DNA of 64,000 nucleotides. Source: Riemerella columbipharyngis. GTDB lineage: Bacteria; Bacteroidota; Bacteroidia; Flavobacteriales; Weeksellaceae. The stretch is taken from the NCBI RefSeq assembly GCF_900101995.1, contig NZ_FNAS01000013.1, forward strand, positions 1 through 64,000, in the 5' to 3' direction. Under the pieces are notes generated by a model. The model had not been told where the DNA came from. It searched no databases and saw nothing but the letters and a program-made list of their open reading frames with translations. A program made the position numbers and the translations under genes. This document shows positions 1 to 64,000 of the stretch, piece by piece; within the stretch, counting starts at the first letter, position 1, and the number at the start of each line of letters is the position of its first letter.

Positions 1-105
1 AATTTCAAGTATTTGCTGTGGGTGGTTATTCTGTTCGGAATCGCTTTTATCGGATATTCCAGCGGTATTTTTGGAGTGTTTAAAAGGCTTTTAAATAGAG
101 ATTAA
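1..105 (+). CDS. C-terminal end of a small membrane protein (partial)
   Basis: The frame is open at the left edge and ends with TAA at 103-105, leaving 34 visible codons. The peptide is mostly hydrophobic: one membrane segment at about codons 5-28, containing WVVILFGIAFIGY, followed by a basic tail KRLLNRD that would lie in the cytoplasm. No family can be assigned from so short a piece. It lies on the same strand as the phage-like genes that follow, so it is probably the last part of a phage or mobile-element gene. Without the missing 5' part a chance open frame cannot be excluded, although the hydrophobic-then-basic pattern is typical of a real membrane protein end. Confidence 0.5.
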   Translation, partial: NFKYLLWVVILFGIAFIGYSSGIFGVFKRLLNRD

Positions 106-128
106 ATCCCGCTTAAACTTCTTTTTTT

Positions 129-260
129 AGGAGGACGAGAAGTAAAAAAAGTCCTCCGCTTTTTAAAAATCTCTGACCACTTTTAAAAACACGAGCCACA
201 GGCTACGGAGGACAATATGTCTTCTGTACCTGTGTTTTTTTTTGTGTTAAGTAGTCAGAG
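129..260. other. Nested inverted repeats, possible structured RNA or complex terminator
   Basis: Several arms pair in this 130-bp gap. AGGAGGAC (129-136) pairs with GTCCTCC (151-157), followed by a T run. CTCTGACCACTT (171-182) pairs with AAGTAGTCAGAG (249-260). AAAAACAC (185-192) pairs with GTGTTTTT (232-239). AGCC (194-197) pairs with GGCT (201-204). ACGGAGGAC (205-213) pairs with GTCTTCTGT (219-227) using G-T pairs. Together they fold 171-260 into one closed multi-branch structure. A simple terminator would need only the first hairpin, so a phage RNA element is possible. This is inference from pairing alone. Confidence 0.5.
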
Positions 261-287
261 CGACAAAGATAATAAAAATTAAATAAT

Positions 288-506
288 ATGAATAAGTATC
301 ATCAAATTTTAGAGAAAATTTTAAAGAAAGGGAAAGTACAGGAAAATAAAAAGGGCAGTATCAAATATCTGCTCGACCAACAACTAAAACCGCCATTAAA
401 GAGCATCACGCTAAATCTCTGTAATGTGCATATTTACGAAAACAATATAAAAGGAACAAAACAACAGTTACAAGGAGAAAAAGTAAAATTTGAATAAAAT
501 GTGTAA
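288..506 (+). pseudogene. Thymidylate-synthase-like gene collapsed by internal deletion
   Basis: The reading frame starts at ATG 288. The N-terminal part (MNKYHQILEKILKKG, then a QENKKG stretch) resembles the start of thymidylate synthases (YHxLLxxVLxxG..KxDRTG). About residue 34 it jumps directly to PLKSITLNLCNVHIYENN and a QLQGE stretch, which resembles the extreme C-terminus of the same family (xxxDVHIYxNHxxQxxxQLxRE). The substrate pocket and catalytic Cys region between them are absent. The frame stops at TAA 495-497, but reading through gives NV and a second stop at 504-506. If that TAA was once TTA, the end would read KFELNV, a natural-looking terminus. I infer a phage-type thyA (or dUMP-hydroxymethylase) relic with a large in-frame deletion and a late nonsense mutation. 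The family match is from memory of the motifs. Confidence 0.55.
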
Positions 507-507
507 G

Positions 508-1245
508 ATGGAAATACGAATTAAAACGAAATCATTGGGTAGCTTGGTTATAAAACCCATAAGTAAAGCAAAAGCTAAGGATTTAATAATTAAAAATCAT
601 TATTCGCACAAGTGGAATAATGCAGGCTTTGGACTATATAACTTTGGTATATTCAGAGAGGGTAAAGAGTTGGAGACTCAATGTTTAGGCGTTGCGGTTT
701 ACGGATATATGAAGAATCTCAATGCGAAAATATTTACACATCCAAGCCCCGATGCGATAATGTTAGAATTAAACAGGATGTGGATAGATGATTCTTTAGG
801 GAAAAATGCAGAAAGCCTGCTCATTGCTCATTCTCTGAAAGCGATTAAGAGATTAAACAAGAATGTGGTTGCAGTGCAGTCCTTTGCCGACGGGCGTTTA
901 GGATGCGGTACTATATACAAGGCATCGAATTTTAAGTATTACGGAAAGCATCAAACAGTTTTCCTGCGTAACAAGAGAACTAAGGAAATAACACATCATC
1001 AGAATTTGACCAATACAACATGCCGGTCTATTTATGTGCGTGAAAACATTGCATATCTATTGGGGGACTTCGAGCATTTCAAGGTGGATACTTATCGGTA
1101 TATTTTTCCGCTTTGCAAGCATTTTAAGTTCAAGAATCCCGAGAAGCCTTATCCTCCATATAATAAAGGAGAATATCCATTTGAATGGGTAAGAGATAGG
1201 GCAAAGATAAAAGAGCGGTTAAAGAGGTTTATTGATGAGTTGTAA
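508..1245 (+). CDS. Mom-like phage DNA-modification protein (GNAT fold)
   Basis: A protein of about 245 residues resembling the Mom family of phage Mu. Mom modifies adenine (methylcarbamoyl group) in phage DNA to evade restriction. Visible hallmarks are KNHYSHKWNNAGFGLYNFG near residues 29-47 (His31-Tyr32 in the place of the family His-Tyr pair), a central strand LGVAVYGY, and SFADGRLGCGTIYKASNFKY near residues 126-144, with Asp128 and Tyr137 in the spacing expected for the Asp...Tyr pair. I chose ATG 508, just after the ancestral stop of the upstream thyA relic; TTG 490 or ATG 499 would add a few residues. A hairpin terminator follows directly. The gene appears intact although its neighbour is broken. 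Function is inferred from motifs; another GNAT-like phage protein remains possible. Confidence 0.6.
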   Translation: MEIRIKTKSLGSLVIKPISKAKAKDLIIKNHYSHKWNNAGFGLYNFGIFREGKELETQCLGVAVYGYMKNLNAKIFTHPSPDAIMLELNRMWIDDSLGKNAESLLIAHSLKAIKRLNKNVVAVQSFADGRLGCGTIYKASNFKYYGKHQTVFLRNKRTKEITHHQNLTNTTCRSIYVRENIAYLLGDFEHFKVDTYRYIFPLCKHFKFKNPEKPYPPYNKGEYPFEWVRDRAKIKERLKRFIDEL

Positions 1246-1272
1246 AAGCCCTCAAATAAGAGGGCTTTTTTA
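1244..1272 (+). terminator. Intrinsic terminator after the Mom-like gene
   Basis: Perfect 10-bp stem AAAAGCCCTC (1244-1253) / GAGGGCTTTT (1260-1269) with a 6-base loop and a run of six T. It overlaps the stop codon of the Mom-like gene and closes that transcription unit. Confidence 0.85.
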
Positions 1273-1308
1273 CGACTTATTGTAACGAAAAAAGTTACAA
1301 CCATGCCT

Positions 1309-1500
1309 CTAAAAAATTGCACATTTCGTTTTGCGGATTATAATATTGTTAATATTTATACTGCTTTCATTCAACTTTGTTATTTTTTTTGTTTGATTAT
1401 CTAAAAAATTTAACATTAAGAATGAAATAATTATTATTGCAGATATAGAAGCAATAGCAAATATATTATTGTTTCTTAAACAAATTAACTTATTATTCAT
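1309..1500 (-). CDS. Possible 63-residue membrane peptide
   Basis: An ATG frame of 63 residues with one strongly hydrophobic segment at about residues 12-33 (NIFAIASISAIIIISFLML) and a polar Asn/Lys-rich tail. No family is recognised. It lies in very AT-rich, decayed DNA between a phage-like segment and an IS remnant, where chance frames rich in Ile and Asn are common. The base before the ATG offers only a weak AAAAG. It could be a small toxin-like or orphan membrane peptide, or not a gene at all. Confidence 0.25.
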   Translation of the reverse strand: MNNKLICLRNNNIFAIASISAIIIISFLMLNFLDNQTKKITKLNESSININNIIIRKTKCAIF

Positions 1501-1585
1501 CTTTTACACCAATTATTAAGAAATCACCATATTATTTCAATAATTCACCTATATAGCTTTAAAATATTTATACCTTAAAAAATAT

Positions 1586-1913
1586 TTATTTCTCATTTAT
1601 TATTTTATTATTTAAGCTATCTATCCTCGTTAATAGTTTCCTTATCTCTACTCTTTGGTTTGGTAATTCTTCATATTTGATTTGATTTGTTTTATATGCC
1701 AATCTTTTTTTCATTACTAAAACTCTGTCTTAGTTCTATAATTTTATATTCAAAAGAAATTGTGAGAGCATATTTTGTAAATTGGTAGATTATAGTTATT
1801 ACTACTATAACTATTGGGATGAAAGACCACCACCCTCCAAGAACTTTTTTACACTTATTTAATATAAGTGTAGAATTTTTACTTAATTGGGAGACTTTAA
1901 CTTGGATACAAAA
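1586..1913 (-). pseudogene. Broken single-membrane-segment reading frame
   Basis: On the minus strand an open frame without an ATG (1913 down to 1692) encodes a short polar start, then KKVLGGWWSFIPIVIVVITI, then YQFTKYALTISFEYKI. This is a convincing membrane anchor followed by a soluble stretch. It stops at 1692-1694. A shifted frame beginning at ATG 1714 continues with a charged, helix-prone sequence (KKRLAYKTNQIKYEELPNQR and on) to a stop at 1586-1588. Read together they look like one membrane-anchored coiled-coil-like protein cut by a frameshift and truncated at its 5' side next to the IS30 remnant. No family is recognised. Confidence 0.35.
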
Positions 1914-1954
1914 TCAAATAAAAAACTCTTATTAATCTATTTTGAGGATACATT

Positions 1955-2352
1955 CAACCAATGCGATAATTGATAAAAGAGGTCTTTCGGAGTTTCTAAA
2001 AGTTAAGTTTTCCCTTGGTCTTCGATTATTTCTTTGATATATTCATTATCAATGATACTAAATTCTGATGATTTCTAAATATGTTGTCTGACTCATTTAT
2101 TGCTGTATTCATTCAATATTCTTTCCCATAAACTATACAGATGTGCAAAATAAAATTCAAACTACAATTTTTTTATATCCTTTTGATGATGAGCAAACTC
2201 AACATCATCACTGGTAATAGACTTTAAGGCAACAGCATACTTATCACGGTTTGTGCCAGTGCTTCTGCATTTTCCCCTTAAAAGAATCCCCTTAATAAAA
2301 ATAAAGCTTCTATCTCATTTGTCGCTTTTTATATTCAAACTTAGGAGAGACT
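1955..2352 (-). pseudogene. IS30-family transposase remnant, copy A
   Basis: The minus strand preserves broken pieces of the C-terminal catalytic core of an IS30-type DDE transposase. The block is clearest by comparison with the second copy at 35,731-36,149, which aligns along its whole length with many substitutions and small indels. That copy reads TSDNGIEFAHH (second Asp), then FYFAHPYSLWERR (the Glu in the WER box), then an EDQVKNLNFRTLKDLFYQ tail. In copy A the same boxes are interrupted by frameshifts. The 5' half (HTH and first Asp) is missing. No terminal repeats can be defined. It is an old, non-functional relic next to the phage-like segment. Confidence 0.75.
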
Positions 2353-2382
2353 TATTTCTAAATTATTACCCCAAAAACTATT

Positions 2383-5190
2383 CTAATGTGCTTTCAACCA
2401 ATTATCTCCTACACCTACTTCGGTGAGCAACGGTACTTTGGACGAAAATGCGTTTTCCATTTCGTTTTTGATGATTTTTGAGGCATCTTCTACTTCTGCT
2501 ATCGGACTTTCAAATACCAATTCATCGTGTACTTGCAGCAGCATTTTAGTTTCCATTTGCAACTGTGCCAGCCGTGCATCTATCTTTATCATTGCTACTT
2601 TTATAATGTCTGCAGCACTCCCTTGTATAGGGGCATTTACGGCATTACGCTCTGCATGGCCTCTTACGACGAAGTTGCTGGAATTAATGTCTTTCAGATG
2701 GCGTTTTCTCCCCATAATCGTTTCTACATAGCCTAATTCTCGGGCTTTATCCACTTGCTCTTTCATAAATTCTTTCAGCCTTGGGTAGGTTTCAAAGTAG
2801 GCGTCAATCATCGCTTTGCTTTCTGCACGAGAGAGATTGGTCTGTTCGCTCAGTCCAAATGCTGATACCCCATAGATAATCCCAAAATTAACCGTTTTGG
2901 CTTGGCTTCTTTGCAGCCGTGTTACTTCATTGATAGGGACATGGAATAGCCGTGATGCTGTAGCAGTATGGATATCTTCGCCTTTTTGGAATGCTTCTAT
3001 CATATTTTCTTCACCTGAAATCTCGGCAATCAGTCTAAGCTCTATCTGGGAGTAGTCTGCGGCGATGATTTTCTTCCCTTCTCCTGCCACAAAAGCACCT
3101 CGCACCTGCTGTCCCCGAGGGGTGCGGATAGGAATGTTTTGCAGATTGGGATTGGTGCTTGATAGCCTTCCTGTAGCCGCTACGGTTTGCATAAAGTTGG
3201 TATGCACACGGTGGTCTTTTTTGTCAATCTGCTCGGGTAGTGCATCTACATAGGTAGATTTTAATTTTTGTAGTTGTCTGTATTCCAGTATTTTTGATAT
3301 GATTTCATGCTTGGAGGCGAGTTTTTGCAAGACTTCTTCGGAGGTAGAGTATTGTCCTGTTTTGGTTTTTTTAGCTTTAGCGTCAAGTTTTAGTTTATCA
3401 AAAAGAATATCTCCGAGTTGTTTTGGAGAGTTCATATTAAAGGCTTCTCCGGCAAGCTCAAAAATACCTTTTTCTAAAGTAGTCAAATCTTGTTCAAGAT
3501 CAATACTTTCTTGTTTCAAGAATTTAGTATCCAGAGCTATTCCCTCCAGTTCCATTTTGGCTAAAACTTTCAGCAGGGGGATTTCTATTTTGTAGAATAG
3601 ATTTTCCAGTCCTTCTTTTTTTAGTTGAGGTGCAAAAAGCTCGTAGAGCTGAAAGGTAACATCGGCATCTTCGGCGGCATAGTCGGTTTGGGCTCTTAGA
3701 TCTACGTCTCTCAGGGTAAGTTGTTTTTTCCCTTTTTTACCGATTAGAGATTCTATGGAGATAGGGGTGTAGTTGAGGTAAACATCAGAGAGATAATCCA
3801 TATTGTGTCTGCCATCGGGGTTTAGCAGATAGTGGGCAATCATAGTGTCAAACAGATTTCCGGCGACCTCTATCCCGTATTGTTTCAAGATTTTATAGTC
3901 AAATTTCAGATTGTGGGCAATTTTAAGGATATCCTCTTTTTCAAAAAACGGGCGGAATATTTCTACTACATTTTGAGCCTGTTCTCGTCCTTCGGGTATG
4001 GGTACATAGTACGCCAATCCTTTTTTGTACGAAAAACTAAACCCTATAAGCTCTGCTTCCAACTCATTGAGGGAAGTAGTTTCCGTATCAAAACATACGG
4101 CTTTTTGCTGCAACAGATTTTCCAGCAAAACCCGTTGCATTTTTTCGTTGTCTACATATTGGTAGAGGTGGTCTGTGTTTTCTATGTTTGTACGGGTGGT
4201 CGTGGCACGTTCCAATTCTTCGAAATCCGAAAATAAGTCTAATTGGACAGAATTATTTTTCTCCGATGCTTTCTGAATGGGTTCATTGTTTGTCCCTACA
4301 GAGAATGTACGGTACAGATTTTCGTAAAGTCTTTTGAACTCTATTTCATCAAAAATTTCTTTGACTTTTTCAAAATCAGGAGTATCCATATTATACTCCT
4401 CTTCTTTGAAATCTATAGGGGCGTCGCATAGTATGGTTGCCAGTTTTTTGGACATAATGCCTCTTTCTGCAGAGGCTTCTACTTTTTCTTTCAATTTTCC
4501 TTTCAGTTGGTCTGTATTGGCGAGTAGATTTTCCATAGAGCCAAATTCTTTCAGGAATTTTTTTGCCATTTTCTCACCTACGCCTTCCAGCCCGGGAATG
4601 TTATCTACGCTGTCGCCCATCATTCCCAGATAATCTATAATCTGTTTCGGGTCGGATATTTCGTATTTTTCTAAGACCTCTTTTACGCCAAGAATTTCTG
4701 CCTCTCCGCCTTTTATTGCGGGTTTATAGATTTTTATATGTTCTGTTACCAGCTGGGCAAAATCTTTATCAGGTGTTACCATAAACACATTATATCCTTG
4801 TTTCTCTGCTTTGCCGGCTATGGTCCCAATCACATCGTCGGCTTCATAGCCCTCTACTCCCAAAATAGGGATATGCATTGCTTTAAGAATAGCCTCTATG
4901 TAAGGTACGGCTACTCGGATTGCTTCCGGCGTTTCGGCTCTGTTGGCTTTATAGTCGGTAAAATCTTCGTGTCTTACATTCTTTCTACCTACATCAAACG
5001 CCACTGCGATATGCGAGGGACGCTCCTTTTTGATGAGTTCTATAAGTGAATTGGTAAAGCCGTATATGGCAGAAGTGTCCAAGCCTTTGCTCGTTACTCT
5101 CGGATTTTTGATAAATGCATAATAACCTCTGAAAATCATGGCATAGGCATCTATCAGATATAGTCTTTTGTCTTTTTGCTCTGTACTCAT
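2383..5190 (-). CDS. polA: DNA polymerase I
   Basis: A full-length family A DNA polymerase (935 residues; E. coli PolA has 928). It fills gaps after Okazaki primer removal and in excision repair. Residues 1-290 form the 5'-3' exonuclease domain (LIDAYAMIFRGYYAF, YEADDVIG, and the helix-hairpin-helix GLEGVGEKMAKKFL). Residues about 345-530 form a 3'-5' exonuclease domain that looks active, since it keeps FDTETTS near 366. The polymerase follows with motif A DYSQIELRLIAE (~710), motif B RSQAKTVNFGIIYG (~760) and motif C QVHDELVFE (~884). It is monocistronic: decayed DNA lies downstream and a 670-bp gap upstream. Start ATG 5190 places the first conserved residues normally and lies 5 bp after a TATCTTTG -7 element. 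Confidence 0.98.
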   Translation of the reverse strand: MSTEQKDKRLYLIDAYAMIFRGYYAFIKNPRVTSKGLDTSAIYGFTNSLIELIKKERPSHIAVAFDVGRKNVRHEDFTDYKANRAETPEAIRVAVPYIEAILKAMHIPILGVEGYEADDVIGTIAGKAEKQGYNVFMVTPDKDFAQLVTEHIKIYKPAIKGGEAEILGVKEVLEKYEISDPKQIIDYLGMMGDSVDNIPGLEGVGEKMAKKFLKEFGSMENLLANTDQLKGKLKEKVEASAERGIMSKKLATILCDAPIDFKEEEYNMDTPDFEKVKEIFDEIEFKRLYENLYRTFSVGTNNEPIQKASEKNNSVQLDLFSDFEELERATTTRTNIENTDHLYQYVDNEKMQRVLLENLLQQKAVCFDTETTSLNELEAELIGFSFSYKKGLAYYVPIPEGREQAQNVVEIFRPFFEKEDILKIAHNLKFDYKILKQYGIEVAGNLFDTMIAHYLLNPDGRHNMDYLSDVYLNYTPISIESLIGKKGKKQLTLRDVDLRAQTDYAAEDADVTFQLYELFAPQLKKEGLENLFYKIEIPLLKVLAKMELEGIALDTKFLKQESIDLEQDLTTLEKGIFELAGEAFNMNSPKQLGDILFDKLKLDAKAKKTKTGQYSTSEEVLQKLASKHEIISKILEYRQLQKLKSTYVDALPEQIDKKDHRVHTNFMQTVAATGRLSSTNPNLQNIPIRTPRGQQVRGAFVAGEGKKIIAADYSQIELRLIAEISGEENMIEAFQKGEDIHTATASRLFHVPINEVTRLQRSQAKTVNFGIIYGVSAFGLSEQTNLSRAESKAMIDAYFETYPRLKEFMKEQVDKARELGYVETIMGRKRHLKDINSSNFVVRGHAERNAVNAPIQGSAADIIKVAMIKIDARLAQLQMETKMLLQVHDELVFESPIAEVEDASKIIKNEMENAFSSKVPLLTEVGVGDNWLKAH

Positions 5191-5195
5191 AGCGA

Positions 5196-5203
5196 CAAAG
5201 ATA
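5196..5203 (-). promoter_or_regulatory. Probable -7 element of the polA promoter
   Basis: On the minus strand TATCTTTG fits the Bacteroidota -7 consensus TAnnTTTG and ends 5 bases before the polA ATG. No convincing TTTG -33 box is found at 18-21 bases upstream, so only the -7 half is supported. Similar T-A-T-C-T-T-T-G or TAACTTTG blocks precede the TPR, DUF6427, U32 and GH3 genes in this window. Confidence 0.4.
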
Positions 5204-5862
5204 CAAATTTTAGAAAGGCTCTAAGTTGATGTTGTTTTATAAATTGCTGGTTGCGTATTAAAAAAGTTGCTTAAATCGTTAATGATGATTGTATGATATT
5301 GGTTATAAGTTAGTTGCGCGCTGTCTTGTACCTAAGTTTTGAAGAGAGAATAACAGCTGATAAGCCGTATGAACAGAGCGTTGGCATAACAGTAAAAGGA
5401 ATCTCGGGTTGATGAAAATGGCAGGCATTAAGGCGGTTTATTCTAATGCTGCATACAAGTATATAAGTGTAATTTGTATCAAATTTCGTATTTAAATAGT
5501 TAAGGCAAATCCGTTATACTACCAATCAATGGGAATAATGGTTTTATTTTTAACTGAAAGTATAATTAAAACTGTAAGTAAAAGAAGCCTAATACTACCC
5601 AACCAATTCCTCAGTATGATAATTGATTAAAAATTTCGTAGCTAAAAATGCTATTCCATCAGCAGGACTGTTAATCTAATTTTCTTTACATTTTTATTAG
5701 AGTTTAAAAATAGTAGGAATAACTTTTTTAGACAATAATTTCTATCCAAAGAAATATAGAAACATTTTTTGCACTACTAGATAAAAATCTATTTATCTTG
5801 GATTTCATTTAGCAATGCAATATCTTAAAGAGTTTATAGCTTATGAAAAAAACTATTTCCTA
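5204..5862. other. 659-bp gap with no recognisable gene
   Basis: No open frame with gene-like composition is seen on either strand, and six-frame reading gives many stops. I see no transposase motif, no hairpin with a T run and no tandem repeat. Its length and AT-rich composition resemble the other decayed gaps in the window, so it may be a gene or IS that has lost its signal. Confidence 0.5.
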
Positions 5863-6432
5863 TTAAAAATACTTCCCTCTGTGTCTCATCTGAGGATTGT
5901 GAAGATGTTTTTGCATAGAAGGCATTTTCAGCTGGTCTTTCATCATTTTGATTTGCTCTGTCATCAGCCCTGCTTTATCTAATCTTTTTGCCTCTTCCAA
6001 AAGTTTTTGTGCCTCTTGTTTTCTACCTCGCTGTATTGCTCCGGCAGCAAGATTTAGAGTTGCCATAGCTCTGTCTTGTCTCATATTAAGCCCGTATTCC
6101 AAGGCCTTTTTCATATGCGGCTCTACTTTTTTAGGCTCCTCTTGTGCAAAAGTCAGCCCCAGCAGATAGTGGTAATATCCGTATTGGGATTTATGAAGCT
6201 GAGATTTGGAATTCGTAATTTTCGAGAGCCACTTGCGAGCTTTTTCAGAGTTTTGTTTTCTCAAGAACCAAAAGGCGATGAGGATGTATTCGTTTTTATA
6301 AAACAACAATATAGGAATAGCCGAAACAAACACAAGCATAATCCCCCAGCCAATGTTTCTGTGGAACATAAGATAAACAGCTGCTGCCAAAATAAGTGCC
6401 GTAAATACGAATTTAATATATTTGTTTTTCAT
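5863..6432 (-). CDS. Membrane-anchored tetratricopeptide-like protein
   Basis: 189 residues. The first ~50 contain two membrane segments (FVFTALILAAAVYLMF and WGIMLVFVSAIPILLFY). The rest is helical and TPR-like: a HYLLGLTFAQEEPKKVEPH repeat followed by RAMATLNLAAGAIQRGRKQE, then a short basic, Met/His-rich tail (KMPSMQKHLHNPQMRHRGK). Such proteins usually scaffold other proteins at the inner membrane; no specific role can be named. It has a CTTATCTTTGCAC promoter-like block just upstream and is followed at 670 bp by polA, so it is probably transcribed alone. The start at ATG 6432 gives a normal KNKYIK n-region. Confidence 0.8.
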   Translation of the reverse strand: MKNKYIKFVFTALILAAAVYLMFHRNIGWGIMLVFVSAIPILLFYKNEYILIAFWFLRKQNSEKARKWLSKITNSKSQLHKSQYGYYHYLLGLTFAQEEPKKVEPHMKKALEYGLNMRQDRAMATLNLAAGAIQRGRKQEAQKLLEEAKRLDKAGLMTEQIKMMKDQLKMPSMQKHLHNPQMRHRGKYF

Positions 6433-6489
6433 TGTTAGATTTTATCGGTGCAAAGATAAGTTTTTTAATCTATAAAAAATAGTGTATTC

Positions 6490-7071
6490 TTACTTTTCCA
6501 TTTCTTTGAAATACTCTGTAGCAACTGCCGAGAGCGTTTCGTAGAAATCTTCTCCGTATTTTCGGATAAGCGGATTTTTCAGAAATTTGTAAACGGGGAC
6601 TTTCAGTTCTTTCCCCAATTCACAGGCATCGCTGCAGATGGGCCACTCGTGATAATTGAATGCCGTGAAAGTGGTGTATTCCGTTACCCTAATCGGGTAC
6701 AAATGGCAGGAAATCGGTTTTTGCCAATCTATCGCGCCCTCTTCGTAGGCTTTTTCTATACCGCATTTTGTGATGCCTTTTTCATCAAAAATAACATAGG
6801 CACAATCTCTGTTATCAATGAGCGGCGTTACCAAATCTCCTTCAAAATCTTCCACACTTGTGCCTTGTTTTTCTATGGCTTCCACCCCTTCTGGACGAAG
6901 ATATGGTTTAATTTTAGGAAAAATCTCCTCCAATATATCCAATTCCGAAGCCTCCAGCGGTGCACCGGCATCACCCTCTATACAGCACGCACCTTTGCAT
7001 TTGCTGAGGTTACATACAAATTCTTCGCTGAAAATATCCTCCGAAATTAGTTTGTCTTCTATCTGTATCAT
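6490..7071 (-). CDS. DUF3109 family protein (Cys-cluster protein)
   Basis: 193 residues matching the DUF3109 family (related to YkgJ-type metal-binding proteins): CNLSKCKGACCIEGDAGAPL near the N-terminus, then ITKCGIEKAYEEG, KPISCHLYPIR and WPICSDAC. These clustered cysteines probably bind zinc or an iron-sulfur cluster. The biochemical function is unknown. I chose ATG 7071, because its ATGA overlaps the TGA stop of the upstream membrane-protein gene (translational coupling) and it places the Cys box as usual. A longer frame from 7164 would add 31 unconserved residues lying inside the upstream gene. Confidence 0.88.
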   Translation of the reverse strand: MIQIEDKLISEDIFSEEFVCNLSKCKGACCIEGDAGAPLEASELDILEEIFPKIKPYLRPEGVEAIEKQGTSVEDFEGDLVTPLIDNRDCAYVIFDEKGITKCGIEKAYEEGAIDWQKPISCHLYPIRVTEYTTFTAFNYHEWPICSDACELGKELKVPVYKFLKNPLIRKYGEDFYETLSAVATEYFKEMEK

Positions 7072-7988
7072 ATATTCAATAAATATCTCGTATTCAAAAG
7101 CGGACTGATTTTGAACAATATTAAACTTACAATAATAATCCAAAGCCCCAATTCTTTCATCCAATACTTTGGCATAAGATTAAGTGCCCTACTGACGATA
7201 ATACTGACGGGGAGCACTAAAAACAAAAGATACTCGTAAGTTTTCCCCATATACATTATGACAATGAAAAGCTGTGTAATGGTATATAATAGGACAAAGG
7301 TATATCTAAATCTCGTGGTAGGGCTTTTCTGCTGAAAAGTCATAAAATGATTAGCAATAGCCAATATCAGTAATACAGCAAGCGGAGATATGAAATAAAG
7401 CGGATAGAAATCGGTCTGAAATCCCATAGAAACAAACGGAACATATTCAGGATTAAAAGAATCATTGCCAATGAGATACATCACACCCAAATAAGAAAGA
7501 ATGATAAGTATAAAACCAAAAAACAACCTGAAAATATTAAGCCCTATCCTATCCGAAGTAGCAGACAAATGCATCAATACAAAAAAAATGACTGCCCAAG
7601 TAGTAGGCAGAAACAGATATCCTATTGCCAATAAAGAACCTACTATAAGATAATAGTCTTTTTTTGTCACTTGATCTCTTGTGCTAAGAATCAATAAAAT
7701 AAAAGCATTGGTAAAAAGGTTTACCGAAATCCCTATATCCAAATCCCCATTGTAAAATGCAAACACTAAAAAAGTATAAATAAAAAGCGGTAGATGGGTG
7801 CGATGGTTTAAGCCAATCGAATTAAAAGTAAAATACCCCAAAGCAATCCCCGCAAAACTAAAAACGCCCGAAAAGACATTAAACAAGCGGAAATCCAGCG
7901 CATTAAATACCACTACCATCAAAAACAAAAAGATGACATACAGAGGGATAGAAAAAATTTTGATTTCTTTTGACAGTAATCTAAACAT
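7068..7988 (-). CDS. Polytopic membrane protein, DUF6427-like
   Basis: 306 residues with about nine or ten hydrophobic segments spread over the whole chain and short loops (starting LYVIFLFLMVVVFNAL and GVFSFAGIALGYFTF). It fits the uncharacterised Flavobacteriia family DUF6427, a recall-based match. It overlaps the DUF3109 gene by 4 bp and is therefore co-transcribed and coupled to it. Upstream it shares a compact divergent promoter with the 77-residue membrane protein on the other strand. Conserved neighbourhoods of this kind in flavobacteria suggest an envelope role, but none is demonstrated. Confidence 0.8.
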   Translation of the reverse strand: MFRLLSKEIKIFSIPLYVIFLFLMVVVFNALDFRLFNVFSGVFSFAGIALGYFTFNSIGLNHRTHLPLFIYTFLVFAFYNGDLDIGISVNLFTNAFILLILSTRDQVTKKDYYLIVGSLLAIGYLFLPTTWAVIFFVLMHLSATSDRIGLNIFRLFFGFILIILSYLGVMYLIGNDSFNPEYVPFVSMGFQTDFYPLYFISPLAVLLILAIANHFMTFQQKSPTTRFRYTFVLLYTITQLFIVIMYMGKTYEYLLFLVLPVSIIVSRALNLMPKYWMKELGLWIIIVSLILFKISPLLNTRYLLNI

Positions 7989-7994
7989 TTTTTA

Positions 7995-8012
7995 TAACTT
8001 TGTGCAAAGTTA
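7995..8012. promoter_or_regulatory. Back-to-back -7 elements of divergent promoters
   Basis: TAACTTTG (7995-8002) on the plus strand and its mirror CAAAGTTA (8005-8012) form an almost perfect 18-bp palindrome with a 2-base centre. Each arm fits TAnnTTTG, pointing toward the genes at 8031 (+) and 7988 (-). A plus-strand TTTG at 7969-7972 lies 22 bases upstream. The two promoters would overlap and probably compete. Confidence 0.4.
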
Positions 8013-8030
8013 AATTAAAAAAGAAAAACA

Positions 8031-8264
8031 ATGACTTCTTTCTGGTTATTTTTAAGCGGTTTATTTAAATGGTCTTTTGGTTTCTATGACTACACAGCTT
8101 ATTTTTTAAATTGGGTATTGTTCATCGTAGGATGTTGCTATTTCTTGTATTGGTGCTATGTATTAGTAGCTACTTTGGGTAATAATAAGGACAAAACATA
8201 CTTCTCTCCTACAGAGGGGCATTTCCCTTACTACGACCCTAAAATTTATAAAAAAGAAGACTAA
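8031..8264 (+). CDS. Small membrane protein, DUF6341-like
   Basis: 77 residues: a hydrophobic segment AYFLNWVLFIVGCCYFLYW (about 25-43) runs on into CYVLVATLG, followed by a soluble tail NKDKTYFSPTEGHFPYYDPK that looks strongly conserved in character. It sits divergently beside the DUF6427-like gene, as DUF6341-type genes do in flavobacteria. I base the name on length, layout and neighbourhood, so it is tentative. It is followed by a clear terminator, so it forms its own transcription unit. Confidence 0.7.
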   Translation: MTSFWLFLSGLFKWSFGFYDYTAYFLNWVLFIVGCCYFLYWCYVLVATLGNNKDKTYFSPTEGHFPYYDPKIYKKED

Positions 8265-8287
8265 AATATCCCGTTTTAATATAAGAA

Positions 8288-8318
8288 AACGCCCTATCAA
8301 ATACATAGGGCGGTTTTT
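8288..8318 (+). terminator. Intrinsic terminator after the small membrane protein
   Basis: 8-bp stem CGCCCTAT (8290-8297) / ATAGGGCG (8305-8312), 7-base loop, then GTTTTT. Reading from the other strand the hairpin is followed by only a short T stretch, so it mainly serves the plus-strand gene. Confidence 0.85.
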
Positions 8319-8341
8319 CGTTGTAAAAAATCAATCTTCAA

Positions 8342-8776
8342 TCAATGACAAGGGATTACCAGCACAGGAATGTGGGAATTCTTCGTCAAATCTTTGGTAA
8401 GACTGCCCACAAAAACATCGTAGATTCCACTTCTGCCGTGGGAACCCATTACGATATATTCTGCTTTTTTACTATCTGCATAGTCTAATATCGTTTCTTT
8501 AGCATTTCCTTGTCTTAATATATGTTCGCATTCCAAACCTTGAGCTTTAATTTTGGTTTCTATTTCATTTAGAATACTTAGTTCTTGTTTAATCTCATTT
8601 TGCTCCATTTCGGGAAAATACTGAAATCCCATATCTCCAATAGCAAAGCCAATGTCTGTAGGTGCAACATGGATAATGCAGATTTTCCCATTCATATCTT
8701 TTGCAAACCTGATGGCAGCATCTACCAATGTGTTTGTAGAACTTCCAAAATCTACAGGTAAAATAATGTTAATCAT
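8342..8776 (-). CDS. Universal stress protein (UspA family)
   Basis: 144 residues with the UspA fold. It begins with the strand INIILPVDFGSSTNTLVDAA and ends with the nucleotide-binding motif GSHGRSGIYDVFVGSLTKDL (G-2x-G-9x-G-S/T) and the strand IPVLVIP. ATP-binding Usp proteins act in the cytoplasm in stress survival. I prefer ATG 8776, which begins directly with the first beta strand; ATG 8797 would add MYKINND. It is a single gene, with terminators or gaps on both sides. Confidence 0.93.
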   Translation of the reverse strand: MINIILPVDFGSSTNTLVDAAIRFAKDMNGKICIIHVAPTDIGFAIGDMGFQYFPEMEQNEIKQELSILNEIETKIKAQGLECEHILRQGNAKETILDYADSKKAEYIVMGSHGRSGIYDVFVGSLTKDLTKNSHIPVLVIPCH

Positions 8777-8860
8777 ATCGTTATTTATTTTATACACAAA
8801 TATACGAATATTTTATGGAAAAGAAGCAGAGAATTCTCCATAAGTAAACATTATCCAAGT

Positions 8861-9286
8861 TTAATCCACCTTAAGCCAAGTTTGTGTCCTTCCGAGCAAT
8901 GAAAATCCGATATATCCTCTTACATTAAGTTTGTTGCCATCTCTGCTAATGGTACATTTGTAAACCTTCCCTGTTTTAGGGTCTGTGATAGTACCGCCGT
9001 CAAAATCACTTCCGTCTTTTTCTATGCCTCGGATAACCTCCATACCAAGTATTGGCGTATTTTTTCTATCATCTGTACACTTAGAGCACTTAGGATCTGC
9101 CGGAGTTATCAGGAGTTTGACCACCTTGCCATAATACCTCCCATCAGATTTTTTGTAGATTTCTACAATGGATTTGGCTTTTCCGATATTGTCGTCTATG
9201 GTTTTCCATTTGCCTTCTATTTGCGCAAACGAAAGAGAACTAAAACACAATACCAACATTAAAAAAAGTAATTTTCTCATATTCAA
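8861..9286 (-). CDS. Secreted DUF2147 family protein
   Basis: 141 residues: a signal peptide (MNMRKLLFLMLVLCFSSLSFAQ, cleaved after SFA), then a DUF2147 domain (GKWKTIDDNIGKAKSIVEIY, a DGRYYGKVVKL strand, and a C-terminal LNVRGYIGFSLLGRTQTW). The two Cys of PKCSKC are an insertion typical of many family members. This lipocalin-like beta-sheet family is periplasmic and its role is unknown. ATG 9280 is an alternative start. It is not clearly in an operon with its neighbours (58 bp to the LtaS-like gene's stop). Confidence 0.9.
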   Translation of the reverse strand: MNMRKLLFLMLVLCFSSLSFAQIEGKWKTIDDNIGKAKSIVEIYKKSDGRYYGKVVKLLITPADPKCSKCTDDRKNTPILGMEVIRGIEKDGSDFDGGTITDPKTGKVYKCTISRDGNKLNVRGYIGFSLLGRTQTWLKVD

Positions 9287-9344
9287 TAATTTTTGATAAA
9301 GATAATCATTAAAATCAAATTAACAAAATGAAGCTCCTGCTTAT

Positions 9345-11267
9345 TTAGTTTAATTTTTTGTTAATCACCCTATTCATATAGTCTTGATACCACGCTTTAC
9401 ACATCATTTTTCCTTTTTCTACATCTTCGGAACGGAGTGTTTTCATAAGATTGTTTTCCAATCCTAAATCATTAATATGATAAACCCCCGTAACCTCCTT
9501 GCCATCGAAGCGATAAATATAATCCCCTATCATAAACTGCTCTTGGATACCATCGGAGTTTACAATGATGGGGTGCTCGCTTTTATCTGATACCAAACTT
9601 CTCCCCCAGCTCCTTACCGACTTATTATACCCGATAAGGTCTGCCAGCGTCGGATAAATATCCGTCTGCTGTGCGAGGTCTGTACGCTTTCCAGAGAGAC
9701 GATACTTGGGATTAGGCGAAAAGAAAATAAGCGGCAGTGCAAAGCGGTTCATTTGTTTTTCGAATTCCTTGTAGTAAATTTGATTGGTATGATCTCCTGT
9801 AATAACAAAAATGGTATTGTTGTACCAAGGCTGTTTCTTCGCCGTCTCAAAAAACCTTTTCAGAGAATAGTCCATATATTGAATAGGCTTGTGCATAGGG
9901 ATATGCCCTTTTTTGAACTTGCCGTTATATTCCTCCGGAATTTTGAAAGGATGGTGAGATGACGCCGTAAATACGGTCGCCAAAAACGGCTGTGTCTTGC
10001 CTACATTCTTAGCAAAGTATTGCAAAAACGGTTCATCCCAGATCGCCCAAATTCCATCGAAGTCTTTATCATTATTATATTCTGTTTTACCGAAATAATG
10101 CTTAAACCCAAGAATATTACCAAAACCCAAAAATCCCATAGAGCCGTTAGGCGCACCATGATAAAAAGAAGTATCGTAGCCCAAATCATTACAAACCGAA
10201 ACGATGGATTGTATCTTTTGATTAGAATAAGGCGAACTGGTAAACGCATCTACCAAACTCGGAATTCCCGCAAGAATACTACTCATCGCGTGTATAGACT
10301 GCCTGCCATTGGCATACGCATTGGTAAAATAGAGACTTTGTTTTGCAAGGCTGTCCACAAAAGGGGTATAAGACTCGTAGCCATTGATATTTTTCCCTTC
10401 ATTGAATGTGCCGGAATACTCTCTGCCAAAACTTTCCACAATGAAAATCACAATATTGGGGCGGGGATTAGGCACTTCTCTCTCATAGTGTTTGTAAGGG
10501 TGAATATTTTTATTGATATAGTCTTCATCCACAAAATGAACCAGCTTAAAGCCGTTGGTATTTATAGTTCTAAAAAAAGAAAATGTACTATTAAGGACAA
10601 TGTTTGCTTGTACCGGATTTTTAATGTGTCGGTTGGCATCTACTAAGTTAATGGGGCGCGTACTATGCTTAAAATCCCCACGAATACCACCCACCACCAA
10701 AACAGCTGTAACGCAGAGGGTAACAATAGACCATACAAAATAGGGAACCATTCGCTTAGGGGGCTTCGGTGCGACCTTTATCCGTTTGTACAAAAATACC
10801 CAAAGTGCCATCAATACCACAAACCAAATAATCACAAAAGGATGTTGATATACAGACTCTAAGCCGACACTCCCAAGATTATCTTCGTGCTTTACAACAT
10901 CTAAAACCGCCGAAGTCAGCCTTGCTTGGCTAAACTTGAAGTAAATAAAATCCCCGAAGTTCATAGCGTAAGCAATTCCATTGGTGATAAAATACAGCCA
11001 AAACAGCATTTTTTGATACCCCGCCTTAGTATTAACAACCACCGGAACCAAACTCAAAAATATGAATAAGGCATTCACATAGAGAATGGCCGTCGTATCG
11101 AACGCCGTTCCGTAATAAGCTAATTTCAAATAGTCTGTAATGCCGTCTAAAGTAATGACATCTTTATTAAAATACCAAAACAGAAAACGAGCGATTTGAT
11201 AGAAAAAATAAGCCAATAACAAACGATAAATAAGAGCCAAAACCTCTTTAGCACGAAATTCTTTCAT
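9345..11267 (-). CDS. LTA synthase-like membrane phosphotransferase / sulfatase-fold protein
   Basis: 640 residues. About five membrane segments in the first ~200 residues are followed by a periplasmic alkaline-phosphatase-fold domain of the LTA synthase / sulfatase type. Visible active-site elements are NIVIFIVESFGREYSG (metal-binding Glu, ~270), GRQSIHAMSSILAGIPSL (nucleophile Ser/Thr region, ~320) and FVITGDHTNQ (metal ligands Asp-His, ~487). Gram-negative members transfer phosphoglycerol or phosphoethanolamine to envelope glycans or lipids; the substrate here is unknown because lipoteichoic acid is absent from Bacteroidota. Length agrees with the family. Downstream is the DUF2147 gene; upstream is a broken DUF5362 gene. 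Confidence 0.9.
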   Translation of the reverse strand: MKEFRAKEVLALIYRLLLAYFFYQIARFLFWYFNKDVITLDGITDYLKLAYYGTAFDTTAILYVNALFIFLSLVPVVVNTKAGYQKMLFWLYFITNGIAYAMNFGDFIYFKFSQARLTSAVLDVVKHEDNLGSVGLESVYQHPFVIIWFVVLMALWVFLYKRIKVAPKPPKRMVPYFVWSIVTLCVTAVLVVGGIRGDFKHSTRPINLVDANRHIKNPVQANIVLNSTFSFFRTINTNGFKLVHFVDEDYINKNIHPYKHYEREVPNPRPNIVIFIVESFGREYSGTFNEGKNINGYESYTPFVDSLAKQSLYFTNAYANGRQSIHAMSSILAGIPSLVDAFTSSPYSNQKIQSIVSVCNDLGYDTSFYHGAPNGSMGFLGFGNILGFKHYFGKTEYNNDKDFDGIWAIWDEPFLQYFAKNVGKTQPFLATVFTASSHHPFKIPEEYNGKFKKGHIPMHKPIQYMDYSLKRFFETAKKQPWYNNTIFVITGDHTNQIYYKEFEKQMNRFALPLIFFSPNPKYRLSGKRTDLAQQTDIYPTLADLIGYNKSVRSWGRSLVSDKSEHPIIVNSDGIQEQFMIGDYIYRFDGKEVTGVYHINDLGLENNLMKTLRSEDVEKGKMMCKAWYQDYMNRVINKKLN

Positions 11268-11294
11268 AGAAGAATAGTCAGATTATATGTATTG

Positions 11295-11763
11295 TTAATG
11301 AAGTCCCGCAGTTAAAGCAATTATTCCAAAAATAAAAATAAGAATATATACACAGATAACAATTATCGTAAATATCCCCAAAAACTTATAAAACGACTTT
11401 AAATTACCAAAACTCAAACTAAGAATAGATTAATTTCTATTCTTTATAGCTACCGTTGCTTTATCAGCAAATACAAACAAATAATAACAAGGAATAAACG
11501 ACAATAGATTACTGATAATATAATAGCCGCCAATATCCCCTAAAATACCCGATATTTCCTAATACAATCGCTTCACTAAATGCAGAAGACGCTACTGTAC
11601 TAAAAGCCAATCCAACAATCAGACCTATTGCGATAAAAACAAAACCTATAATAGCTAAAAACTTAGCCCACTTAGCGGCTGTTAATAGATAGCTTTGTGC
11701 TTGAGCATCCAAAACCATATCCTGAGAATAGGTTTCGGCTTTTTGTAAATAATCTTGGTTCAT
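11295..11763 (-). pseudogene. Frameshifted DUF5362-like membrane protein gene
   Basis: From ATG 11763 the frame gives QSYLLTAAKWAKFLAIIGFV and a second hydrophobic stretch, typical of DUF5362, but then ends early at 11509 in a nonsense tail (FRGYWRLLYYQ). Shifting frame at about 11,545 restores a family-like continuation: ILGDIGGYYIISNLLSFIP, LFVFADKATVAIKN, then an in-frame TAA near 11,432, then FGNLKSFYKFLGIFTIIVI and a last membrane segment ending at the stop 11295-11297. There are thus two lesions, one frameshift and one nonsense mutation. The gene is probably dead unless the frameshift is a sequencing error; the extra stop argues against that explanation. Confidence 0.8.
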
Positions 11764-11847
11764 AATTTATGGTTTTTATTTAGCCCAAATATAAACTAAT
11801 TTTCAGACATCTACCAAACTCATTTCTCTTAACTTGAAAACCCACAA

Positions 11848-12444
11848 CTATCTCGTGAGGACAATTTGATTTTCGTTCATTATTTTTCGAAGATTAAAAA
11901 TGGCATAGCGTACTCTGCCCAGAGTCGTATTGATACTCGCTCCCGTATGCTCAGCGATTTCCTTAAAACTCAACCCATCGTAGAAACGAAGTTTTATAAC
12001 TTCTTTCTGAATTTCAGGCAATTCATAAATCATCTTATTCAAGTCTTCTTGTATCTGCATAGACACCAGATATTCTTCTATATTTTCGGAAGATTCGTAT
12101 AGAAAATCAAATATCGTAAACTCGTCATCGCTGTATCCACCGCTTATTTCCGATATTTTTCTAATTTTGGAATTAACACGATAGTAATCTACAATAAGGT
12201 TGTAGGCTATTCTTTTTACCCAAACAAGAAATTTCCCCTCATCTCTATATTGCCCGCTTTTTAGTTTGGTAATCACTTTAAGCAATGTATCTTGAAAAAA
12301 ATCATCAGCCAAAGTTTTATCCATCACTTTATAAAAAATGAAGGCTTGTATATCTTTATGGTATTTTGAAATTAATTTTGAAAGAGCAGACTCGTTTCCC
12401 TCTTGGTATTCTCTGATAAGAACCTCATCTAATAATGTTTCCAT
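11848..12444 (-). CDS. ECF-type RNA polymerase sigma factor
   Basis: 198 residues. Region 2: LIREYQEGNESALSKLISKY, then VMDKTLADDFFQDTLLKVIT with the DDxxQ/DDFFQ core-binding pattern, then FLVWVKRIAYNLIVDYYR. Region 4: LPEIQKEVIKLRFYDGLSFK followed by the helix-turn-helix EIAEHTGASINTTLGRVRYA. This is the Bacteroidota extracytoplasmic-function sigma family. Start ATG 12444 (METLLDEVL) is preferred; a frame from 12543 would add 33 residues of unconserved sequence. No anti-sigma gene is adjacent, as in many flavobacterial housekeeping-like ECF factors of this type. The target regulon is unknown. Confidence 0.93.
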   Translation of the reverse strand: METLLDEVLIREYQEGNESALSKLISKYHKDIQAFIFYKVMDKTLADDFFQDTLLKVITKLKSGQYRDEGKFLVWVKRIAYNLIVDYYRVNSKIRKISEISGGYSDDEFTIFDFLYESSENIEEYLVSMQIQEDLNKMIYELPEIQKEVIKLRFYDGLSFKEIAEHTGASINTTLGRVRYAIFNLRKIMNENQIVLTR

Positions 12445-12650
12445 AACAATACTTATTTGGACAGCTTTCCGGCTACCGATTACACATACACGATGAAAAA
12501 AATAAGTAATTATAGAACTATATAGATTGGTTTTGTAACACAAATATAATATTTTTTTCTAATAACAAAAGGGGTTAAGAAATTTTAAATCCGTATTTCC
12601 ACTAAAAAACTCTAAAATTGAATAAAAATACAAACAATTATCAAAACTTA

Positions 12651-12682
12651 ATAAAAAAAGAGTACCTTAAAAAGGCACTCTT
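12651..12682 (-). terminator. Intrinsic terminator after the repeat lipoprotein
   Basis: Read on the minus strand, the arms AAGAGTGCCTT and AAGGTACTCTT pair around a short T-rich loop (12658-12682), followed by a run of seven T (12651-12657). It separates the lipoprotein gene from the sigma-factor gene. Confidence 0.8.
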
Positions 12683-12703
12683 AGTCAAAAAGCAAGTTAA
12701 AAA

Positions 12704-12997
12704 CTATTTTGTAGCGTTTTCAACTTCAGCTTTAGCGTCTTGTGCAGCTTCTGTAACACCTTGTGCAGCGTCTTGTGCAGCATCTTTAACACTTTGTGCA
12801 GCGTCTTGTGCAGCATCTTTAACACCTTGTACAGCAGAATCAGCTTTAGTAGAGTCTGCTACTACAGGAGCAGTAGTAGAATCAGCTACTACAGCTGTTG
12901 AATCTTCCCCAGTTACAGTTGCATCAGCAGCTTCTTTTTTGTTACATGCTACCACAGCTAAAGCAGCAATAGCTGCTACGAATAATGATTTTTTCAT
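12704..12997 (-). CDS. Small lipoprotein with 11-residue Ala-rich repeats
   Basis: 97 residues: lipoprotein signal peptide MKKSLFVAAIAALAVVAC with a lipobox (VVAC, lipidated Cys18), a short Ala/Thr/Asp linker with repeated ADST units, then near-perfect 11-residue repeats of the form K-D-A-A-Q-D-A-A-Q-S/G-V followed by TEAAQDAKAEVENATK. This periodicity makes an amphipathic helix like LEA group 3 or apolipoprotein-type proteins. An envelope-anchored coiled-coil or desiccation/stress-type role is possible, but this is inference. The repeats are nearly identical at DNA level as well (33-bp units), so copy number may vary. It has its own terminator and upstream TACATTTG-like promoter sequence. 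Confidence 0.85.
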   Translation of the reverse strand: MKKSLFVAAIAALAVVACNKKEAADATVTGEDSTAVVADSTTAPVVADSTKADSAVQGVKDAAQDAAQSVKDAAQDAAQGVTEAAQDAKAEVENATK

Positions 12998-13114
12998 AAT
13001 AAATTAAATTTAATTTGTTAATGTTATTTTAATCGTTTTCTCTTGTTCATCAATTTGATCGCTGCAAATGTAAATCAAGAATTAAATTTGCATTAGAAAA
13101 ATTATTGTAATATC

Positions 13115-13147
13115 TTTGTAAAATAGTTTTACAAATTTTTACATTTG
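13115..13147 (+). promoter_or_regulatory. Candidate promoter of the 13,176 gene
   Basis: TTTG (13115-13118), a 21-base spacer and TACATTTG (13140-13147) fit the Bacteroidota pattern, although the spacer is slightly long. The predicted start codon lies 28 bases downstream of the -7 box. Confidence 0.4.
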
Positions 13148-13175
13148 AAAATCAATCAATTAACAAAATAAGATT

Positions 13176-14288
13176 TTGACTGATTTAGAATTATTACACT
13201 TTGAACAGCTTAAAAAAGAGGTTCAGAATCGTTTTTTAGAAAGACATACCCCTTCTGAAGAAAATATTTCGAAGTGGAAAGGCATTGATATTGTCTATTT
13301 CCAGGAAGACTTAAGAAAATTAGCTAAAGGAAGTCTTAGCGAAAAGTCTTTTTATACTTATTTCAAAACCTCTCCGGTAACTAAAATACCAAGAATAGAC
13401 CTACTGAATATATTGTCTATATACTGTGGATACGCTTCTTGGCACGAATTTAAGAAAAATCATTTATTCAGCAATGAAATCCTTAAAGATACAGAAATTA
13501 TCACAGAAGAGAAAGATTTAATCCCTCAAGAAATAGAGACTGACGATAGTATAATCAACGAAAAAAAATTAACGGAAAGTAAAGCCGAAAAACAAGATTT
13601 ACAAAAAACATATTCTGAAAAACAGAAATTTAACCAAAATACAACAAAAGAAAAAAGCACTCCTCCATTAAAGAAAAGAAAACGAATTTTGATACTCTTG
13701 AGTATTTTGTTAGTCCTCCTCTTGGGAGTAGGGATTACATATTCCGATAACCTATTTATAAATAACTATTCTTTCAAGTTTATAGATGCAGACAGAAACT
13801 CCGCAATCAATGATTACTTGGACATCAAAGTATTCAAAGAAGGAGAAACGCCTCTGCTGTTCAAGGTAAAACCCAATGAAATTTTCACATATAAAACAAA
13901 AGAATCTTCATTAGCAATGGAAGTTTCATCTCCTTATTACAAAACGGATACGATAGTTCGAAATTATTCAAACAACGATTTTTCCGAAAAATACGAAACC
14001 ATTGAACTCAAGCCTAATGAATATGCACAGATGCTCTATTATTATTCTCGCTCCCCAAAAGATTTAAAACGGAAAATAGAGCAGCTCAATGAACTCATCA
14101 GCGATGAAGCTCTAATATACCAAGTTTACGACAGTAATGATTACGGCGTAGAAACTCTAAATAAAGAGCGGTACATAGCTTTAGTTACTACCCCTACAAA
14201 CTCACTCAAACATTTGGATGTCATTAACACTAAAATGAAAAACGGGAAAATAATCCTTATAAAATTTAAAATCAGTACAGAAAAATGA
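13176..14288 (+). CDS. Single-pass membrane protein of unknown function
   Basis: 370 residues with three parts. An N-terminal cytoplasmic domain of ~100 residues (DLELLHFEQLKKEVQNRF, then SEKSFYTYFKTSPVTKIPRI, then YCGYASWHEFKKNH) looks like a conserved flavobacterial module. A Glu/Lys-rich linker follows, then one membrane helix at about 170-188 (ILILLSILLVLLLGVGITY) and a C-terminal periplasmic domain of ~180 residues. I do not recognise a named family. The start is TTG at 13176, because no ATG in frame precedes the conserved part. The downstream lipoprotein gene overlaps by 4 bp, so both products are probably made together and may interact across the periplasm. Confidence 0.75.
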   Translation: MTDLELLHFEQLKKEVQNRFLERHTPSEENISKWKGIDIVYFQEDLRKLAKGSLSEKSFYTYFKTSPVTKIPRIDLLNILSIYCGYASWHEFKKNHLFSNEILKDTEIITEEKDLIPQEIETDDSIINEKKLTESKAEKQDLQKTYSEKQKFNQNTTKEKSTPPLKKRKRILILLSILLVLLLGVGITYSDNLFINNYSFKFIDADRNSAINDYLDIKVFKEGETPLLFKVKPNEIFTYKTKESSLAMEVSSPYYKTDTIVRNYSNNDFSEKYETIELKPNEYAQMLYYYSRSPKDLKRKIEQLNELISDEALIYQVYDSNDYGVETLNKERYIALVTTPTNSLKHLDVINTKMKNGKIILIKFKISTEK

Positions 14289-14890
14289 AAACTGCAAAAT
14301 ACCTAAGCACCATTTCTATTATACTATTATCTTTATTGGCTTGCGAAAAGCCCAAAGACTCTATGAGCGTATTAGAAAGATTGAGACAAAGCAATAATAA
14401 AAAAACATATTCCTCTGCCACTATGGATAGCTTGCAGGCCATCAAAAGTATTACACAACAGAAAGTTCAAGATGTCTTAGATCTATCCACCCTATACCTC
14501 TCCGGAAAAGGCGATACGGAAATAGATTCGGCAATTTATAAGCAATTAGACCGATACTTTGAAAATCCGGCAGACACCACTAAACTAAAATGCTTGTTTG
14601 AAGAACTGGACAGCCTAAAAGTAAAAAATGCAAAAGTCTTATCTTTAGATGTTTATAAACAAGAAAAAAATAAAGACACGCTGGATTTTGCTAAATTCGA
14701 TGTTCAATATTTTGATGCAAACAACAAACCAATAGGCACTTACACAAAAATTGCCCAATATATATTAAAATCCTCTCCTGTAAAATTTAAAAAAGAATTT
14801 AAGTTTTATTTTCTGAATTTTTATCAGAACTCAAAAGACAGTACCTCGTCGGGTAAAACCAAAAAATTCAAAGAAACATCGGTACAGTAA
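14285..14890 (+). CDS. Lipoprotein of unknown function
   Basis: 201 residues: signal peptide MKTAKYLSTISIILLSLLAC with lipobox SLLAC (lipidated Cys20), followed by a helical, Ser/Lys-rich domain without a recognised family. Its ATG overlaps the stop of the upstream single-pass membrane protein (ATGA), so they form a coupled pair. Its last 67 bp overlap the 3' end of the cyclo-ligase gene on the opposite strand, so both genes share coding DNA tail to tail. The Cys-containing pair may form an envelope complex; this is inference from gene order. Confidence 0.8.
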   Translation: MKTAKYLSTISIILLSLLACEKPKDSMSVLERLRQSNNKKTYSSATMDSLQAIKSITQQKVQDVLDLSTLYLSGKGDTEIDSAIYKQLDRYFENPADTTKLKCLFEELDSLKVKNAKVLSLDVYKQEKNKDTLDFAKFDVQYFDANNKPIGTYTKIAQYILKSSPVKFKKEFKFYFLNFYQNSKDSTSSGKTKKFKETSVQ

Positions 14891-15390
14891 AGATCTGTAA
14901 TATTTTCATCGGGAGAAAAAAAACCTACTCCTACTCTCTTACAAGAAGATGCAATTTGAGCAAAAAAATTATCATAAAATCCTTTGCCATAACCTACTCG
15001 GTTCCCTCTGCGATCACAGTAAAGAAGAGGCGTAATCACAAAATCATAGTCCGAAATCTTTGAGTCCTCATCGCCTAACGGCTCCAATATTCCCCAGCTG
15101 TTCTTCTCCAAAATCGTATTTTGATTGAGTTTTATCGCAATCAGATTATCCTCTACCATTTTAGGAACATATACTTGTATTTTCTTTGAAAAAAAATAAT
15201 CAATAAAAAAAAGTGTATTTACTTCATTAAATTTTTTAATCGGTAAAAAAATATGAACTTTCTGATTTTCAATAGGATTAAATTGTAAAATAAAGTTTTC
15301 TAAGATTTTCTTGGAGAGACAGTCTATCTGATTTTGGGATAAAGATTTCCTCTTTTCCAAATATTTTTTTCTTAAAGCTGCTTTATTCAT
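14824..15390 (-). CDS. 5-formyltetrahydrofolate cyclo-ligase
   Basis: 188 residues of the 5-FTHF cyclo-ligase (MTHFS) family, which converts 5-formyl-THF to 5,10-methenyl-THF with ATP in the cytoplasm. Markers: N-terminal KAALRKKYLEKRKSLS with the basic ATP-contacting residues, SWGILEP, and the hallmark RRGNRVGYGKGFYDNF, then VGVGF. Its start overlaps the ferredoxin stop by 4 bp, so it is the last gene of the U32 protein-ferredoxin-cyclo-ligase operon. The 3' end overlaps the convergent lipoprotein gene. Confidence 0.95.
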   Translation of the reverse strand: MNKAALRKKYLEKRKSLSQNQIDCLSKKILENFILQFNPIENQKVHIFLPIKKFNEVNTLFFIDYFFSKKIQVYVPKMVEDNLIAIKLNQNTILEKNSWGILEPLGDEDSKISDYDFVITPLLYCDRRGNRVGYGKGFYDNFFAQIASSCKRVGVGFFSPDENITDLYCTDVSLNFLVLPDEVLSFEF

Positions 15391-15617
15391 ATTTTTTTCA
15401 CAGAAATAATGTTTACAGGGCAGGCTTTAGACGCTTTATCACAAGGCTCAAACGCATCGGGAAAAGGGGTCTTTACCGTATGAAATCCCTTTTTCTCCTT
15501 AGATTTCAATAGTACAGACTTGCCATCTTTCTTAGACATACGAAAGAACTCCGGAGCAAATTCTGCACAATAATTACACCCTATGCATTTCTCTCTTTGT
15601 AAAGTGATGATGATCAT
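15387..15617 (-). CDS. 4Fe-4S ferredoxin
   Basis: 76 residues with one clear cluster site: CIGCNYCAEFAPEFF (CxxCxxC) and, near the C-terminus, KACPVNIISV (the fourth Cys with its Pro). An extra Cys (EPCDKASKAC) and the KDGKSVL insertion between them resemble single-cluster ferredoxins. It transfers electrons at low potential in the cytoplasm. I place the start at ATG 15617 (MIIITLQREKC); a frame extending to 15734 would run into the upstream gene. The gene begins 10 bp after the U32-family gene and overlaps the cyclo-ligase by 4 bp, which suggests a dedicated partner for the upstream iron-sulfur enzyme. Confidence 0.9.
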   Translation of the reverse strand: MIIITLQREKCIGCNYCAEFAPEFFRMSKKDGKSVLLKSKEKKGFHTVKTPFPDAFEPCDKASKACPVNIISVKKI

Positions 15618-15627
15618 TTTAATCCTA

Positions 15628-16872
15628 TTAAGCCTTAACAATCTTATATAGTTTGTCGCTCGGACGAACTCTAAACGGCGTAGGAAAAGTAATGACGTCA
15701 GCCTTAGAAGCTCTTTCGGCATCTCCCTTTCCATCTATCATCATAGTAGTAATTTCCATTTCTTGAGAGCCTGTGGTAGGTCCTTGTATAAGGACTTTAT
15801 CCCCTATATTCAAATCATAAGCCTCAATTAAAAATTCAGCAATACCGGACTTTGGATAAAAATGTCGCCCTTTTCCTATATACACTTTTTTCTGGGTGGC
15901 ATTAGATCCCGGATTAGGCGACCACTCGCCGAGCTCTTGACCTAAATAGTAACCACTCCAAAATCCTCTGTTATATACGGTCTCTAACATTTTCATCCAA
16001 TTACCTATTTGCTCTTGGCTGTAAGTTCCTTCTGCTATGGCATCTATCGCTTCGCGGTAACATTTGGTAACAGTAGCCACATATTCCGGTGCTCTACCCC
16101 TGCCTTCTATCTTAAGAACTTTAACGCCCGCATCAATAATTTGGTCTAAAAACCCTATCGTGCAAAGATCTTTTGGAGACATCATATATTCATTGTCCAA
16201 TTCTATTTCAAAACCACTTTCTTGGTCTATAACAGTATATTTTTTACGACAATTCTGCTTGCAAGCTCCTCTATTAGCCGAAGAATTGTGAGAATGTAAA
16301 CTGAGATAACACTTACCGGAAACTGCCATACAAAGAGCTCCATGCCCAAATATTTCCACCTCTATAAGATTACCAGAGGGGCCTTTTACCTGCTCACGCT
16401 CTATTTGAGTACATATCTTTTTTATCTGACTGATACTTAGCTCCCTACTCATCACCATAGTATCCGCAAACATAGCATAGAACTTTACCGTTTCTATATT
16501 GGTAATATTGATTTGCGTAGAGATATGCACCTCCATTCCTATCTGCCTTGCATAGGAAATAACCGCCTGATCCATAGCAATTACTGCGGTAAGATCTGCT
16601 GCTTTAGCCTTATCCAAGAGTGTTTTGATAATGGACAAATCGTGGTCATAAATAATGGTATTAAGTGTGAGATAAGTTCTAACCCCTTTTTCCTTGCACC
16701 TCCTGGATATTTCCGGAAGATCGTCCAAAGTAAAATTGATAGAAGCTCTTGCCCTCATATTAAGCTGTTCCACACCAAAGTAAACAGAGTCTGCACCATT
16801 ATCTATAGCTGCCTGAAGAGATGTAAAGTCTCCGGCAGGTGCCATTAGTTCTATTTTTCCGCTCTTTGTCAT
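15628..16872 (-). CDS. trhP: U32 family protein, likely tRNA U34 hydroxylation protein TrhP
   Basis: 414 residues. It starts with KIELMAPAGDFTSLQAAIDN and YFGVEQLNMRARA, the typical start of U32 proteins. It carries the Cys box CMAVSGKCYLSLHSHNSSANRG then ACKQNCRKKY, which in RlhA/TrhP proteins holds an iron-sulfur cluster. A C-terminal beta-barrel-like domain (about 325-414, KKVYIGKGRHFYPKSGIAEF and DLNIGDKVLIQGPTTGSQEM) matches the longer YegQ/TrhP type rather than RlhA. Such proteins make 5-hydroxyuridine at tRNA wobble positions using prephenate-derived chemistry. The downstream ferredoxin gene supports a redox role. Peptidase activity, which gave the family its name, is not expected. Confidence 0.82.
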   Translation of the reverse strand: MTKSGKIELMAPAGDFTSLQAAIDNGADSVYFGVEQLNMRARASINFTLDDLPEISRRCKEKGVRTYLTLNTIIYDHDLSIIKTLLDKAKAADLTAVIAMDQAVISYARQIGMEVHISTQINITNIETVKFYAMFADTMVMSRELSISQIKKICTQIEREQVKGPSGNLIEVEIFGHGALCMAVSGKCYLSLHSHNSSANRGACKQNCRKKYTVIDQESGFEIELDNEYMMSPKDLCTIGFLDQIIDAGVKVLKIEGRGRAPEYVATVTKCYREAIDAIAEGTYSQEQIGNWMKMLETVYNRGFWSGYYLGQELGEWSPNPGSNATQKKVYIGKGRHFYPKSGIAEFLIEAYDLNIGDKVLIQGPTTGSQEMEITTMMIDGKGDAERASKADVITFPTPFRVRPSDKLYKIVKA

Positions 16873-16937
16873 TTAAGAAAAATTTGTGCAAAGATAGGAA
16901 TTTTGATTTTTCAAAAAGACACTGATTTTCAATATCT

Positions 16938-18440
16938 CTAAATTTTATAATTTTCCAAATATTCCGCTATTGTTCTGTCATTTGCCAATCTCGGTATTTT
17001 ATTTTGTCCTCCGAGTTTTCCTTGGGACTTGGCATACTCTTGAAATGCATTTTTCTTAAGCCTTGTAACCACTAAAGGTTGTAGAATATTTCCGGAAATA
17101 AGGTCGTCGTAATAAGTATTCTTAGCTCTCATTTCCGTATCTAATTTTCTTGCAAAAGCAGTTAGGTTTTCCGGTTCTTTTTCAAACTCTATAAACCATT
17201 CATGATAAGGTAATTGCCCGTTTTGAGGCGATACTTTCGGGGCAAGATGAAACTCCGTAATACTGCACGGATAGGCCTCTACTGCAGCTTTTATAGATTC
17301 TTCTGCCTCGTAGGCAATGACATGTTCTCCAAACGCCGAGGTGTAATGCTTAGTCCTCCCAGATACCAATACTCTGTATGGATTTTTAGAGATAAATCTT
17401 ACCACATCACCGATAGCATACGCCCATAGTCCGGAGTTGGTGGTAAGAACCATTGCATAATCTTTATTAAGCTCTATCTCCTCTATTGTAAGCCTTCGAG
17501 CATTTTTCTTTCCATACTCTTCCAATGGGATAAATTCATAAAAAATCCCGTGATTGGTCTGTAGCAGCAATCCCTCTTTCTGATAATCGTCCTGAAATGC
17601 AAAGAACCCTTCGCTGGCAGGAAATGTTTGTACAATATCCACCTTCCTGCCCAGCAATTCTTCCATTTTCTCCCGATAAGGTTCGTAATTTACCCCTCCG
17701 GTAATAATGAGTTGTAAATTTGGAAATAGCGAGGTGATTTTTTTTCCTGTACGCTCTATTAGTTTTTCAAAATACATAATCAGCCACGGTGGAATCCCCG
17801 AAATCAAGGTCATATCCTGCGTTTCTGTTTCCTCTACTATCTTATCTACTTTTGTTTCCCAGTCTTCTATACAATTGGTTTCATAGCTCGGGAGCCTATT
17901 TTTCTGAAGATATGAGGGAATATGGTGTGCTACAATTCCGGAAAGCCGACCTGTTTTCACCCCGTAGATTTCCTCCAATTTTGGAGAACCTTGTAAAAAT
18001 ATCATTTTACCGGAAACAAAATCTGCATTATTTTTTTTTGTAATATAATGAAAAATAGCACTCTGTGCCGCTTTTATTTGATAGAGTATTCCTTCTTTTG
18101 AGATTGGGATATACTTAGCTCCAGAAGTTGTACCGGAAGTTTTCGCAAAATACTCTGGGTGTCCTGGCCACAAGATATTAGCTTGTCCTTTTTTCATCCG
18201 CTCAATATAAGGTCTTAGCTCTTCATAGTCTATCACAGGAACCTGTTTCCGAAAATCTTCGATTGAACGAACATCCTCAAAACGATGTACCCTCCCAAAC
18301 AGCGTTTTCTCTGCCATACGAACCATCGAAAGCAATAGTGCCTCTTGATCTTTAGGGGCATTATGCTTATAATATTCTGAGCGTTTCAAATGTTTTTTTG
18401 CCCAGAATTTGGCAATTTTTCTTTTAATAAAACTTAGCAT
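16938..18440 (-). CDS. GH3-like adenylate-forming enzyme
   Basis: 500 residues of the GH3 (auxin-responsive promoter) family, acyl-adenylate-forming enzymes that conjugate carboxylic acids with amino acids or amines; bacterial substrates are unknown. Markers: YFAKTSGTTSGAKYIPISKE (ATP-binding P-loop-like motif, ~95-115), NLQLIITGGVNYEPYREKM, ASEGFFAFQ and YAIGDVVRFISKNPYRV (A8-like hinge). No signal peptide is seen. The upstream ATG 18440 is preceded by TTTAACTTTGCC, a -7-like block. It is transcribed separately from trhP, which lies 66 bp downstream with its own promoter-like block. Confidence 0.9.
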   Translation of the reverse strand: MLSFIKRKIAKFWAKKHLKRSEYYKHNAPKDQEALLLSMVRMAEKTLFGRVHRFEDVRSIEDFRKQVPVIDYEELRPYIERMKKGQANILWPGHPEYFAKTSGTTSGAKYIPISKEGILYQIKAAQSAIFHYITKKNNADFVSGKMIFLQGSPKLEEIYGVKTGRLSGIVAHHIPSYLQKNRLPSYETNCIEDWETKVDKIVEETETQDMTLISGIPPWLIMYFEKLIERTGKKITSLFPNLQLIITGGVNYEPYREKMEELLGRKVDIVQTFPASEGFFAFQDDYQKEGLLLQTNHGIFYEFIPLEEYGKKNARRLTIEEIELNKDYAMVLTTNSGLWAYAIGDVVRFISKNPYRVLVSGRTKHYTSAFGEHVIAYEAEESIKAAVEAYPCSITEFHLAPKVSPQNGQLPYHEWFIEFEKEPENLTAFARKLDTEMRAKNTYYDDLISGNILQPLVVTRLKKNAFQEYAKSQGKLGGQNKIPRLANDRTIAEYLENYKI

Positions 18441-18706
18441 AAGGCAAAGTTAAAGAAAAAAGTGGTAAGCAATAGTTTTTATAAATTTAACAGCAATAAA
18501 AATGATTCCTTGAGCAAGCAAAAAATTGTTTTCAAAATAATATTTATTATCAAGTTTCTCTATGTCAATGGTAAAGAAATTACTCACAAGCATCATATAT
18601 TAATGATAATATGATATAGATTAATCCTTGCAAAAGAAAATTTATTCATTTCATTGCTGTACTTTTCTATAAATATTCTAATTTTGTTGAAATTTAATTT
18701 GCATCT

Positions 18707-19993
18707 ATGACAACAATAGAATTTAATAACGAATGGAAAGAGCGGTTGCTCAATCGCTTTTTGAAGTATGTGAAAATTTACTCTACCAGCGACCCTGAAT
18801 GCGAATCTACCCCATCTACTCCCCAGCAGTGGGATATGGCAAACCTTCTTTTCGAAGAGCTGAAATCCTTGGGGCTTGATGATGTTTCTATGGACGATAA
18901 CGGCTATGTTTTTGGCTATGTCCCTTCTAATCTTGACGGTGAAGATGTGCCTACCGTAGGATTTATTTCTCATTATGACAGCTCACCGGATTTTAATGGC
19001 AAAGGGGTTAATCCTTTGGTTTGGGAAAACTATAACGGTAAAGACCTATTACTGAACGAAGAAACAGGATTTACACTTTCCCCTTCTAAATTTGAATCAC
19101 TTAAAGACTATGTAGGGCAAACCCTTATTACTACAGATGGCACTTCACTTCTCTCTGCAGACGATAAGGCAGGAATTGCTGAAATTGTTACGGCAGTAGA
19201 ATATCTTTTGGCACATCCGGGGATAAAACACGGAAGAATTGCAGTAGCTTTTAATCCTGATGAAGAAATAGGAAGAGGCGCTCACAAGTTTGATGTGGCA
19301 AAATTCGGTGCTGAATGGGCTTATACTATGGATGGCGGCGAGGTAGGAGAACTTGAATATGAAAACTTCAATGCAGCGGGTGCTGTCGTAAAAATACACG
19401 GGCTAAGCGTTCACCCCGGCTACTCTTTTGGAAAAATGGTAAATGCCTCTCTCTTAGCTGCAGAATTTATTCAAATGTTACCAGCGGGCGAAACCCCTTC
19501 TACTACCAGAGGCTATGAGGGATTTTATCATCTATTAGATGTTACTTCCGATGTTTCCGAAGCCAAACTCCAGTACATCATCAGAGACCACGACGCGGAT
19601 AAATTTGAACAAAGAAAAACCTTTATGGAAAAGGTAGTGGCAGATTTCAATGCTAAACACGGCGAAGGAACTGCCGAAATTGAAATAAAAGAACAATATC
19701 GCAATATGAAACAGCAGTTTGAGGGGAAAATGCACATTGTAGATATTGCGGAACAAGCAATGAAAGAAGCCGGCATCACCCCGAAAATCAAAGCTATACG
19801 AGGCGGAACGGACGGAGCCCAATTGTCTTATATGGGACTGCCTTGTCCAAACATTTTCGCAGGAGGGCTGAACTTCCACGGTCCATACGAGTATGTCCCT
19901 CTCGAAAGTATGGAGAAAGCTGTAAAAGTAATTATCAATATCGCACAGTCTGTAAAAAAAATATTAAACAACATAGAAAAAACAAAAGGTTAG
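18707..19993 (+). CDS. pepT: Peptidase T (tripeptidase)
   Basis: 428 residues of the M20B tripeptidase family (usual length ~410), which removes the N-terminal residue of tripeptides in the cytoplasm using two zinc ions. Markers: GFISHYDSSPDFNGKGV (first metal-site His-x-Asp; usual motif is HMDTSPD), TTDGTSLLSADDKAGIAEI (bridging Asp), NPDEEIGRGAHKF (catalytic Glu and metal Glu), HGLSVHPGYSFGKMV, and RGGTDGAQLSYMGLPCPN. All metal ligands seem present. It is a single gene closed by a bidirectional terminator that overlaps its own stop codon. Confidence 0.96.
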   Translation: MTTIEFNNEWKERLLNRFLKYVKIYSTSDPECESTPSTPQQWDMANLLFEELKSLGLDDVSMDDNGYVFGYVPSNLDGEDVPTVGFISHYDSSPDFNGKGVNPLVWENYNGKDLLLNEETGFTLSPSKFESLKDYVGQTLITTDGTSLLSADDKAGIAEIVTAVEYLLAHPGIKHGRIAVAFNPDEEIGRGAHKFDVAKFGAEWAYTMDGGEVGELEYENFNAAGAVVKIHGLSVHPGYSFGKMVNASLLAAEFIQMLPAGETPSTTRGYEGFYHLLDVTSDVSEAKLQYIIRDHDADKFEQRKTFMEKVVADFNAKHGEGTAEIEIKEQYRNMKQQFEGKMHIVDIAEQAMKEAGITPKIKAIRGGTDGAQLSYMGLPCPNIFAGGLNFHGPYEYVPLESMEKAVKVIINIAQSVKKILNNIEKTKG

Positions 19994-20011
19994 CTTCGCG
20001 GCTAACCTTTT
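19984..20011. terminator. Bidirectional terminator between pepT and mscS-like gene
   Basis: Perfect 11-bp stem AAAAGGTTAGC (19984-19994) / GCTAACCTTTT (20001-20011) around a 6-base loop. It is followed by T-rich DNA in both directions and serves both converging genes. The pepT stop codon TAG lies within the stem. Confidence 0.85.
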
Positions 20012-20037
20012 AAATTTTAAACCTAAGCTTTTCGTTA

Positions 20038-20883
20038 TTAAGATTCCTTTTTATCCGGTACGATATGAATATACCTCTGAGGGCAAGGTATGTCTATTCC
20101 ATTGGCATCAAATGCTGTCTTTACTTCTCGGTTTAGTTTCCACCGAGTAGCCATATAGTCTGCCGATTTTACATAAGCATATATGGCAAGATTCACACTG
20201 CTTTCTCCAAACTCATTGATTTCCACCACATAGCCTTTATCGTGTATCAGAGTTGGTTCGTTCTTTAAAATATCTAATAAAATGGCTTTAGCTTTATCAA
20301 AATCGTCTTCGTAACCAATGCCTACCTCCAGCTCAATACGCCTTTCGCCCGATTTGGAATAGTTGATAATGACACTATTAAATACGCTCCCATTTGGTAA
20401 TATCACGGTTTTCATATTCGGCATTAGCATTATTGTTTGTAGTATGGATATTTCTTGCACAGTTCCCGTATTCCCCATTACTTCTACGGTATCTCCTACC
20501 TTGAAGGGCTTAAACAAAAGGATCAAAAGCCCTCCTGCAAAATTTGCCAAACTCCCCTGTAGTGCCATACCAATCCCCACAGCTAAACCACCTAAAAGAG
20601 CGACAAAAGAAGTCGTCTGAACGCCAAGCGTATTCATTGCAACAAGAATCACCAAAATACGGATAAGCATCGCCACTAAATCTGCAATAAAACTTCTGAG
20701 AGAAACAGATAGTTCCGAACGCGTAAATTGTTTTTTAATGAGCCTGCCTACCCAAGAGGCTATCCAAAATCCTATAATGATAATTAAAATCCCTACCACC
20801 AGACTAACGCCAAAGTTCACTATTTTATCTTGATAGTGGCTGATATTTATATCACTCAAATTTATATTTTTCATTAACATCAT
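20038..20883 (-). CDS. Small-conductance mechanosensitive channel (MscS family)
   Basis: 281 residues, the length of E. coli MscS (286). Three membrane segments: about 22-45, 63-85, and the pore helix TM3 (GGLAVGIGMALQGSLANFA, ~92-110), rich in Gly/Ala as needed for pore packing. The cytoplasmic beta domain follows (KPFKVGDTVEVMGNTGTVQE, then ILPNGSVFNSVI) and the alpha-beta domain ends in PCPQRYIHIV. It releases solutes upon osmotic downshift. Several ATGs lie at the start (MMLMKN), and 20874 is equally possible. It lies 22 bp after the tRNA/rRNA methyltransferase-type gene, so the two could be co-transcribed. Confidence 0.96.
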   Translation of the reverse strand: MMLMKNINLSDINISHYQDKIVNFGVSLVVGILIIIIGFWIASWVGRLIKKQFTRSELSVSLRSFIADLVAMLIRILVILVAMNTLGVQTTSFVALLGGLAVGIGMALQGSLANFAGGLLILLFKPFKVGDTVEVMGNTGTVQEISILQTIMLMPNMKTVILPNGSVFNSVIINYSKSGERRIELEVGIGYEDDFDKAKAILLDILKNEPTLIHDKGYVVEINEFGESSVNLAIYAYVKSADYMATRWKLNREVKTAFDANGIDIPCPQRYIHIVPDKKES

Positions 20884-20905
20884 TTTTTGAAAATAAAATA
20901 CAAAA

Positions 20906-21433
20906 TTAGATAAAATGTTTGAAGAAAGTCCACATCACAATTCCTCCACACACACTGACATTAAGAGAGTGTTTTGTGCCCAGCTGAGGTACTTCTAAAA
21001 ACTTATCATAGTACGGCAGGGCTTCTTCACTCAGCCCCTCTACTTCATTACCCAAAACCAAAGCATATTTCTTATCCTCTATGGGAAATTCCTGAAGCGA
21101 AATACTATCCGTAGTCTGCTCCACTCCAAGTATCTCATAGCCCTCTACTTTAAGGCTTGATAAAGCCTCCTTTGTGGAAGGAGAATATTCCCACGCTACA
21201 CTCTCCGTAGCACCAAGAGCCGCTTTGTGGATTTCTCTATGCGGAGGTACCGGCGTAATGCCGCATAATACGATCTTCTCTACCAAAAAAGCATCTCCTG
21301 TTCGGAAGACTGCTCCTACATTATGCATACTTCTCACATTATCCAGAACAATTACCAATGGTTTCTTTTCGGTCTTTCTGAATGTTTCTACATCTATACG
21401 CCCCAGTTCCTCTAATTTTAGTTTCTGAGCCAT
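20906..21433 (-). CDS. SpoU/TrmH-type RNA 2'-O-methyltransferase
   Basis: 175 residues with all three SPOUT motifs: motif 1 LDNVRSMHNVGAVFRTGDAF (Asn and Arg), motif 2 ALVLGNEVEGLS (SAM-binding knot) and motif 3 VPQLGTKHSLNVSVCGGIVM. The short length indicates a single knot domain, as in TrmL/TrmH-like members; no N-terminal RNA-binding domain of RlmB type is present. The RNA target cannot be stated. Its ATG lies 1 bp after the stop of the upstream ptrB gene, so the genes are co-transcribed. Confidence 0.93.
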   Translation of the reverse strand: MAQKLKLEELGRIDVETFRKTEKKPLVIVLDNVRSMHNVGAVFRTGDAFLVEKIVLCGITPVPPHREIHKAALGATESVAWEYSPSTKEALSSLKVEGYEILGVEQTTDSISLQEFPIEDKKYALVLGNEVEGLSEEALPYYDKFLEVPQLGTKHSLNVSVCGGIVMWTFFKHFI

Positions 21434-21434
21434 C

Positions 21435-23501
21435 TTAGTCTTTTATATTTTCTAATTTTAATAAAAATGCATACTCCAGGGCATCATCTTTCAAGCTCTC
21501 GAACCTGCCGCTTGCCCCTGAATGTCCGGAAGAGAAATCCGTTTTGAAAATCAACAGATTATTATCCGTTTTCAAATCTCTGAGCTTTGCCACCCATTTT
21601 GCAGGTTCCCAATATTGTACCTGGCTGTCATTAAACCCTGTCGTTACTAATATATTAGGATAAGATTTTGTGGCAACATTATCGTATGGAGAGTAAGATT
21701 TCATATAATGATAATATTCTTCATTCTTAGGATTCCCCCACTCGTCAAACTCTCCGGTAGTCAATGGAATATCCTCGTCCAGCATCGTGGTTACCACATC
21801 TACAAACGGTACCTGTGCCACTATTCCATTAAACAAATCGGGGGCTTCATTCATTACTACTCCCATCAACAGCCCTCCTGCACTTCCTCCCATCGCATAA
21901 AGGTGTTCGGCAGAGGTGTACTTACGGTCAATCAAAAACTGTGCACAATCAATAAAATCATAAAAAGTATTCTTTTTCTTAAGCATTTTCCCATTTTCAT
22001 ACCAAGCACGTCCTAAATATTCGCCCCCGCGAATATGGGCAACAGCAAAGATAAACCCCCTGTCTAATAAAGACAAACGCCCACGAGAGAAAGACGCATC
22101 TACGGTATGCCCATAGCTTCCATAGCCGTAAAGCAGCAATGGAGTCTCTGGGGATAATACTGTGTCTTTTTTATAAACTAAAGAAATCGGTATAAGGGTT
22201 TCCCCGTCACGAGATTTTGCCCAAATCCGCTCTGATTGGTAATTATTTTTATCAAACTTTCCACCCAATACTTCTTGTTCTTTCAAGAGAACTTGGGTCT
22301 TGTTTTCCATATCGTATTCAAAGGTGGCAGCAGGCTGTGTAAGCGAAGTATAGCCATATCTTAAACCTTTGGAATCAAAGTCTAAATTAACCCCAATATA
22401 CGCCGTATAAGTTTCTTCCGAGAAAGGTAGGTAATAACGATTATCCCCCTCCCATTTTCTTATATTGATTTGCAGAAGCCCTTGTTTACGCTCTTCCACT
22501 ACCAAAAACTCTCGGAAAATTTCAAAGCCTTCCAGCAAAACATCTTCTCTGTGCGGCAGTATTTCTTCCCAATTCTCCTTTGAACATTGATTTACAAGTG
22601 TTTTTACAAGTTTGAAATTGGCTGCCCCTCCTTCATTCGTCAAAATATAAAAACAATCTTGGAAATGTTCTACTGCATACTCTAAGTCTACCTCTCTGGG
22701 CTGGACGACAGTCCAGTCCGAAAAGATATTATTCGCTGGAATAAACCGATGCTCATCAGACACCGTACTGGAACTGGAAATAAAGATATACTCCCGAGAT
22801 TTCGTTTTAGAAACGCTTACATTAAAAGTAGCATCCTCTTCGTGATACACCAAGACATCCTCTTCTTGAGCTGTTCCCAGACGATGACGAAAAACCTGAA
22901 ACGCCCGTAGATTTTTATCTTTTTTAATGTAAAAAAAATGTTCATTATCATTCGCCCAAACTACATTACCTGTCGTATTTTCTATAATGTCGTCCAGCAA
23001 AATACCTTTATTTATATCCTTTATGTAGATGGTGTATATTCTGCGTCCTGTCTCATCAGTGGAATAAGCGAACAGTTTGTTATCTTCCGTAAATGACACA
23101 CTTCCCACACTGAGATAATCTTTGCCTTCTGCTATTTTATTAACATCTAAAATCAACTCCTCGGGGTTCCCCAAAGATTGAAACTTTCTAAAAAAAAGCG
23201 GATAATCTTTACCTTTCTCAAACTTCACTAAATACCAATAGCTATTGTAGAAATAAGGAAGCGACTCATCATCTTCTTTATACCGAGCTTTCATTTCTTC
23301 AAAGAGCCTATTCTGAAACACCTCTGTATCCTTCATTTTATTCTGTGCATAATTGTTTTCTTGCTCCAAATAGGCCTTCACTTCAGGATTTTCTCTTTGG
23401 TTAAGCCAAAAGTAAGGGTCTATTCTCTCATCATTGTGAATGAATAATCTGTGTGGAATTTTCTTTGCTTTCGGTGCTTTCATAGGGTATTTATTATACA
23501 A
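21435..23501 (-). CDS. ptrB: Oligopeptidase B (prolyl oligopeptidase family)
   Basis: 688 residues: an N-terminal seven-bladed propeller (DPYFWLNQRENPEVKAYLEQ at its entrance) and a C-terminal alpha/beta-hydrolase with the catalytic triad AMGGSAGGLLMGVV (Ser, about residue 537), TTGFNDSQVQYWEP (Asp) and FSSGHSGASGRFES (His). No signal peptide is seen, so it is probably cytoplasmic. Oligopeptidase B cuts short peptides after Lys/Arg. ATG 23483 (MKAPKAKK) is an alternative start that removes MYNKYP. Only 1 bp separates the stop from the RNA methyltransferase gene. Confidence 0.95.
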   Translation of the reverse strand: MYNKYPMKAPKAKKIPHRLFIHNDERIDPYFWLNQRENPEVKAYLEQENNYAQNKMKDTEVFQNRLFEEMKARYKEDDESLPYFYNSYWYLVKFEKGKDYPLFFRKFQSLGNPEELILDVNKIAEGKDYLSVGSVSFTEDNKLFAYSTDETGRRIYTIYIKDINKGILLDDIIENTTGNVVWANDNEHFFYIKKDKNLRAFQVFRHRLGTAQEEDVLVYHEEDATFNVSVSKTKSREYIFISSSSTVSDEHRFIPANNIFSDWTVVQPREVDLEYAVEHFQDCFYILTNEGGAANFKLVKTLVNQCSKENWEEILPHREDVLLEGFEIFREFLVVEERKQGLLQINIRKWEGDNRYYLPFSEETYTAYIGVNLDFDSKGLRYGYTSLTQPAATFEYDMENKTQVLLKEQEVLGGKFDKNNYQSERIWAKSRDGETLIPISLVYKKDTVLSPETPLLLYGYGSYGHTVDASFSRGRLSLLDRGFIFAVAHIRGGEYLGRAWYENGKMLKKKNTFYDFIDCAQFLIDRKYTSAEHLYAMGGSAGGLLMGVVMNEAPDLFNGIVAQVPFVDVVTTMLDEDIPLTTGEFDEWGNPKNEEYYHYMKSYSPYDNVATKSYPNILVTTGFNDSQVQYWEPAKWVAKLRDLKTDNNLLIFKTDFSSGHSGASGRFESLKDDALEYAFLLKLENIKD

Positions 23502-23554
23502 AAACCATCAAACCCTTTAAGGCAAGATGGTTTTTAGTTTTTTTATGGTTAAGG

Positions 23555-24304
23555 TTATTTTGAATTATTTATAAACTTTTCTATTGCCATTGTCATAGAA
23601 GGATTTTCCTTCGTAGGTGCTTTTACATCAACGCTAAGCCCTGCTTTTTTTGCCTCTGCTTCTGTAGTATTTCCAAATACAGCAACTTTGAATTTTTCTT
23701 TTTTGTAGTCAGGAAAATTTTCTACCAAAGATTTTATCCCAAGCGGGCTAAAAAATGCAAGCAAATCATAGTTTGATAATTTAAGGTCTGATAAATCACA
23801 ACTTACCGTTCTATACATTATCACTCTTGTCCAGTCTATTTTTGAATCCTTCAGTGCTTTCTCCAAACTCGGATTCAAACTATCCGAAGAAGGCAAAAGA
23901 AACTTTTCGCTGCTGTATTTTTTGAAATAAGGGAGCATATCTGCTGCTGTTTTTTCCCCGAAACAGATTTTTCTTTTTCTATATATAATGTGCTTTTGCA
24001 AGTAGTTTGCTATCGCTTCCGACTGGCAGATATACCGCATAGAATCCGGCACGGCAAATCGCATTTCCTCTGCCAAACGGAAATAATGATCTACCGCATT
24101 TCTACTGGTAAGAATAATGCATGTATAGTTAGAAAGATCTACCTTCTGTGCTCTGATTTCTTTAGCAGAAGCACCTTCAAGCTGTATAAAAGGGCGAAAA
24201 TCTACCTCTACACCGGCATTTCTTGCCATATCTAAATATGGCGAGGACTCCGTAGCAGGCTCAGGCTGTGATATAAGTATAGATTTTATCTTCATCCGAA
24301 TCAT
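23555..24304 (-). CDS. hemD: Uroporphyrinogen-III synthase
   Basis: 249 residues of the HemD fold: two similar Rossmann-like domains. Clues are the start KSILISQPEPATESSPYLDM, CIILTSRNAVDHYFRLAEEM, an SLNPSLEKALKDSK linker region, YDLLAFFSPLGIKSLVENFP and a closing VFGNTTEAEAKKAGL. It closes hydroxymethylbilane to uroporphyrinogen III in haem synthesis. HemD sequences diverge widely, so the assignment relies on this pattern and on the neighbouring DUF4271 gene, a pairing I recall from flavobacteria. ATG 24295 (MKIKS) is an alternative start. Confidence 0.88.
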   Translation of the reverse strand: MIRMKIKSILISQPEPATESSPYLDMARNAGVEVDFRPFIQLEGASAKEIRAQKVDLSNYTCIILTSRNAVDHYFRLAEEMRFAVPDSMRYICQSEAIANYLQKHIIYRKRKICFGEKTAADMLPYFKKYSSEKFLLPSSDSLNPSLEKALKDSKIDWTRVIMYRTVSCDLSDLKLSNYDLLAFFSPLGIKSLVENFPDYKKEKFKVAVFGNTTEAEAKKAGLSVDVKAPTKENPSMTMAIEKFINNSK

Positions 24305-24311
24305 TTTCAGT

Positions 24312-24953
24312 TTATAAAAAAAGAAATTTCCAAAGCACCAAAATAGGTAAAATTTGGAGTGCGCAAATATACAAAATTTTATAATACCATTCGGAGGGTA
24401 AAATTTGCAGATTATTAAAGAGATAGATTAAGTTTTTTAATACAAATGAAAACCCGAATACCACGACATAAGGATACAGCATATCACTGCCGTCCGGCAA
24501 CAAAAAATTCTGAACCAGCACCAATATCATTAACACTAATGATAACGCAAAATAATACTTGGCAGCGACATAATAGAAAGAACCCCAAATCTTAACCTCT
24601 CCTATGCTTAAAAAAAACAATAGCGTAAAGACAGACCTTACGGAAAATAACGCTACCATACAAATCCAAAATACCCCGAATTTATTCAACTGATATCCAA
24701 AAGGAGCACAGCTTCCGAAAATTTTAGGTATAATAGGCATAAACTGAGAAAAAGCCAAACTCATAACGATACTCAAGCCCAAACTTGAAATGACCCAAGT
24801 CTGAAAACGGTTGCTTACAAATTCTTCTTTTAGTGTGTAAAATTTGACCACCGAAATCTCCCTAAGCAATATACGAAACATAAATACATACAAGAAACTT
24901 ATCCCCAAAAGGGTATAAATAATCCAATCTTTATTTTCTACGATCCGAACCAA
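24312..24953 (-). CDS. DUF4271 membrane protein
   Basis: 213 residues with about six membrane segments (first IIYTLLGISFLYVFMFRI, last LYICALQILPILVLWKFLFL). A Flavobacteriia family of unknown function (DUF4271). Its stop lies 7 bp before hemD, so the two form a two-gene operon. An accessory role in the haem-related membrane context is conceivable but not shown. The start ATG 24953 is the first in the frame. Confidence 0.88.
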   Translation of the reverse strand: MVRIVENKDWIIYTLLGISFLYVFMFRILLREISVVKFYTLKEEFVSNRFQTWVISSLGLSIVMSLAFSQFMPIIPKIFGSCAPFGYQLNKFGVFWICMVALFSVRSVFTLLFFLSIGEVKIWGSFYYVAAKYYFALSLVLMILVLVQNFLLPDGSDMLYPYVVVFGFSFVLKNLIYLFNNLQILPSEWYYKILYICALQILPILVLWKFLFL

Positions 24954-25027
24954 ATTTATTTTTTTTGCAAAATTATACTTTTTCCTTCACAATATGATTA
25001 GAACAAGAACAATTGTATTTCTCCACT

Positions 25028-25061
25028 ACAAAAAACAGGCTCGGACAATCTGCCGAGTCTG
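25028..25061 (-). terminator. Terminator after the T9SS cargo gene
   Basis: Minus-strand stem CAGACTCGG / CCGAGCCTG (9 bp with one G-T pair; 25036-25044 with 25053-25061), followed by a T-rich run (25028-25035). It marks the 3' end of the gene starting at 26349. Confidence 0.85.
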
Positions 25062-25092
25062 TAAATATTAGTCTTGCTACAAAAAATCTTTA

Positions 25093-26349
25093 TTAGTCTT
25101 TTAGTAGTTTTACACTATATTGGTTGTCTCCTGTGGATATAGATACTAAATAGATACCTTTTGGCAGAGATGCTACATTGTATTTATCTTGATTTCCTGA
25201 GAAGGTTTTCACCAGTTTACCTGAATTGTCATATACTGAAACGGACTTAACTGTAGAAGAGGTTTTCAAGCTGAAATAATCTTTAGATGGGTTAGGATAA
25301 AGAACTATATTCTGATATTTTGCACCCACTTCTGAAGTTGCCATTACATCGATAACATCATAATCATAGTTGTTTTCCGTGTGATTCAAATACTGCCATT
25401 CTTCTTCTAAATTGGAATCGTGCTGGTAAAAATCATACCCGATGCAAACATTCTTTGATGGGATAACATTGTTCCCTTCGCTTTCGCCTATTAAAACATC
25501 CTTATCTTCGTAGCTGTAAACGTCTTTTTTTAATCTTTCCATATCATACTCCATATTTAGCCACTTGTAGTTCCCTACCCAGTTTTTTCCATCATATGAT
25601 AGATAAGTAATTCTGCTCGTGGCATTACCATTTGTATCGTATGTTAAATCATACTTATAATCAGGAATAAATTCAGATGCTCTTTCATCGTATCTATATC
25701 TTAGATAATTTGTGAGTTTTCCCTCAGAATCATAAGTATAAGTTTTCTTTCTAATAAAACCGCCTCCTCTGCTTTCATCTATTTCTCTTACTACGGATAG
25801 TTTGTTCCCTGCTTCATCATAGGTGTAATCATCGTGGAACAAAACGCCCCATTTGCCGTCAGTCCATTTTATAGAACTTGGTTTATTTGGATGCTTGCTG
25901 TCGTTATAGGTAAAATCATATCTTCTACCAAGTACATAAGCACGTTCATCTTCATCCCAACCATAATCAAGTAAAACAGAAACCTTTCCGTCTTGATCAT
26001 ATTCATACATTTCTTTATTAGATGGAATAAATTTACCTTCATAGAGTTCTTTTCTCTCAACAGTACTTATTCTGTTGTTACTGTCATAGGTGAAAGTATC
26101 TATGTATCTCACATAATAGTCTTTTCCGTTATCGATAATTTGTTTAGTTTCTTCTTTGATGATTCGAGAGTAATCTTCATTATAGAAAAATCTATGAATC
26201 TGATAAGGATCCTCCATATTACCATTATTGTAGTGATAATATTCATTTACCGATGATAAGAAACTTTTGTACCCGCCGATGCTGTTTTCTTTGTTTTGAG
26301 CACTCATTACAGCACCCGCCATTAAAAATGACAAAACAAGTTTTTTCAT
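25093..26349 (-). CDS. T9SS-secreted protein with YD-like repeats
   Basis: 418 residues: signal peptide MKKLVLSFLMAGAVMSAQ, then ~300 residues of irregular Tyr/Asp-rich repeats (examples: YIDTFTYDSNNRIST, EMYEYDQDGKVSVLLDYGWD, DDYTYDEAGNKLSVVREID, KTYTYDSEGKLTNYLRY), each about 40 residues long and suggesting a beta-stranded solenoid like YD/RHS-type or MORN-like repeats. It ends with a type A T9SS sorting domain (VLYPNPSKDYFSLKTSS to SVKLLKD). It is exported across the outer membrane and probably anchored on the cell surface; the ligand is unknown. It lies 27 bp downstream of the giant subtilase gene on the same strand, so the two may be co-transcribed. Confidence 0.9.
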   Translation of the reverse strand: MKKLVLSFLMAGAVMSAQNKENSIGGYKSFLSSVNEYYHYNNGNMEDPYQIHRFFYNEDYSRIIKEETKQIIDNGKDYYVRYIDTFTYDSNNRISTVERKELYEGKFIPSNKEMYEYDQDGKVSVLLDYGWDEDERAYVLGRRYDFTYNDSKHPNKPSSIKWTDGKWGVLFHDDYTYDEAGNKLSVVREIDESRGGGFIRKKTYTYDSEGKLTNYLRYRYDERASEFIPDYKYDLTYDTNGNATSRITYLSYDGKNWVGNYKWLNMEYDMERLKKDVYSYEDKDVLIGESEGNNVIPSKNVCIGYDFYQHDSNLEEEWQYLNHTENNYDYDVIDVMATSEVGAKYQNIVLYPNPSKDYFSLKTSSTVKSVSVYDNSGKLVKTFSGNQDKYNVASLPKGIYLVSISTGDNQYSVKLLKD

Positions 26350-26375
26350 AATTTTATTTTACTTGAGTGTTATTA

Positions 26376-29300
26376 CTATTTTACGATTATTTTTATTGAC
26401 GATTTTGTTCCATTTACTTTTACCAAATATACTCCTTTAGGGAACCTGATGAGGTCTATCTTATTGTGTTCTTTGGTAATTTTAGCATTTAGAACTTGCT
26501 CTCCGGAAGCACTATAAACGCTTACAGAAACTTCTTTGCCTAAATGGCTTGGAATGTTTACGAAGAATATTCCTTCGGATGGATTCGGATATACCGCCAC
26601 CTCTTGGTTATTCACTTGTGTTTCATAAGTAGCCAGATGGCTTAAATCCACTACGGTTTCTCTTTGCTCTGCGAATGTTCCATCAGAATATTTTGCACGA
26701 ACATCATAGTGGTATACTCCCCTCTTAAGGTTGCTTTCTGTATAGACTAAGTTATTTTTACCGTCTATATCGGCTACCTCGCTGCCTTCTTTGCGAACGA
26801 AATAACCAATCAACTCTGGTTTTTCTATGATGCCCATAGTCTTCTTGTTATCTGAATGAGCCAAAGGAGCAGAGGTGTTCATTCCTTTTTCTAAAGGGTT
26901 ATCGCTATAACCTACCGAAATATTATCTAACATTAGATAAGAGGAATCTGGGTCTGTCGCCTTAGAGTTATGACGGAACGCTACATAGAAATCCTCCCCT
27001 GTATATTGGTGAACATCTGCAGAAAGCTGCTTGAATGAAGGATTTGTAGTTACTGCTTCTTCCGAGAAGACTTTGTGCCCTTTAGAGAGAATGTCATCTG
27101 CCGTAAGTTCGCCGGCAGAAGCAGGCATTACATATACTTCGTATCTTTCTTTTCTTGGGTGTCTTACATCAAACTTCACAACCTCTGCTCCTTTTTTCAA
27201 CGCCGGGGTTATGAGCCAATCGTCTTTCTCTACCGCAGCAGCATTTTCCCAGCTGCTAGATCCTACCGCATGCTGTTCTCCCGCTAAAACCCAAGTAATT
27301 CCATCATCGTCATTATCGATTATTTTCATATCGGAAGGAAGTGCTTTTCCATTAAACTTCTCACTATAAATAGGAGCCAGCATTGGTCTGTCCCATTTTA
27401 GTTTAAGTTGATTATCTTCTACTTTGTAAGAAAGATTTCTTACAGGGTTATAGATAGAGTTTACTGTCAAATAATCTGTTTTAGCGACTGTACTTTCGTT
27501 CATCGGCGAGGTTGCCGTAAGTTTTACGCTATAAGTACCCGGCTGGTTAAACTTAACAACAGGATTTTCGGAAGAAGCATTAGTTCCTTGCGTATATTCT
27601 ACCCCGTCTGACGGTGTAATCTCCCATTTGAAGCTGTTAGGTTTAGGATTTCCTGAAGATGTATTATTAAATAATACTTCATCTTTTTGATAATACTGAG
27701 TATCATCTGTAGTAAAGTCTGCTACCGTCTTTTTATTTTTAACCCTAATATAAACTTCTTTCATCCGAGAGTCTGCTCCCTTAGCATTGGTTGCTTTCAG
27801 TGTGATAGTATAAGACCTTTCTTTTTGAAATCTTACTTTAGGGTTTTGTGAGCTAGCATTCGTATTATCCACATATTCATAATAGGACGGCTCTATCTTC
27901 CACTGATATTTGATAATAGGCAATGTAGAAGCTGTAATGGTTTCGTCTTTTAAACTAACTACATCGTAAGTAGATGGGTACGTATTATCTGCTGTAAAAT
28001 CTGCTTCTGGTTTTCTTTCTGAATGATGTACACTAACATCATCCAAAAGAACAGCAAAAGAACCTTCATCCTGCTTATGTTGAAAACCTATGTAATATGT
28101 CCCTTCTGTACTACCTGGAATCTTGAATTCATAAGAGTATTTAGTATACTGACCGTCTTTTGCTTCTATGGTTTCCGGCGTGATATAAGTCATTGCTCCT
28201 GCATCTGCCCTGTTTCCGATAGCCAATTTCAAATACTCTTCTTTGTCCGTAACTTTTCTAACATAGAATGTCACTCTGTATAATGTTTCCGGACTAAATT
28301 TAATAGGATTGGAGAACAGCCAGTTATTAATAGGCGTTTTGGTATCTGGATAATCTACCGCAATAGTACTGCCTCCGTGAGAATATCTGGAATTAACAAA
28401 GCTTCTCCAAGTAATACCATCTCCATCTACATCTTGAGAAGTCCATCCATTTTGGATGAAATCACCTTCAAAGCCGAAATCATCTCTGGCATCAGCCACT
28501 GTAAGATCTGAAACAACACCAAAAGTTTTGATATTCGAATAATTATTAGTTTTAATCCTATCTTCTGGATAAACTATCTCTCCTTCTATTCTATAGTTTA
28601 CAAAAGATTTTGATAAATCTATATATCCTGTTTTATCTATAAGTGCTCCAGGTTCAAGATCTTCCAATGGTATCTCTGAAGTGCTTACTACTGCATTGGT
28701 GTCTTCGTTAATAAGTTTATAAGTAAGTTTTGCTCCTGTTGCTTTTTCTTTTCCTATATTATAGATTTTGAAGTTCACCGGTGTTCTCTCTGAGAATTCA
28801 TTTTTAGGAACTCCCAGTTCTATTTTATTCAGAGACAAATCATATTTTATTTCGCCTAAATTGATCCCTGTAATTATCATAGAGAAATCCTGAGATTCTG
28901 CATCATCTAAACTGTATCCAGCACGAGACGACGGTTTTTTAAGCGTTCCTTTATGAGTTACGGTGATGGTATATGTAGCCCCCGGTGTAGGGTTTGGGAT
29001 ATACACCTGCTCTACATTATCCACAATATTATCCCCTGTAGTAGCGGCATCACCCGGACGCTCTGGATTTAGAACCCAAGGAAAGTAAGTTTTTCCATTT
29101 TCTGTAACTCTTATATCCAAATCATTTACAAGCATTTTCGTACGGTCATTCAGTTTTTCCTCATCAGACAGCGTTACCGGTGCTGGATCGGTCCAAACGA
29201 TAGTAACTTTTAACGGTTCTGTCCCTGAAGCTATAACATCTTTTGAATATGTTTTATTATTTTCAAGTTTATTTTCTTCGATAAGAGAGTAAATACCATT

Positions 29301-30665
29301 AAGAGAAATAGTATTCGCCGCTTTATATGCATTCAGCAACCCCCATCCTGAAGCATAATCCGGTCCCGGAGCATTCCCTGCTTCGTTGGCTGTTGCAATA
29401 GCCAAACCTTTTAGGGTCGCTGATTTCATAAACGTTCCATTATTATTCTGACTGTAATGCTGTTGTAATAATATTAAGGTTCCCGTAACATTAGGGGATG
29501 CCATAGAAGTACCACTCAATGTAGTATAGCTGGCATCTCCCGTAGAAGTAGTAGAAAAAAGATCAACACCTATACCTGTGATATCCGGTTTTATTCTTCC
29601 GTCATCAGTAGGACCAAAGGCACTAAAACTAGCCATCTCTACATCTGAGGGTTTAGAATATTCTCCTTTTAACTTTTCAGCCGCACCTACGGTAAGTATA
29701 TTCTTTGCCAAAGATCCGGTAACGATACAATCAAAACCATCATCACCTCCATTTTTTTGTTTCGGCTTGTTACTAGTCGTCCAAATTGTATTCCCCTGAG
29801 CATCTCGTCCTGTATTAACATAGTAAGATTCTCCGGGTCTAGGCCCATCTCCTCTTGGATTACCTGCCGCTTTTACAGGCAGATAATAAGGTGCTCTATA
29901 GGCCAGTATATCCCAATTTTTATCTGTGCTTCCATACTGCCCATAGCCGTAGAACTCGGTATCGTCTTCATCTCCAAACCAATACCAGCCTACTTTATTT
30001 CCTCCTGCAAAGTTACCATATTCAAAGCCGCCTAAGAAACCGTAAGAGTGGTTAGAAACCAAGGCCCCGTCCGTTGCTGCCGCTGCCATTTCATTAGTAT
30101 CGCTATTCCAATCATAAGCATTTAGTTTTGCTTTATATGCCATCCCTCGTGCTGACTGATTGACACCTGCCGCTACCATCGTTCCTGCTACGTGTGTAGA
30201 GTGCTCACTTAGAGCAGACGGAACATCTTTCTGCGTTACTCTTCCGCCGAATTCTCTGTGGGTAGTTCTCACTCCACCGCCGTCCCATTCGTGGACAGTC
30301 ATCCCTTCTCCTGTAAGGTTATATTCCCCCGAATGCAGCTTATTAGTCTGGGTACCTGCTGCTGCACCTACATTATAGGTCTTTAGATAAATAGGCAACC
30401 CTGTTCTTTTATCGACAGAATAAAATTGGAAGTATTTCCCATTTATTTCTCCGGAAAAAGGAACATTCATCTTCTTAGCTTTTGCCTTCAGCTCTTGTAC
30501 AGAAGGCGTAGATTTAAGAAGTTCTCGACTGAATTTTTTCAATTCGGTAACATCCGTATGTTGTTGGATTTTTCTTATTTGTTCTACATTCTGAGAAAAA
30601 TAGAACTGGGAGATGAACATCGCAGATATTCCCCCTAACCTGAATAGGTGTTTATTATAAATCAT
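26376..30665 (-). CDS. Large T9SS-secreted subtilisin-like serine protease
   Basis: 1,429 residues, secreted. Signal peptide MIYNKHLFRLGGISAMFISQ, propeptide, then an S8 catalytic domain with the triad Asp (EWDGGGVRTTHREFGGRV), His (SEHSTHVAGTMVAAG) and Ser (TLSGTSMASPNVTG). A C-terminal-to-protease beta region (KVTIVWTDPAPVTLSDEEKL; NDLDIRVTENGKTYFPWVL) is followed by CARDB-like and cleaved-adhesin-like sections, two PKD domains (PEADFTADNTYPSTYDVV and TVADFTTDDTQYYQKDEV regions), another adhesin-type lectin domain, and a type A sorting domain (VAVYPNPSEGIFFVNIPS to SIKIIVK). It is probably a surface or released protease that degrades host or environmental proteins. I chose ATG 30665, since the upstream frame lacks a signal start. 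Confidence 0.94.
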   Translation of the reverse strand: MIYNKHLFRLGGISAMFISQFYFSQNVEQIRKIQQHTDVTELKKFSRELLKSTPSVQELKAKAKKMNVPFSGEINGKYFQFYSVDKRTGLPIYLKTYNVGAAAGTQTNKLHSGEYNLTGEGMTVHEWDGGGVRTTHREFGGRVTQKDVPSALSEHSTHVAGTMVAAGVNQSARGMAYKAKLNAYDWNSDTNEMAAAATDGALVSNHSYGFLGGFEYGNFAGGNKVGWYWFGDEDDTEFYGYGQYGSTDKNWDILAYRAPYYLPVKAAGNPRGDGPRPGESYYVNTGRDAQGNTIWTTSNKPKQKNGGDDGFDCIVTGSLAKNILTVGAAEKLKGEYSKPSDVEMASFSAFGPTDDGRIKPDITGIGVDLFSTTSTGDASYTTLSGTSMASPNVTGTLILLQQHYSQNNNGTFMKSATLKGLAIATANEAGNAPGPDYASGWGLLNAYKAANTISLNGIYSLIEENKLENNKTYSKDVIASGTEPLKVTIVWTDPAPVTLSDEEKLNDRTKMLVNDLDIRVTENGKTYFPWVLNPERPGDAATTGDNIVDNVEQVYIPNPTPGATYTITVTHKGTLKKPSSRAGYSLDDAESQDFSMIITGINLGEIKYDLSLNKIELGVPKNEFSERTPVNFKIYNIGKEKATGAKLTYKLINEDTNAVVSTSEIPLEDLEPGALIDKTGYIDLSKSFVNYRIEGEIVYPEDRIKTNNYSNIKTFGVVSDLTVADARDDFGFEGDFIQNGWTSQDVDGDGITWRSFVNSRYSHGGSTIAVDYPDTKTPINNWLFSNPIKFSPETLYRVTFYVRKVTDKEEYLKLAIGNRADAGAMTYITPETIEAKDGQYTKYSYEFKIPGSTEGTYYIGFQHKQDEGSFAVLLDDVSVHHSERKPEADFTADNTYPSTYDVVSLKDETITASTLPIIKYQWKIEPSYYEYVDNTNASSQNPKVRFQKERSYTITLKATNAKGADSRMKEVYIRVKNKKTVADFTTDDTQYYQKDEVLFNNTSSGNPKPNSFKWEITPSDGVEYTQGTNASSENPVVKFNQPGTYSVKLTATSPMNESTVAKTDYLTVNSIYNPVRNLSYKVEDNQLKLKWDRPMLAPIYSEKFNGKALPSDMKIIDNDDDGITWVLAGEQHAVGSSSWENAAAVEKDDWLITPALKKGAEVVKFDVRHPRKERYEVYVMPASAGELTADDILSKGHKVFSEEAVTTNPSFKQLSADVHQYTGEDFYVAFRHNSKATDPDSSYLMLDNISVGYSDNPLEKGMNTSAPLAHSDNKKTMGIIEKPELIGYFVRKEGSEVADIDGKNNLVYTESNLKRGVYHYDVRAKYSDGTFAEQRETVVDLSHLATYETQVNNQEVAVYPNPSEGIFFVNIPSHLGKEVSVSVYSASGEQVLNAKITKEHNKIDLIRFPKGVYLVKVNGTKSSIKIIVK

Positions 30666-30846
30666 AAAATAGTAAATTTTATTCCAAATTAAACAAAGTT
30701 TAGATGCTGCGAATTTATACAATTTACTATTTATATAAATACTAATTCTAAATTAAAATAATAAAATATGACAAAAATCACAAATACTCATTATTTATAA
30801 AAAGAATTATTGTGCAAAAAAAAAGATAAGAATAATATGGTATCTA

Positions 30847-31521
30847 CTACTTGGTATTATTGATAACAAGCACTATTTCCCCTTTCAAAGTTTTGCTTTT
30901 GGAAAAATCTATCAGTTCATCAATAGTTCCCCTTTTGGTTTCTTCAAACTTTTTGGAAATTTCTCGGCTCAAGCTAATTTTTGTATCATCGCCAAAAAAT
31001 AATTTTATCTGTTCAAGTGTCGTATTGATTTTATGCGGACTTTCGTACAGCACTATCGTTCTTTTTTCTTCTGCCAATTGTTTAAGCTTGGTTTGTCTTC
31101 CTTTTTTAGGGGGTAAAAAACCTGCAAATAAAAACTCGTTGTTCGGAAGCCCCGAAACCACTAAAGCAGGAACAAAAGCCGTAGCACCAGGCAGGCAAAC
31201 CATCTGTATATCATTATCTGAACAAGCTTTGGCAAGAAGATATCCGGGATCTGATATACCAGGAGTACCCGCATCTGTAATTAAAGCAATAGTAGCACCC
31301 TCTTGCAAATCTTTTATAATTTTATCTGTCGCTTGGTGTTCATTATGCAAATGATAAGATTTAAGCGGCTTGGATATTTCGTAATGCTTGAGCAACACTC
31401 CCGAGGTCCGCGTATCTTCGCAAAGGATATAATCCGCTTCCCGAAGTACTTTTATTGCTCTAAAAGTCATATCCTCCAGATTGCCTATCGGCGTGGGAAC
31501 AAAATATAATAATCCGCTCAT
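30847..31521 (-). CDS. rsmI: 16S rRNA (cytidine-1402-2'-O)-methyltransferase
   Basis: 224 residues of the tetrapyrrole-methylase-like RsmI family, which adds the 2'-O-methyl group to C1402 in the ribosomal P site. Markers: LYFVPTPIGNLEDMTFRAI, ADYILCEDTRTSGVLLKHY, LITDAGTPGISDPGYLLAKA, CLPGATAFVPALVVSGLPNN and VLYESPHKI. It is shorter than E. coli RsmI (286) because the C-terminal extra domain is absent, as in many Bacteroidota. It follows the Glu-rich hypothetical gene by 9 bp and probably shares its transcript. Confidence 0.97.
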   Translation of the reverse strand: MSGLLYFVPTPIGNLEDMTFRAIKVLREADYILCEDTRTSGVLLKHYEISKPLKSYHLHNEHQATDKIIKDLQEGATIALITDAGTPGISDPGYLLAKACSDNDIQMVCLPGATAFVPALVVSGLPNNEFLFAGFLPPKKGRQTKLKQLAEEKRTIVLYESPHKINTTLEQIKLFFGDDTKISLSREISKKFEETKRGTIDELIDFSKSKTLKGEIVLVINNTK

Positions 31522-31530
31522 TTCTTAGAT

Positions 31531-32322
31531 TTATAAAAACTTACTCTCTACCAAACTCCACAGCCTCTGGGCATACTCATCTACTTTCTCCCATTCTCTA
31601 TCGTAGTAAATATCACTCAAATACTCTTTGGCTTCGTCTATTGTCTTGAAAGTATTTAGTTTTTTCACGACATTATTAAGCTCGGTTTGGCTTCCGCCAA
31701 AAAGTTTTTTAGTAAAAGCCACCCTGTCGTTAAGGTCAAGTTTGAATTCTCGGTGAGCACTTTCTGCTTCTTTTTCTTTCTTTTCTTCCGCCTTCGAAGC
31801 CGTAATTTCCAGCTCGTGCAAAGTTTCTTCATCAAACAAACTTTGGGTACTGAATCCTTTAATATGGGCTAATTTTATTTTCCCTTCCGAAGTTTCTTTT
31901 GGTTTTTCTTCCTCTTCGTGTTCAATAGGCTGATTTTGAAATTCCTCCATATGCACGAGATTATCTTCGTTTACTTCCTCCTCTACCGCTTCCGAAACCA
32001 CAAATTCAAACATGGAATCTTCATTTATATTCAATTCCAATTTTCGTTTTTCAATCTCCAAAAACGTCTCTTCTGCATCTTTGGACAGCTGTTCCTCTTC
32101 AATTGCTCTATCGGTGATTTCGTACGGTGAAACTTCTTCTTGAATTTTGTTTTCAGAAACAAGAAGGGTTACGCCTTTCAGAAAAGCTGTTTTTTCATAA
32201 AGCTCCGAGATAATATTAAGTTTTTCTACTAAATCCGCAGATATTTGAACATTAGCAATCTCTTTTATAATAGCTTGACAATCATAGAATACAATCTTCT
32301 CAATCTCGTTTAGGTTTGACAT
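31531..32322 (-). CDS. Glu-rich hypothetical protein (flavobacterial)
   Basis: 263 residues without signal peptide or membrane segment. An N-terminal helical part (IEKIVFYDCQAIIKEIANVQ, VEKLNIISELYEKTAFLKGV), a Glu-rich low-complexity middle, and a well-formed C-terminal domain of ~75 residues (FKLDLNDRVAFTKKLFGGSQ, TFKTIDEAKEYLSDIYYDRE, VDEYAQRLWSLVESKFL). I recognise it only as a protein conserved beside rsmI in flavobacteria, without a role. It precedes rsmI by 9 bp, suggesting a shared transcript. It is divergent from tdk, with 61 bp between the starts. Confidence 0.82.
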   Translation of the reverse strand: MSNLNEIEKIVFYDCQAIIKEIANVQISADLVEKLNIISELYEKTAFLKGVTLLVSENKIQEEVSPYEITDRAIEEEQLSKDAEETFLEIEKRKLELNINEDSMFEFVVSEAVEEEVNEDNLVHMEEFQNQPIEHEEEEKPKETSEGKIKLAHIKGFSTQSLFDEETLHELEITASKAEEKKEKEAESAHREFKLDLNDRVAFTKKLFGGSQTELNNVVKKLNTFKTIDEAKEYLSDIYYDREWEKVDEYAQRLWSLVESKFL

Positions 32323-32383
32323 AACAATTTCTTAATTAAAATTCCTTAATTTTGGGGTAAATAATTTACGGCTAAATTAACAA

Positions 32384-32971
32384 ATGTTTTTAGAAAATAC
32401 AATCAATCACGCAAAACAAAGTGGATGGATGGAAGTCATCTGTGGCTCAATGTTTTCCGGAAAAACGGAAGAGCTTATCAGAAGACTGAGAAGGGCCGAA
32501 ATGGCAGGACAGCATGTGGAAATCTTCAAACCAAAGATAGATAACCGCTATTCGGAAGTGGATATTGTCTCTCACAACGACAATAAAATCCGAAGTTCAG
32601 CCGTAGAGAGTTCCAACGAAATATTACTACTGGGTTCCAATTGCGATGTAGTAGGCATAGACGAAGCACAATTCTTTGACAACGGGATTGTAGAAGTGGC
32701 TAATAAGCTCGCTAACAACGGCATAAGAGTAGTCATCGCAGGGCTGGATATGGATTTTATGGGAAGGCCCTTCGGACCTATGCCCTTCCTAATGGCTACA
32801 GCGGAATATGTAACCAAAGTACACGCCATCTGCAAAAGAACCGGAAACCTAGCCCATTACTCTATGAGAACCACCGGCAGCAAAGATTTGGTACAGCTGG
32901 GAGAAACCGACATCTACGAAGCGGTAAGCAGAAAAGTTTTTGTAGATGAATTTATTACAAAAAAAGACTAA
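32384..32971 (+). CDS. tdk: Thymidine kinase
   Basis: 195 residues of the type II thymidine kinase family. Markers: EVICGSMFSGKTEELIRRLR (Walker A), DVVGIDEAQFFDNGI (Walker B and DEAQ), DMDFMGRPFGPMPFLMATAE (lasso region). It phosphorylates thymidine to dTMP in salvage. The zinc-finger-like region usually has two Cys pairs; here only one Cys (HAICKRTGNLAHYS) remains and the partner pair is missing, a variant I recall from flavobacterial enzymes. It is 3 bp ahead of murF-alr, so the two are probably co-transcribed. Confidence 0.96.
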   Translation: MFLENTINHAKQSGWMEVICGSMFSGKTEELIRRLRRAEMAGQHVEIFKPKIDNRYSEVDIVSHNDNKIRSSAVESSNEILLLGSNCDVVGIDEAQFFDNGIVEVANKLANNGIRVVIAGLDMDFMGRPFGPMPFLMATAEYVTKVHAICKRTGNLAHYSMRTTGSKDLVQLGETDIYEAVSRKVFVDEFITKKD

Positions 32972-32974
32972 AAA

Positions 32975-35419
32975 ATGAACTACACTGCAAACCAAATATC
33001 AAAAATCACCGGAGCAAAAATAATCGGAAACAAAGAGGCTATCATCAAAGACTTTGCATTTGATACACGCCATATTTATTCTGCCAAAAATACAGCATTC
33101 ATCGCTCTGAAAACAACTAATAATAATGGCGAAAACTATATCCCGGAGGCAATAGAAAAAGGCATCAAAATCATCGTAGCAGAAAAGAAAACCACAGACA
33201 CACCCAATATCACATGGATTATCACAAATGATAGTTTGGCATTCCTACAAAACTTAGCACAGTTTCACGCTGAAAATAAAAAAATCAAAACAATTGGCAT
33301 CACCGGCAGTAACGGGAAAACTATAGTGAAAGAATGGCTCTACCAATGTCTCAACGAAAAATACAAAATTGTAAAAAGCCCTAAAAGTTTCAACTCCCAA
33401 TTAGGACTGCCTTTGTCTTTGCTTAAAATAAATGATGAACACGAGATAGGCCTTTTTGAAGTAGGTATTTCCAAGCCCCAAGAGATGGAAATACAGCAGC
33501 GGACATTCTCGCCGGAAATAGGCGTCCTCACCCATATAGGTACCGCCCACCTTATCAATTTTGAAAGCACAGAGCAGCTTATCAGAGAAAAAATAAAACT
33601 ATTCGCTCACTCCCAAACCATTATTTTTAATGGCGACCAACCTTTGGTTTTAGACATTATCCAAAAAACTTATCCCGATAAACAATTGATTTCTTATGGT
33701 CTCCTACATCACAATGACATTCATCTAAAAACACCTCTCAAAGAGCTTAATTTATATGCTGAAGTTTCCTGCTATGGGGATATACTCCGTTTCCCTGTCC
33801 ATCAAAAGAATGAAGCCACGCTTACCAACGCTCTGTGTGTCATATCAGTCCTTAAAAAATTAAATTTCGGGAATGATGAAATTGTGGAAAAGATCAATGT
33901 GCTAAAAGCAATAGAGATGAGGCTGGAAAGTGTAAATGGTATTCGGGATAATCTCATTATTAACGACTCTTATATCCTTGATTTGGACTCTCTGAAAATA
34001 GCCTATCAGTTTATAAATGAATACAATAAACCCTGCAAATCTTTAGTTATCACAGACTTTGCAGAACAAAATAATGAATCGGGACTTTACCAAGAAGTAG
34101 CAGCACTGACGAATGAACAAAACTTCGACAAAGTTTTCCTCATAGGAACAGAAATAAAAAAATACAAGCCCCTTTTCAAAGCAAAAACTTTCACCTTCAA
34201 CGACATTGACGAACTAATCAAAAACCAAATCCTCAATAAAATCAGTAATGAACTCATTCTGTTAAAAGGGGCACGTAAGTTTGAAATTGAAAAACTCAAG
34301 AACCACCTCGAACTTCAAAAACACGACACCGTTTTAGAAATCAATTTAAATAAAATCTTACACAACATCAATGTCCACAGGGAATTCTTAGAGCCTAAAA
34401 CCAAAGTAATGGCAATGGTAAAAGCCTACTCTTACGGATTGGGAGGCTATGAAATAGCTGAGTTCCTACAGCACCATCATATTGATTATCTCGGTGTAGC
34501 GGTGGCAGACGAGGGCATCGATTTGAGGAAAAACGGCATCTCCGTACCCATCATTGTGATGAACCCCGAACAGCACAGCTACAATGCCGTGATTGACTAC
34601 AACTTAGAACCCAATATCTACAGCTTTAGAGTATTAGATCTATTCGTAGAACAGCTTAGAGCAAGTGGATACAATGGCAAATACCCTATCCATATCAAGA
34701 TAGAAACCGGTATGCACCGCTTGGGCTTCAAAGAAAACGATATAGACGAACTCATCACTAAACTCAATACGCTCAATGTGAAAGTCGGCAGTATATTCAG
34801 CCATCTTTCAAGTGCTGATATACCAGAAGAAAAAGGCTATACCGAGTATCAATTAAAAGTATTCAGAAAAATTTCGGATAAGATTATCGATGGAATAAGC
34901 TACCAACCTATAAGACATATACTAAATTCCGCAGGGATCACTAATTACCCTAAACATCAATATGATATGGTAAGGATTGGCATCGGTATGATAGGCATAT
35001 CGTCCAACGAGAGTATAACCCCTCTTTTACAGCCGGCCGTCTCTTTTAAAACAGTCATCTCACAGATTTCAGAAATTAAAAAAGGAGAAAGCATAGGCTA
35101 CGGCAGACGCCATATTGCAGAAAACAATATGAGAGTAGCAACCATACCCGTAGGCTACGCAGACGGCATACCGAGAAGTATCGGTATGGGCATTGGATAT
35201 GTAGGCGTAGGCGAAAATCTTTGTCCGATATTGGGAAGCGTCTGTATGGATATGATGATGATAGATCTGAAAAATATTTCTGCACAAGAAGGAGACAACG
35301 TCATTATCTTTGACAAGAATCCATCGTTAGAAGACTTTGCAAACTATTGCAAAACCATTCCCTACGAAGTACTTACCTCTATATCCCGCAGAGTGAAACG
35401 TGTCTATGTGAAGGATTAA
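32975..35419 (+). CDS. murF/alr: Bifunctional MurF ligase / alanine racemase
   Basis: 814 residues, a fusion seen in Bacteroidota. The N-terminal half (about 1-440) is UDP-MurNAc-tripeptide:D-Ala-D-Ala ligase: KTIGITGSNGKTIVKEW P-loop (~105-120), GLFEVGISKPQEMEIQ, THIGTAHLINFES. The C-terminal half (~455-814) is a PLP-dependent alanine racemase: AMVKAYSYGLGGYEIA with the PLP lysine near 482, HIKIETGMHRLGF, and GYGRRHIAENNMRVATIPV with the catalytic Tyr near 707, then YADGIPRSIG. One protein thus makes D-Ala and uses D-Ala-D-Ala for peptidoglycan precursor synthesis. Both catalytic centres appear complete. Confidence 0.97.
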   Translation: MNYTANQISKITGAKIIGNKEAIIKDFAFDTRHIYSAKNTAFIALKTTNNNGENYIPEAIEKGIKIIVAEKKTTDTPNITWIITNDSLAFLQNLAQFHAENKKIKTIGITGSNGKTIVKEWLYQCLNEKYKIVKSPKSFNSQLGLPLSLLKINDEHEIGLFEVGISKPQEMEIQQRTFSPEIGVLTHIGTAHLINFESTEQLIREKIKLFAHSQTIIFNGDQPLVLDIIQKTYPDKQLISYGLLHHNDIHLKTPLKELNLYAEVSCYGDILRFPVHQKNEATLTNALCVISVLKKLNFGNDEIVEKINVLKAIEMRLESVNGIRDNLIINDSYILDLDSLKIAYQFINEYNKPCKSLVITDFAEQNNESGLYQEVAALTNEQNFDKVFLIGTEIKKYKPLFKAKTFTFNDIDELIKNQILNKISNELILLKGARKFEIEKLKNHLELQKHDTVLEINLNKILHNINVHREFLEPKTKVMAMVKAYSYGLGGYEIAEFLQHHHIDYLGVAVADEGIDLRKNGISVPIIVMNPEQHSYNAVIDYNLEPNIYSFRVLDLFVEQLRASGYNGKYPIHIKIETGMHRLGFKENDIDELITKLNTLNVKVGSIFSHLSSADIPEEKGYTEYQLKVFRKISDKIIDGISYQPIRHILNSAGITNYPKHQYDMVRIGIGMIGISSNESITPLLQPAVSFKTVISQISEIKKGESIGYGRRHIAENNMRVATIPVGYADGIPRSIGMGIGYVGVGENLCPILGSVCMDMMMIDLKNISAQEGDNVIIFDKNPSLEDFANYCKTIPYEVLTSISRRVKRVYVKD

Positions 35420-35595
35420 AAAGAGTATCTTCAAAAACGCATTTGACATTTTTGACTATTCCAAATTTTTAAGGTTTTTATTTCCCTCCGAAAGAAGAAT
35501 TTCCAATCAGACTGCATAAGCAGAAAGCTGTTTTGTGAGGAAGAACAGATAAAACAAATCTATCTCAACAATCTTATATCACTGTTGTACAAAGA

Positions 35596-35730
35596 TATAT
35601 AACTTGATTTAAGACAACTTAAGAATATCTATAGCTACTTAAATCATTTTTTATCAATGAAAAATAAGTATATTGTCCGTTCTAGGATTTCCGAGACAAA
35701 ATTTAGAGAAATTCTAAACCTAGCACATTC
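35596..35730 (+). pseudogene. N-terminal fragment of an IS1016-like transposase (IS1595 family)
   Basis: From ATG 35657 the plus strand encodes KNKYIVRSRISETKFREIL, the usual start of ISXO2/IS1016-like transposases of the IS1595 family (KxKYxxRSRISEAKFRxIL). After 25 codons the frame ends at the junction with an oppositely oriented IS30 remnant. The 60 bp upstream of the ATG are recognisably similar to the DNA at 58,478-58,545, where a second decayed copy of the same IS lies, so this block includes the left end of the element. The rest of the transposase is gone. Confidence 0.7.
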
Positions 35731-36149
35731 AACCAACCAATGTAATGCATTGATAAAAAAGGTCTTTCAGAGTTCTAAAATTTAAGTTTTTTACTTGGTC
35801 TTCGGTTACTTCTTTGATATATTCATTATCAATTATACTAAATTCTGATGATTTCGAAATATATTATCTGACTCATCTATTGCTGTATTCACTCAATCTT
35901 CTTTCCCATAAACTATACGGATGTGCAAAATAAAATTCAAACTACATTTTTTTGCAACCTTTTGATGATGAGCAAACTCAATACCATTATCACTGGTAAT
36001 GACTTTATCGAGTCTTTGTAAGGCTACAGCGTATCTATCACGGTTTATACCAGTGTTTATACATTTTTACCTTAAAAGAATTCTTTTAATAGAAATAAAA
36101 CCTTAATTTTCATCATTTTTTACTTAAGTTTAATAATTCAGAGACTTAC
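35731..36149 (-). pseudogene. IS30-family transposase remnant, copy B
   Basis: On the minus strand the reading gives RDRYAVALQRLDKVI, TSDNGIEFAHH (second catalytic Asp), FYFAHPYSLWERRLSEYSN (WER box with catalytic Glu), stops and one-base shifts, then FSIIDNEYIKEVTEDQVKN and LNFRTLKDLFYQ, the tail of the IS30 catalytic core. It aligns with 1,955-2,352 throughout, with about one substitution every few bases. Only the C-terminal part is left. It abuts the IS1016-like fragment, so one IS probably inserted in or next to the other before both decayed. Confidence 0.8.
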
Positions 36150-36308
36150 AAAATAATTAGAGAGTAAAAAAGAAGATTTTTCTATATAAGTAAATCATAA
36201 TCAAACAACTATTTTTAGGAAGTAAAATCAAGATAAAAAATCTACTAAAAAACTTGGAAACTTTTTTTGTTTTTCAGTTTCTTTATTATAAATTTGCCCC
36301 CAAGAATT

Positions 36309-36923
36309 ATGAATGATAAAAAAGTTTTTTTGAAAAACGTGTCAGAGCTCTTTATGTTTAATGGAGCTAAAACACTAACGATGGATGACATTGCCAAAGC
36401 TTTTTCTATGTCGAAGAAAACCCTGTATCAGTATTACAAAAATAAGGAAGAGCTGTTGGTAGAGGTTTTAGATTTTGGGCTTAATCAAACTATAGAACAA
36501 ATTCAGATGTTCGAAAAGAAAAAAGATCTAAACGCTATACAAAAAATATTCTTTAGCAAAAGCGATATTAAAGAATTGTGTGAAGAGGCAGGCTCTATCT
36601 TTATGTTGCAATTGATCAAGTACTACCCAAAAATCTATAATGCTCATAAACTCAAGGTGTATAAAGAAATCTTGAGAATTATGAGAAAAAATATAGAAAG
36701 CGGGCGTAGAGAAAGACTTTATAAGGAAGACTTTAGTATAGAAAATTATACTAAGTTTCTCTTAGAGCTGATGTTTGCATATGACAGCTCTGTATTATTT
36801 GAAGAGAGCAATGCAAAAAACTGGACGAAACATAGCAGGAAAGTAATGCTCTTTTTCTTGAATGCTATCGTTACGCCAAAGGGATATGAAATTTTAAAAG
36901 AAATAATATATAATGAAAAATAG
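36309..36923 (+). CDS. TetR-family transcriptional regulator of the efflux operon
   Basis: 204 residues. The N-terminal helix-turn-helix is clear: FMFNGAKTLTMDDIAKAFSM then SKKTLYQYYKNKEELLVEVL. The C-terminal ligand domain is helical and has no recognised ligand. Start ATG 36309 (MNDKKVF) is preferred to a TTG at 36267, which would add an implausible hydrophobic prefix. The gene overlaps the tolC-like gene by 11 bp, so it is the first gene of the efflux operon and probably represses it together with itself, responding to a pump substrate. Confidence 0.93.
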   Translation: MNDKKVFLKNVSELFMFNGAKTLTMDDIAKAFSMSKKTLYQYYKNKEELLVEVLDFGLNQTIEQIQMFEKKKDLNAIQKIFFSKSDIKELCEEAGSIFMLQLIKYYPKIYNAHKLKVYKEILRIMRKNIESGRRERLYKEDFSIENYTKFLLELMFAYDSSVLFEESNAKNWTKHSRKVMLFFLNAIVTPKGYEILKEIIYNEK

Positions 36924-38250
36924 ACTGAAATTAGCGAGCGTTTTAATGCTTTTCTTTCAAGGGATGCTATGGTCTCAGGAGACAAGAACGCTCACGCTGC
37001 AAGATGCAGTAGGCTACGCCTTGGAAAACAAGGCGGATGCGGAAAAGGCACGCCTCAACATTCAGAAGGGCGATGCTCAAATAGCAGAGGTAAGGGCTAA
37101 TGCTCTGCCCAAAATAACGGTGGTGAGCAATACCTCGTACAATCCGCTTACGCAAAAGGTAATTTTGCCCAACTTCCTAAATCCTACACAAACGATGGAG
37201 GTGTCACTCGGGCAGAAGTGGCAGTCCAGCAATATGGTGCAGCTGCAGCAGGTACTGTTTAATCAGTCGGTATTTATGGGGCTGAAAGCGGCTAAATCTA
37301 CCAAAGAATTTTATTTGGTAAATGCACAGCTTACAGAAGAACAAATTATAGAGAAAGTAGCAGATGCTTATTATCAAGTGTATCAAGCGGAGCAGATGCT
37401 CAGAAATTTAGAGGACAACCTTGAGATTACTCAAAAAACGGTAAATGTGATAAAAGGTCTCTACGATGCGGGGCTGGCAAAGAAATTAGACTATGATAGA
37501 AGTGTGGTGGCTCTTAATAATATTACCGCAAGTAAGCAGCAGCTTCTGAATACCGTAGAATTGAGCAAAAACGCACTTAAATTTATGATAGGGATGCCTA
37601 TGGACAAAGGGATAGACCTCCCGGAAGGGACTTTTGAACCTTCTGTTTTGTTATCAGAACAAGCAGACATTAGCGAAAGAACAGAAATGAAAGTTTTGAA
37701 TAAACAATTAGAGCTTCTTAAGTGGAAAAAGAAAGCCTCTATCACAGATCATTATCCTTCCGTAGCACTTGTGGCAAACTATGGCTGGCTGGGGCAGGGT
37801 CCAAAATTTCCGTTTTGGCACGGTAAAAAAGACAAAGTCTATTGGTCTGATATGGCTTCTATCGGCTTGGGTATCAATATTCCTATTTTTAACGGGTTTT
37901 CTACCAAGTCTAAAGTACAGCAAGATGAAATAGAAATAGAAAAAGCAAAAGCAGATTTGAAGGAAACCAAACTCGGATTGGATATGGCGTACAAAAATGC
38001 CTTAACCCAAATAGAGAACAGCAGAATAACTATAGAAAATCAAGAAAACAATGTGAAATTAGCAGAGAAAGTAATGTCTGATACCCGATCTAATTACCAA
38101 TACGGATTAGCTACGCTTAATGACATTTTAGATGCAGAAAGAGATTTGGCTGATGCCAAAAATAATTTGACAAAATCAAAATTAGACTACAAATTAGCAG
38201 AAATACAATTATTAAAATCCGAGGGAAAACTAAGAAATTTAACGAAATAA
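36913..38250 (+). CDS. TolC-family outer membrane efflux protein
   Basis: 445 residues: signal peptide MKNRLKLASVLMLFFQGMLWSQ, then two repeats of the outer-membrane-factor fold with long helices (TLTLQDAVGYALENKADAEK and the second half from about residue 265, PSVALVANYGWLGQGP) and a C-terminal coiled coil (YQYGLATLNDILDAERDLAD). It forms the trimeric exit channel of the pump in the outer membrane. It begins inside the TetR gene (11-bp overlap) and is followed at 11 bp by the membrane-fusion protein, so the operon order is regulator, channel, adaptor, pump. Confidence 0.95.
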   Translation: MKNRLKLASVLMLFFQGMLWSQETRTLTLQDAVGYALENKADAEKARLNIQKGDAQIAEVRANALPKITVVSNTSYNPLTQKVILPNFLNPTQTMEVSLGQKWQSSNMVQLQQVLFNQSVFMGLKAAKSTKEFYLVNAQLTEEQIIEKVADAYYQVYQAEQMLRNLEDNLEITQKTVNVIKGLYDAGLAKKLDYDRSVVALNNITASKQQLLNTVELSKNALKFMIGMPMDKGIDLPEGTFEPSVLLSEQADISERTEMKVLNKQLELLKWKKKASITDHYPSVALVANYGWLGQGPKFPFWHGKKDKVYWSDMASIGLGINIPIFNGFSTKSKVQQDEIEIEKAKADLKETKLGLDMAYKNALTQIENSRITIENQENNVKLAEKVMSDTRSNYQYGLATLNDILDAERDLADAKNNLTKSKLDYKLAEIQLLKSEGKLRNLTK

Positions 38251-38261
38251 AAAATCATATC

Positions 38262-39317
38262 ATGAGTAAAAAGAGTATATTATCAATATTAGTAGTGGCG
38301 GCTGTTGCAGCAGGGCTTTTTTTTATTCTAAGACACAACAAAAAGAATAATGAAAACCAAGTCGCTATTGTCGCTCAAGAAAATGCATCTGTTGCCGTGA
38401 AAGCAGAACCCGCAAAAATACAAGAAATAGCACAAGGTTTTAGTGTAAACGGAAATTTTATTCCTAAGACAGAAGCACAGATAGCCGCAGAAATGGGCGG
38501 GCAGCTCGTAGCGTTGTATGTCCAGGAGGGAAGCTATGTAAAAGCAGGGCAAGTTGTCGCAAGGCTAAAAGGCGATAAAATAGATGTCGGTTTAAATAAT
38601 GCTAAGGCTAATTTGGCACAAGCTCAGTCTGCGTTACAGCGTTTCGAAGCGGCGTATAAGACGGGAGGTGTTACGGCATTACAATTGGACCAGGCGAGAC
38701 TTCAAGTAAAAAATGCCAGAGCCCAAGTGCAGTCTGCACAGCTGCAGTCCGGAGATACCAATGTCATCTCTAAAGTCAGCGGTATCGTGAGCCAAAAAAT
38801 GGTAGAGCTGGGCAGTGTGGTAGGTGCGGGAACGCCTATCGTGAAAATAGTAGATATATCTTCGCTTAAACTGAAAGTAGATGTAGATGAAAGAGTTGTA
38901 AGTACAATTTCTGTCGGGCAAACGGCAACAGTTCAACCAAGCGTATCGGATACGCCTATCAGCGGTAAAATAACCTATATAGCACCCGTTTCTAACGGAG
39001 GCCTAAAGTTCCCTGTGGAGATCACCGTTCCAAATGATTTAATGAAACTAAAAGCCGGAATGTATGCCACGGCAGATTTTGATGCCAATCAAAAAGCGGA
39101 GGCTTTGGTTATTCCTCGTTCTGCTTTCGTAGGGGGCGTAAGCAGCAATATGGTGTTTGTGGTAAAAGACAATGTGGCTTATCTTACCAAAGTGAAAAGC
39201 GGTACCAATTATGGTGACGAGGTTCAGATTCTTGACGGACTGAACTCCGGAGATATGGTGGTGACCAGCGGACAAATCAACCTTTCTGATAAAACAAAAG
39301 TGAGTATTATTAAATAA
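38262..39317 (+). CDS. RND efflux periplasmic adaptor (membrane fusion protein)
   Basis: 351 residues. N-terminal membrane anchor SILSILVVAAVAAGLFFIL, then the biotinyl-lipoyl-like domain (AEMGGQLVALYVQEGSYVKA), a short alpha-helical hairpin (KANLAQAQSALQRFEAAYKT and the following LDQARLQVKNARAQVQSA), and the beta-barrel domain (VDVDERVVSTISVGQTATV, AGMYATADF). It bridges the inner-membrane pump and the TolC-like channel. The hairpin is short, as in single-repeat adaptors. The downstream pump gene follows after 75 bp. Confidence 0.95.
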   Translation: MSKKSILSILVVAAVAAGLFFILRHNKKNNENQVAIVAQENASVAVKAEPAKIQEIAQGFSVNGNFIPKTEAQIAAEMGGQLVALYVQEGSYVKAGQVVARLKGDKIDVGLNNAKANLAQAQSALQRFEAAYKTGGVTALQLDQARLQVKNARAQVQSAQLQSGDTNVISKVSGIVSQKMVELGSVVGAGTPIVKIVDISSLKLKVDVDERVVSTISVGQTATVQPSVSDTPISGKITYIAPVSNGGLKFPVEITVPNDLMKLKAGMYATADFDANQKAEALVIPRSAFVGGVSSNMVFVVKDNVAYLTKVKSGTNYGDEVQILDGLNSGDMVVTSGQINLSDKTKVSIIK

Positions 39318-39392
39318 AAACAAAACTTACTTATCCTTATTGTTAAACTAAAATAATCTTCTTTTAAGCAGAGAAGAACTAAAGAAACGAAT

Positions 39393-42300
39393 ATGAAAAT
39401 AGCAGAAGTATCAATAAAAAGGCCGAGTTTGGTTATTGTAATGCTTGCCTTGCTCATCATTGGGGGGCTGTTCAGTTACAAGAGTCTAAGCTACGAGCTG
39501 ATACCGAAAATAGAAACGAAAGTCATCACAGTGGCAACGACTTACCCCGGTGCATCACCTTCGGAAGTGGAGAATACCGTAACCAAAAAAATAGAAGATG
39601 CCGTATCTTCCCTCGAGGGTATAAAGCACCTTCAGGCGCGTTCCTATGAGAGTGTTTCGGTCGTTATTCTTAATATGAATAATGATGCCAATGTGGATAA
39701 TACGCTGAACGAGGCACAGAGAAAAATCAATGCCATCCGCTCTGATTTGCCGGACGGAGCCAAAGAACCGTCTCTATCCAAATTCTCGCTTTCGGATTTA
39801 CCGATTCTTAATATGGGGGTTACGGCAAATCTTCCGGAGAAAGAACTTTATGACCTTATAGACCAAAAGATACAGCCCGAATTTTCAAGAATACCGGGGG
39901 TAGCTCAGGTGAATATCGTAGGGGGGCAAGAGCGGGAAATCAAAGTAAATTTAGACCCTAATAAATTAGAGGGCTACGGGCTTACCATTCCACAGGTTTT
40001 GCAGATTATTTCTGCATCTAATTTGGATTTCCCGACCGGAAATTTGAAAACGAGACAAAATACTACGCTTATCCGTCTTTCGGGAAAAATTGCCGATGTG
40101 CAGCAGTTTAGAGATTTGACATTGGTGTCAAGAAACGGTATCAATATAAAACTTTCTGATGTAGCAGAGGTACAAGACGCTCAAAAAGACGCTAAAAAAA
40201 TAGCGAGAATTGATGAAAAGAGTACGCTTTTGCTTCAGGTACAGAAGCAGTCTTCTGCCAATGCCGTTACGGTAAGTGATTTGGTAAAAGAGAAAATGAA
40301 AGAAATCCAAGAGGAATACAAAGCTCAAGGATTAAAAATAGATTTAGCGAGTGATAACTCAGAATTTACCTTAGCGGCTTCGGATTCCGTTATCCACGAC
40401 TTGTTCATAGCGGTGGCTTTGGTGGCGTTTGTGATGTTGTTCTTCTTGCACAGTTATAGAAATGCCCTCATTGTGATGGTTTCTATTCCTACTTCGCTTG
40501 TCGCGACCTTCATTGGAATAAATCTCTTTGGCTATTCGCTGAACTTGATGAGTTTATTGGCGTTGTCCTTAGTAGTAGGAATATTGGTGGATGATGCCAT
40601 TGTGGTTATTGAGAATATCCACCGCCATATGGAGATGGGGAAAAACAAGGTAAGAGCCGCCTATGATGGAGCCAGCGAAATAGGATTTACGGTAACGGCG
40701 ATTACTTTGGTAATTGTGGTGGTATTCCTTCCGATAGCATTGAGCTCGGGATTGGTATCCGATATTATCAGGCAGTTTTGTGTTACGGTGGTTATTGCCA
40801 CGCTTTTATCTTTATTGGTCTCTTTTACGGTGGTTCCTTGGTTATTTTCAAGGTTTGGTAAATTAGAACTTATCAGAAAAGAGTCTCTTCTGGGAATAAT
40901 GATTTATAAATTTGAGGAGGGACTCACTTGGTTTACCCATCGTATGACTGAGCTTCTGAAATGGTGCTTATCCAATAAGATTAAAACATTTATGGTCATC
41001 ACTGTTTTATTTGTAAGTTCCATTGCTTTGATAATGATGGGGTATATAGGCTCGGACTTCTTTCCAAAAACAGATAAAGGAGAATTTCTGGTTCAGATAG
41101 AAATGCCTAAAGATGCTTCCATAGAGCAGACCAATTTTATGACTCAGAGGGCAGAGAATTTTTTGGCGAAAGATAAAGATGTTGCTTCTACAATTACTAC
41201 CGTAGGGCAGTCTAGTAGCGGCTTAGGAGCTTCGCAATCTGTGAACTACAAATCCGAAATAGATGTAAAATTGATAGACAAATCCGAAAGAAACGAATCT
41301 TCGGATATCAAGGCGGCAAAGGTAAAAAGAGAATTAGAAAAAGTATTGGTAGGTGCTAAAGTAACCACCAATCCGGTTGGTATTTTAGGAGCTACTCAGG
41401 CACCTATTATGTTTGTGATAACAGGAAACAGCTTGGAAGATGCTATGGACTATGCCAAAAAAGCCGAAACGCTTCTGAAAAAAATCAGTGGGGCATCACA
41501 GGTGAAACTTAGTGTAGAAGAAGGAAACCCGGAAATTTCTGTTTCTGTGGATAGAGATAAAATGACGGCTCTCGGTCTTAATGTCGCAGTGGTAGGCCAG
41601 ACGCTTCGTACGGCATTTAGTGGTAATACGGATAATAAATTCCGTACGGCGGATAACGAATATGATATTAACATTATCCTGGATGAATCTCATCGTAATA
41701 GCATAGATGATGTTAAGAATATCAATTTTGTTAATAATCAAGGACAAAAGATCAACCTTTCTCAGTTTGCTACGGTGAAGATGTCTTCCGGTCCGGCGGT
41801 ATTAGAGCGGTATGGGCGTTCTCCTTCCGTAACGATACAGGCACAAACTGTGGGGCGTTCTACGGGAGCAGTGGCTCAAGATTGGTTAAGACAGCTGGAA
41901 AAGATTAAAAAACCGACAGGCGTTAAATGGTCTTGGAGCGGGGATATGGAAAATCAAGGAGAAGGTTTCGGTACGCTGGGGGTAGCATTATTAGCAGCCA
42001 TAATGCTGGTGTATATGATTATGGTTGTACTTTATAACGATTTTGTGAAGCCGTTTATCGTATTGTTTTCTATTCCGCTGTCTTTCATCGGAGCATTGTG
42101 GGCATTGGCACTTACCAACCAGAGTTTGAATATCTTTACTATTTTGGGGATTATTATGTTGATTGGGTTGGTGGCTAAAAATGCCATTCTTTTGGTAGAT
42201 TTTGCCAACCACCGTTTGGAGCAAGGTGAAACGATAACGAATGCTCTGGTACAAGCTAATCACGCGAGGCTTCGTCCTATTTTGATGACTACCTTTGCGA

Positions 42301-42548
42301 TGGTAATCGGTATGCTTCCAATAGCATTGGCGAGTGGTGCAGCTGCAGAGATGAACAACGGCTTGGCAATCGTGATTATAGGGGGACTGCTATCGTCTTT
42401 ATTTCTTACTCTGGTGATAGTTCCAGTGGTTTATTACATCGTCGTGAGGACAGAGGATAGATTTTCCCAAAATGACAAAAAAGACTACGATGCTATGATG
42501 AAAGCTGACTATGAGCACCTTCATCCGAGCGAAGAAATAGAGTTTTAA
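39393..42548 (+). CDS. RND-family multidrug efflux pump (HAE1-like)
   Basis: 1,051 residues, the usual length. Twelve membrane segments in two halves, each with a large periplasmic loop. Proton-relay residues are seen in TM4: GILVDDAIVVIENIHRHME (Asp-Asp near 395), and a Lys in TM10 in GLVAKNAILLVDFANHRLE (near 930). Docking and porter domains show the usual boxes, e.g. TVATTYPGASPSEVENTVTK and DLPDGAKEPSLSKFSLS. It exports hydrophobic compounds driven by protons. The operon with TetR, TolC and adaptor genes supports an inducible pump; the substrate is unknown. Two terminators follow. Confidence 0.96.
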   Translation: MKIAEVSIKRPSLVIVMLALLIIGGLFSYKSLSYELIPKIETKVITVATTYPGASPSEVENTVTKKIEDAVSSLEGIKHLQARSYESVSVVILNMNNDANVDNTLNEAQRKINAIRSDLPDGAKEPSLSKFSLSDLPILNMGVTANLPEKELYDLIDQKIQPEFSRIPGVAQVNIVGGQEREIKVNLDPNKLEGYGLTIPQVLQIISASNLDFPTGNLKTRQNTTLIRLSGKIADVQQFRDLTLVSRNGINIKLSDVAEVQDAQKDAKKIARIDEKSTLLLQVQKQSSANAVTVSDLVKEKMKEIQEEYKAQGLKIDLASDNSEFTLAASDSVIHDLFIAVALVAFVMLFFLHSYRNALIVMVSIPTSLVATFIGINLFGYSLNLMSLLALSLVVGILVDDAIVVIENIHRHMEMGKNKVRAAYDGASEIGFTVTAITLVIVVVFLPIALSSGLVSDIIRQFCVTVVIATLLSLLVSFTVVPWLFSRFGKLELIRKESLLGIMIYKFEEGLTWFTHRMTELLKWCLSNKIKTFMVITVLFVSSIALIMMGYIGSDFFPKTDKGEFLVQIEMPKDASIEQTNFMTQRAENFLAKDKDVASTITTVGQSSSGLGASQSVNYKSEIDVKLIDKSERNESSDIKAAKVKRELEKVLVGAKVTTNPVGILGATQAPIMFVITGNSLEDAMDYAKKAETLLKKISGASQVKLSVEEGNPEISVSVDRDKMTALGLNVAVVGQTLRTAFSGNTDNKFRTADNEYDINIILDESHRNSIDDVKNINFVNNQGQKINLSQFATVKMSSGPAVLERYGRSPSVTIQAQTVGRSTGAVAQDWLRQLEKIKKPTGVKWSWSGDMENQGEGFGTLGVALLAAIMLVYMIMVVLYNDFVKPFIVLFSIPLSFIGALWALALTNQSLNIFTILGIIMLIGLVAKNAILLVDFANHRLEQGETITNALVQANHARLRPILMTTFAMVIGMLPIALASGAAAEMNNGLAIVIIGGLLSSLFLTLVIVPVVYYIVVRTEDRFSQNDKKDYDAMMKADYEHLHPSEEIEF

Positions 42549-42568
42549 AATTATAAATTCAATTAGGA

Positions 42569-42601
42569 AGGGGATTATTCATTATAGATAATTCCCTTTT
42601 T
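42569..42601 (+). terminator. First terminator after the RND operon
   Basis: Stem AAGGGGATTAT with ATAATTCCCTT (weak mismatches, 11 bp) around a short loop, followed by five T. A second hairpin follows within 15 bp. Confidence 0.7.
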
Positions 42602-42612
42602 ATCTAACTAAG

Positions 42613-42645
42613 AATGCCGTCCCTGTTTTTGAGGCGGCATTTTTA
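42613..42645 (+). terminator. Second terminator after the RND operon
   Basis: 9-bp stem AATGCCGTC (42613-42621) / GGCGGCATT (42633-42641) with a G-T pair and a T run after it. Together with the previous hairpin it gives a double stop between the efflux operon and the minus-strand genes. Confidence 0.75.
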
Positions 42646-42665
42646 CTTTTGTGTTTGGGGAGGGG

Positions 42666-42866
42666 CTAAAAACTTGGTGTCATAGTAGCCTTAAGCTCTT
42701 TTTTGCAGTTTCCACCAAAAAACTTAGCACTACAGATAATAGGGTCACATTCTTTAGAAGTATATTTACATGTCTTGCTGTTATCTTCTAACCTATTTTC
42801 TTTCACTCTAAATAGCCGAGTAATACTTGATTTTCTATCTTGTGTTGTTGCAGTTATAACATACAT
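42666..42866 (-). CDS. Small Cys-containing protein of unknown function
   Basis: 66 residues, basic, with four cysteines in the C-terminal half (SKTCKYTSKECDPIICSAKF and GGNCKKEL). No family is recognised. Its ATG directly abuts the TAA of the lipoprotein gene (zero spacing), which suggests coupled translation, so I think it is real. The N-terminus lacks a signal peptide; a cytoplasmic or non-classically exported location cannot be decided. It could also be a degraded downstream remainder of a larger secreted protein. Confidence 0.5.
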   Translation of the reverse strand: MYVITATTQDRKSSITRLFRVKENRLEDNSKTCKYTSKECDPIICSAKFFGGNCKKELKATMTPSF

Positions 42867-43127
42867 TTAGTTGTTATCATCGGCTTTTGTCTTTTCTGAT
42901 TTATTTAATTTTTTTAGACTAAGCTCTATGAATTGTTGGTTTTTGCCTAAATTGGCATCCTTGGCAATTCTTTCAAGCATTTGTTCGGTTCCTATAACCT
43001 CATTGGAATTTTTGTCCAAAAATACATTAGCCAAAGGCTTAGAGGTATTGATGCCGTGGGCAGTATTGCAAGAGGTTTGCATTAGCAAAATGCAAAGCAT
43101 AGGGAATAAGGAGAATAATTTTTTCAT
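42867..43127 (-). CDS. Small lipoprotein
   Basis: 86 residues: MKKLFSLFPMLCILLMQTSC signal with lipobox MQTSC (lipidated Cys20), then ~65 polar residues (NTSKPLANVFLDKNSNEVIG, GKNQQFIELSLKKLNKSEK). No family is recognised. It would be anchored in the envelope. It is immediately followed by the Cys-containing gene without a gap. Confidence 0.7.
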   Translation of the reverse strand: MKKLFSLFPMLCILLMQTSCNTAHGINTSKPLANVFLDKNSNEVIGTEQMLERIAKDANLGKNQQFIELSLKKLNKSEKTKADDNN

Positions 43128-43209
43128 AAGTATTAAATTTGATGAGTTAATGATTATTCAATACTATGAATATTTTTTTGAAATTTGCAGTAGAGGAGCA
43201 AAAAGCCAA

Positions 43210-44223
43210 TCAGGTAAGTTTGTTTGTTAGTTTTGCAAATTGTTTTTCTACATTTTTTTCTTCATACAGCACATTATAAATAGCATTGATGATAGGTAAT
43301 TTCATTTTTTTTTCGGTGGCGGTTTCATAGATGGATTTTGCCGCATAGTAGCCTTCTGCTACCATACTCATAGATTGGATAGCAGATTTTACGGTGTATC
43401 CTTTTCCTATAAGATTACCAAGATTTCGATTTCTGGAAAATAGGGAATAGGCTGTTACTAATAAATCTCCTAAGTATGCACTCTCATTAACATCTCTTGG
43501 GAGTTCTCCATAAATGGCATCAAGGAAAACTTTCATTTCTCTGATGGCGTTAGATACAAAAACAGCTTGGAAATTATCTCCATAGCCGAGTCCGTTTGCC
43601 ATACCGGCACCTATGGCATAGATATTTTTGAGAATTGCACTGTATTCGTTGCCAAGGATATCGTTACTCGTATTTACTTTAATGTAAGAAGATGAGAATA
43701 AGTCTTTTAGAGTTTCGGCGTATTGGTCTTCCGCTGCTGCAATGGTAAGATAGGAAAGTCTTTCCATTGCTACTTCTTCGGCGTGGCAGGGTCCGGCTAT
43801 CACGGCTTGATTTCTGAAGCCGATTTTGAAAACATCTCTTAAGTAATGGGCGACAATATCATTATGTTTCGGGATAATTCCTTTAATGGCAGAGACGAAT
43901 AATTTATCGGAATAATTACAATTCATTTTTTCCAATGCATCTGAAAGGTAAATGGAAGGCGTCGCAAGTATGATAATTTCACAAGCCTCTACGACTTCAT
44001 TGATGTCGGTAGAGATAGATAAATCCCGCGTGTTAAAGGTTACAGTCGTGAGATAATTAGGATTATGCTTTCTTTGCTCTATTACACCTTTTACAAATTC
44101 GCTACGCACGCACCAATGAATGGTTTTGCAATTCCCCGATAGTATTTTTACAATTGCTGTAGCAAAACTTCCACTCCCTATAACACCTACAGAAATTGTA
44201 GATTTTTTATTCTTTTTAGCCAT
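43210..44223 (-). CDS. gpsA: Glycerol-3-phosphate dehydrogenase [NAD(P)+]
   Basis: 337 residues. Rossmann motif VGVIGSGSFATAI near the start, then VEACEIIILATPSIYLSDAL, FVSAIKGI (substrate loop), VIAGPCHAEEVAMERLSYLT (GP.hAxE motif), KNIYAIGAGMANGLGYG with the catalytic Lys near 194, and RNRNLGNLIGKGYTV. It reduces dihydroxyacetone phosphate to sn-glycerol-3-phosphate for phospholipid synthesis. It is encoded alone, divergent from the following subtilase gene. Confidence 0.97.
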   Translation of the reverse strand: MAKKNKKSTISVGVIGSGSFATAIVKILSGNCKTIHWCVRSEFVKGVIEQRKHNPNYLTTVTFNTRDLSISTDINEVVEACEIIILATPSIYLSDALEKMNCNYSDKLFVSAIKGIIPKHNDIVAHYLRDVFKIGFRNQAVIAGPCHAEEVAMERLSYLTIAAAEDQYAETLKDLFSSSYIKVNTSNDILGNEYSAILKNIYAIGAGMANGLGYGDNFQAVFVSNAIREMKVFLDAIYGELPRDVNESAYLGDLLVTAYSLFSRNRNLGNLIGKGYTVKSAIQSMSMVAEGYYAAKSIYETATEKKMKLPIINAIYNVLYEEKNVEKQFAKLTNKLT

Positions 44224-44376
44224 TTTTTTCTTTAATTTAGCACAAACTTACATATAAATTTTTCTCTAAACAAATGATATCTCTCTTGCTTAAATAGAAT
44301 AATTGGCAATAATTTGATATACTGTCTGTATATTTTTTTTATCGAATTAAAAATTAGTATTATAGAAATAAAGTTA

Positions 44377-44384
44377 TACATTTG
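44377..44384 (+). promoter_or_regulatory. Candidate -7 box of the second subtilase gene
   Basis: TACATTTG fits TAnnTTTG, 22 bases before ATG 44407. The -33 region about 19 bases upstream (ATTAG) fits poorly, so confidence is modest. Confidence 0.4.
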
Positions 44385-44406
44385 CATCAATTTTAATTAT
44401 CAAGCT

Positions 44407-46518
44407 ATGAAAAAAATAGTACTATTTTCATTTTTAGCCTTTAGTATTTGGGGGATGGCTCAAAATACGAATGCGGAACTAAAAGTAAAACTCGAGAAAT
44501 CTAAACAAAAGAAGCTTTCTGAATATAATTTGTATGTAAAAAAACGAAAGTCTAATCAGGAGCTTGATCTTGATGCAAAGTCAAGAGCAGAGGAAATGTC
44601 TAAATTGAAAAAAAAGAGAAAAAGTCTTGCTTTTTTTGCGTTTGGGCGGCCTTATTATTACATTCCTATGGATACGGTACAAAATAGAAATGTAAATGCA
44701 GATCTTATCCAAGAAGGGAAAATAAAAGGTCTTGCTCAAGCGTTTAATGGAGAGGGAATTCATGTCGGGGTGTTCGATGGAGGCAGGGTTTATGCCGAGC
44801 ATGAGGACTTTGGGGATGCTTCAAGAATAACGAATAAAGAAAAAGATGAACAGCCATACAGCTCACACTCTACAGGAGTTACAGATATGATGGGAGGTAT
44901 CGGACATACATTACAAGATGGGCAAGGCGGTATTTATAATACTAAAGGCGTGCTACCCAAAGCTACTTTTGAAAGTTATTATTTTGATGACTCGGTACTC
45001 AAAGGACAAACAGAGGAGCTTACCTTAATACAAAAAATCCAGCAGTCTAAGAACTATCTTTCTAATCACTCTTATGGAATCAACGGACAGTGGGAATATG
45101 ATTCGGATCTTGATAAATACATATGGTATGGATACTATTCTCCTACCTCCAAAAAAGCATATAACTTTGACGGAAGCTACTTTGACGAAGATCAGAACTA
45201 TGATGATATAGTTTATACAAACCCAGAAATGGTCATTGTAAAAGCTGCCGGAAACTCCTATGGAGACGGGCCGAATGGCTCTGCAGAAGATGCGTATTAT
45301 TATGATGATAACGGAAATAAAAAGAAGTTCAAAAAATCTGATGTCGTACCATCTAACAACTGCTCGAAGGGTTATGACTGTATTAGTCCAGGCTCTTTAG
45401 CAAAAAATATTATTGTAGTCGGAGCTACTGAAAAAATCTTGAAAAATGACGCTAGATTCAAAACGGCTTCGGATGTAAAAAAAGCAGGATACAGTAGTGC
45501 CGGACCTCGTGATGATGGTGCTGTAAAACCGGATATTGCAGGTGTGGGTTCTGATATAATTTATGCATCTTATGATTCAGGAAAAAAGAAAGGCTCTTGG
45601 TCAATAGGTGATGGAACTTCTTTTGCTACACCGCAAGTGACAGCAGTAATTGGTCTTTGGATGGAAATTTCCAAAAAACTATTTAACAAACAGCTTTTAA
45701 ATGCCGCAGCCGCTAAAACACTACTTATACACTCTGCCCACGATGTAGGCAATGTAGGTCCTGATTCATGGTCTGGATGGGGATTTGCCGATGCTGCCGA
45801 AGGAGCGAAAATATTAGTAGGAAAGTCTAATAATACAGCTATCTTCGAAAATAAAACCTTAAAAGACGGTAATACAGATGAGATAGAAGTAGAAACAGAT
45901 GGAAAACAGCCCCTAAAGGTAACTGTATCTTGGATAGATCCTTCTTATAAGGGATATGGAGATACTTGGGGAGAAATCTATAATAATAGGAAATCTTGTT
46001 TGGTTAACGATTTAGATGTAAGAGTGATTGATGAGGAAGACAATACCGTTTACTATCCTTGGAAATTGGATGCCGACCACCCTCTGACTGTAGCAACCAA
46101 AGGAGACAATACAGTGGACAATGTAGAGCAAATTCTTATAGATGCACCAAAAGCAGGGAAATATAAAATAAAAATAACCAATAAAAAGCATTTATTGGAT
46201 AACGATGGTAAAACTACAGATACCCAAAACTATAGCATTGCGGTAACAGGTTATACTAAATCGAATTTAGGAATAAACGAACTAAATGCTGATCAGGGTA
46301 TTGAAATCTATCCTTCATTGGCAGTTGATTTTATTACTTTTACTCACCCGGAAGATATCGCAAAAATTTTCATCTATGATACATCGGGGAACATTGTATA
46401 CAGTAGTTCGGCAATTCTGGATGGAAAAATTAATGTGTCGGCTTTTCTTCCAGGGTTATATGTAGTGGATATATTTATGCCTCATGGTAAAGTAGTGAAA
46501 AAGTTTATAAAAAAGTAG
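44407..46518 (+). CDS. T9SS-secreted subtilisin-like protease
   Basis: 703 residues. Signal peptide KKIVLFSFLAFSIWGMAQ, a basic, Lys-rich pro-region (about 20-75), then an S8 domain with the triad Asp (IHVGVFDGGRVYAEHEDFG), His (PYSSHSTGVTDMMGG) and Ser (GDGTSFATPQVTAV). It is followed by the same beta-structure as in the larger protease (PLKVTVSWIDPSYKGYG, LVNDLDVRVIDEEDN, YPWKLDADHPLTVA) and a type A T9SS sorting domain (IYPSLAVDFITFTHPEDIAK to VVKKFIKK), less canonical because PSLA replaces PNPA/S. It is half the length of the other protease and lacks PKD domains. ATG 44407 is chosen because the signal peptide begins there. Confidence 0.94.
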   Translation: MKKIVLFSFLAFSIWGMAQNTNAELKVKLEKSKQKKLSEYNLYVKKRKSNQELDLDAKSRAEEMSKLKKKRKSLAFFAFGRPYYYIPMDTVQNRNVNADLIQEGKIKGLAQAFNGEGIHVGVFDGGRVYAEHEDFGDASRITNKEKDEQPYSSHSTGVTDMMGGIGHTLQDGQGGIYNTKGVLPKATFESYYFDDSVLKGQTEELTLIQKIQQSKNYLSNHSYGINGQWEYDSDLDKYIWYGYYSPTSKKAYNFDGSYFDEDQNYDDIVYTNPEMVIVKAAGNSYGDGPNGSAEDAYYYDDNGNKKKFKKSDVVPSNNCSKGYDCISPGSLAKNIIVVGATEKILKNDARFKTASDVKKAGYSSAGPRDDGAVKPDIAGVGSDIIYASYDSGKKKGSWSIGDGTSFATPQVTAVIGLWMEISKKLFNKQLLNAAAAKTLLIHSAHDVGNVGPDSWSGWGFADAAEGAKILVGKSNNTAIFENKTLKDGNTDEIEVETDGKQPLKVTVSWIDPSYKGYGDTWGEIYNNRKSCLVNDLDVRVIDEEDNTVYYPWKLDADHPLTVATKGDNTVDNVEQILIDAPKAGKYKIKITNKKHLLDNDGKTTDTQNYSIAVTGYTKSNLGINELNADQGIEIYPSLAVDFITFTHPEDIAKIFIYDTSGNIVYSSSAILDGKINVSAFLPGLYVVDIFMPHGKVVKKFIKK

Positions 46519-46542
46519 ACTGAATTACATTTAACAATATCA

Positions 46543-46581
46543 AAAAAGTAACCGCATCAGAATTTGATATGGTTACTTTTT
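46543..46581. terminator. Bidirectional terminator between subtilase and Glu-rich gene
   Basis: Strong stem AAAAAGTAACC (46543-46553) / GGTTACTTTTT (46571-46581), with ATCA/TGAT pairing inside the loop. T runs follow on both strands, serving the convergent genes. Confidence 0.85.
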
Positions 46582-46607
46582 TTTGTCTATTCAATAGAAT
46601 ATATTGT

Positions 46608-47924
46608 TTATTTTCCTGAGCGTAGATTTTTGATTTCTCGGATTTTCTTTTCGTACTCTTTCTTTTTTTCTGGGTATTTTTCTTGTAAAATCTTAAACGA
46701 AGTAATCGCTCGTGCATAGTATTTTTGTTCCACATAAAGATTTGCCAAAGTTTCTGTCATAAGGTGCGAAATATCGTCACCTTTATCTTTATAAACAAAT
46801 TCGTACTCTACTTCCTCGTCTTTGTTGTTTTTTTTCGGTTGATAGTTACTTTCTATAAATTTATCTACCAAATCTGTTTTAGTATTTTTTTTGTTGGAGC
46901 CAAGTTCCAACCATTTTTGCCAAGTGTTGATAAACGAAGAAACATTGCTTTTTTGTTCTTCTTTTTCAGATTCAATGGAGAGAGAGTTAGCAGAAGTTTC
47001 TATTTGCTTCTCTTCTTGTTGTTGGTTTTCTTGGTATAGGTCTTTTTCAATGGGCTTAATACTCTCTTTGGGTTTTTCAGAAGTTGTTTCTACACTCTTA
47101 TTTGTATCATTGTTTTTTCCAATGAGTGCATCCGGAGTACGAACTTCGATAGTCATAGGCTGCCAGTAGCTTTGTTCTTTTGTTTCCGGCTGAGAGATAT
47201 TTTCGGCTTCCATAGTTTTTTGTTCTTTAGTATTTATAGGAGTTACAAGTTCTTGAGGTGTGTTTTCTTCTAATGTTTTTTTATATTCTGCAGGGCGGGG
47301 AATATTAAACTTTACATTCGGGAAAAAAGCGTCTGTAGTATGGAAGCTTATTTCGCTGTCTTCTTCAGATTTTTCCTCGTTGGTTTCATTTTTCTTGTTC
47401 AATACGATTTTAGGAACAAATGCATCAGAAGAAGTTTCCTCTTTTACAGGATTTTCCTCCGCTATTTCGGCAGATGATTTTTCTGGAATGTCCTCTGCTG
47501 TGCCTATGTTTTTTCTTTCTATTGTATTCTCAGACCTTATTATTTCGTCGAAATTTTCTTGGCAGCTTTCTATTTCGCCTACTATTAACCCTGGCGTTTC
47601 GTTTGGCAGCTCTTCTGTTTCTGTTTCCTTTTGTTCAGGTAGTGTAGTTTTTTTTGTATAATCCTCTTTTGATATTATCGTTTTCGCCTTGTTGGTTTTT
47701 CCAAAGATCAATTGGTACAGTATTTTTTTATCCGTAGTGAAGGCAGCCGTTTCAGACAAAACAGAGGTGTAATTCTCTTTATCGAAATGATATGTGCCTA
47801 CCAGTTCTAAGGCACGCAAACTCTGCATATAAGGGGTGTTGTCTATTTCGTTTCTCAGAAGAGGCAGGTCCTCTTTGGTTAGTAATTTCGGGTCTTGTAT
47901 AAGGTCTAAAATTCTTGTATTCAT
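46608..47924 (-). CDS. Glu/Lys-rich protein with terminal TPR-like helices
   Basis: 438 residues without signal or membrane segment. N-terminus ILDLIQDPKLLTKEDLPLLR and YMQSLRALELVGTYHFDKEN look conserved. A long, low-complexity charged middle (residues ~90-330) follows, and then a C-terminal helical part SFINTWQKWLELGS and SHLMTETLANLYVEQKYYAR, which resembles a TPR pair. It is located after lptE and is known in flavobacteria only as hypothetical; a scaffold role is possible. Start ATG 47924 is preferred; a TTG at 47936 overlaps lptE. Its first bases lie 5 bp after the lptE stop, so translation is likely coupled. Confidence 0.78.
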   Translation of the reverse strand: MNTRILDLIQDPKLLTKEDLPLLRNEIDNTPYMQSLRALELVGTYHFDKENYTSVLSETAAFTTDKKILYQLIFGKTNKAKTIISKEDYTKKTTLPEQKETETEELPNETPGLIVGEIESCQENFDEIIRSENTIERKNIGTAEDIPEKSSAEIAEENPVKEETSSDAFVPKIVLNKKNETNEEKSEEDSEISFHTTDAFFPNVKFNIPRPAEYKKTLEENTPQELVTPINTKEQKTMEAENISQPETKEQSYWQPMTIEVRTPDALIGKNNDTNKSVETTSEKPKESIKPIEKDLYQENQQQEEKQIETSANSLSIESEKEEQKSNVSSFINTWQKWLELGSNKKNTKTDLVDKFIESNYQPKKNNKDEEVEYEFVYKDKGDDISHLMTETLANLYVEQKYYARAITSFKILQEKYPEKKKEYEKKIREIKNLRSGK

Positions 47925-47929
47925 AATCT

Positions 47930-48475
47930 TTACCAATTGGCGACAATGTCGTTGAATATTTTATTGATAATCCTATCTGTCACTATATTTACTTGTGATG
48001 ATTCTATCTGGTTTATATCCAGATTACTACTAAAAACGACTTCGTCCGTATAGGTTTTGTCAAAATTTAGTTTTGGGTCAATGGCGTTTTCATAATGAAC
48101 TTTCACACTGATGCTCAGCTTGTTTTGAGCTGCCTGAACGACGCCGTTCTGAGCTTGTACTCCTGTAGTAATAGAGGTTGGCGAGATATTGTAATCCGTG
48201 ATTTCGCCCTCTAATAAAAGGTCTGGCTTGGTATTGGTTCCTTTTAGAGTAGTTCTCTGTAAAAAACGATTTTGTAGGTCAATAGTAAATTGCTGGCTAA
48301 GCATAGGATTGGTTACCAATGGTGCATTATTAGGAAAATTTTTAATTTGAATGGTTTTCATTTCGGGCGTCAGAGAATTTCCTATAAAGCTGTAGCAACC
48401 GCAGAGTATCGTAAGGACCATTAGAGCTAATATTGACCTTAAAAACGATTTTTTATATTTGGATAAAATATTCAT
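47930..48475 (-). CDS. lptE: LPS assembly lipoprotein LptE
   Basis: 181 residues: signal peptide RSILALMVLTILCGCYSF with lipobox LCGC, then the LptE-like beta-alpha fold with IQIKNFPNNAPLVTNPMLSQ, FTIDLQNRFLQRT, LLLEGEITDYNISPTSI and the C-terminal helix NIVTDRIINKIFNDIVANW. LptE plugs the LptD barrel in the outer membrane and is needed for LPS placement. It is transcribed with the sigma-54 activator (4 bp upstream) and the Glu-rich gene (5 bp downstream). Confidence 0.92.
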   Translation of the reverse strand: MNILSKYKKSFLRSILALMVLTILCGCYSFIGNSLTPEMKTIQIKNFPNNAPLVTNPMLSQQFTIDLQNRFLQRTTLKGTNTKPDLLLEGEITDYNISPTSITTGVQAQNGVVQAAQNKLSISVKVHYENAIDPKLNFDKTYTDEVVFSSNLDINQIESSQVNIVTDRIINKIFNDIVANW

Positions 48476-48479
48476 AGCC

Positions 48480-49751
48480 TTAGACTTCTAAATTGTATTC
48501 ATTTATTTTTCTATAAAGTGTTCTTTGTGAAATACCTAATTCCTCCGCTGCCTTATTTCTCCTACCTTTATTTCTTTTCAGTGCTTTTATGATTAAGTCT
48601 TTCTCGTTTTCTTGTAAAGAGAGAGATTTTGGAGACGCTTCTTCCACTTCTATATCTTCCGTATAAGTCTCCTCTTCCATAGGCTCTACAACATCAGGGG
48701 TAACGACAGGTTTGTTATTCTCAAAATAGAGTAAAGAATTATTAAGATTATTATTTTGTTCGGAAGTATAAATTCTATCGATTAAGGTTTGTTCTTGATT
48801 ACTAAAATCGCTGTTGCCTCTATTCTTGATGAGCATAGAAGTTAATGATTTCAGGTCGTTGATATCATTCCTCATATCAAAAAGAATTTTATACATAATT
48901 TCTCTTTCTGAATTGAAATCACCGGAATTGTTATTGCTCCCCGTCTGTACCACTGCCGGCAGCTGTTCGTTCATCGGGATATATTCGACTAATTTTACAG
49001 CATTTACTTCTCGGGATTGTTCCACTACGGTCATCTGTTCTACGAGGTTTCTCAGCTGTCTTACATTACCGGGGAATGGGTAGTTTTCCAGATATTTTAC
49101 GGCGTCATCGGTAAGTTTTAGCTCGGGCATTCTGTATTTTTCGGCAAAATCAATGGCAAATTTTCTAAATAAGAGGTGGATATCTCCTTTCCGCTCTCGT
49201 AGCGGCGGCATATCTATCTGTACGGTATTTAACCTGTAATACAAATCTTCTCGGAATCGCCCGTTCTGAATGGCATTTACCATATTGACATTTGTGGCGG
49301 CTACAATACGCACATTGGTTTTTTGTATCTGCGAAGACCCTACTTTCATAAACTCTCCGCTCTCTAAAACTCGGAGTAACCGCACTTGGGTTTGTAGCGG
49401 AAGTTCGCCTACTTCGTCCAAGAAGATGGTTCCGCCGTCTGCTACTTCAAAGTATCCTTTCCGTGTAGAGGTCGCTCCTGTAAAAGCGCCTTTCTCGTGT
49501 CCGAAAAGTTCGGAATCTATCGTTCCTTCGGGGATGGCACCGCAGTTCACTACGATATAAGATTTGTGTTTTCTCATAGACTCCGAGTGGATGATTTTAG
49601 GGATAAACTCTTTCCCCACACCGCTTTCGCCTATTACCAAAACGGATATGTCCGTAGGTGCTATTTGTATCGCTTTCTCCAAAGCCCGATTGAGGGCAGG
49701 ATAGTTTCCTATAATTCCGAAACGGTTTTTTATACTTTGTAAATCGTTCAT
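48480..49751 (-). CDS. Sigma-54-dependent transcriptional activator
   Basis: 423 residues without an N-terminal receiver domain. AAA+ domain from about 15-250: VIGESGVGKEFIPKIIHSES (Walker A), SELFGHEKGAFTGATSTRKG (contains the GAFTGA loop that contacts sigma-54), GTIFLDEVGELPLQTQVRLL (Walker B), RFREDLYYRLNTVQIDMPPL, FPGNVRQLRNLVEQM. It ends with a Fis-type helix-turn-helix (AAEELGISQRTLYRKINEY). It activates sigma-54 promoters; its signal is unknown because no sensor domain precedes it. Conserved beside miaB and lptE in flavobacteria. Confidence 0.93.
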   Translation of the reverse strand: MNDLQSIKNRFGIIGNYPALNRALEKAIQIAPTDISVLVIGESGVGKEFIPKIIHSESMRKHKSYIVVNCGAIPEGTIDSELFGHEKGAFTGATSTRKGYFEVADGGTIFLDEVGELPLQTQVRLLRVLESGEFMKVGSSQIQKTNVRIVAATNVNMVNAIQNGRFREDLYYRLNTVQIDMPPLRERKGDIHLLFRKFAIDFAEKYRMPELKLTDDAVKYLENYPFPGNVRQLRNLVEQMTVVEQSREVNAVKLVEYIPMNEQLPAVVQTGSNNNSGDFNSEREIMYKILFDMRNDINDLKSLTSMLIKNRGNSDFSNQEQTLIDRIYTSEQNNNLNNSLLYFENNKPVVTPDVVEPMEEETYTEDIEVEEASPKSLSLQENEKDLIIKALKRNKGRRNKAAEELGISQRTLYRKINEYNLEV

Positions 49752-49804
49752 CTTTTTAGTTCGTACTTAAAAAATAAGCCCTTATTGTTTGATATTAAAA
49801 TTCT

Positions 49805-51238
49805 TTATACCGTCCTTGCCAAAAGTGTTCCTTGTGTGTTGTCAAAGACAAAAACTTTCACTATATCACCTACTTTCTGCCCTTCCTCTTTGTTAAATAC
49901 GCAAACGGCATTTTGGGAATTTCTCCCTTTCCATTGGTTTTTGTCTTTTTTACTTTCGCCTTCTATTAGTACGGTATGCTCTCTCCCTACATAAGACTGC
50001 ATTCTCTTTCTGGAAAGCTCTCCTTGTAGGTCTATCACTTCTTGCAGACGCCTTTTCTTCACTTCCATTGGCACATTGTCTTCCATCTTTTTGTGGGCAG
50101 GAGTACCCGGTCTTTCCGAGTAGGCAAACATATAGCCGTAGTCGTACTCTACCTCTCTCATTAGGGATAATGTAAGCTGGTGGTCTTCCTCTGTTTCGCC
50201 GCAGAATCCCACTATCATATCCTGAGAAAAGGCAATATCCGGAACAATGGCTTTGGCTTCTCTTATTAAGTTGAGGTACTCCTCGCGGGTGTGCTGTCTG
50301 TTCATTGATCTTAGCATATTATCCGAGCCGCTTTGTACAGGCAGGTGTACATATCTGCAAATATTTTCGTGCTTCGCCATTACTCGGAACACATCTATGC
50401 TCATATCCTGAGGGTTGGAAGTGGAGAAACGGATTCTCATCTCCGGAAGTGAGGTAGCCACCATATCCAAGAGCTGCACGAACTTTATAGCCGTAGCCTT
50501 CTGCATTTCAGATGCTTTTGCAAAATCTTTTTTGGGACCGCCACCGTACCACAGATAGGAGTCTACATTTTGCCCTAATAGAGTGATTTCTTTGTATCCG
50601 TTTTCCCACAGCTCTTTACATTCTTCCAGAATGGAGTGAGGATCTCGGCTGCGTTCTCTCCCTCGTGTGAAAGGAACCACGCAGAAGGTACACATATTAT
50701 CACAGCCCCGTGTGATCGTTACGAAAGCCGTTACGCCGTTACCTCCCAGCCTTACAGGATTGATATCCGCATAGGTTTCTTCTTTGGAAAGGATAACATT
50801 GATGGCGTCTCTGCCGTCTTCGGTTTCTTTCAATAGGTTGGGCAAATCCCGATAAGCATCCGGCCCTACCACCAAATCTACCAAGTGTTCCTCTTCTAAG
50901 AATTTTGTTTTCAAACGCTCTGCCATACAGCCCAAAACCCCTACGGTGAGGTTGGGTTTTTCTTTTTTTAGATTTTTGAACTGAGAGAGCCTCATTCTCA
51001 CTGTTTGTTCCGCTTTTTCTCTGATGGAACAAGTGTTCAGTAATATCAAATCCGCTTCCTCTTGACGAAGGGTAGTGTTGTACCCCTCATCGCTGAGGAT
51101 AGATGCCACAATCTCACTATCCGAAAAATTCATCTGGCAGCCGTAGCTCTCCAAGAATAATTTTTTGGAATTTTCTTTTTTCTCTGCAATAGCGTATGCT
51201 TCTCCTTGTCTGGTCTCGTCTATATATTTTTTTTGCAC
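49805..51238 (-). CDS. miaB: tRNA-2-methylthio-N6-dimethylallyladenosine synthase
   Basis: 477 residues. N-terminal UPF0004 domain holding one 4Fe-4S cluster with Cys in ESYGCQMNFSDSEIVASILS, LLNTCSIREKAEQ and VGVLGCMAERL. Radical-SAM core with TRGCDNMCTFCVVPFTRGRE (CxxxCxxC). C-terminal TRAM domain (SYVGREHTVLIEGESK). It adds the methylthio group to i6A37 of tRNAs reading UNN codons. All six Cys are present. It lies 53 bp ahead of the sigma-54 activator on the same strand. Confidence 0.98.
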   Translation of the reverse strand: MQKKYIDETRQGEAYAIAEKKENSKKLFLESYGCQMNFSDSEIVASILSDEGYNTTLRQEEADLILLNTCSIREKAEQTVRMRLSQFKNLKKEKPNLTVGVLGCMAERLKTKFLEEEHLVDLVVGPDAYRDLPNLLKETEDGRDAINVILSKEETYADINPVRLGGNGVTAFVTITRGCDNMCTFCVVPFTRGRERSRDPHSILEECKELWENGYKEITLLGQNVDSYLWYGGGPKKDFAKASEMQKATAIKFVQLLDMVATSLPEMRIRFSTSNPQDMSIDVFRVMAKHENICRYVHLPVQSGSDNMLRSMNRQHTREEYLNLIREAKAIVPDIAFSQDMIVGFCGETEEDHQLTLSLMREVEYDYGYMFAYSERPGTPAHKKMEDNVPMEVKKRRLQEVIDLQGELSRKRMQSYVGREHTVLIEGESKKDKNQWKGRNSQNAVCVFNKEEGQKVGDIVKVFVFDNTQGTLLARTV

Positions 51239-51402
51239 TATTATCGTCTAATTTAATCTGTTTTAATAAGAGTTTAAAAATAAAATCTCCTGCAAAGATA
51301 AACAAAATTATGACAGAATGTCATATAGAATTTATCGAGAATTTGCAGCAATCCAGTAAGCATATTGTAGGAGCAGCCTGAATGTTTTAAGCAAATCTAA
51401 GT

Positions 51403-51918
51403 TTAGACATTTATTTTATCTCGGGATTTTCCGAGTATAATTTTGAACCACTCCGTAAAATGCTCCGGATGGTCTTTTAGCTCTTTATCCAAATTTTCCA
51501 TAGAGATATACCGTACTTCAGACACTTCCTTTGGGTTGAGCTGGAATTCTCCGTTGTAGATTCCTGTGAAAACATAGTCCAACTCGTGTTCCCAGAGTCC
51601 GCCGTCTACTTCGGCTTTATAAATAAAATGGAAGCGTTCTGTGAGCAGAGTTTCTATTCCCAGTTCCTCTCTTAGGCGTCTTATAGCGGCATCTTTGTAA
51701 GTTTCGTTCTCTCTGGGATGGGAGCATACGGCATTGGTCCACAGGTTGGGAGAATGATATTTTTCTCTGGCTCTTTTTTGCAAAAGCATATTTCCTTGTT
51801 TGTCAAACAAAAAAATAGAAAAAGCACGATGCAATAGACCGAGTCTGTGTGCTTTCATCTTTTCCATGGTTCCTATTACCGTGTCGTCCTCGTTTACTAA
51901 AACTACGCTTTCTTCCAT
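51403..51918 (-). CDS. idi: Isopentenyl-diphosphate delta-isomerase, type 1
   Basis: 171 residues of the Nudix-fold type 1 isomerase. Markers: SVVLVNEDDTVIGTMEKMKA, LLHRAFSIFLFD, LWTNAVCSHPRENETY (catalytic Cys and metal-binding His), AIRRLREELGIETLL (Nudix-like helix), GGLWEHELDYVFTG (catalytic Glu). It interconverts IPP and DMAPP in isoprenoid synthesis, which in Bacteroidota may use the mevalonate pathway. The closely spaced GHMP kinase 2 kb away fits that pathway. It has its own TTATCTTTG promoter-like block upstream. Confidence 0.95.
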   Translation of the reverse strand: MEESVVLVNEDDTVIGTMEKMKAHRLGLLHRAFSIFLFDKQGNMLLQKRAREKYHSPNLWTNAVCSHPRENETYKDAAIRRLREELGIETLLTERFHFIYKAEVDGGLWEHELDYVFTGIYNGEFQLNPKEVSEVRYISMENLDKELKDHPEHFTEWFKIILGKSRDKINV

Positions 51919-52179
51919 ATCATAATTTGTTCAAAGATAAAGATATTTGTTTTACCGAAAAAATATTTGCCACAGATGAGCCAAAATTTGCGGATTTTTG
52001 GATTAAATATAAATTGTTAGTTATATTTTATTTTTATGTGTTTATTTTTTACATTTGTGAAGTATAAGTTTTTGTTTGAAAATCGATAATTTATAATATT
52101 TTTTCACTAATTATTTCAACAAAATAGATCCTGTTATGTAAAATTTAATAAAAATCATAAATAAAAAATATTATCTACG

Positions 52180-52930
52180 TTGTATATCGCCGTTTTAGTG
52201 TTTTCTCAAGAAGAGAAAAAAGACACCCTTCCTACAACCAAAAGAGATACAGGGAGTCATCCTGAAATACCAAAAGAAAAGGCAATACACCGATTACACG
52301 TCTTATACCTTTAACAAAGAGGTTAAAAAAAGCGAGGCATTCCAAGGATTTGCATTGTAACACTTCCCGAGTTGCAGCTGGACCCCGTGAGCAATATGGT
52401 AACGAGTATCAAAGGCAGAAAGGTACTTTTCCTTATCAACGGAGTAGAGATATCGGATAACCAAATCAAAAGCGTGACTCCGACAAATGTAGCTCGTAAT
52501 GATGCTTCCGTGAACAACAGCAACCAGTCTTATACCAATCCGTCTTTGGATCTTTATTATTCCCAAAAATTGGGTAAGAAAGACGAATTGAGTTTCAATT
52601 TAATCGGTTCACGTTATACCACCAATTCGTCGCAGTTTAAGCACGAATAGAATACAGCGGACAATGTAGATGTGTTTAATAATGATATGAACCTGAACGG
52701 ATATCGTCAGTGAGGCAGCACACATACATCTGTCTGGAAAAGAGAAACTAAACTTGGGATACCGTACCCTGTCGGTATCGAAGAGTTTGGTCAATTACGA
52801 TGATACCACTCAATTTTTTAACAACAAAAATATGTTTGTACTTGTGTTGAGTTATGATTTTTCTTCGGGCAAAAAACTACAAATAGATAAAAAACTGGAA
52901 AACTCTACCGCACCCGTCGCAACTTTTTAA
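52180..52930 (+). pseudogene. Collapsed TonB-dependent receptor / beta-barrel gene
   Basis: Only pieces of an outer-membrane receptor remain, in changing frames. Near 52,330-52,480 reading gives LPELQLDPVSNMVTSIKGRK then VLFLINGVEI, like the plug domain (LPGVxVDxxGxVTxNGxxxVxVLIDG). Then NQSYTNPSLDLYYSQKLGKK with DELSFNLIGSRYTTNSSQF, typical of a barrel strand. It is followed by stop codons and further pieces, ending in FVLVLSYDFSSGKKLQIDKK and a stop at 52928-52930, like the last barrel strand. Together only ~250 residues of a protein normally ~800 remain, so several deletions occurred. An 92-residue open frame inside (52,372-52,650) is a relic, not a gene. Confidence 0.75.
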
Positions 52931-52959
52931 TTTGAAATGTAATTTTTCTCTCTTTAGAA

Positions 52960-52989
52960 TTTGAATTAAAAATAAAAGTTGTATTTTTG
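52960..52989 (+). promoter_or_regulatory. recA promoter
   Basis: TTTG (52960-52963), an 18-base spacer and TATTTTTG (52982-52989) match the Bacteroidota consensus very well. The recA ATG at 53009 follows 19 bases later. No SOS-type operator could be identified. Confidence 0.75.
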
Positions 52990-53008
52990 GAGATAAAATT
53001 AAATCATA

Positions 53009-54049
53009 ATGAGCAAAGCAGAAGATAAAAAAGCAGGAGATAAGACTATCGATAAAAAGAAAGAGGCATTACAATTAGTCTTGGATAAACTGGACAAGGC
53101 GTATGGTAAAGGAACCGTAATGAGAATGGGGGACGATGCCATTGACACCTCTATAGATGTTATTCCGTCCGGTTCTCTGGGATTGGATTTGGCGTTAGGA
53201 GTAGGTGGCTATCCCAAAGGAAGAATTATAGAAATCTATGGTCCGGAGTCTTCGGGTAAAACGACTTTGACGCTTCACGCCATAGCAGAAGCTCAAAAAA
53301 ATGGCGGAACTGCCGTTTTTATAGATGCAGAGCACGCCTTCGATAGAAGCTATGCAGCAAAGCTGGGAATCAATTTGGAAGATCTTATTATTTCTCAGCC
53401 CGATAATGGAGAGCAAGCCTTAGAAATTGCGGATAATTTAATTCGCTCCGGTGCTATTGATATGGTGGTGATAGACTCTGTGGCTGCTCTTACCCCAAAA
53501 GCAGAGATAGAAGGGGAAATGGGAGACTCCAAAATGGGGCTCCAAGCACGTCTTATGTCTCAAGCCCTTAGAAAATTGACTTTCAATATTTCTAAAACAA
53601 AATGTACCGTTATTTTTATCAACCAGCTTCGTGATAAAATAGGTGTTACTTATGGAAGCCCAGAGACAACTACCGGAGGTAATGCACTAAAATTCTATGC
53701 TTCTATAAGATTGGATATCAGAAAACAAAATCCGCCGATAAAACAAGGCGACGAAGCGATAGGAAGCCATGTGAAAGTAAAAGTGGTAAAAAACAAAGTA
53801 GCACCGCCTTTCAAGTTTGCAGAATTTGATATTATGTACGGCGAGGGAATATCCAAAACCGGAGAGCTGTTGGATATAGGTGTGGATTTGGGAATTGTGA
53901 ATAAGAATGGTTCTTGGTTCAATTATGAGGGTACTAGACTAGGACAAGGAAGAGATGCCGTGAAAAATGTACTCAGAGATAACCCTGAGCTGTCTGAAGA
54001 AATCGCAGAGAAAATAAGAGAGAAACTTAAAAACCCCGAAGGGAAGTAA
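53009..54049 (+). CDS. recA: Recombinase RecA
   Basis: 346 residues. Walker [20 protein letters not shown] (~75-95), [59 protein letters not shown] (L2 loop region) and [19 protein letters not shown]. It forms filaments on single-stranded DNA for recombination and SOS. It has its own promoter and a following terminator. The gene is full-length and without inteins. The decayed TonB-receptor-like gene lies immediately upstream. Confidence 0.99.
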
Positions 54050-54055
54050 TATTTG

Positions 54056-54088
54056 AAATAGTTCATCATTATGGTGGGCTATTTTTTT
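54056..54088 (+). terminator. Terminator after recA
   Basis: Stem AAATAGTTCATC (54056-54067) / GGTGGGCTATTT (54073-54084), 12 bp with several G-T pairs and a 5-base loop, then a T run. Confidence 0.7.
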
Positions 54089-54108
54089 ATCTTTACAAAT
54101 CTATTCTT

Positions 54109-55011
54109 ATGGAAAAAATAGCTTCGCCCGGGAAATTGCTTTTGACTTCGGAGTATGTGGTATTAGACGGTGCTTTGGCACTTGCGGTCCCTTCCCAGTG
54201 GGGGCAATCTATGGAGGTAGCAGAAACGGAGGGCGCTCCCTCTGCGATATTCTGGGAAGCCCGCCATCAGGGGGAGAGGTGGCTAAGTGCGGAAATAGAT
54301 TTTTCTAAATGGGAAGTGAAGTCCGCCAATATGTTGAAAGCAGCAGAATTTATTTGCCATACGCTGAAAACATTACAAGGAATAAAACCTTCTTTTCAGA
54401 GTGGTAAGGCTTATCATTTTAAGACCAATCTAGAGTTTCTGGCAAACTATGGCTTAGGCAGTAGCTCTACGCTAATGGCAAATCTTGCAAAATGGTCTGG
54501 TGCTGATGCATTTTTACTCAATGAAAAAGCATTGGGAGGGAGTGGTTATGATATTGCGGTGGCAATGGAGCAGCACGCTCTTTTGTATCAAATAGGACAA
54601 GAAAAAAGAAAGATAAAACACGTGGATTTTACACCTGACTTTAAGGACGAATTGATATTTGTACATCTCAATCAGAAGCAGGACAGCAGAGAGGGCATCA
54701 AGCTGTATAAATCCAAAAACAAAAACTCTCGGTTTATAGAGCGATTTTCCGAGCTTACCAATGCGGTATTGGAAGCTCCATCTTTATCCGATTTTTCAGA
54801 ATTGATGCAGTCCCACGAGGCTTTGCTCTCAGAGTTCTTAGGTTTAGAAACGGTAAAAGAAAAGTATTTCCGAGATTGTCCTGTTTTTATGAAAAGCTTA
54901 GGTGCTTGGGGAGGCGATTTTATTCTAAGTGCTAAGTTTTCGGGCTACAAAGATTATTTTTCGGAGAAGGGATTTGAACATTTATTTGAATACAAAGATA
55001 TAATTCTTTGA
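54109..55011 (+). CDS. GYDIA-type GHMP kinase
   Basis: 300 residues of the GHMP kinase fold. Motif 1: SPGKLLLTSEYVVLDGALAL; motif 2: NYGLGSSSTLMANLAKW (ATP-binding Gly/Ser loop); motif 3: SLGAWGGDFIL. Between them lies GGSGYDIAVAMEQ, which names the GYDIA family I recall from Bacteroidota. The substrate has not been assigned to my knowledge; mevalonate-pathway kinases are the closest relatives, and idi nearby favours such a role. It follows recA by 60 bp after a terminator. No signal peptide is seen; cytoplasmic. Confidence 0.92.
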   Translation: MEKIASPGKLLLTSEYVVLDGALALAVPSQWGQSMEVAETEGAPSAIFWEARHQGERWLSAEIDFSKWEVKSANMLKAAEFICHTLKTLQGIKPSFQSGKAYHFKTNLEFLANYGLGSSSTLMANLAKWSGADAFLLNEKALGGSGYDIAVAMEQHALLYQIGQEKRKIKHVDFTPDFKDELIFVHLNQKQDSREGIKLYKSKNKNSRFIERFSELTNAVLEAPSLSDFSELMQSHEALLSEFLGLETVKEKYFRDCPVFMKSLGAWGGDFILSAKFSGYKDYFSEKGFEHLFEYKDIIL

Positions 55012-55145
55012 TTTACAAAAACTAAAGCATAAAAAAAATAAAATTGTTTTTTCTGATGAATATCATTAAATTTAAGCTCTCTAATCATCATTAGAATAGG
55101 TAAATTTGCAAAATCGAATTAAAAGTAAATTATTATAATATTATC

Positions 55146-56735
55146 ATGGAAAAAATCAAACAGTATTTGGAGAAAATTGGAATTACCAATGCCAAAGAAA
55201 TCATCTACAATCCATCTTATGAGCAGCTCTTTCAAGATGAAATGAGCGATAAAAACGAAGGCTACGAAAAAGGGCAACTTACAAAATCCGGTGCTGTAGC
55301 CGTAAAAACAGGTGTCTTTACAGGGCGTTCGCCTAAGGACAGATATGTGGTAAAAGATGCTACTACAGAAAATACGGTATGGTGGGGAAATGTGAACAGG
55401 CCTACGACCAACGAGATCTTCCAAAGCTGTAAAAAATTGGTAACCGATGAACTTTCTGGCAAAAAGCTCTATGTAGTGGATGCTTTCTGTGGAACCAATC
55501 CGGATACGAGACTAAAAGTAAGATTTGTAATGGAAGTGGCTTGGCAGGCTCACTTTGTTACCAATATGTTTATTCGTCCTTCTGTCTATGAACTTGAAAA
55601 CTTCGGAGAGCCGGATTTCTTGGTTATGAACGGTTCTAAAGTTACTAATCCGAACTGGGAAGCTCAGGGACTTAACTCCGAAAACTTTGTGATGTTTAAC
55701 CTTACAGATAGGATTCAGATTATCGGCGGTACTTGGTACGGCGGTGAGATGAAAAAAGGGATGTTCTCTATGATGAACTACTACCTCCCTCTAAAAGGTA
55801 TGGCGTCTATGCACTGTTCTGCGAATGTGGGCGAGAATGGCGATGTGGCGGTATTCTTCGGACTTTCCGGTACCGGTAAAACGACTTTGTCTGCAGATCC
55901 TAAAAGATTCCTTATCGGTGATGATGAGCACGGCTGGGATGATAACGGCGTGTTTAACTACGAAGGAGGCTGTTATGCAAAAGTGATAGACCTTTCTGCA
56001 GAAAAAGAGCCGGATATCTGGGGTGCTATTAGAAGAGATGCACTCCTCGAAAATGTAGTGGCAGATGACGAAGGAAATGTAGACTACAAAGACAAATCAA
56101 TTACGGAAAATACAAGAGTGTCTTATCCTATTTACCATATTAACAAAATCGTATTGCCGTCTAAAGCAGGGCATGCAAAAAAAATCATCTATCTTTCTGC
56201 GGACGCATTCGGAGTATTGCCACCGGTTTCTATCCTAAGTGATGAACAAGCACAGTACTACTTCTTATGTGGATATACTTCTAAACTTGCAGGTACAGAG
56301 AGAGGTATCACAGAACCTACGCCATCGTTCTCACCGGCATTTGGAGAGGCATTCCTTTCTCTTCACCCTACGATGTATTCCAAAACGCTTCACAGCAAAA
56401 TGAAAGAGCACGGGGCTAAGGCCTATTTGGTAAACACAGGATGGAACGGAACAGGAAAAAGAATTTCTCTAAAAGACACCAGAGCGATTATTGATGCTAT
56501 TTTGGACAGTTCTATCGATAATGCAGAGACTGATGTGATCCCTGTAATGAACCTAAAATATCCTAAATCTTTACCTAAGGTTTCTGATATTTTAGACCCT
56601 CGTTCTACTTACGCATCTCCTTCTGAATGGGAAGCTAAAGCCAGAGATTTGGCAGCGAAATACATTAAAAACTTTGAGAAATATTGCGACACCGAAGAAG
56701 GTAAAGCATTAGTTCCAGCAGGACCTCAATTGTAA
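55146..56735 (+). CDS. pckA: Phosphoenolpyruvate carboxykinase (ATP)
   Basis: 529 residues of the ATP-dependent class. Markers: [60 protein letters not shown] (P-loop-like kinase motif, ~240) and [20 protein letters not shown]. It converts oxaloacetate to phosphoenolpyruvate in gluconeogenesis. Start ATG 55146 gives a normal [11 protein letters not shown] start. A TAAATTTG -7-like box occurs about 40 bp upstream, and a terminator follows. Confidence 0.98.
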
Positions 56736-56752
56736 AATTAATATTAAACATA

Positions 56753-56787
56753 GAAAGAGGCTATCCAACTAAGGGTAGCTTTTTTTA
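56753..56787 (+). terminator. Terminator after pckA
   Basis: Stem AAGAGGCTATCC / GGGTAGCTTTTT with a 6-base loop and T run. The core pairs GCTATCC with GGGTAGC. Confidence 0.8.
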
Positions 56788-56881
56788 TTCCTTTTCCTAA
56801 AAAAGTTTCACATCTTTAAAGTTCCTTCAAAGAAATAATACTTCAATATAGTCCGTTATTGATTTTTTTCTCGGCTTTCTT

Positions 56882-57240
56882 ATGAGATATAGAAACAAAA
56901 AACTCCCTTATAGAGAGGGCAGGGGAAGGTATTGTATTAATTCTTTAAATGATTATATTTACTTAATTAGTTGGGAACTATATAAAAAAATTAAAAATTT
57001 TATTGAAGAATACCATCATAGAAAACACCAAGACATTAATAACAAAAAACTAATAGAATTATTTAATTTTGAAAAGAAACAATTTTTCAGAAATATCAAA
57101 TATGATTATATTTACTTAAGTGTCATAAAATCTGGTTAGAGTTATACAAGAGAATTAAAAATTTCATTGAAGAATATCATTATAGAAAACATCAAGGTAT
57201 TAATAACAAAAAACAATAGAATTGTTTAATTTTAAACACA
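56882..57240 (+). pseudogene. IS3-like transposase remnant with internal duplication
   Basis: The plus strand twice encodes a C-terminal piece of an IS3-type OrfB transposase: LYKKIKNFIEEYHHRKHQDI (56,970-57,040) and then LYKRIKNFIEEYHYRKHQGI (57,130-57,190), followed by NNKK and short tails. The consensus in this family is LYxxxxxFIEYYNxxRxHQGLNxKTP. The two copies are near-identical segments of about 130-150 bp repeated head to tail, starting at GATTATATTTACTTAA at 56,951 and 57,104. An 85-residue frame from ATG 56882 covers the first copy but is not a gene. Neither DDE residues nor ends are left. Confidence 0.55.
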
Positions 57241-57405
57241 CCCTAATCAACTTAAATCTGCTTACCCTGATCCAACATTTTGAGATAGTCCCCCTCTTAA
57301 TCCCACTCTATTAAACGATTTACAATGGAAAATATAGAGTTTTTATAATACTTTTGAGAGTATTATAAAAAGAAAATCTTATTTTTGTACCTTAAAGCTA
57401 CTCAA

Positions 57406-58416
57406 ATGTTAGACAAAATAGATGAATACCTGAAAGAAGTTTCTCAGTTTCATTCGGAAACGCTTTCTGAAATAGAGGAATTTAGAATATCATACAATGG
57501 TAAAAAGGGGATTTTGAACTCCATTTTTGAAGAGTTCAAAAAAGTACCGAATGACCAAAAGAAGGCATTCGGACAAAAAATAAACACTTTGAAACAAGCC
57601 GTAAATGCAAAGCTGGAAGAATTAAAAAGTGGGATATCTATGGATAGCACTACGGAAAAACAGGATTTAAGCCGCCCTGGTTACCCTTTGGAATTGGGAA
57701 GTAGACACCCCATCAACTTAGTGAAAAACAAGATTATTGATATTTTTAAATCTATTGGTTTTGCTGTAGCAGACGGTCCGGAAATAGAAGATGATTGGCA
57801 CAATTTTACCGCACTGAACCTTCCAGAACACCACCCAGCAAGGGATATGCAAGACACTTTTTTTATTGAACAAAATCCTGATATTTTGCTTAGAACCCAC
57901 ACCTCTTCGGTACAGATTAGATACATGGAAAAGCACCAGCCTCCCATCAGAATATTAGCTCCCGGAAGGGTTTTCCGAAACGAGGCTGTGTCTGCCCGTG
58001 CCCACTGTATCTTCCATCAAATAGAAGGACTTTATATTGATAAAAATGTAAGCTTTGCAGATTTGAAACAAACTTTGCAATTCTTCACTACAGAACTTTT
58101 CGGAAAATCTAAAATCAGAATGCGACCATCTTATTTTCCTTTTACAGAGCCGAGTGCAGAGGTAGATGTTTACTGGGGACTAAACTCTGAAACAGATTAT
58201 AGGATAACGAAAGGTACCGGCTGGCTCGAGATTATGGGCTGTGGTATGATAGACCCCGCAGTACTAAAAAATGTAAACATAAACCCAGATGAATACAACG
58301 GCTACGCCTTTGGAATGGGAATAGAGCGCATTGTAATGTTGCTCTACCAAATGAGTGATATTCGTATGTTCTTCGAGAATGATATCCGTATGCTGGAACA
58401 ATTCAAAACTCTATAA
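57406..58416 (+). CDS. pheS: Phenylalanine-tRNA ligase alpha subunit
   Basis: 336 residues from ATG 57406. An N-terminal coiled-coil arm ([19 protein letters not shown]) and the class II catalytic core: [37 protein letters not shown] (motif 1), [34 protein letters not shown] (motif 2), [38 protein letters not shown] (motif 3). A TTG at 57385 would add seven weak residues. The beta subunit gene is not nearby, so pheS and pheT are separate, as is common in Bacteroidota. A terminator follows. Confidence 0.97.
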
Positions 58417-58436
58417 TTTTTTTCAATCATAATACA

Positions 58437-58472
58437 AAATACCTCACAAAAAGCCATTGAGGTATTTTTTTT
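58437..58472 (+). terminator. Terminator after pheS
   Basis: Stem AAATACCTCA (58437-58446) / TGAGGTATTT (58458-58467) with a run of T. Confidence 0.85.
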
Positions 58473-58477
58473 GAATT

Positions 58478-58795
58478 AACTTGATTTAAGATAATAAGGG
58501 GTTCAATAACTTTTTAAACTATTATTAATCAATAAAAAAATAAGAGTATTGTCCATTTAAGAATTTTTGAGACGAAATTTAGAGAGACTTTAACTCTGTT
58601 TTATATTGAAGATGATATTATCGGTGTTTCCGACTTGATTAAGGGGAAAATATTTCATAAAATTAAGGTAAACTTATTGCAGAAGAATGTGAGAAAGATT
58701 TATCTACCGGAAAAGACGAAATAGAACTTGACAAAAGTTATTTTAGGGCTAAACGTGTTTGTAGAAAAACAGCTATTAGATTAGTAAAATAAGCT
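58478..58795 (+). pseudogene. IS1016-like transposase remnant (IS1595 family)
   Basis: The first ~100 bp match the start of the copy at 35,596 (AACTTGATTTAAG, then GTATTGTCC and GAGACAAAATTTAGAG-like DNA) with a broken frame. Near 58,669-58,793 the frame is KLIAEECEKDLSTGKDEIEL, DKSYFRAKRVCRKTA, which resembles the ISXO2-type catalytic box (GEIEVDESYFGAKRVRGKRG) with the first catalytic Asp. Between these parts lie several stops, so at least one large deletion and frameshifts occurred. No full transposase can be made. Confidence 0.7.
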
Positions 58796-58819
58796 GTCTT
58801 TTTTATACTACATACAAGA

Positions 58820-58846
58820 AACTATCCAATAGAGGATAGCTTTTTT
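58820..58846 (+). terminator. Orphan hairpin with T run
   Basis: CTATCC (58822-58827) / GGATAG (58834-58839) with a 6-base loop, followed by CTTTTTT. No gene ends here; it may have terminated the decayed IS or an older gene. The stem resembles that after pckA. Confidence 0.6.
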
Positions 58847-58942
58847 ACTAAATATCTATTGGTTTTGCTATTAAGCACATTAAAATTAACATATTGATTA
58901 AAAACATATTATATATTTTTTAATAAAAAAAAGAGTAAAAAA

Positions 58943-58973
58943 TTTGTCATTATAACAAAAAAGACTAAATTTG
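58943..58973 (+). promoter_or_regulatory. Promoter of tRNA-Gln
   Basis: TTTG (58943-58946), a 19-base spacer and TAAATTTG (58966-58973) are an exact match to the Bacteroidota promoter consensus. The tRNA starts 15 bases downstream. Confidence 0.8.
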
Positions 58974-58988
58974 CACCACTAAAATCTT

Positions 58989-59060
58989 AGACCCATGGTG
59001 TAATTGGCAACACAGCAGATTTTGGTTCTGTTATTCGGGGTTCGAGTCCCTGTGGGTCTA
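58989..59060 (+). tRNA. tRNA-Gln (anticodon TTG)
   Basis: A complete cloverleaf of 72 bases without encoded CCA: acceptor AGACCCA / TGGGTCT, D stem GTGT/ACAC, anticodon stem GCAGA/TCTGT with loop TTTTGGT giving anticodon TTG, 4-base variable loop, T stem CGGGG/CCCTG with loop TTCGAGT. It has its own promoter and a following hairpin terminator. Immediately after it begins the integrase-bearing prophage, so its 3' half is the likely attachment site. Confidence 0.96.
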
Positions 59061-59091
59061 CAAAAATCTCTGAAAAAGAGTAAAACTCCGA

Positions 59092-59144
59092 AAAAAACGA
59101 CTTATAAAATGATGCTTAAGAGGATTTTTTGTAAGTCGTTTTTT
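59092..59144 (+). terminator. Terminator after tRNA-Gln
   Basis: Perfect 13-bp stem AAAAAACGACTTA (59092-59104) / TAAGTCGTTTTTT (59132-59144) with a 27-base loop and T run. It separates the tRNA from the integrase. Confidence 0.75.
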
Positions 59145-59149
59145 GTTTT

Positions 59150-59190
59150 TTGCCACTAACACTGCCACAATTCATTCTTATTGGTGGCAA
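59150..59190. repeat. Inverted GCCACC-type repeats upstream of the integrase
   Basis: TTGCCAC (59150-59156), TGCCAC (59163-59168) and the mirror GGTGGCAA (59183-59190) lie between the tRNA terminator and the integrase start. The same TTTGCCACC / GGTGGCAAA pair occurs inside the integrase gene at 60259-60291. They may be integrase arm sites or an operator; this is inference only. Confidence 0.35.
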
Positions 59191-59226
59191 TTTTCAAAGA
59201 ACGCTTCATCTATAAATATTTGAAGT

Positions 59227-60402
59227 ATGTTTGAAAAATTTTATCCAGAGAGCAACTCACAAAAAGTAGGTGCGAAAATATTTTCTCCTATGAATGTGAA
59301 CTTTAATCTAAAAAATTACATCAATAAAGATGGTAAATCTCAAATTCTACTCGTTGTAACATCTGAAGGGAAAAGAAAAAGAGTTCCTTTAGATATTTAT
59401 ATTAAACCAACTGATTGGGATAAAAATAAACAACGAGCTAAAAAGAGTGAGGATAGTGAAACCATAAATCTTTTATTAGATCAAATATTCTCTAAAATAT
59501 CAGATATACGGATTCATTATCGATTATCCAAAATACCATTATCCTTAGATAAGCTGATAGAGGAATTCAAAAACAAAACTCCCGATTATGATTTCATTGC
59601 TTTTATGAAACATCATTTAGGGAAAATGATACTAAGACCAAACTCATTCAAAAAACACATTAGTGAAATCAAAAAATTAGAAGAGTATAGAGCCTATATT
59701 CCTTTTCATGAAATCAATATGTCCTTTATAGATAGTTATAAAGGATATTTAGCAAATACAAAAAACAATGCACCAACGACAATAGCATCATCCATAAAAA
59801 TCATCACCAAATTTTTAAGGATAGCCAGAAAATATGGTATTTTTCTAAATTTGAATGTAGATGATATTAAACCTGGAAGCACAAAAGGGAATAGGGTCAA
59901 TTTGAATATCGAGGAAGTTAACCGGCTAAAAGCATACTATTTTAGCCAATTTATAAAGCCCAATCATAAGCTGACACTCGGATACTTCTTGTTTTCTTGC
60001 TATTCTTCATTGAGGATATCTGATATACAAAAGCTCAATCGCCAAGATGTAGAAAGTGATACTCTTACTTATGTAAGCACTAAAACAAATAATATCCATA
60101 CTGTGATCATTACCAAAACAGCTAAAGAAATAGTAGAACATAATCCTGAGCTATTTGTAACCAAAATAAGTGATCAGAAAATGAATAAGGCTCTAAAAGA
60201 GATTGCTAATATATGTAGCATAAAAAAGAAAGTTCATTTTCATGTTGCAAGGCATAGCTTTGCCACCAATTTTTTGAGAAAAGGTGGCAAAATAGAAGAC
60301 TTACAGGTTATAATGGATCACAGCGATATCCAAACTACAATGGTATATGTTCATATCATAAAATCCGAGAGTATAAAAAGTATGTACTTGATGGACGATT
60401 AA
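59227..60402 (+). CDS. Tyrosine recombinase (phage integrase)
   Basis: 391 residues. An N-terminal arm-binding domain (NVNFNLKNYINKDGKSQILL, typical of Bacteroidota integrases), a SAM-like core-binding domain (about 110-215) and a C-terminal catalytic domain with Arg263 (SSLRISDIQKL), His339-x-x-Arg342 (HVARHSFATNF), His365 (MDHSDIQTT) and nucleophile Tyr374 (MVYVHI). It integrates and excises its element by strand exchange. It begins 167 bp after the tRNA-Gln, pointing away from it, so the tRNA 3' end is probably attB. Its stop overlaps the convergent phage gene by 4 bp. Confidence 0.95.
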   Translation: MFEKFYPESNSQKVGAKIFSPMNVNFNLKNYINKDGKSQILLVVTSEGKRKRVPLDIYIKPTDWDKNKQRAKKSEDSETINLLLDQIFSKISDIRIHYRLSKIPLSLDKLIEEFKNKTPDYDFIAFMKHHLGKMILRPNSFKKHISEIKKLEEYRAYIPFHEINMSFIDSYKGYLANTKNNAPTTIASSIKIITKFLRIARKYGIFLNLNVDDIKPGSTKGNRVNLNIEEVNRLKAYYFSQFIKPNHKLTLGYFLFSCYSSLRISDIQKLNRQDVESDTLTYVSTKTNNIHTVIITKTAKEIVEHNPELFVTKISDQKMNKALKEIANICSIKKKVHFHVARHSFATNFLRKGGKIEDLQVIMDHSDIQTTMVYVHIIKSESIKSMYLMDD

Positions 60403-62276
60403 AAAGTCTCGGTTTCGATTTCTACCAGATAGAGCGTATCTGATAGAGATTTCTTTGTCCAGCTTTTTATCCAATGCTTTTTATTGTAACACGAGATTTC
60501 CGAGCGGATATTATACTTACGGATTTTATTTTTGGGTACGACAAACTTCCATTTGTAGCTGAAATTTGTCAAACGGTTTTTATACCAACCCACCAAATTC
60601 TGAGCAAGAGACTCGTCCATAAGTCCCTCAGGATTTGAGGCGTTATTATCCCCATTTTTTAATCCATCATAATACACCAGCATCAGAGCGTTTTCGCTAT
60701 ATGCCTTGGCGGTATATACCCCTCGGAAATATGTCATCGGCAAACAAAATACATTTATGTTAATCTCTGTAGCATCAGACGGTACATTTTTATAATTCAT
60801 ATGATAGCCTTGGTCGTCGATGAAAATATTTTGTGTTTGGATATCTTCTACATCCGGAAATTTCAGATTGAAAAACGATTTGTCATTAAATTTCCTGATA
60901 GGATCTGGCACTTCAAATTCCTCGAATGGAACTGTCGGCATAGTTTTATCCACCTTGATAATATTCATTACAGCTCTATTTCCAATAAACTCAAGGTCGT
61001 AATTCCTAAGGTTTTTAATCGTGTTTACCAGATCTCCGAAAGTCATATCCGGTACTGCCTTTTTCAGGTTGATTTTATTTTCATTAAAAACATAAATAAT
61101 AGGTACTCCTGAATCTGTGTGCTGCCTCATAGGATTGATGTAAATCTGTGCAATACCTATGCTCTTCCCGTTTTGGTCTTCTTGATTGGGAACACCGTAC
61201 TCCGAACACTCTATGAGTATTTCTGCTCCTTTTAAGGCTTGGGCTTCGGACACCGAGAAAACCTTCTCGATATGGTAATTATTATTCCGCAAACTTTCTT
61301 CGGCCAAGTTTTGTAAGTCTATAATTTGGGGAGATGATATCTTTATTTTGCCTTCATATTTTTGGCCGTTGTAGTTTAAGTTAGAATCAATGATAAGGCG
61401 GTATCTCCCCGGTGCTCCTATCCGGATTTGCTTTTTCCATTTACCACCTTGCTCCGGTGCAGAACTATTTTCAGCAGCATAATCCGTACTCATACCCGTT
61501 TCGTAGAAATCCTCTTGATAGATAGCGGCTTTATGCTCTTTTTGTTCTGCATCTATATAATAATGAGTACCACTCCAGATGCACCTTTGTTTAAGATAAG
61601 GGTCATCCAATATTTCTCCCGAAAGCCTAAAGCCGGCATCCATAAATCCAACTTGAAGAACATACAGTAAATAAGGCATAGGATGGATGATATTTTTATT
61701 GTAAACATCCATTCCGTTTTCCACTCTGTTGCGTGGAAATACCTTTTCTCCGGTAGTTGATTCCAGATTATTCCTGTTATTAATGAAAGAATCAAAATAC
61801 TTCCACGCTTCGTCATCGAGGTTGTATTCATCGGTGTATAGGCGTGGAAAGTTATATTCTGTATCCGGATATTTTTTGGTAACTATTTTATTGGCATGCT
61901 CGTAGATATCTGTTACTTCTATCTCCAAAAGCGGCAAATCCGATAGCTTTTTGTCAAAGTTCGGTAGATTCTCAAATCCGGAATCAATCTGCAATTTCAG
62001 ATTATTGTTCCTAAACTCCATGATCTCCAGCTTCCCTTTTCTGATTTTACCTTCGAACAAATGAATGCCCTCGTGGTAGCGTTTTAACCCTGTATTTGTG
62101 TGTGAAGAATACTGCCCAAACTTTGATAGGAAATCACGGTCGTACTGCACCGATATAGGCAGTGTGTAGTTCGTCCAGAACGAATCCTTAAATCTGGGAT
62201 TTTCTTCCACAAACACAAATCCGGATTTGTCCAATGGTATTTCTACTCCTGTATTCGTTATAAATTTATCTTTCAT
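60399..62276 (-). CDS. Putative phage structural protein (tail/baseplate type)
   Basis: 625 residues, no signal peptide or membrane segment. The start KDKFITNTGVEIPLDKSG, FVFVEENPRFKDSFWTNYT and LPISVQYDRDFLSKFGQYS resembles, in my memory, long uncharacterised proteins encoded in tail regions of Bacteroidota prophages. The body is rich in beta-strand and Asn/Tyr/Asp, as in phage tail or receptor-binding proteins. No enzyme motif is seen. It overlaps the upstream gene by 11 bp, so the two are co-translated and probably act together in the virion. It reads toward the integrase, ending inside its last codons. Confidence 0.6.
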   Translation of the reverse strand: MKDKFITNTGVEIPLDKSGFVFVEENPRFKDSFWTNYTLPISVQYDRDFLSKFGQYSSHTNTGLKRYHEGIHLFEGKIRKGKLEIMEFRNNNLKLQIDSGFENLPNFDKKLSDLPLLEIEVTDIYEHANKIVTKKYPDTEYNFPRLYTDEYNLDDEAWKYFDSFINNRNNLESTTGEKVFPRNRVENGMDVYNKNIIHPMPYLLYVLQVGFMDAGFRLSGEILDDPYLKQRCIWSGTHYYIDAEQKEHKAAIYQEDFYETGMSTDYAAENSSAPEQGGKWKKQIRIGAPGRYRLIIDSNLNYNGQKYEGKIKISSPQIIDLQNLAEESLRNNNYHIEKVFSVSEAQALKGAEILIECSEYGVPNQEDQNGKSIGIAQIYINPMRQHTDSGVPIIYVFNENKINLKKAVPDMTFGDLVNTIKNLRNYDLEFIGNRAVMNIIKVDKTMPTVPFEEFEVPDPIRKFNDKSFFNLKFPDVEDIQTQNIFIDDQGYHMNYKNVPSDATEININVFCLPMTYFRGVYTAKAYSENALMLVYYDGLKNGDNNASNPEGLMDESLAQNLVGWYKNRLTNFSYKWKFVVPKNKIRKYNIRSEISCYNKKHWIKSWTKKSLSDTLYLVEIETETF

Positions 62277-64000
62277 CGGTTTTGATATTAAATTCTAAAT
62301 CGATATTGAACTTACTGCTGTTAGTATCATAGATTTCGTTTTTTTTAGAGATGGGCTTGGCTGTGATGATCTCGTCTTCATCTTCGTTTGGTCTCCTTAT
62401 CACTATGAAACATAGTCTTGACTTTATAATAGCATTAATCAGTTCGATTTCTTCTCTGAGTATCCATCCGGTATTGATGATGATATTCTCGGTTTCCAAG
62501 CTGCCAAACTTCGTCTTGTTCGAGTCATCGAAGATATGCGTAAAACTGAACTTCTTCTGAAACGAATTTGGGCAGGAAAACCAGTCCAAAACCAAATTTT
62601 GATTTTCAAAAAATATATGGATAACACCATTCCCCGTGTCCGGAAAAGGAATAAGCTCCACGCCCGCCAAGTCTGCTGGCTGCTCATTAAAATTATCCGA
62701 ATAAAGCCAAATCTTATTCACTTGGAACTTCCCTTTCTCCAGCATCCCCTCTCCGTAGTTGGATAGGTTGTAAACCGCTTTTATATCGTTGTTTGGTCGG
62801 ATACAGTCGTGGGCAAAAGATACGGTACTGCCCGGATAATATCGGCGTATCGGAAAATCCGTGAATACAGGAAAGCACTTAGGCGTTTTGCCCGGAGCAA
62901 AGAATATATTATTGAGCCTATTTTCCGAAATAAGATTGTCATCTGCATCATATTCTTGAATTAAAAATGACACTGGAGAAAGGTCATATTGATATTGCCC
63001 ATCTTGCTGATAATAGTCTTTTATTCTAATGAAAAAATCTTGTACATCTTCTCCTGGACGGTATTCTATACTATCCGAAATAAACGGGTATACATACTCC
63101 TGTGTTTCCAAATGCTCTTCTCCATATCCCTTGAAATACATATTTGCCGTAATCTTTGCATAAGCAGAAAAACTCTTTGTCTTTGGAATAATGATTTTCT
63201 CTCCGTCCAAAGTAAAATAATAAGCCTTATTGGTAAAATCGGATTGCAGACCTGGTATTACTTGCAAACTGACACTTACTTTTTTATTAACATTCCCAGC
63301 CGTTACGATGATATCTCCGGAATAGTTCCCAACATTGAGCGAAGCAGAAGATTTTGTATTAAAGGTTAAAAAATTATCGTTTATCTGTACATTTTCCAAA
63401 AAGCTCGGGCTTGCAGTGATGCTCAAATTTAGATTATTAGGATTGTTTATCGTTACTGTACCTGTTTGGATATCCACTACATCGGATTTGCTTATCTGAA
63501 AATCAAAATTCTTCGGAGTAAGATTAAAATCATTACTATCATCTATTACCTCTAAGTTTATTGTAACAATTTTATTTATATGATGGCCTTCGAACCATTT
63601 CCTCCTTGTTTTAAAAATCCAAGCTTTGGAATAACTCCCCACTTCTAAATTGATACCTTCTGGTATGAGAGTTACCAATAATCTCTTTGGGTCAAGAGCT
63701 TCTTCCTTTATGAAAGACAGATTAAAAGGTGGGTCGGCATACGGTATAAAATCTTGGCTCCGAAGATTATAAATTGTAATAACCTTCTCTCCTTCTAATG
63801 CTTCGGAGGATTTATTATACCTAATATTGTAAACATCTTTGTCGGTATAAGCACCGGTAGAGATTCCATATCCTCCTGAACCCCCTCCGTCTCCTTCTAC
63901 AGTAAGTGAAATATCAATAGCAGGACTGTTTTCGATAAAATGCAAATCTCCATGCTCATCTACACCATAAGCGTTCACCACTACAGTGGCTTGATGAATG
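62266..64000 (-). CDS. Putative phage tail-associated protein (partial)
   Basis: The frame is open to the right edge, so the N-terminus is missing; the visible part begins ATVVVNAYGVDEHGDLHFIE, then a Gly-rich linker GDGGGSGGYG. It continues with beta-rich domains of Ig-like type (FQISKSDVVDIQTGTVTIN, SGDIIVTAGNVNKKVSVSLQ). No signal peptide is visible and no enzyme motif is seen. A Gly-rich start with repeated beta modules suits a tail fibre or virion surface protein. The overlap of 11 bp with the next gene supports one virion operon. A GTG at 63981 could be an internal start, but the reading frame before it looks coding. Confidence 0.6.
   Translation of the reverse strand, partial: IHQATVVVNAYGVDEHGDLHFIENSPAIDISLTVEGDGGGSGGYGISTGAYTDKDVYNIRYNKSSEALEGEKVITIYNLRSQDFIPYADPPFNLSFIKEEALDPKRLLVTLIPEGINLEVGSYSKAWIFKTRRKWFEGHHINKIVTINLEVIDDSNDFNLTPKNFDFQISKSDVVDIQTGTVTINNPNNLNLSITASPSFLENVQINDNFLTFNTKSSASLNVGNYSGDIIVTAGNVNKKVSVSLQVIPGLQSDFTNKAYYFTLDGEKIIIPKTKSFSAYAKITANMYFKGYGEEHLETQEYVYPFISDSIEYRPGEDVQDFFIRIKDYYQQDGQYQYDLSPVSFLIQEYDADDNLISENRLNNIFFAPGKTPKCFPVFTDFPIRRYYPGSTVSFAHDCIRPNNDIKAVYNLSNYGEGMLEKGKFQVNKIWLYSDNFNEQPADLAGVELIPFPDTGNGVIHIFFENQNLVLDWFSCPNSFQKKFSFTHIFDDSNKTKFGSLETENIIINTGWILREEIELINAIIKSRLCFIVIRRPNEDEDEIITAKPISKKNEIYDTNSSKFNIDLEFNIKTDER

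Follow-up and report, generated by a model that had tools for sequence, protein, structure and literature searches.

A Mom-family gene behind a shared structured leader at the right end of a Mu-like prophage in Riemerella columbipharyngis

Organization of the prophage right end

The window analysed here comprises the first 64,000 nucleotides of contig NZ_FNAS01000013.1 of Riemerella columbipharyngis (assembly GCF_900101995.1); window base 1 is contig base 1, and the contig begins within a prophage. No other contig end of this genome was found to overlap window base 1, and the left half of the prophage is unplaced. The first feature (1–105, plus strand) is the 3' end of a late phage gene of a 200-aa class, which is spanin-like by position and is cut by the contig start. 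It is followed by a structured element (about 130–271), the remnant of a thymidylate synthase (TS) homologue (288–497) and an intact mom gene (508–1245). An intrinsic terminator-like hairpin, read in the sequence as GCCCTC-AAATAA-GAGGGC followed by TTTTTT, starts two bases 3' of the mom stop codon (1248–1271, plus strand). The right end of the Mu-like prophage, TTTTGCGGATTATA (1329–1342, plus strand), is common to other prophage ends here and recurs elsewhere in this genome, each time with an unrelated flank after it. The sequence-only reading had placed the gene in a phage remnant, and the phage setting is borne out by this right end at 1342.

In the window (end at 1342) as in phage TCUEAP3, which encodes MuA and MuB and has the terminus GATTATA, mom is the final gene before the right end of the transposable phage; the right end of phage Mu likewise carries com-mom. 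In fF4-like transposable phages of Bacteroidetes, DNA-modification genes are among the last ORFs (PMC7761591). In the window, mom fills the accessory slot at the right end of a transposable, Mu-like prophage. Several Mu-like right ends are present in this genome, and elsewhere in it lie two MuA-like genes whose matched stretches contain no stops.

Mu-like right ends or right-end-like motifs were located on contigs C8, C9, C11, C14, C15, C16, C20, C28 and C40, a large number for a genome of 2.1 Mb, and several contigs break at Mu-like right ends. The cargo behind the same late gene varies and includes Mom, ABC-ATPase/GNAT, SocA/Panacea-like and Cas9-like genes. The Cas9-like cargo is an 889-aa protein (L125, contig C8, 5490–8159, minus strand) in another Mu-like prophage, with a Cas9-type HNH domain (PF13395, E 9e-11; PDB Cas9 HNH, E 1e-4), an arginine-rich stretch and a RuvC-I-like N-terminus without the Asp; genes for an SNF2-type helicase and a methyltransferase-like protein come next (3947–5500 and 2317–3957), and no relatives of it were found in viral contigs. 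A degenerate repeat of about 390 bp is also dispersed over the genome, with copies in the window (1955–2345 and 35734–36099) and on contigs C40, C15, C28, C14, C11, C10 and others. Its fragments, such as 'SITCDNG...FTHPYSSWERG', suggest decayed transposase genes, which are taken here to be IS30-like.

The mom gene product

The mom gene (508–1245, plus strand) was described from the sequence alone as intact, and its frame is indeed uninterrupted, encoding a Mom-family GNAT protein of 245 aa; further in-frame starts lie upstream of the ATG at 508 (ATG at 499 and TTG at 490). In Pfam, the product matches PF25680 (Mom) with an E-value of 3e-63 and 213.5 bits against a cut-off of 27.1, and it also matches PHROG 1384, 'Mom-like DNA modification protein' (E 1e-41). 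All 27 aligned relatives match PF25680 and none matches another Pfam family. A phmmer search against PDB retrieved phage Mu Mom (8bv8, E 1e-19), which was the sole PDB match of a profile built from the relatives (E 1e-37), and BLASTP gave 33% identity to Mu Mom over 213 aa.

The HYS and FAD-x8-Y motifs named in the sequence-only reading were found as His31-Tyr32-Ser33 and Phe126-Ala127-Asp128-x8-Tyr137, and across the 27 aligned relatives (31–85% identity) H31, Y32, S33, R90, D128, Y137 and Y144 do not vary. S103 aligns with S124 of Mu Mom, which is the mutated position of the 'inactive mutant S124A' structure 8bv8, and relatives carry Ser or Thr at that site. The His-Tyr, Asp and Tyr residues are presumed active-site residues. 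Among close relatives, the product is under purifying selection, with a pN of 0.09 versus a pS of about 0.9.

The AlphaFold2 model of the product, predicted from the alignment with a pLDDT of 92.1, has a GNAT-like fold that is nearest to Mu Mom: 8bv8 ranked first in Foldseek, and VIA-align superposed it with a Z of 20.6 over 200 residues (rmsd 3.2), the runner-up being a GNAT N-terminal acetyltransferase with a Z of 13.1. Structure prediction and comparison with Mu Mom had been proposed as a check of the family assignment, and Pfam, PHROG and the matches to the Mu Mom sequence and structure agree on it; neither a non-GNAT fold nor top matches to a non-Mom family without the His-Tyr and Asp...Tyr residues were obtained. 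An ordinary GNAT acetyltransferase acting on proteins or small molecules would share the general fold, but protein acetyltransferases reach a Z of at most 13.1 at 9–12% identity, Pfam gives Mom alone, and the slot is otherwise occupied by DNA-modification genes. Such an identity was rejected on Pfam, the phmmer and profile searches against PDB and the structural ranking, and is considered extremely improbable. The product of 508–1245 is a genuine member of the Mom family, which itself is already known.

By analogy with Mu, the protein would place an acyl-type (methylcarbamoyl-like) group on adenine N6 of phage DNA late in the lytic cycle, and the packaged, modified DNA would resist the restriction enzymes of the next host. 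It is rather unlikely that this Mom-family enzyme has a different chemistry, attaching another acyl or aminoacyl group or modifying another base than the Mu product. At 33% identity to Mu Mom, the donor pocket could have changed, and other acyl modifications have been predicted for related GNAT systems (PMC7824862), but the key residues and the fold match Mu Mom far better than other GNATs. The sequence-only reading allowed for an unusual base in either the host chromosome or the phage. Under the preferred adenine modification, and going by Mu, the modified base should occur for the most part in phage DNA at a late stage of lytic growth, rather than in a quiet lysogen's chromosome. Restriction evasion is the likely role of Mom hypermodification, and with this enzyme a characterised kind of DNA hypermodification would reach a transposable prophage from the genus that includes Riemerella columbina.

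The collapsed thymidylate synthase homologue

The upstream neighbour of mom, which had been reported as collapsed, is a 69-aa remnant of a TS homologue (288–497, plus strand) in which the N- and C-terminal parts are fused over a 405-bp in-frame deletion; both Pfam and PHROG match it to the end of thymidylate synthase. Its intact counterpart was found in genome G002 of the same genus, where a 207-aa protein is encoded behind the same leader with a DNA methyltransferase next to it. Alignment with the G002 copy indicates that the deletion removed the segments with the catalytic Cys and QRSSD, and accordingly the catalytic Cys and the QRSxD motif are absent from 288–497 and kept in G002. All intact copies of the TS homologue have 'LPxD', with Asp at the site where TS has Asn. 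Asp at that site marks dCMP-using members of the superfamily, such as T4 dCMP hydroxymethylase, and the intact TS homologue is therefore probably also a base-modification enzyme, as judged from its sequence.

The damaged neighbour raises the question of whether mom is a stranded relic, that is, a gene of a defective prophage that is never expressed and is intact only through recent loss. The 405-bp deletion is consistent with such decay, as are the absence of the remaining prophage from this contig and the many scattered Mu-like ends in the genome. However, the deletion is in frame and left the leader, mom and the terminator intact, the Mom protein is constrained, and TS homologues are optional in the slot, as many relatives have mom alone. 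A relic is regarded as unlikely, if the least so of the alternatives considered here. The preferred reading is a functional-looking mom, because its family, fold, conserved residues, selection, right-end position, intact frame and own terminator all point in that direction.

A structured element upstream of mom

Many relatives also have, upstream of mom, the block that in the window separates the late gene (ending at 105) from the TS remnant. This block contains a structured element listed on the plus strand at 143–271, or about 130–271 with the upstream GGAGGAC (130–136), which scores 103 bits with covariance model R1. The element consists of strand A (151–158), helix P1 (171–180 with 251–260), helix P2 (about 188–202 with 229–248), strand B (206–213) and strand C (219–226). 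A pattern search of viral contigs yielded 46 matching stretches, nearly all of them genuine elements, and R1 was built from ten of them. With this model, a second copy was detected in this genome on contig C15, and copies were present in 35 of 296 genomes of the family, while a class-wide search with the same, narrow model and strict filters added one further genome only.

Across 72 distinct element sequences, 93% of cells pair, compared with 68% after shuffling and at most 54% when slid. Double-sided changes were found in 547 cells versus 161 in shuffled data, and the covariation score was 0.58 versus 0.15. Since the alignment of the 72 sequences had been fitted to the model, pairing was also tested without an alignment; in all 46 sequences of this test, the element's own arms paired better than swapped ones. 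For the window copy, the folding z was -6.3 on the plus strand and -4.3 on the minus strand.

The element was rejected as a known RNA, as four loci carrying it were searched against Rfam 15 and none reached E ≤ 1. Over window positions 1–2400, the sole Rfam match was a chance SurA hit outside the element, and a keyword check of one published set of candidate microbiome RNAs did not find it. A simple plus-strand terminator was also rejected, since the T-run after strand A is unconserved and the A-run before strand A is conserved.

Genes downstream of the leader

In all 73 leader loci, the first gene after the leader falls into one of seven DNA-modification kinds: Mom, the TS homologue, two sorts of Dam-like methyltransferase, a Dcm-like methyltransferase, an ABC-ATPase/GNAT system (often with a formyltransferase) and a ParB-methyltransferase. 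About 17 of these loci were found through Mom and the rest through pattern, model or DNA similarity searches. The association between the leader and modification genes was not built in, because most loci were not found through Mom. Behind the leader, mom stands alone in many relatives. For the ATPase/GNAT system, DNA acylation has been predicted by others (PMC7824862). The occurrence of one leader before seven unrelated kinds of modification gene suggests a common switch for the timing of DNA modification, and the slot would be a plug-in site in which one leader serves whichever DNA modification the phage carries. The covariance model also provides a sequence handle with which unknown modification genes can be found from what follows the element.

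The leader hairpin does not always travel with the same gene. Two close phages with near-identical mom genes (L026, 9846–9983; L028, 9852–9983) have unrelated hairpin stems, and the same hairpin stands before mom in L028 and before a methyltransferase in L146 (1762–1893). Hairpin module and downstream gene are thus exchanged independently of each other.

In most loci, the ABC-ATPase/GNAT gene carries an interruption, always at the same position (L151, L161, L164, L165 and others; clusters C4/C5, phrog_11143). The interruption lies around TTTTTTAAAG, with a slippery T TTT TTA in frame and a stop within a few codons, and the -1 frame is open from about 109–115 nt back and continues for 140–160 aa into the GNAT part. 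By its sequence, the interruption looks like a programmed -1 frameshift.

Strand and possible function of the leader

Beside P1, CAAAGATA (264–271) reads as TATCTTTG on the minus strand and matches TAnnTTTG, the sigma-A -7 box of Bacteroidota, which is located at -12 to -5 (PMC9723704). CAAAnnTA, the complement of this box, directly follows P1 in every aligned copy; the model and the fold-stability analysis had the box included, and distant copies that were found through Mom (L005, L006, L015, L021 and L031) also carry it. The A-run before strand A corresponds on the minus strand to a U-run after strand A, and the box and the A/U-run flank the element at fixed spacing. An RNA of about 115 nt, read from the minus strand with its start at P1, would agree with these features.

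Other evidence on the strand is mixed. In 54 of 55 element copies, the plus strand gives the more stable fold, and symmetric scoring of P1 and P2 gave 34 G-T versus 18 A-C (p 0.036). Wobbles in A:B (16 A-C versus 2 G-T, one antisense row counted) point to the minus strand, whereas those in B:C (42 G-T versus 7 A-C) point to the plus strand. With evidence for either strand, both strands of the element may be read. The stretch from the late gene to mom showed no sigma-A box on the plus strand, and transcription of mom would thus rely on read-through out of the late genes upstream.

It was also considered that the element acts as DNA, namely as a hairpin or exchange site bordering a swappable cassette. 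This would account for the near-identical phages with different hairpins (L026 and L028), for the same hairpin before different genes (L028 and L146) and for the almost purely Watson-Crick pairing of P1 and P2 with few G-U pairs. However, the stems vary in sequence yet stay paired, as RNA stems do, the sigma-A box and the A/U-run lie at fixed spacing around the element, and the wobble bias of the individual helices (A:B and B:C, counts above) is unexpected in duplex DNA. A role as DNA is considered improbable, and an RNA element is preferred.

Mu mom offers a precedent for control by RNA structure (PMC6483171), and from this precedent, its position and its conservation we infer that the leader controls the expression of the modification cassettes; the element at 130–271 would set when the cassette is expressed. 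Taken as a whole, it is considered probable that the locus holds a functional-looking mom in the right-end slot of a Mu-like prophage, acting as a modifier of phage DNA, with expression of the cassette under the control of the leader.

A more specific joint reading, to which an even chance is given, is that the element is an undescribed structured RNA of about 130 nt in Mu-like phages of Bacteroidota and is dedicated to DNA-modification cassettes. In this joint reading, the stems diverge freely yet pair, and the helices A:B and B:C are mutually exclusive. The element may give rise to a small RNA from the minus strand, transcribed from its own sigma-A promoter and U-rich at the 3' end, and also serve as a plus-strand leader of the late message. 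Mom, Dam/Dcm-type, TS-type and GNAT/ATPase genes would be silent in the lysogen and released late, and the element would play, for many enzymes, the part that Com together with the inhibition structure plays for mom in Mu.

Comparison with known systems

The window protein and Mu Mom (8bv8, PF25680) share the family, the GNAT fold, the His-Tyr, Asp and Tyr residues and the Ser equivalent to S124, and each is encoded by the final right-end gene of a transposable phage. The window protein differs in being only 33% identical and in having a C-terminal extension. Mu has com and the mom translation-inhibition structure where the window has the TS remnant and the shared leader. A com gene overlapping the mom start was not found in the window, the upstream ORF being the TS remnant without a Com-like match. 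In Mu, as probably here, an RNA structure lies just 5' of mom, and the phage is expected to delay modification (PMC6483171), but the window element is larger, is common to seven unrelated gene types and has no Com beside it. With the TS / dCMP hydroxymethylase superfamily (PF00303), the intact relatives of the neighbouring gene share the active-site Cys and QRSxD; in contrast to that superfamily, they are short (about 210 aa) with Asp for Asn, and the window copy is without the catalytic core.

The fF4-like phages and TCUEAP3 have a Mu-like layout with the modification gene among the last ORFs, as in the window. In fF4, a methylase is found in place of Mom, and the available part of its description contains no structured element before the modification gene in fF4-like phages (PMC7761591). 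TCUEAP3 is closer, as its Mom is 73–74% identical to that of the window and it has the same kind of leader and right end. Compared with these systems, the unusual part of the locus is the shared structured leader, while the mom gene itself is a new member of a known family.
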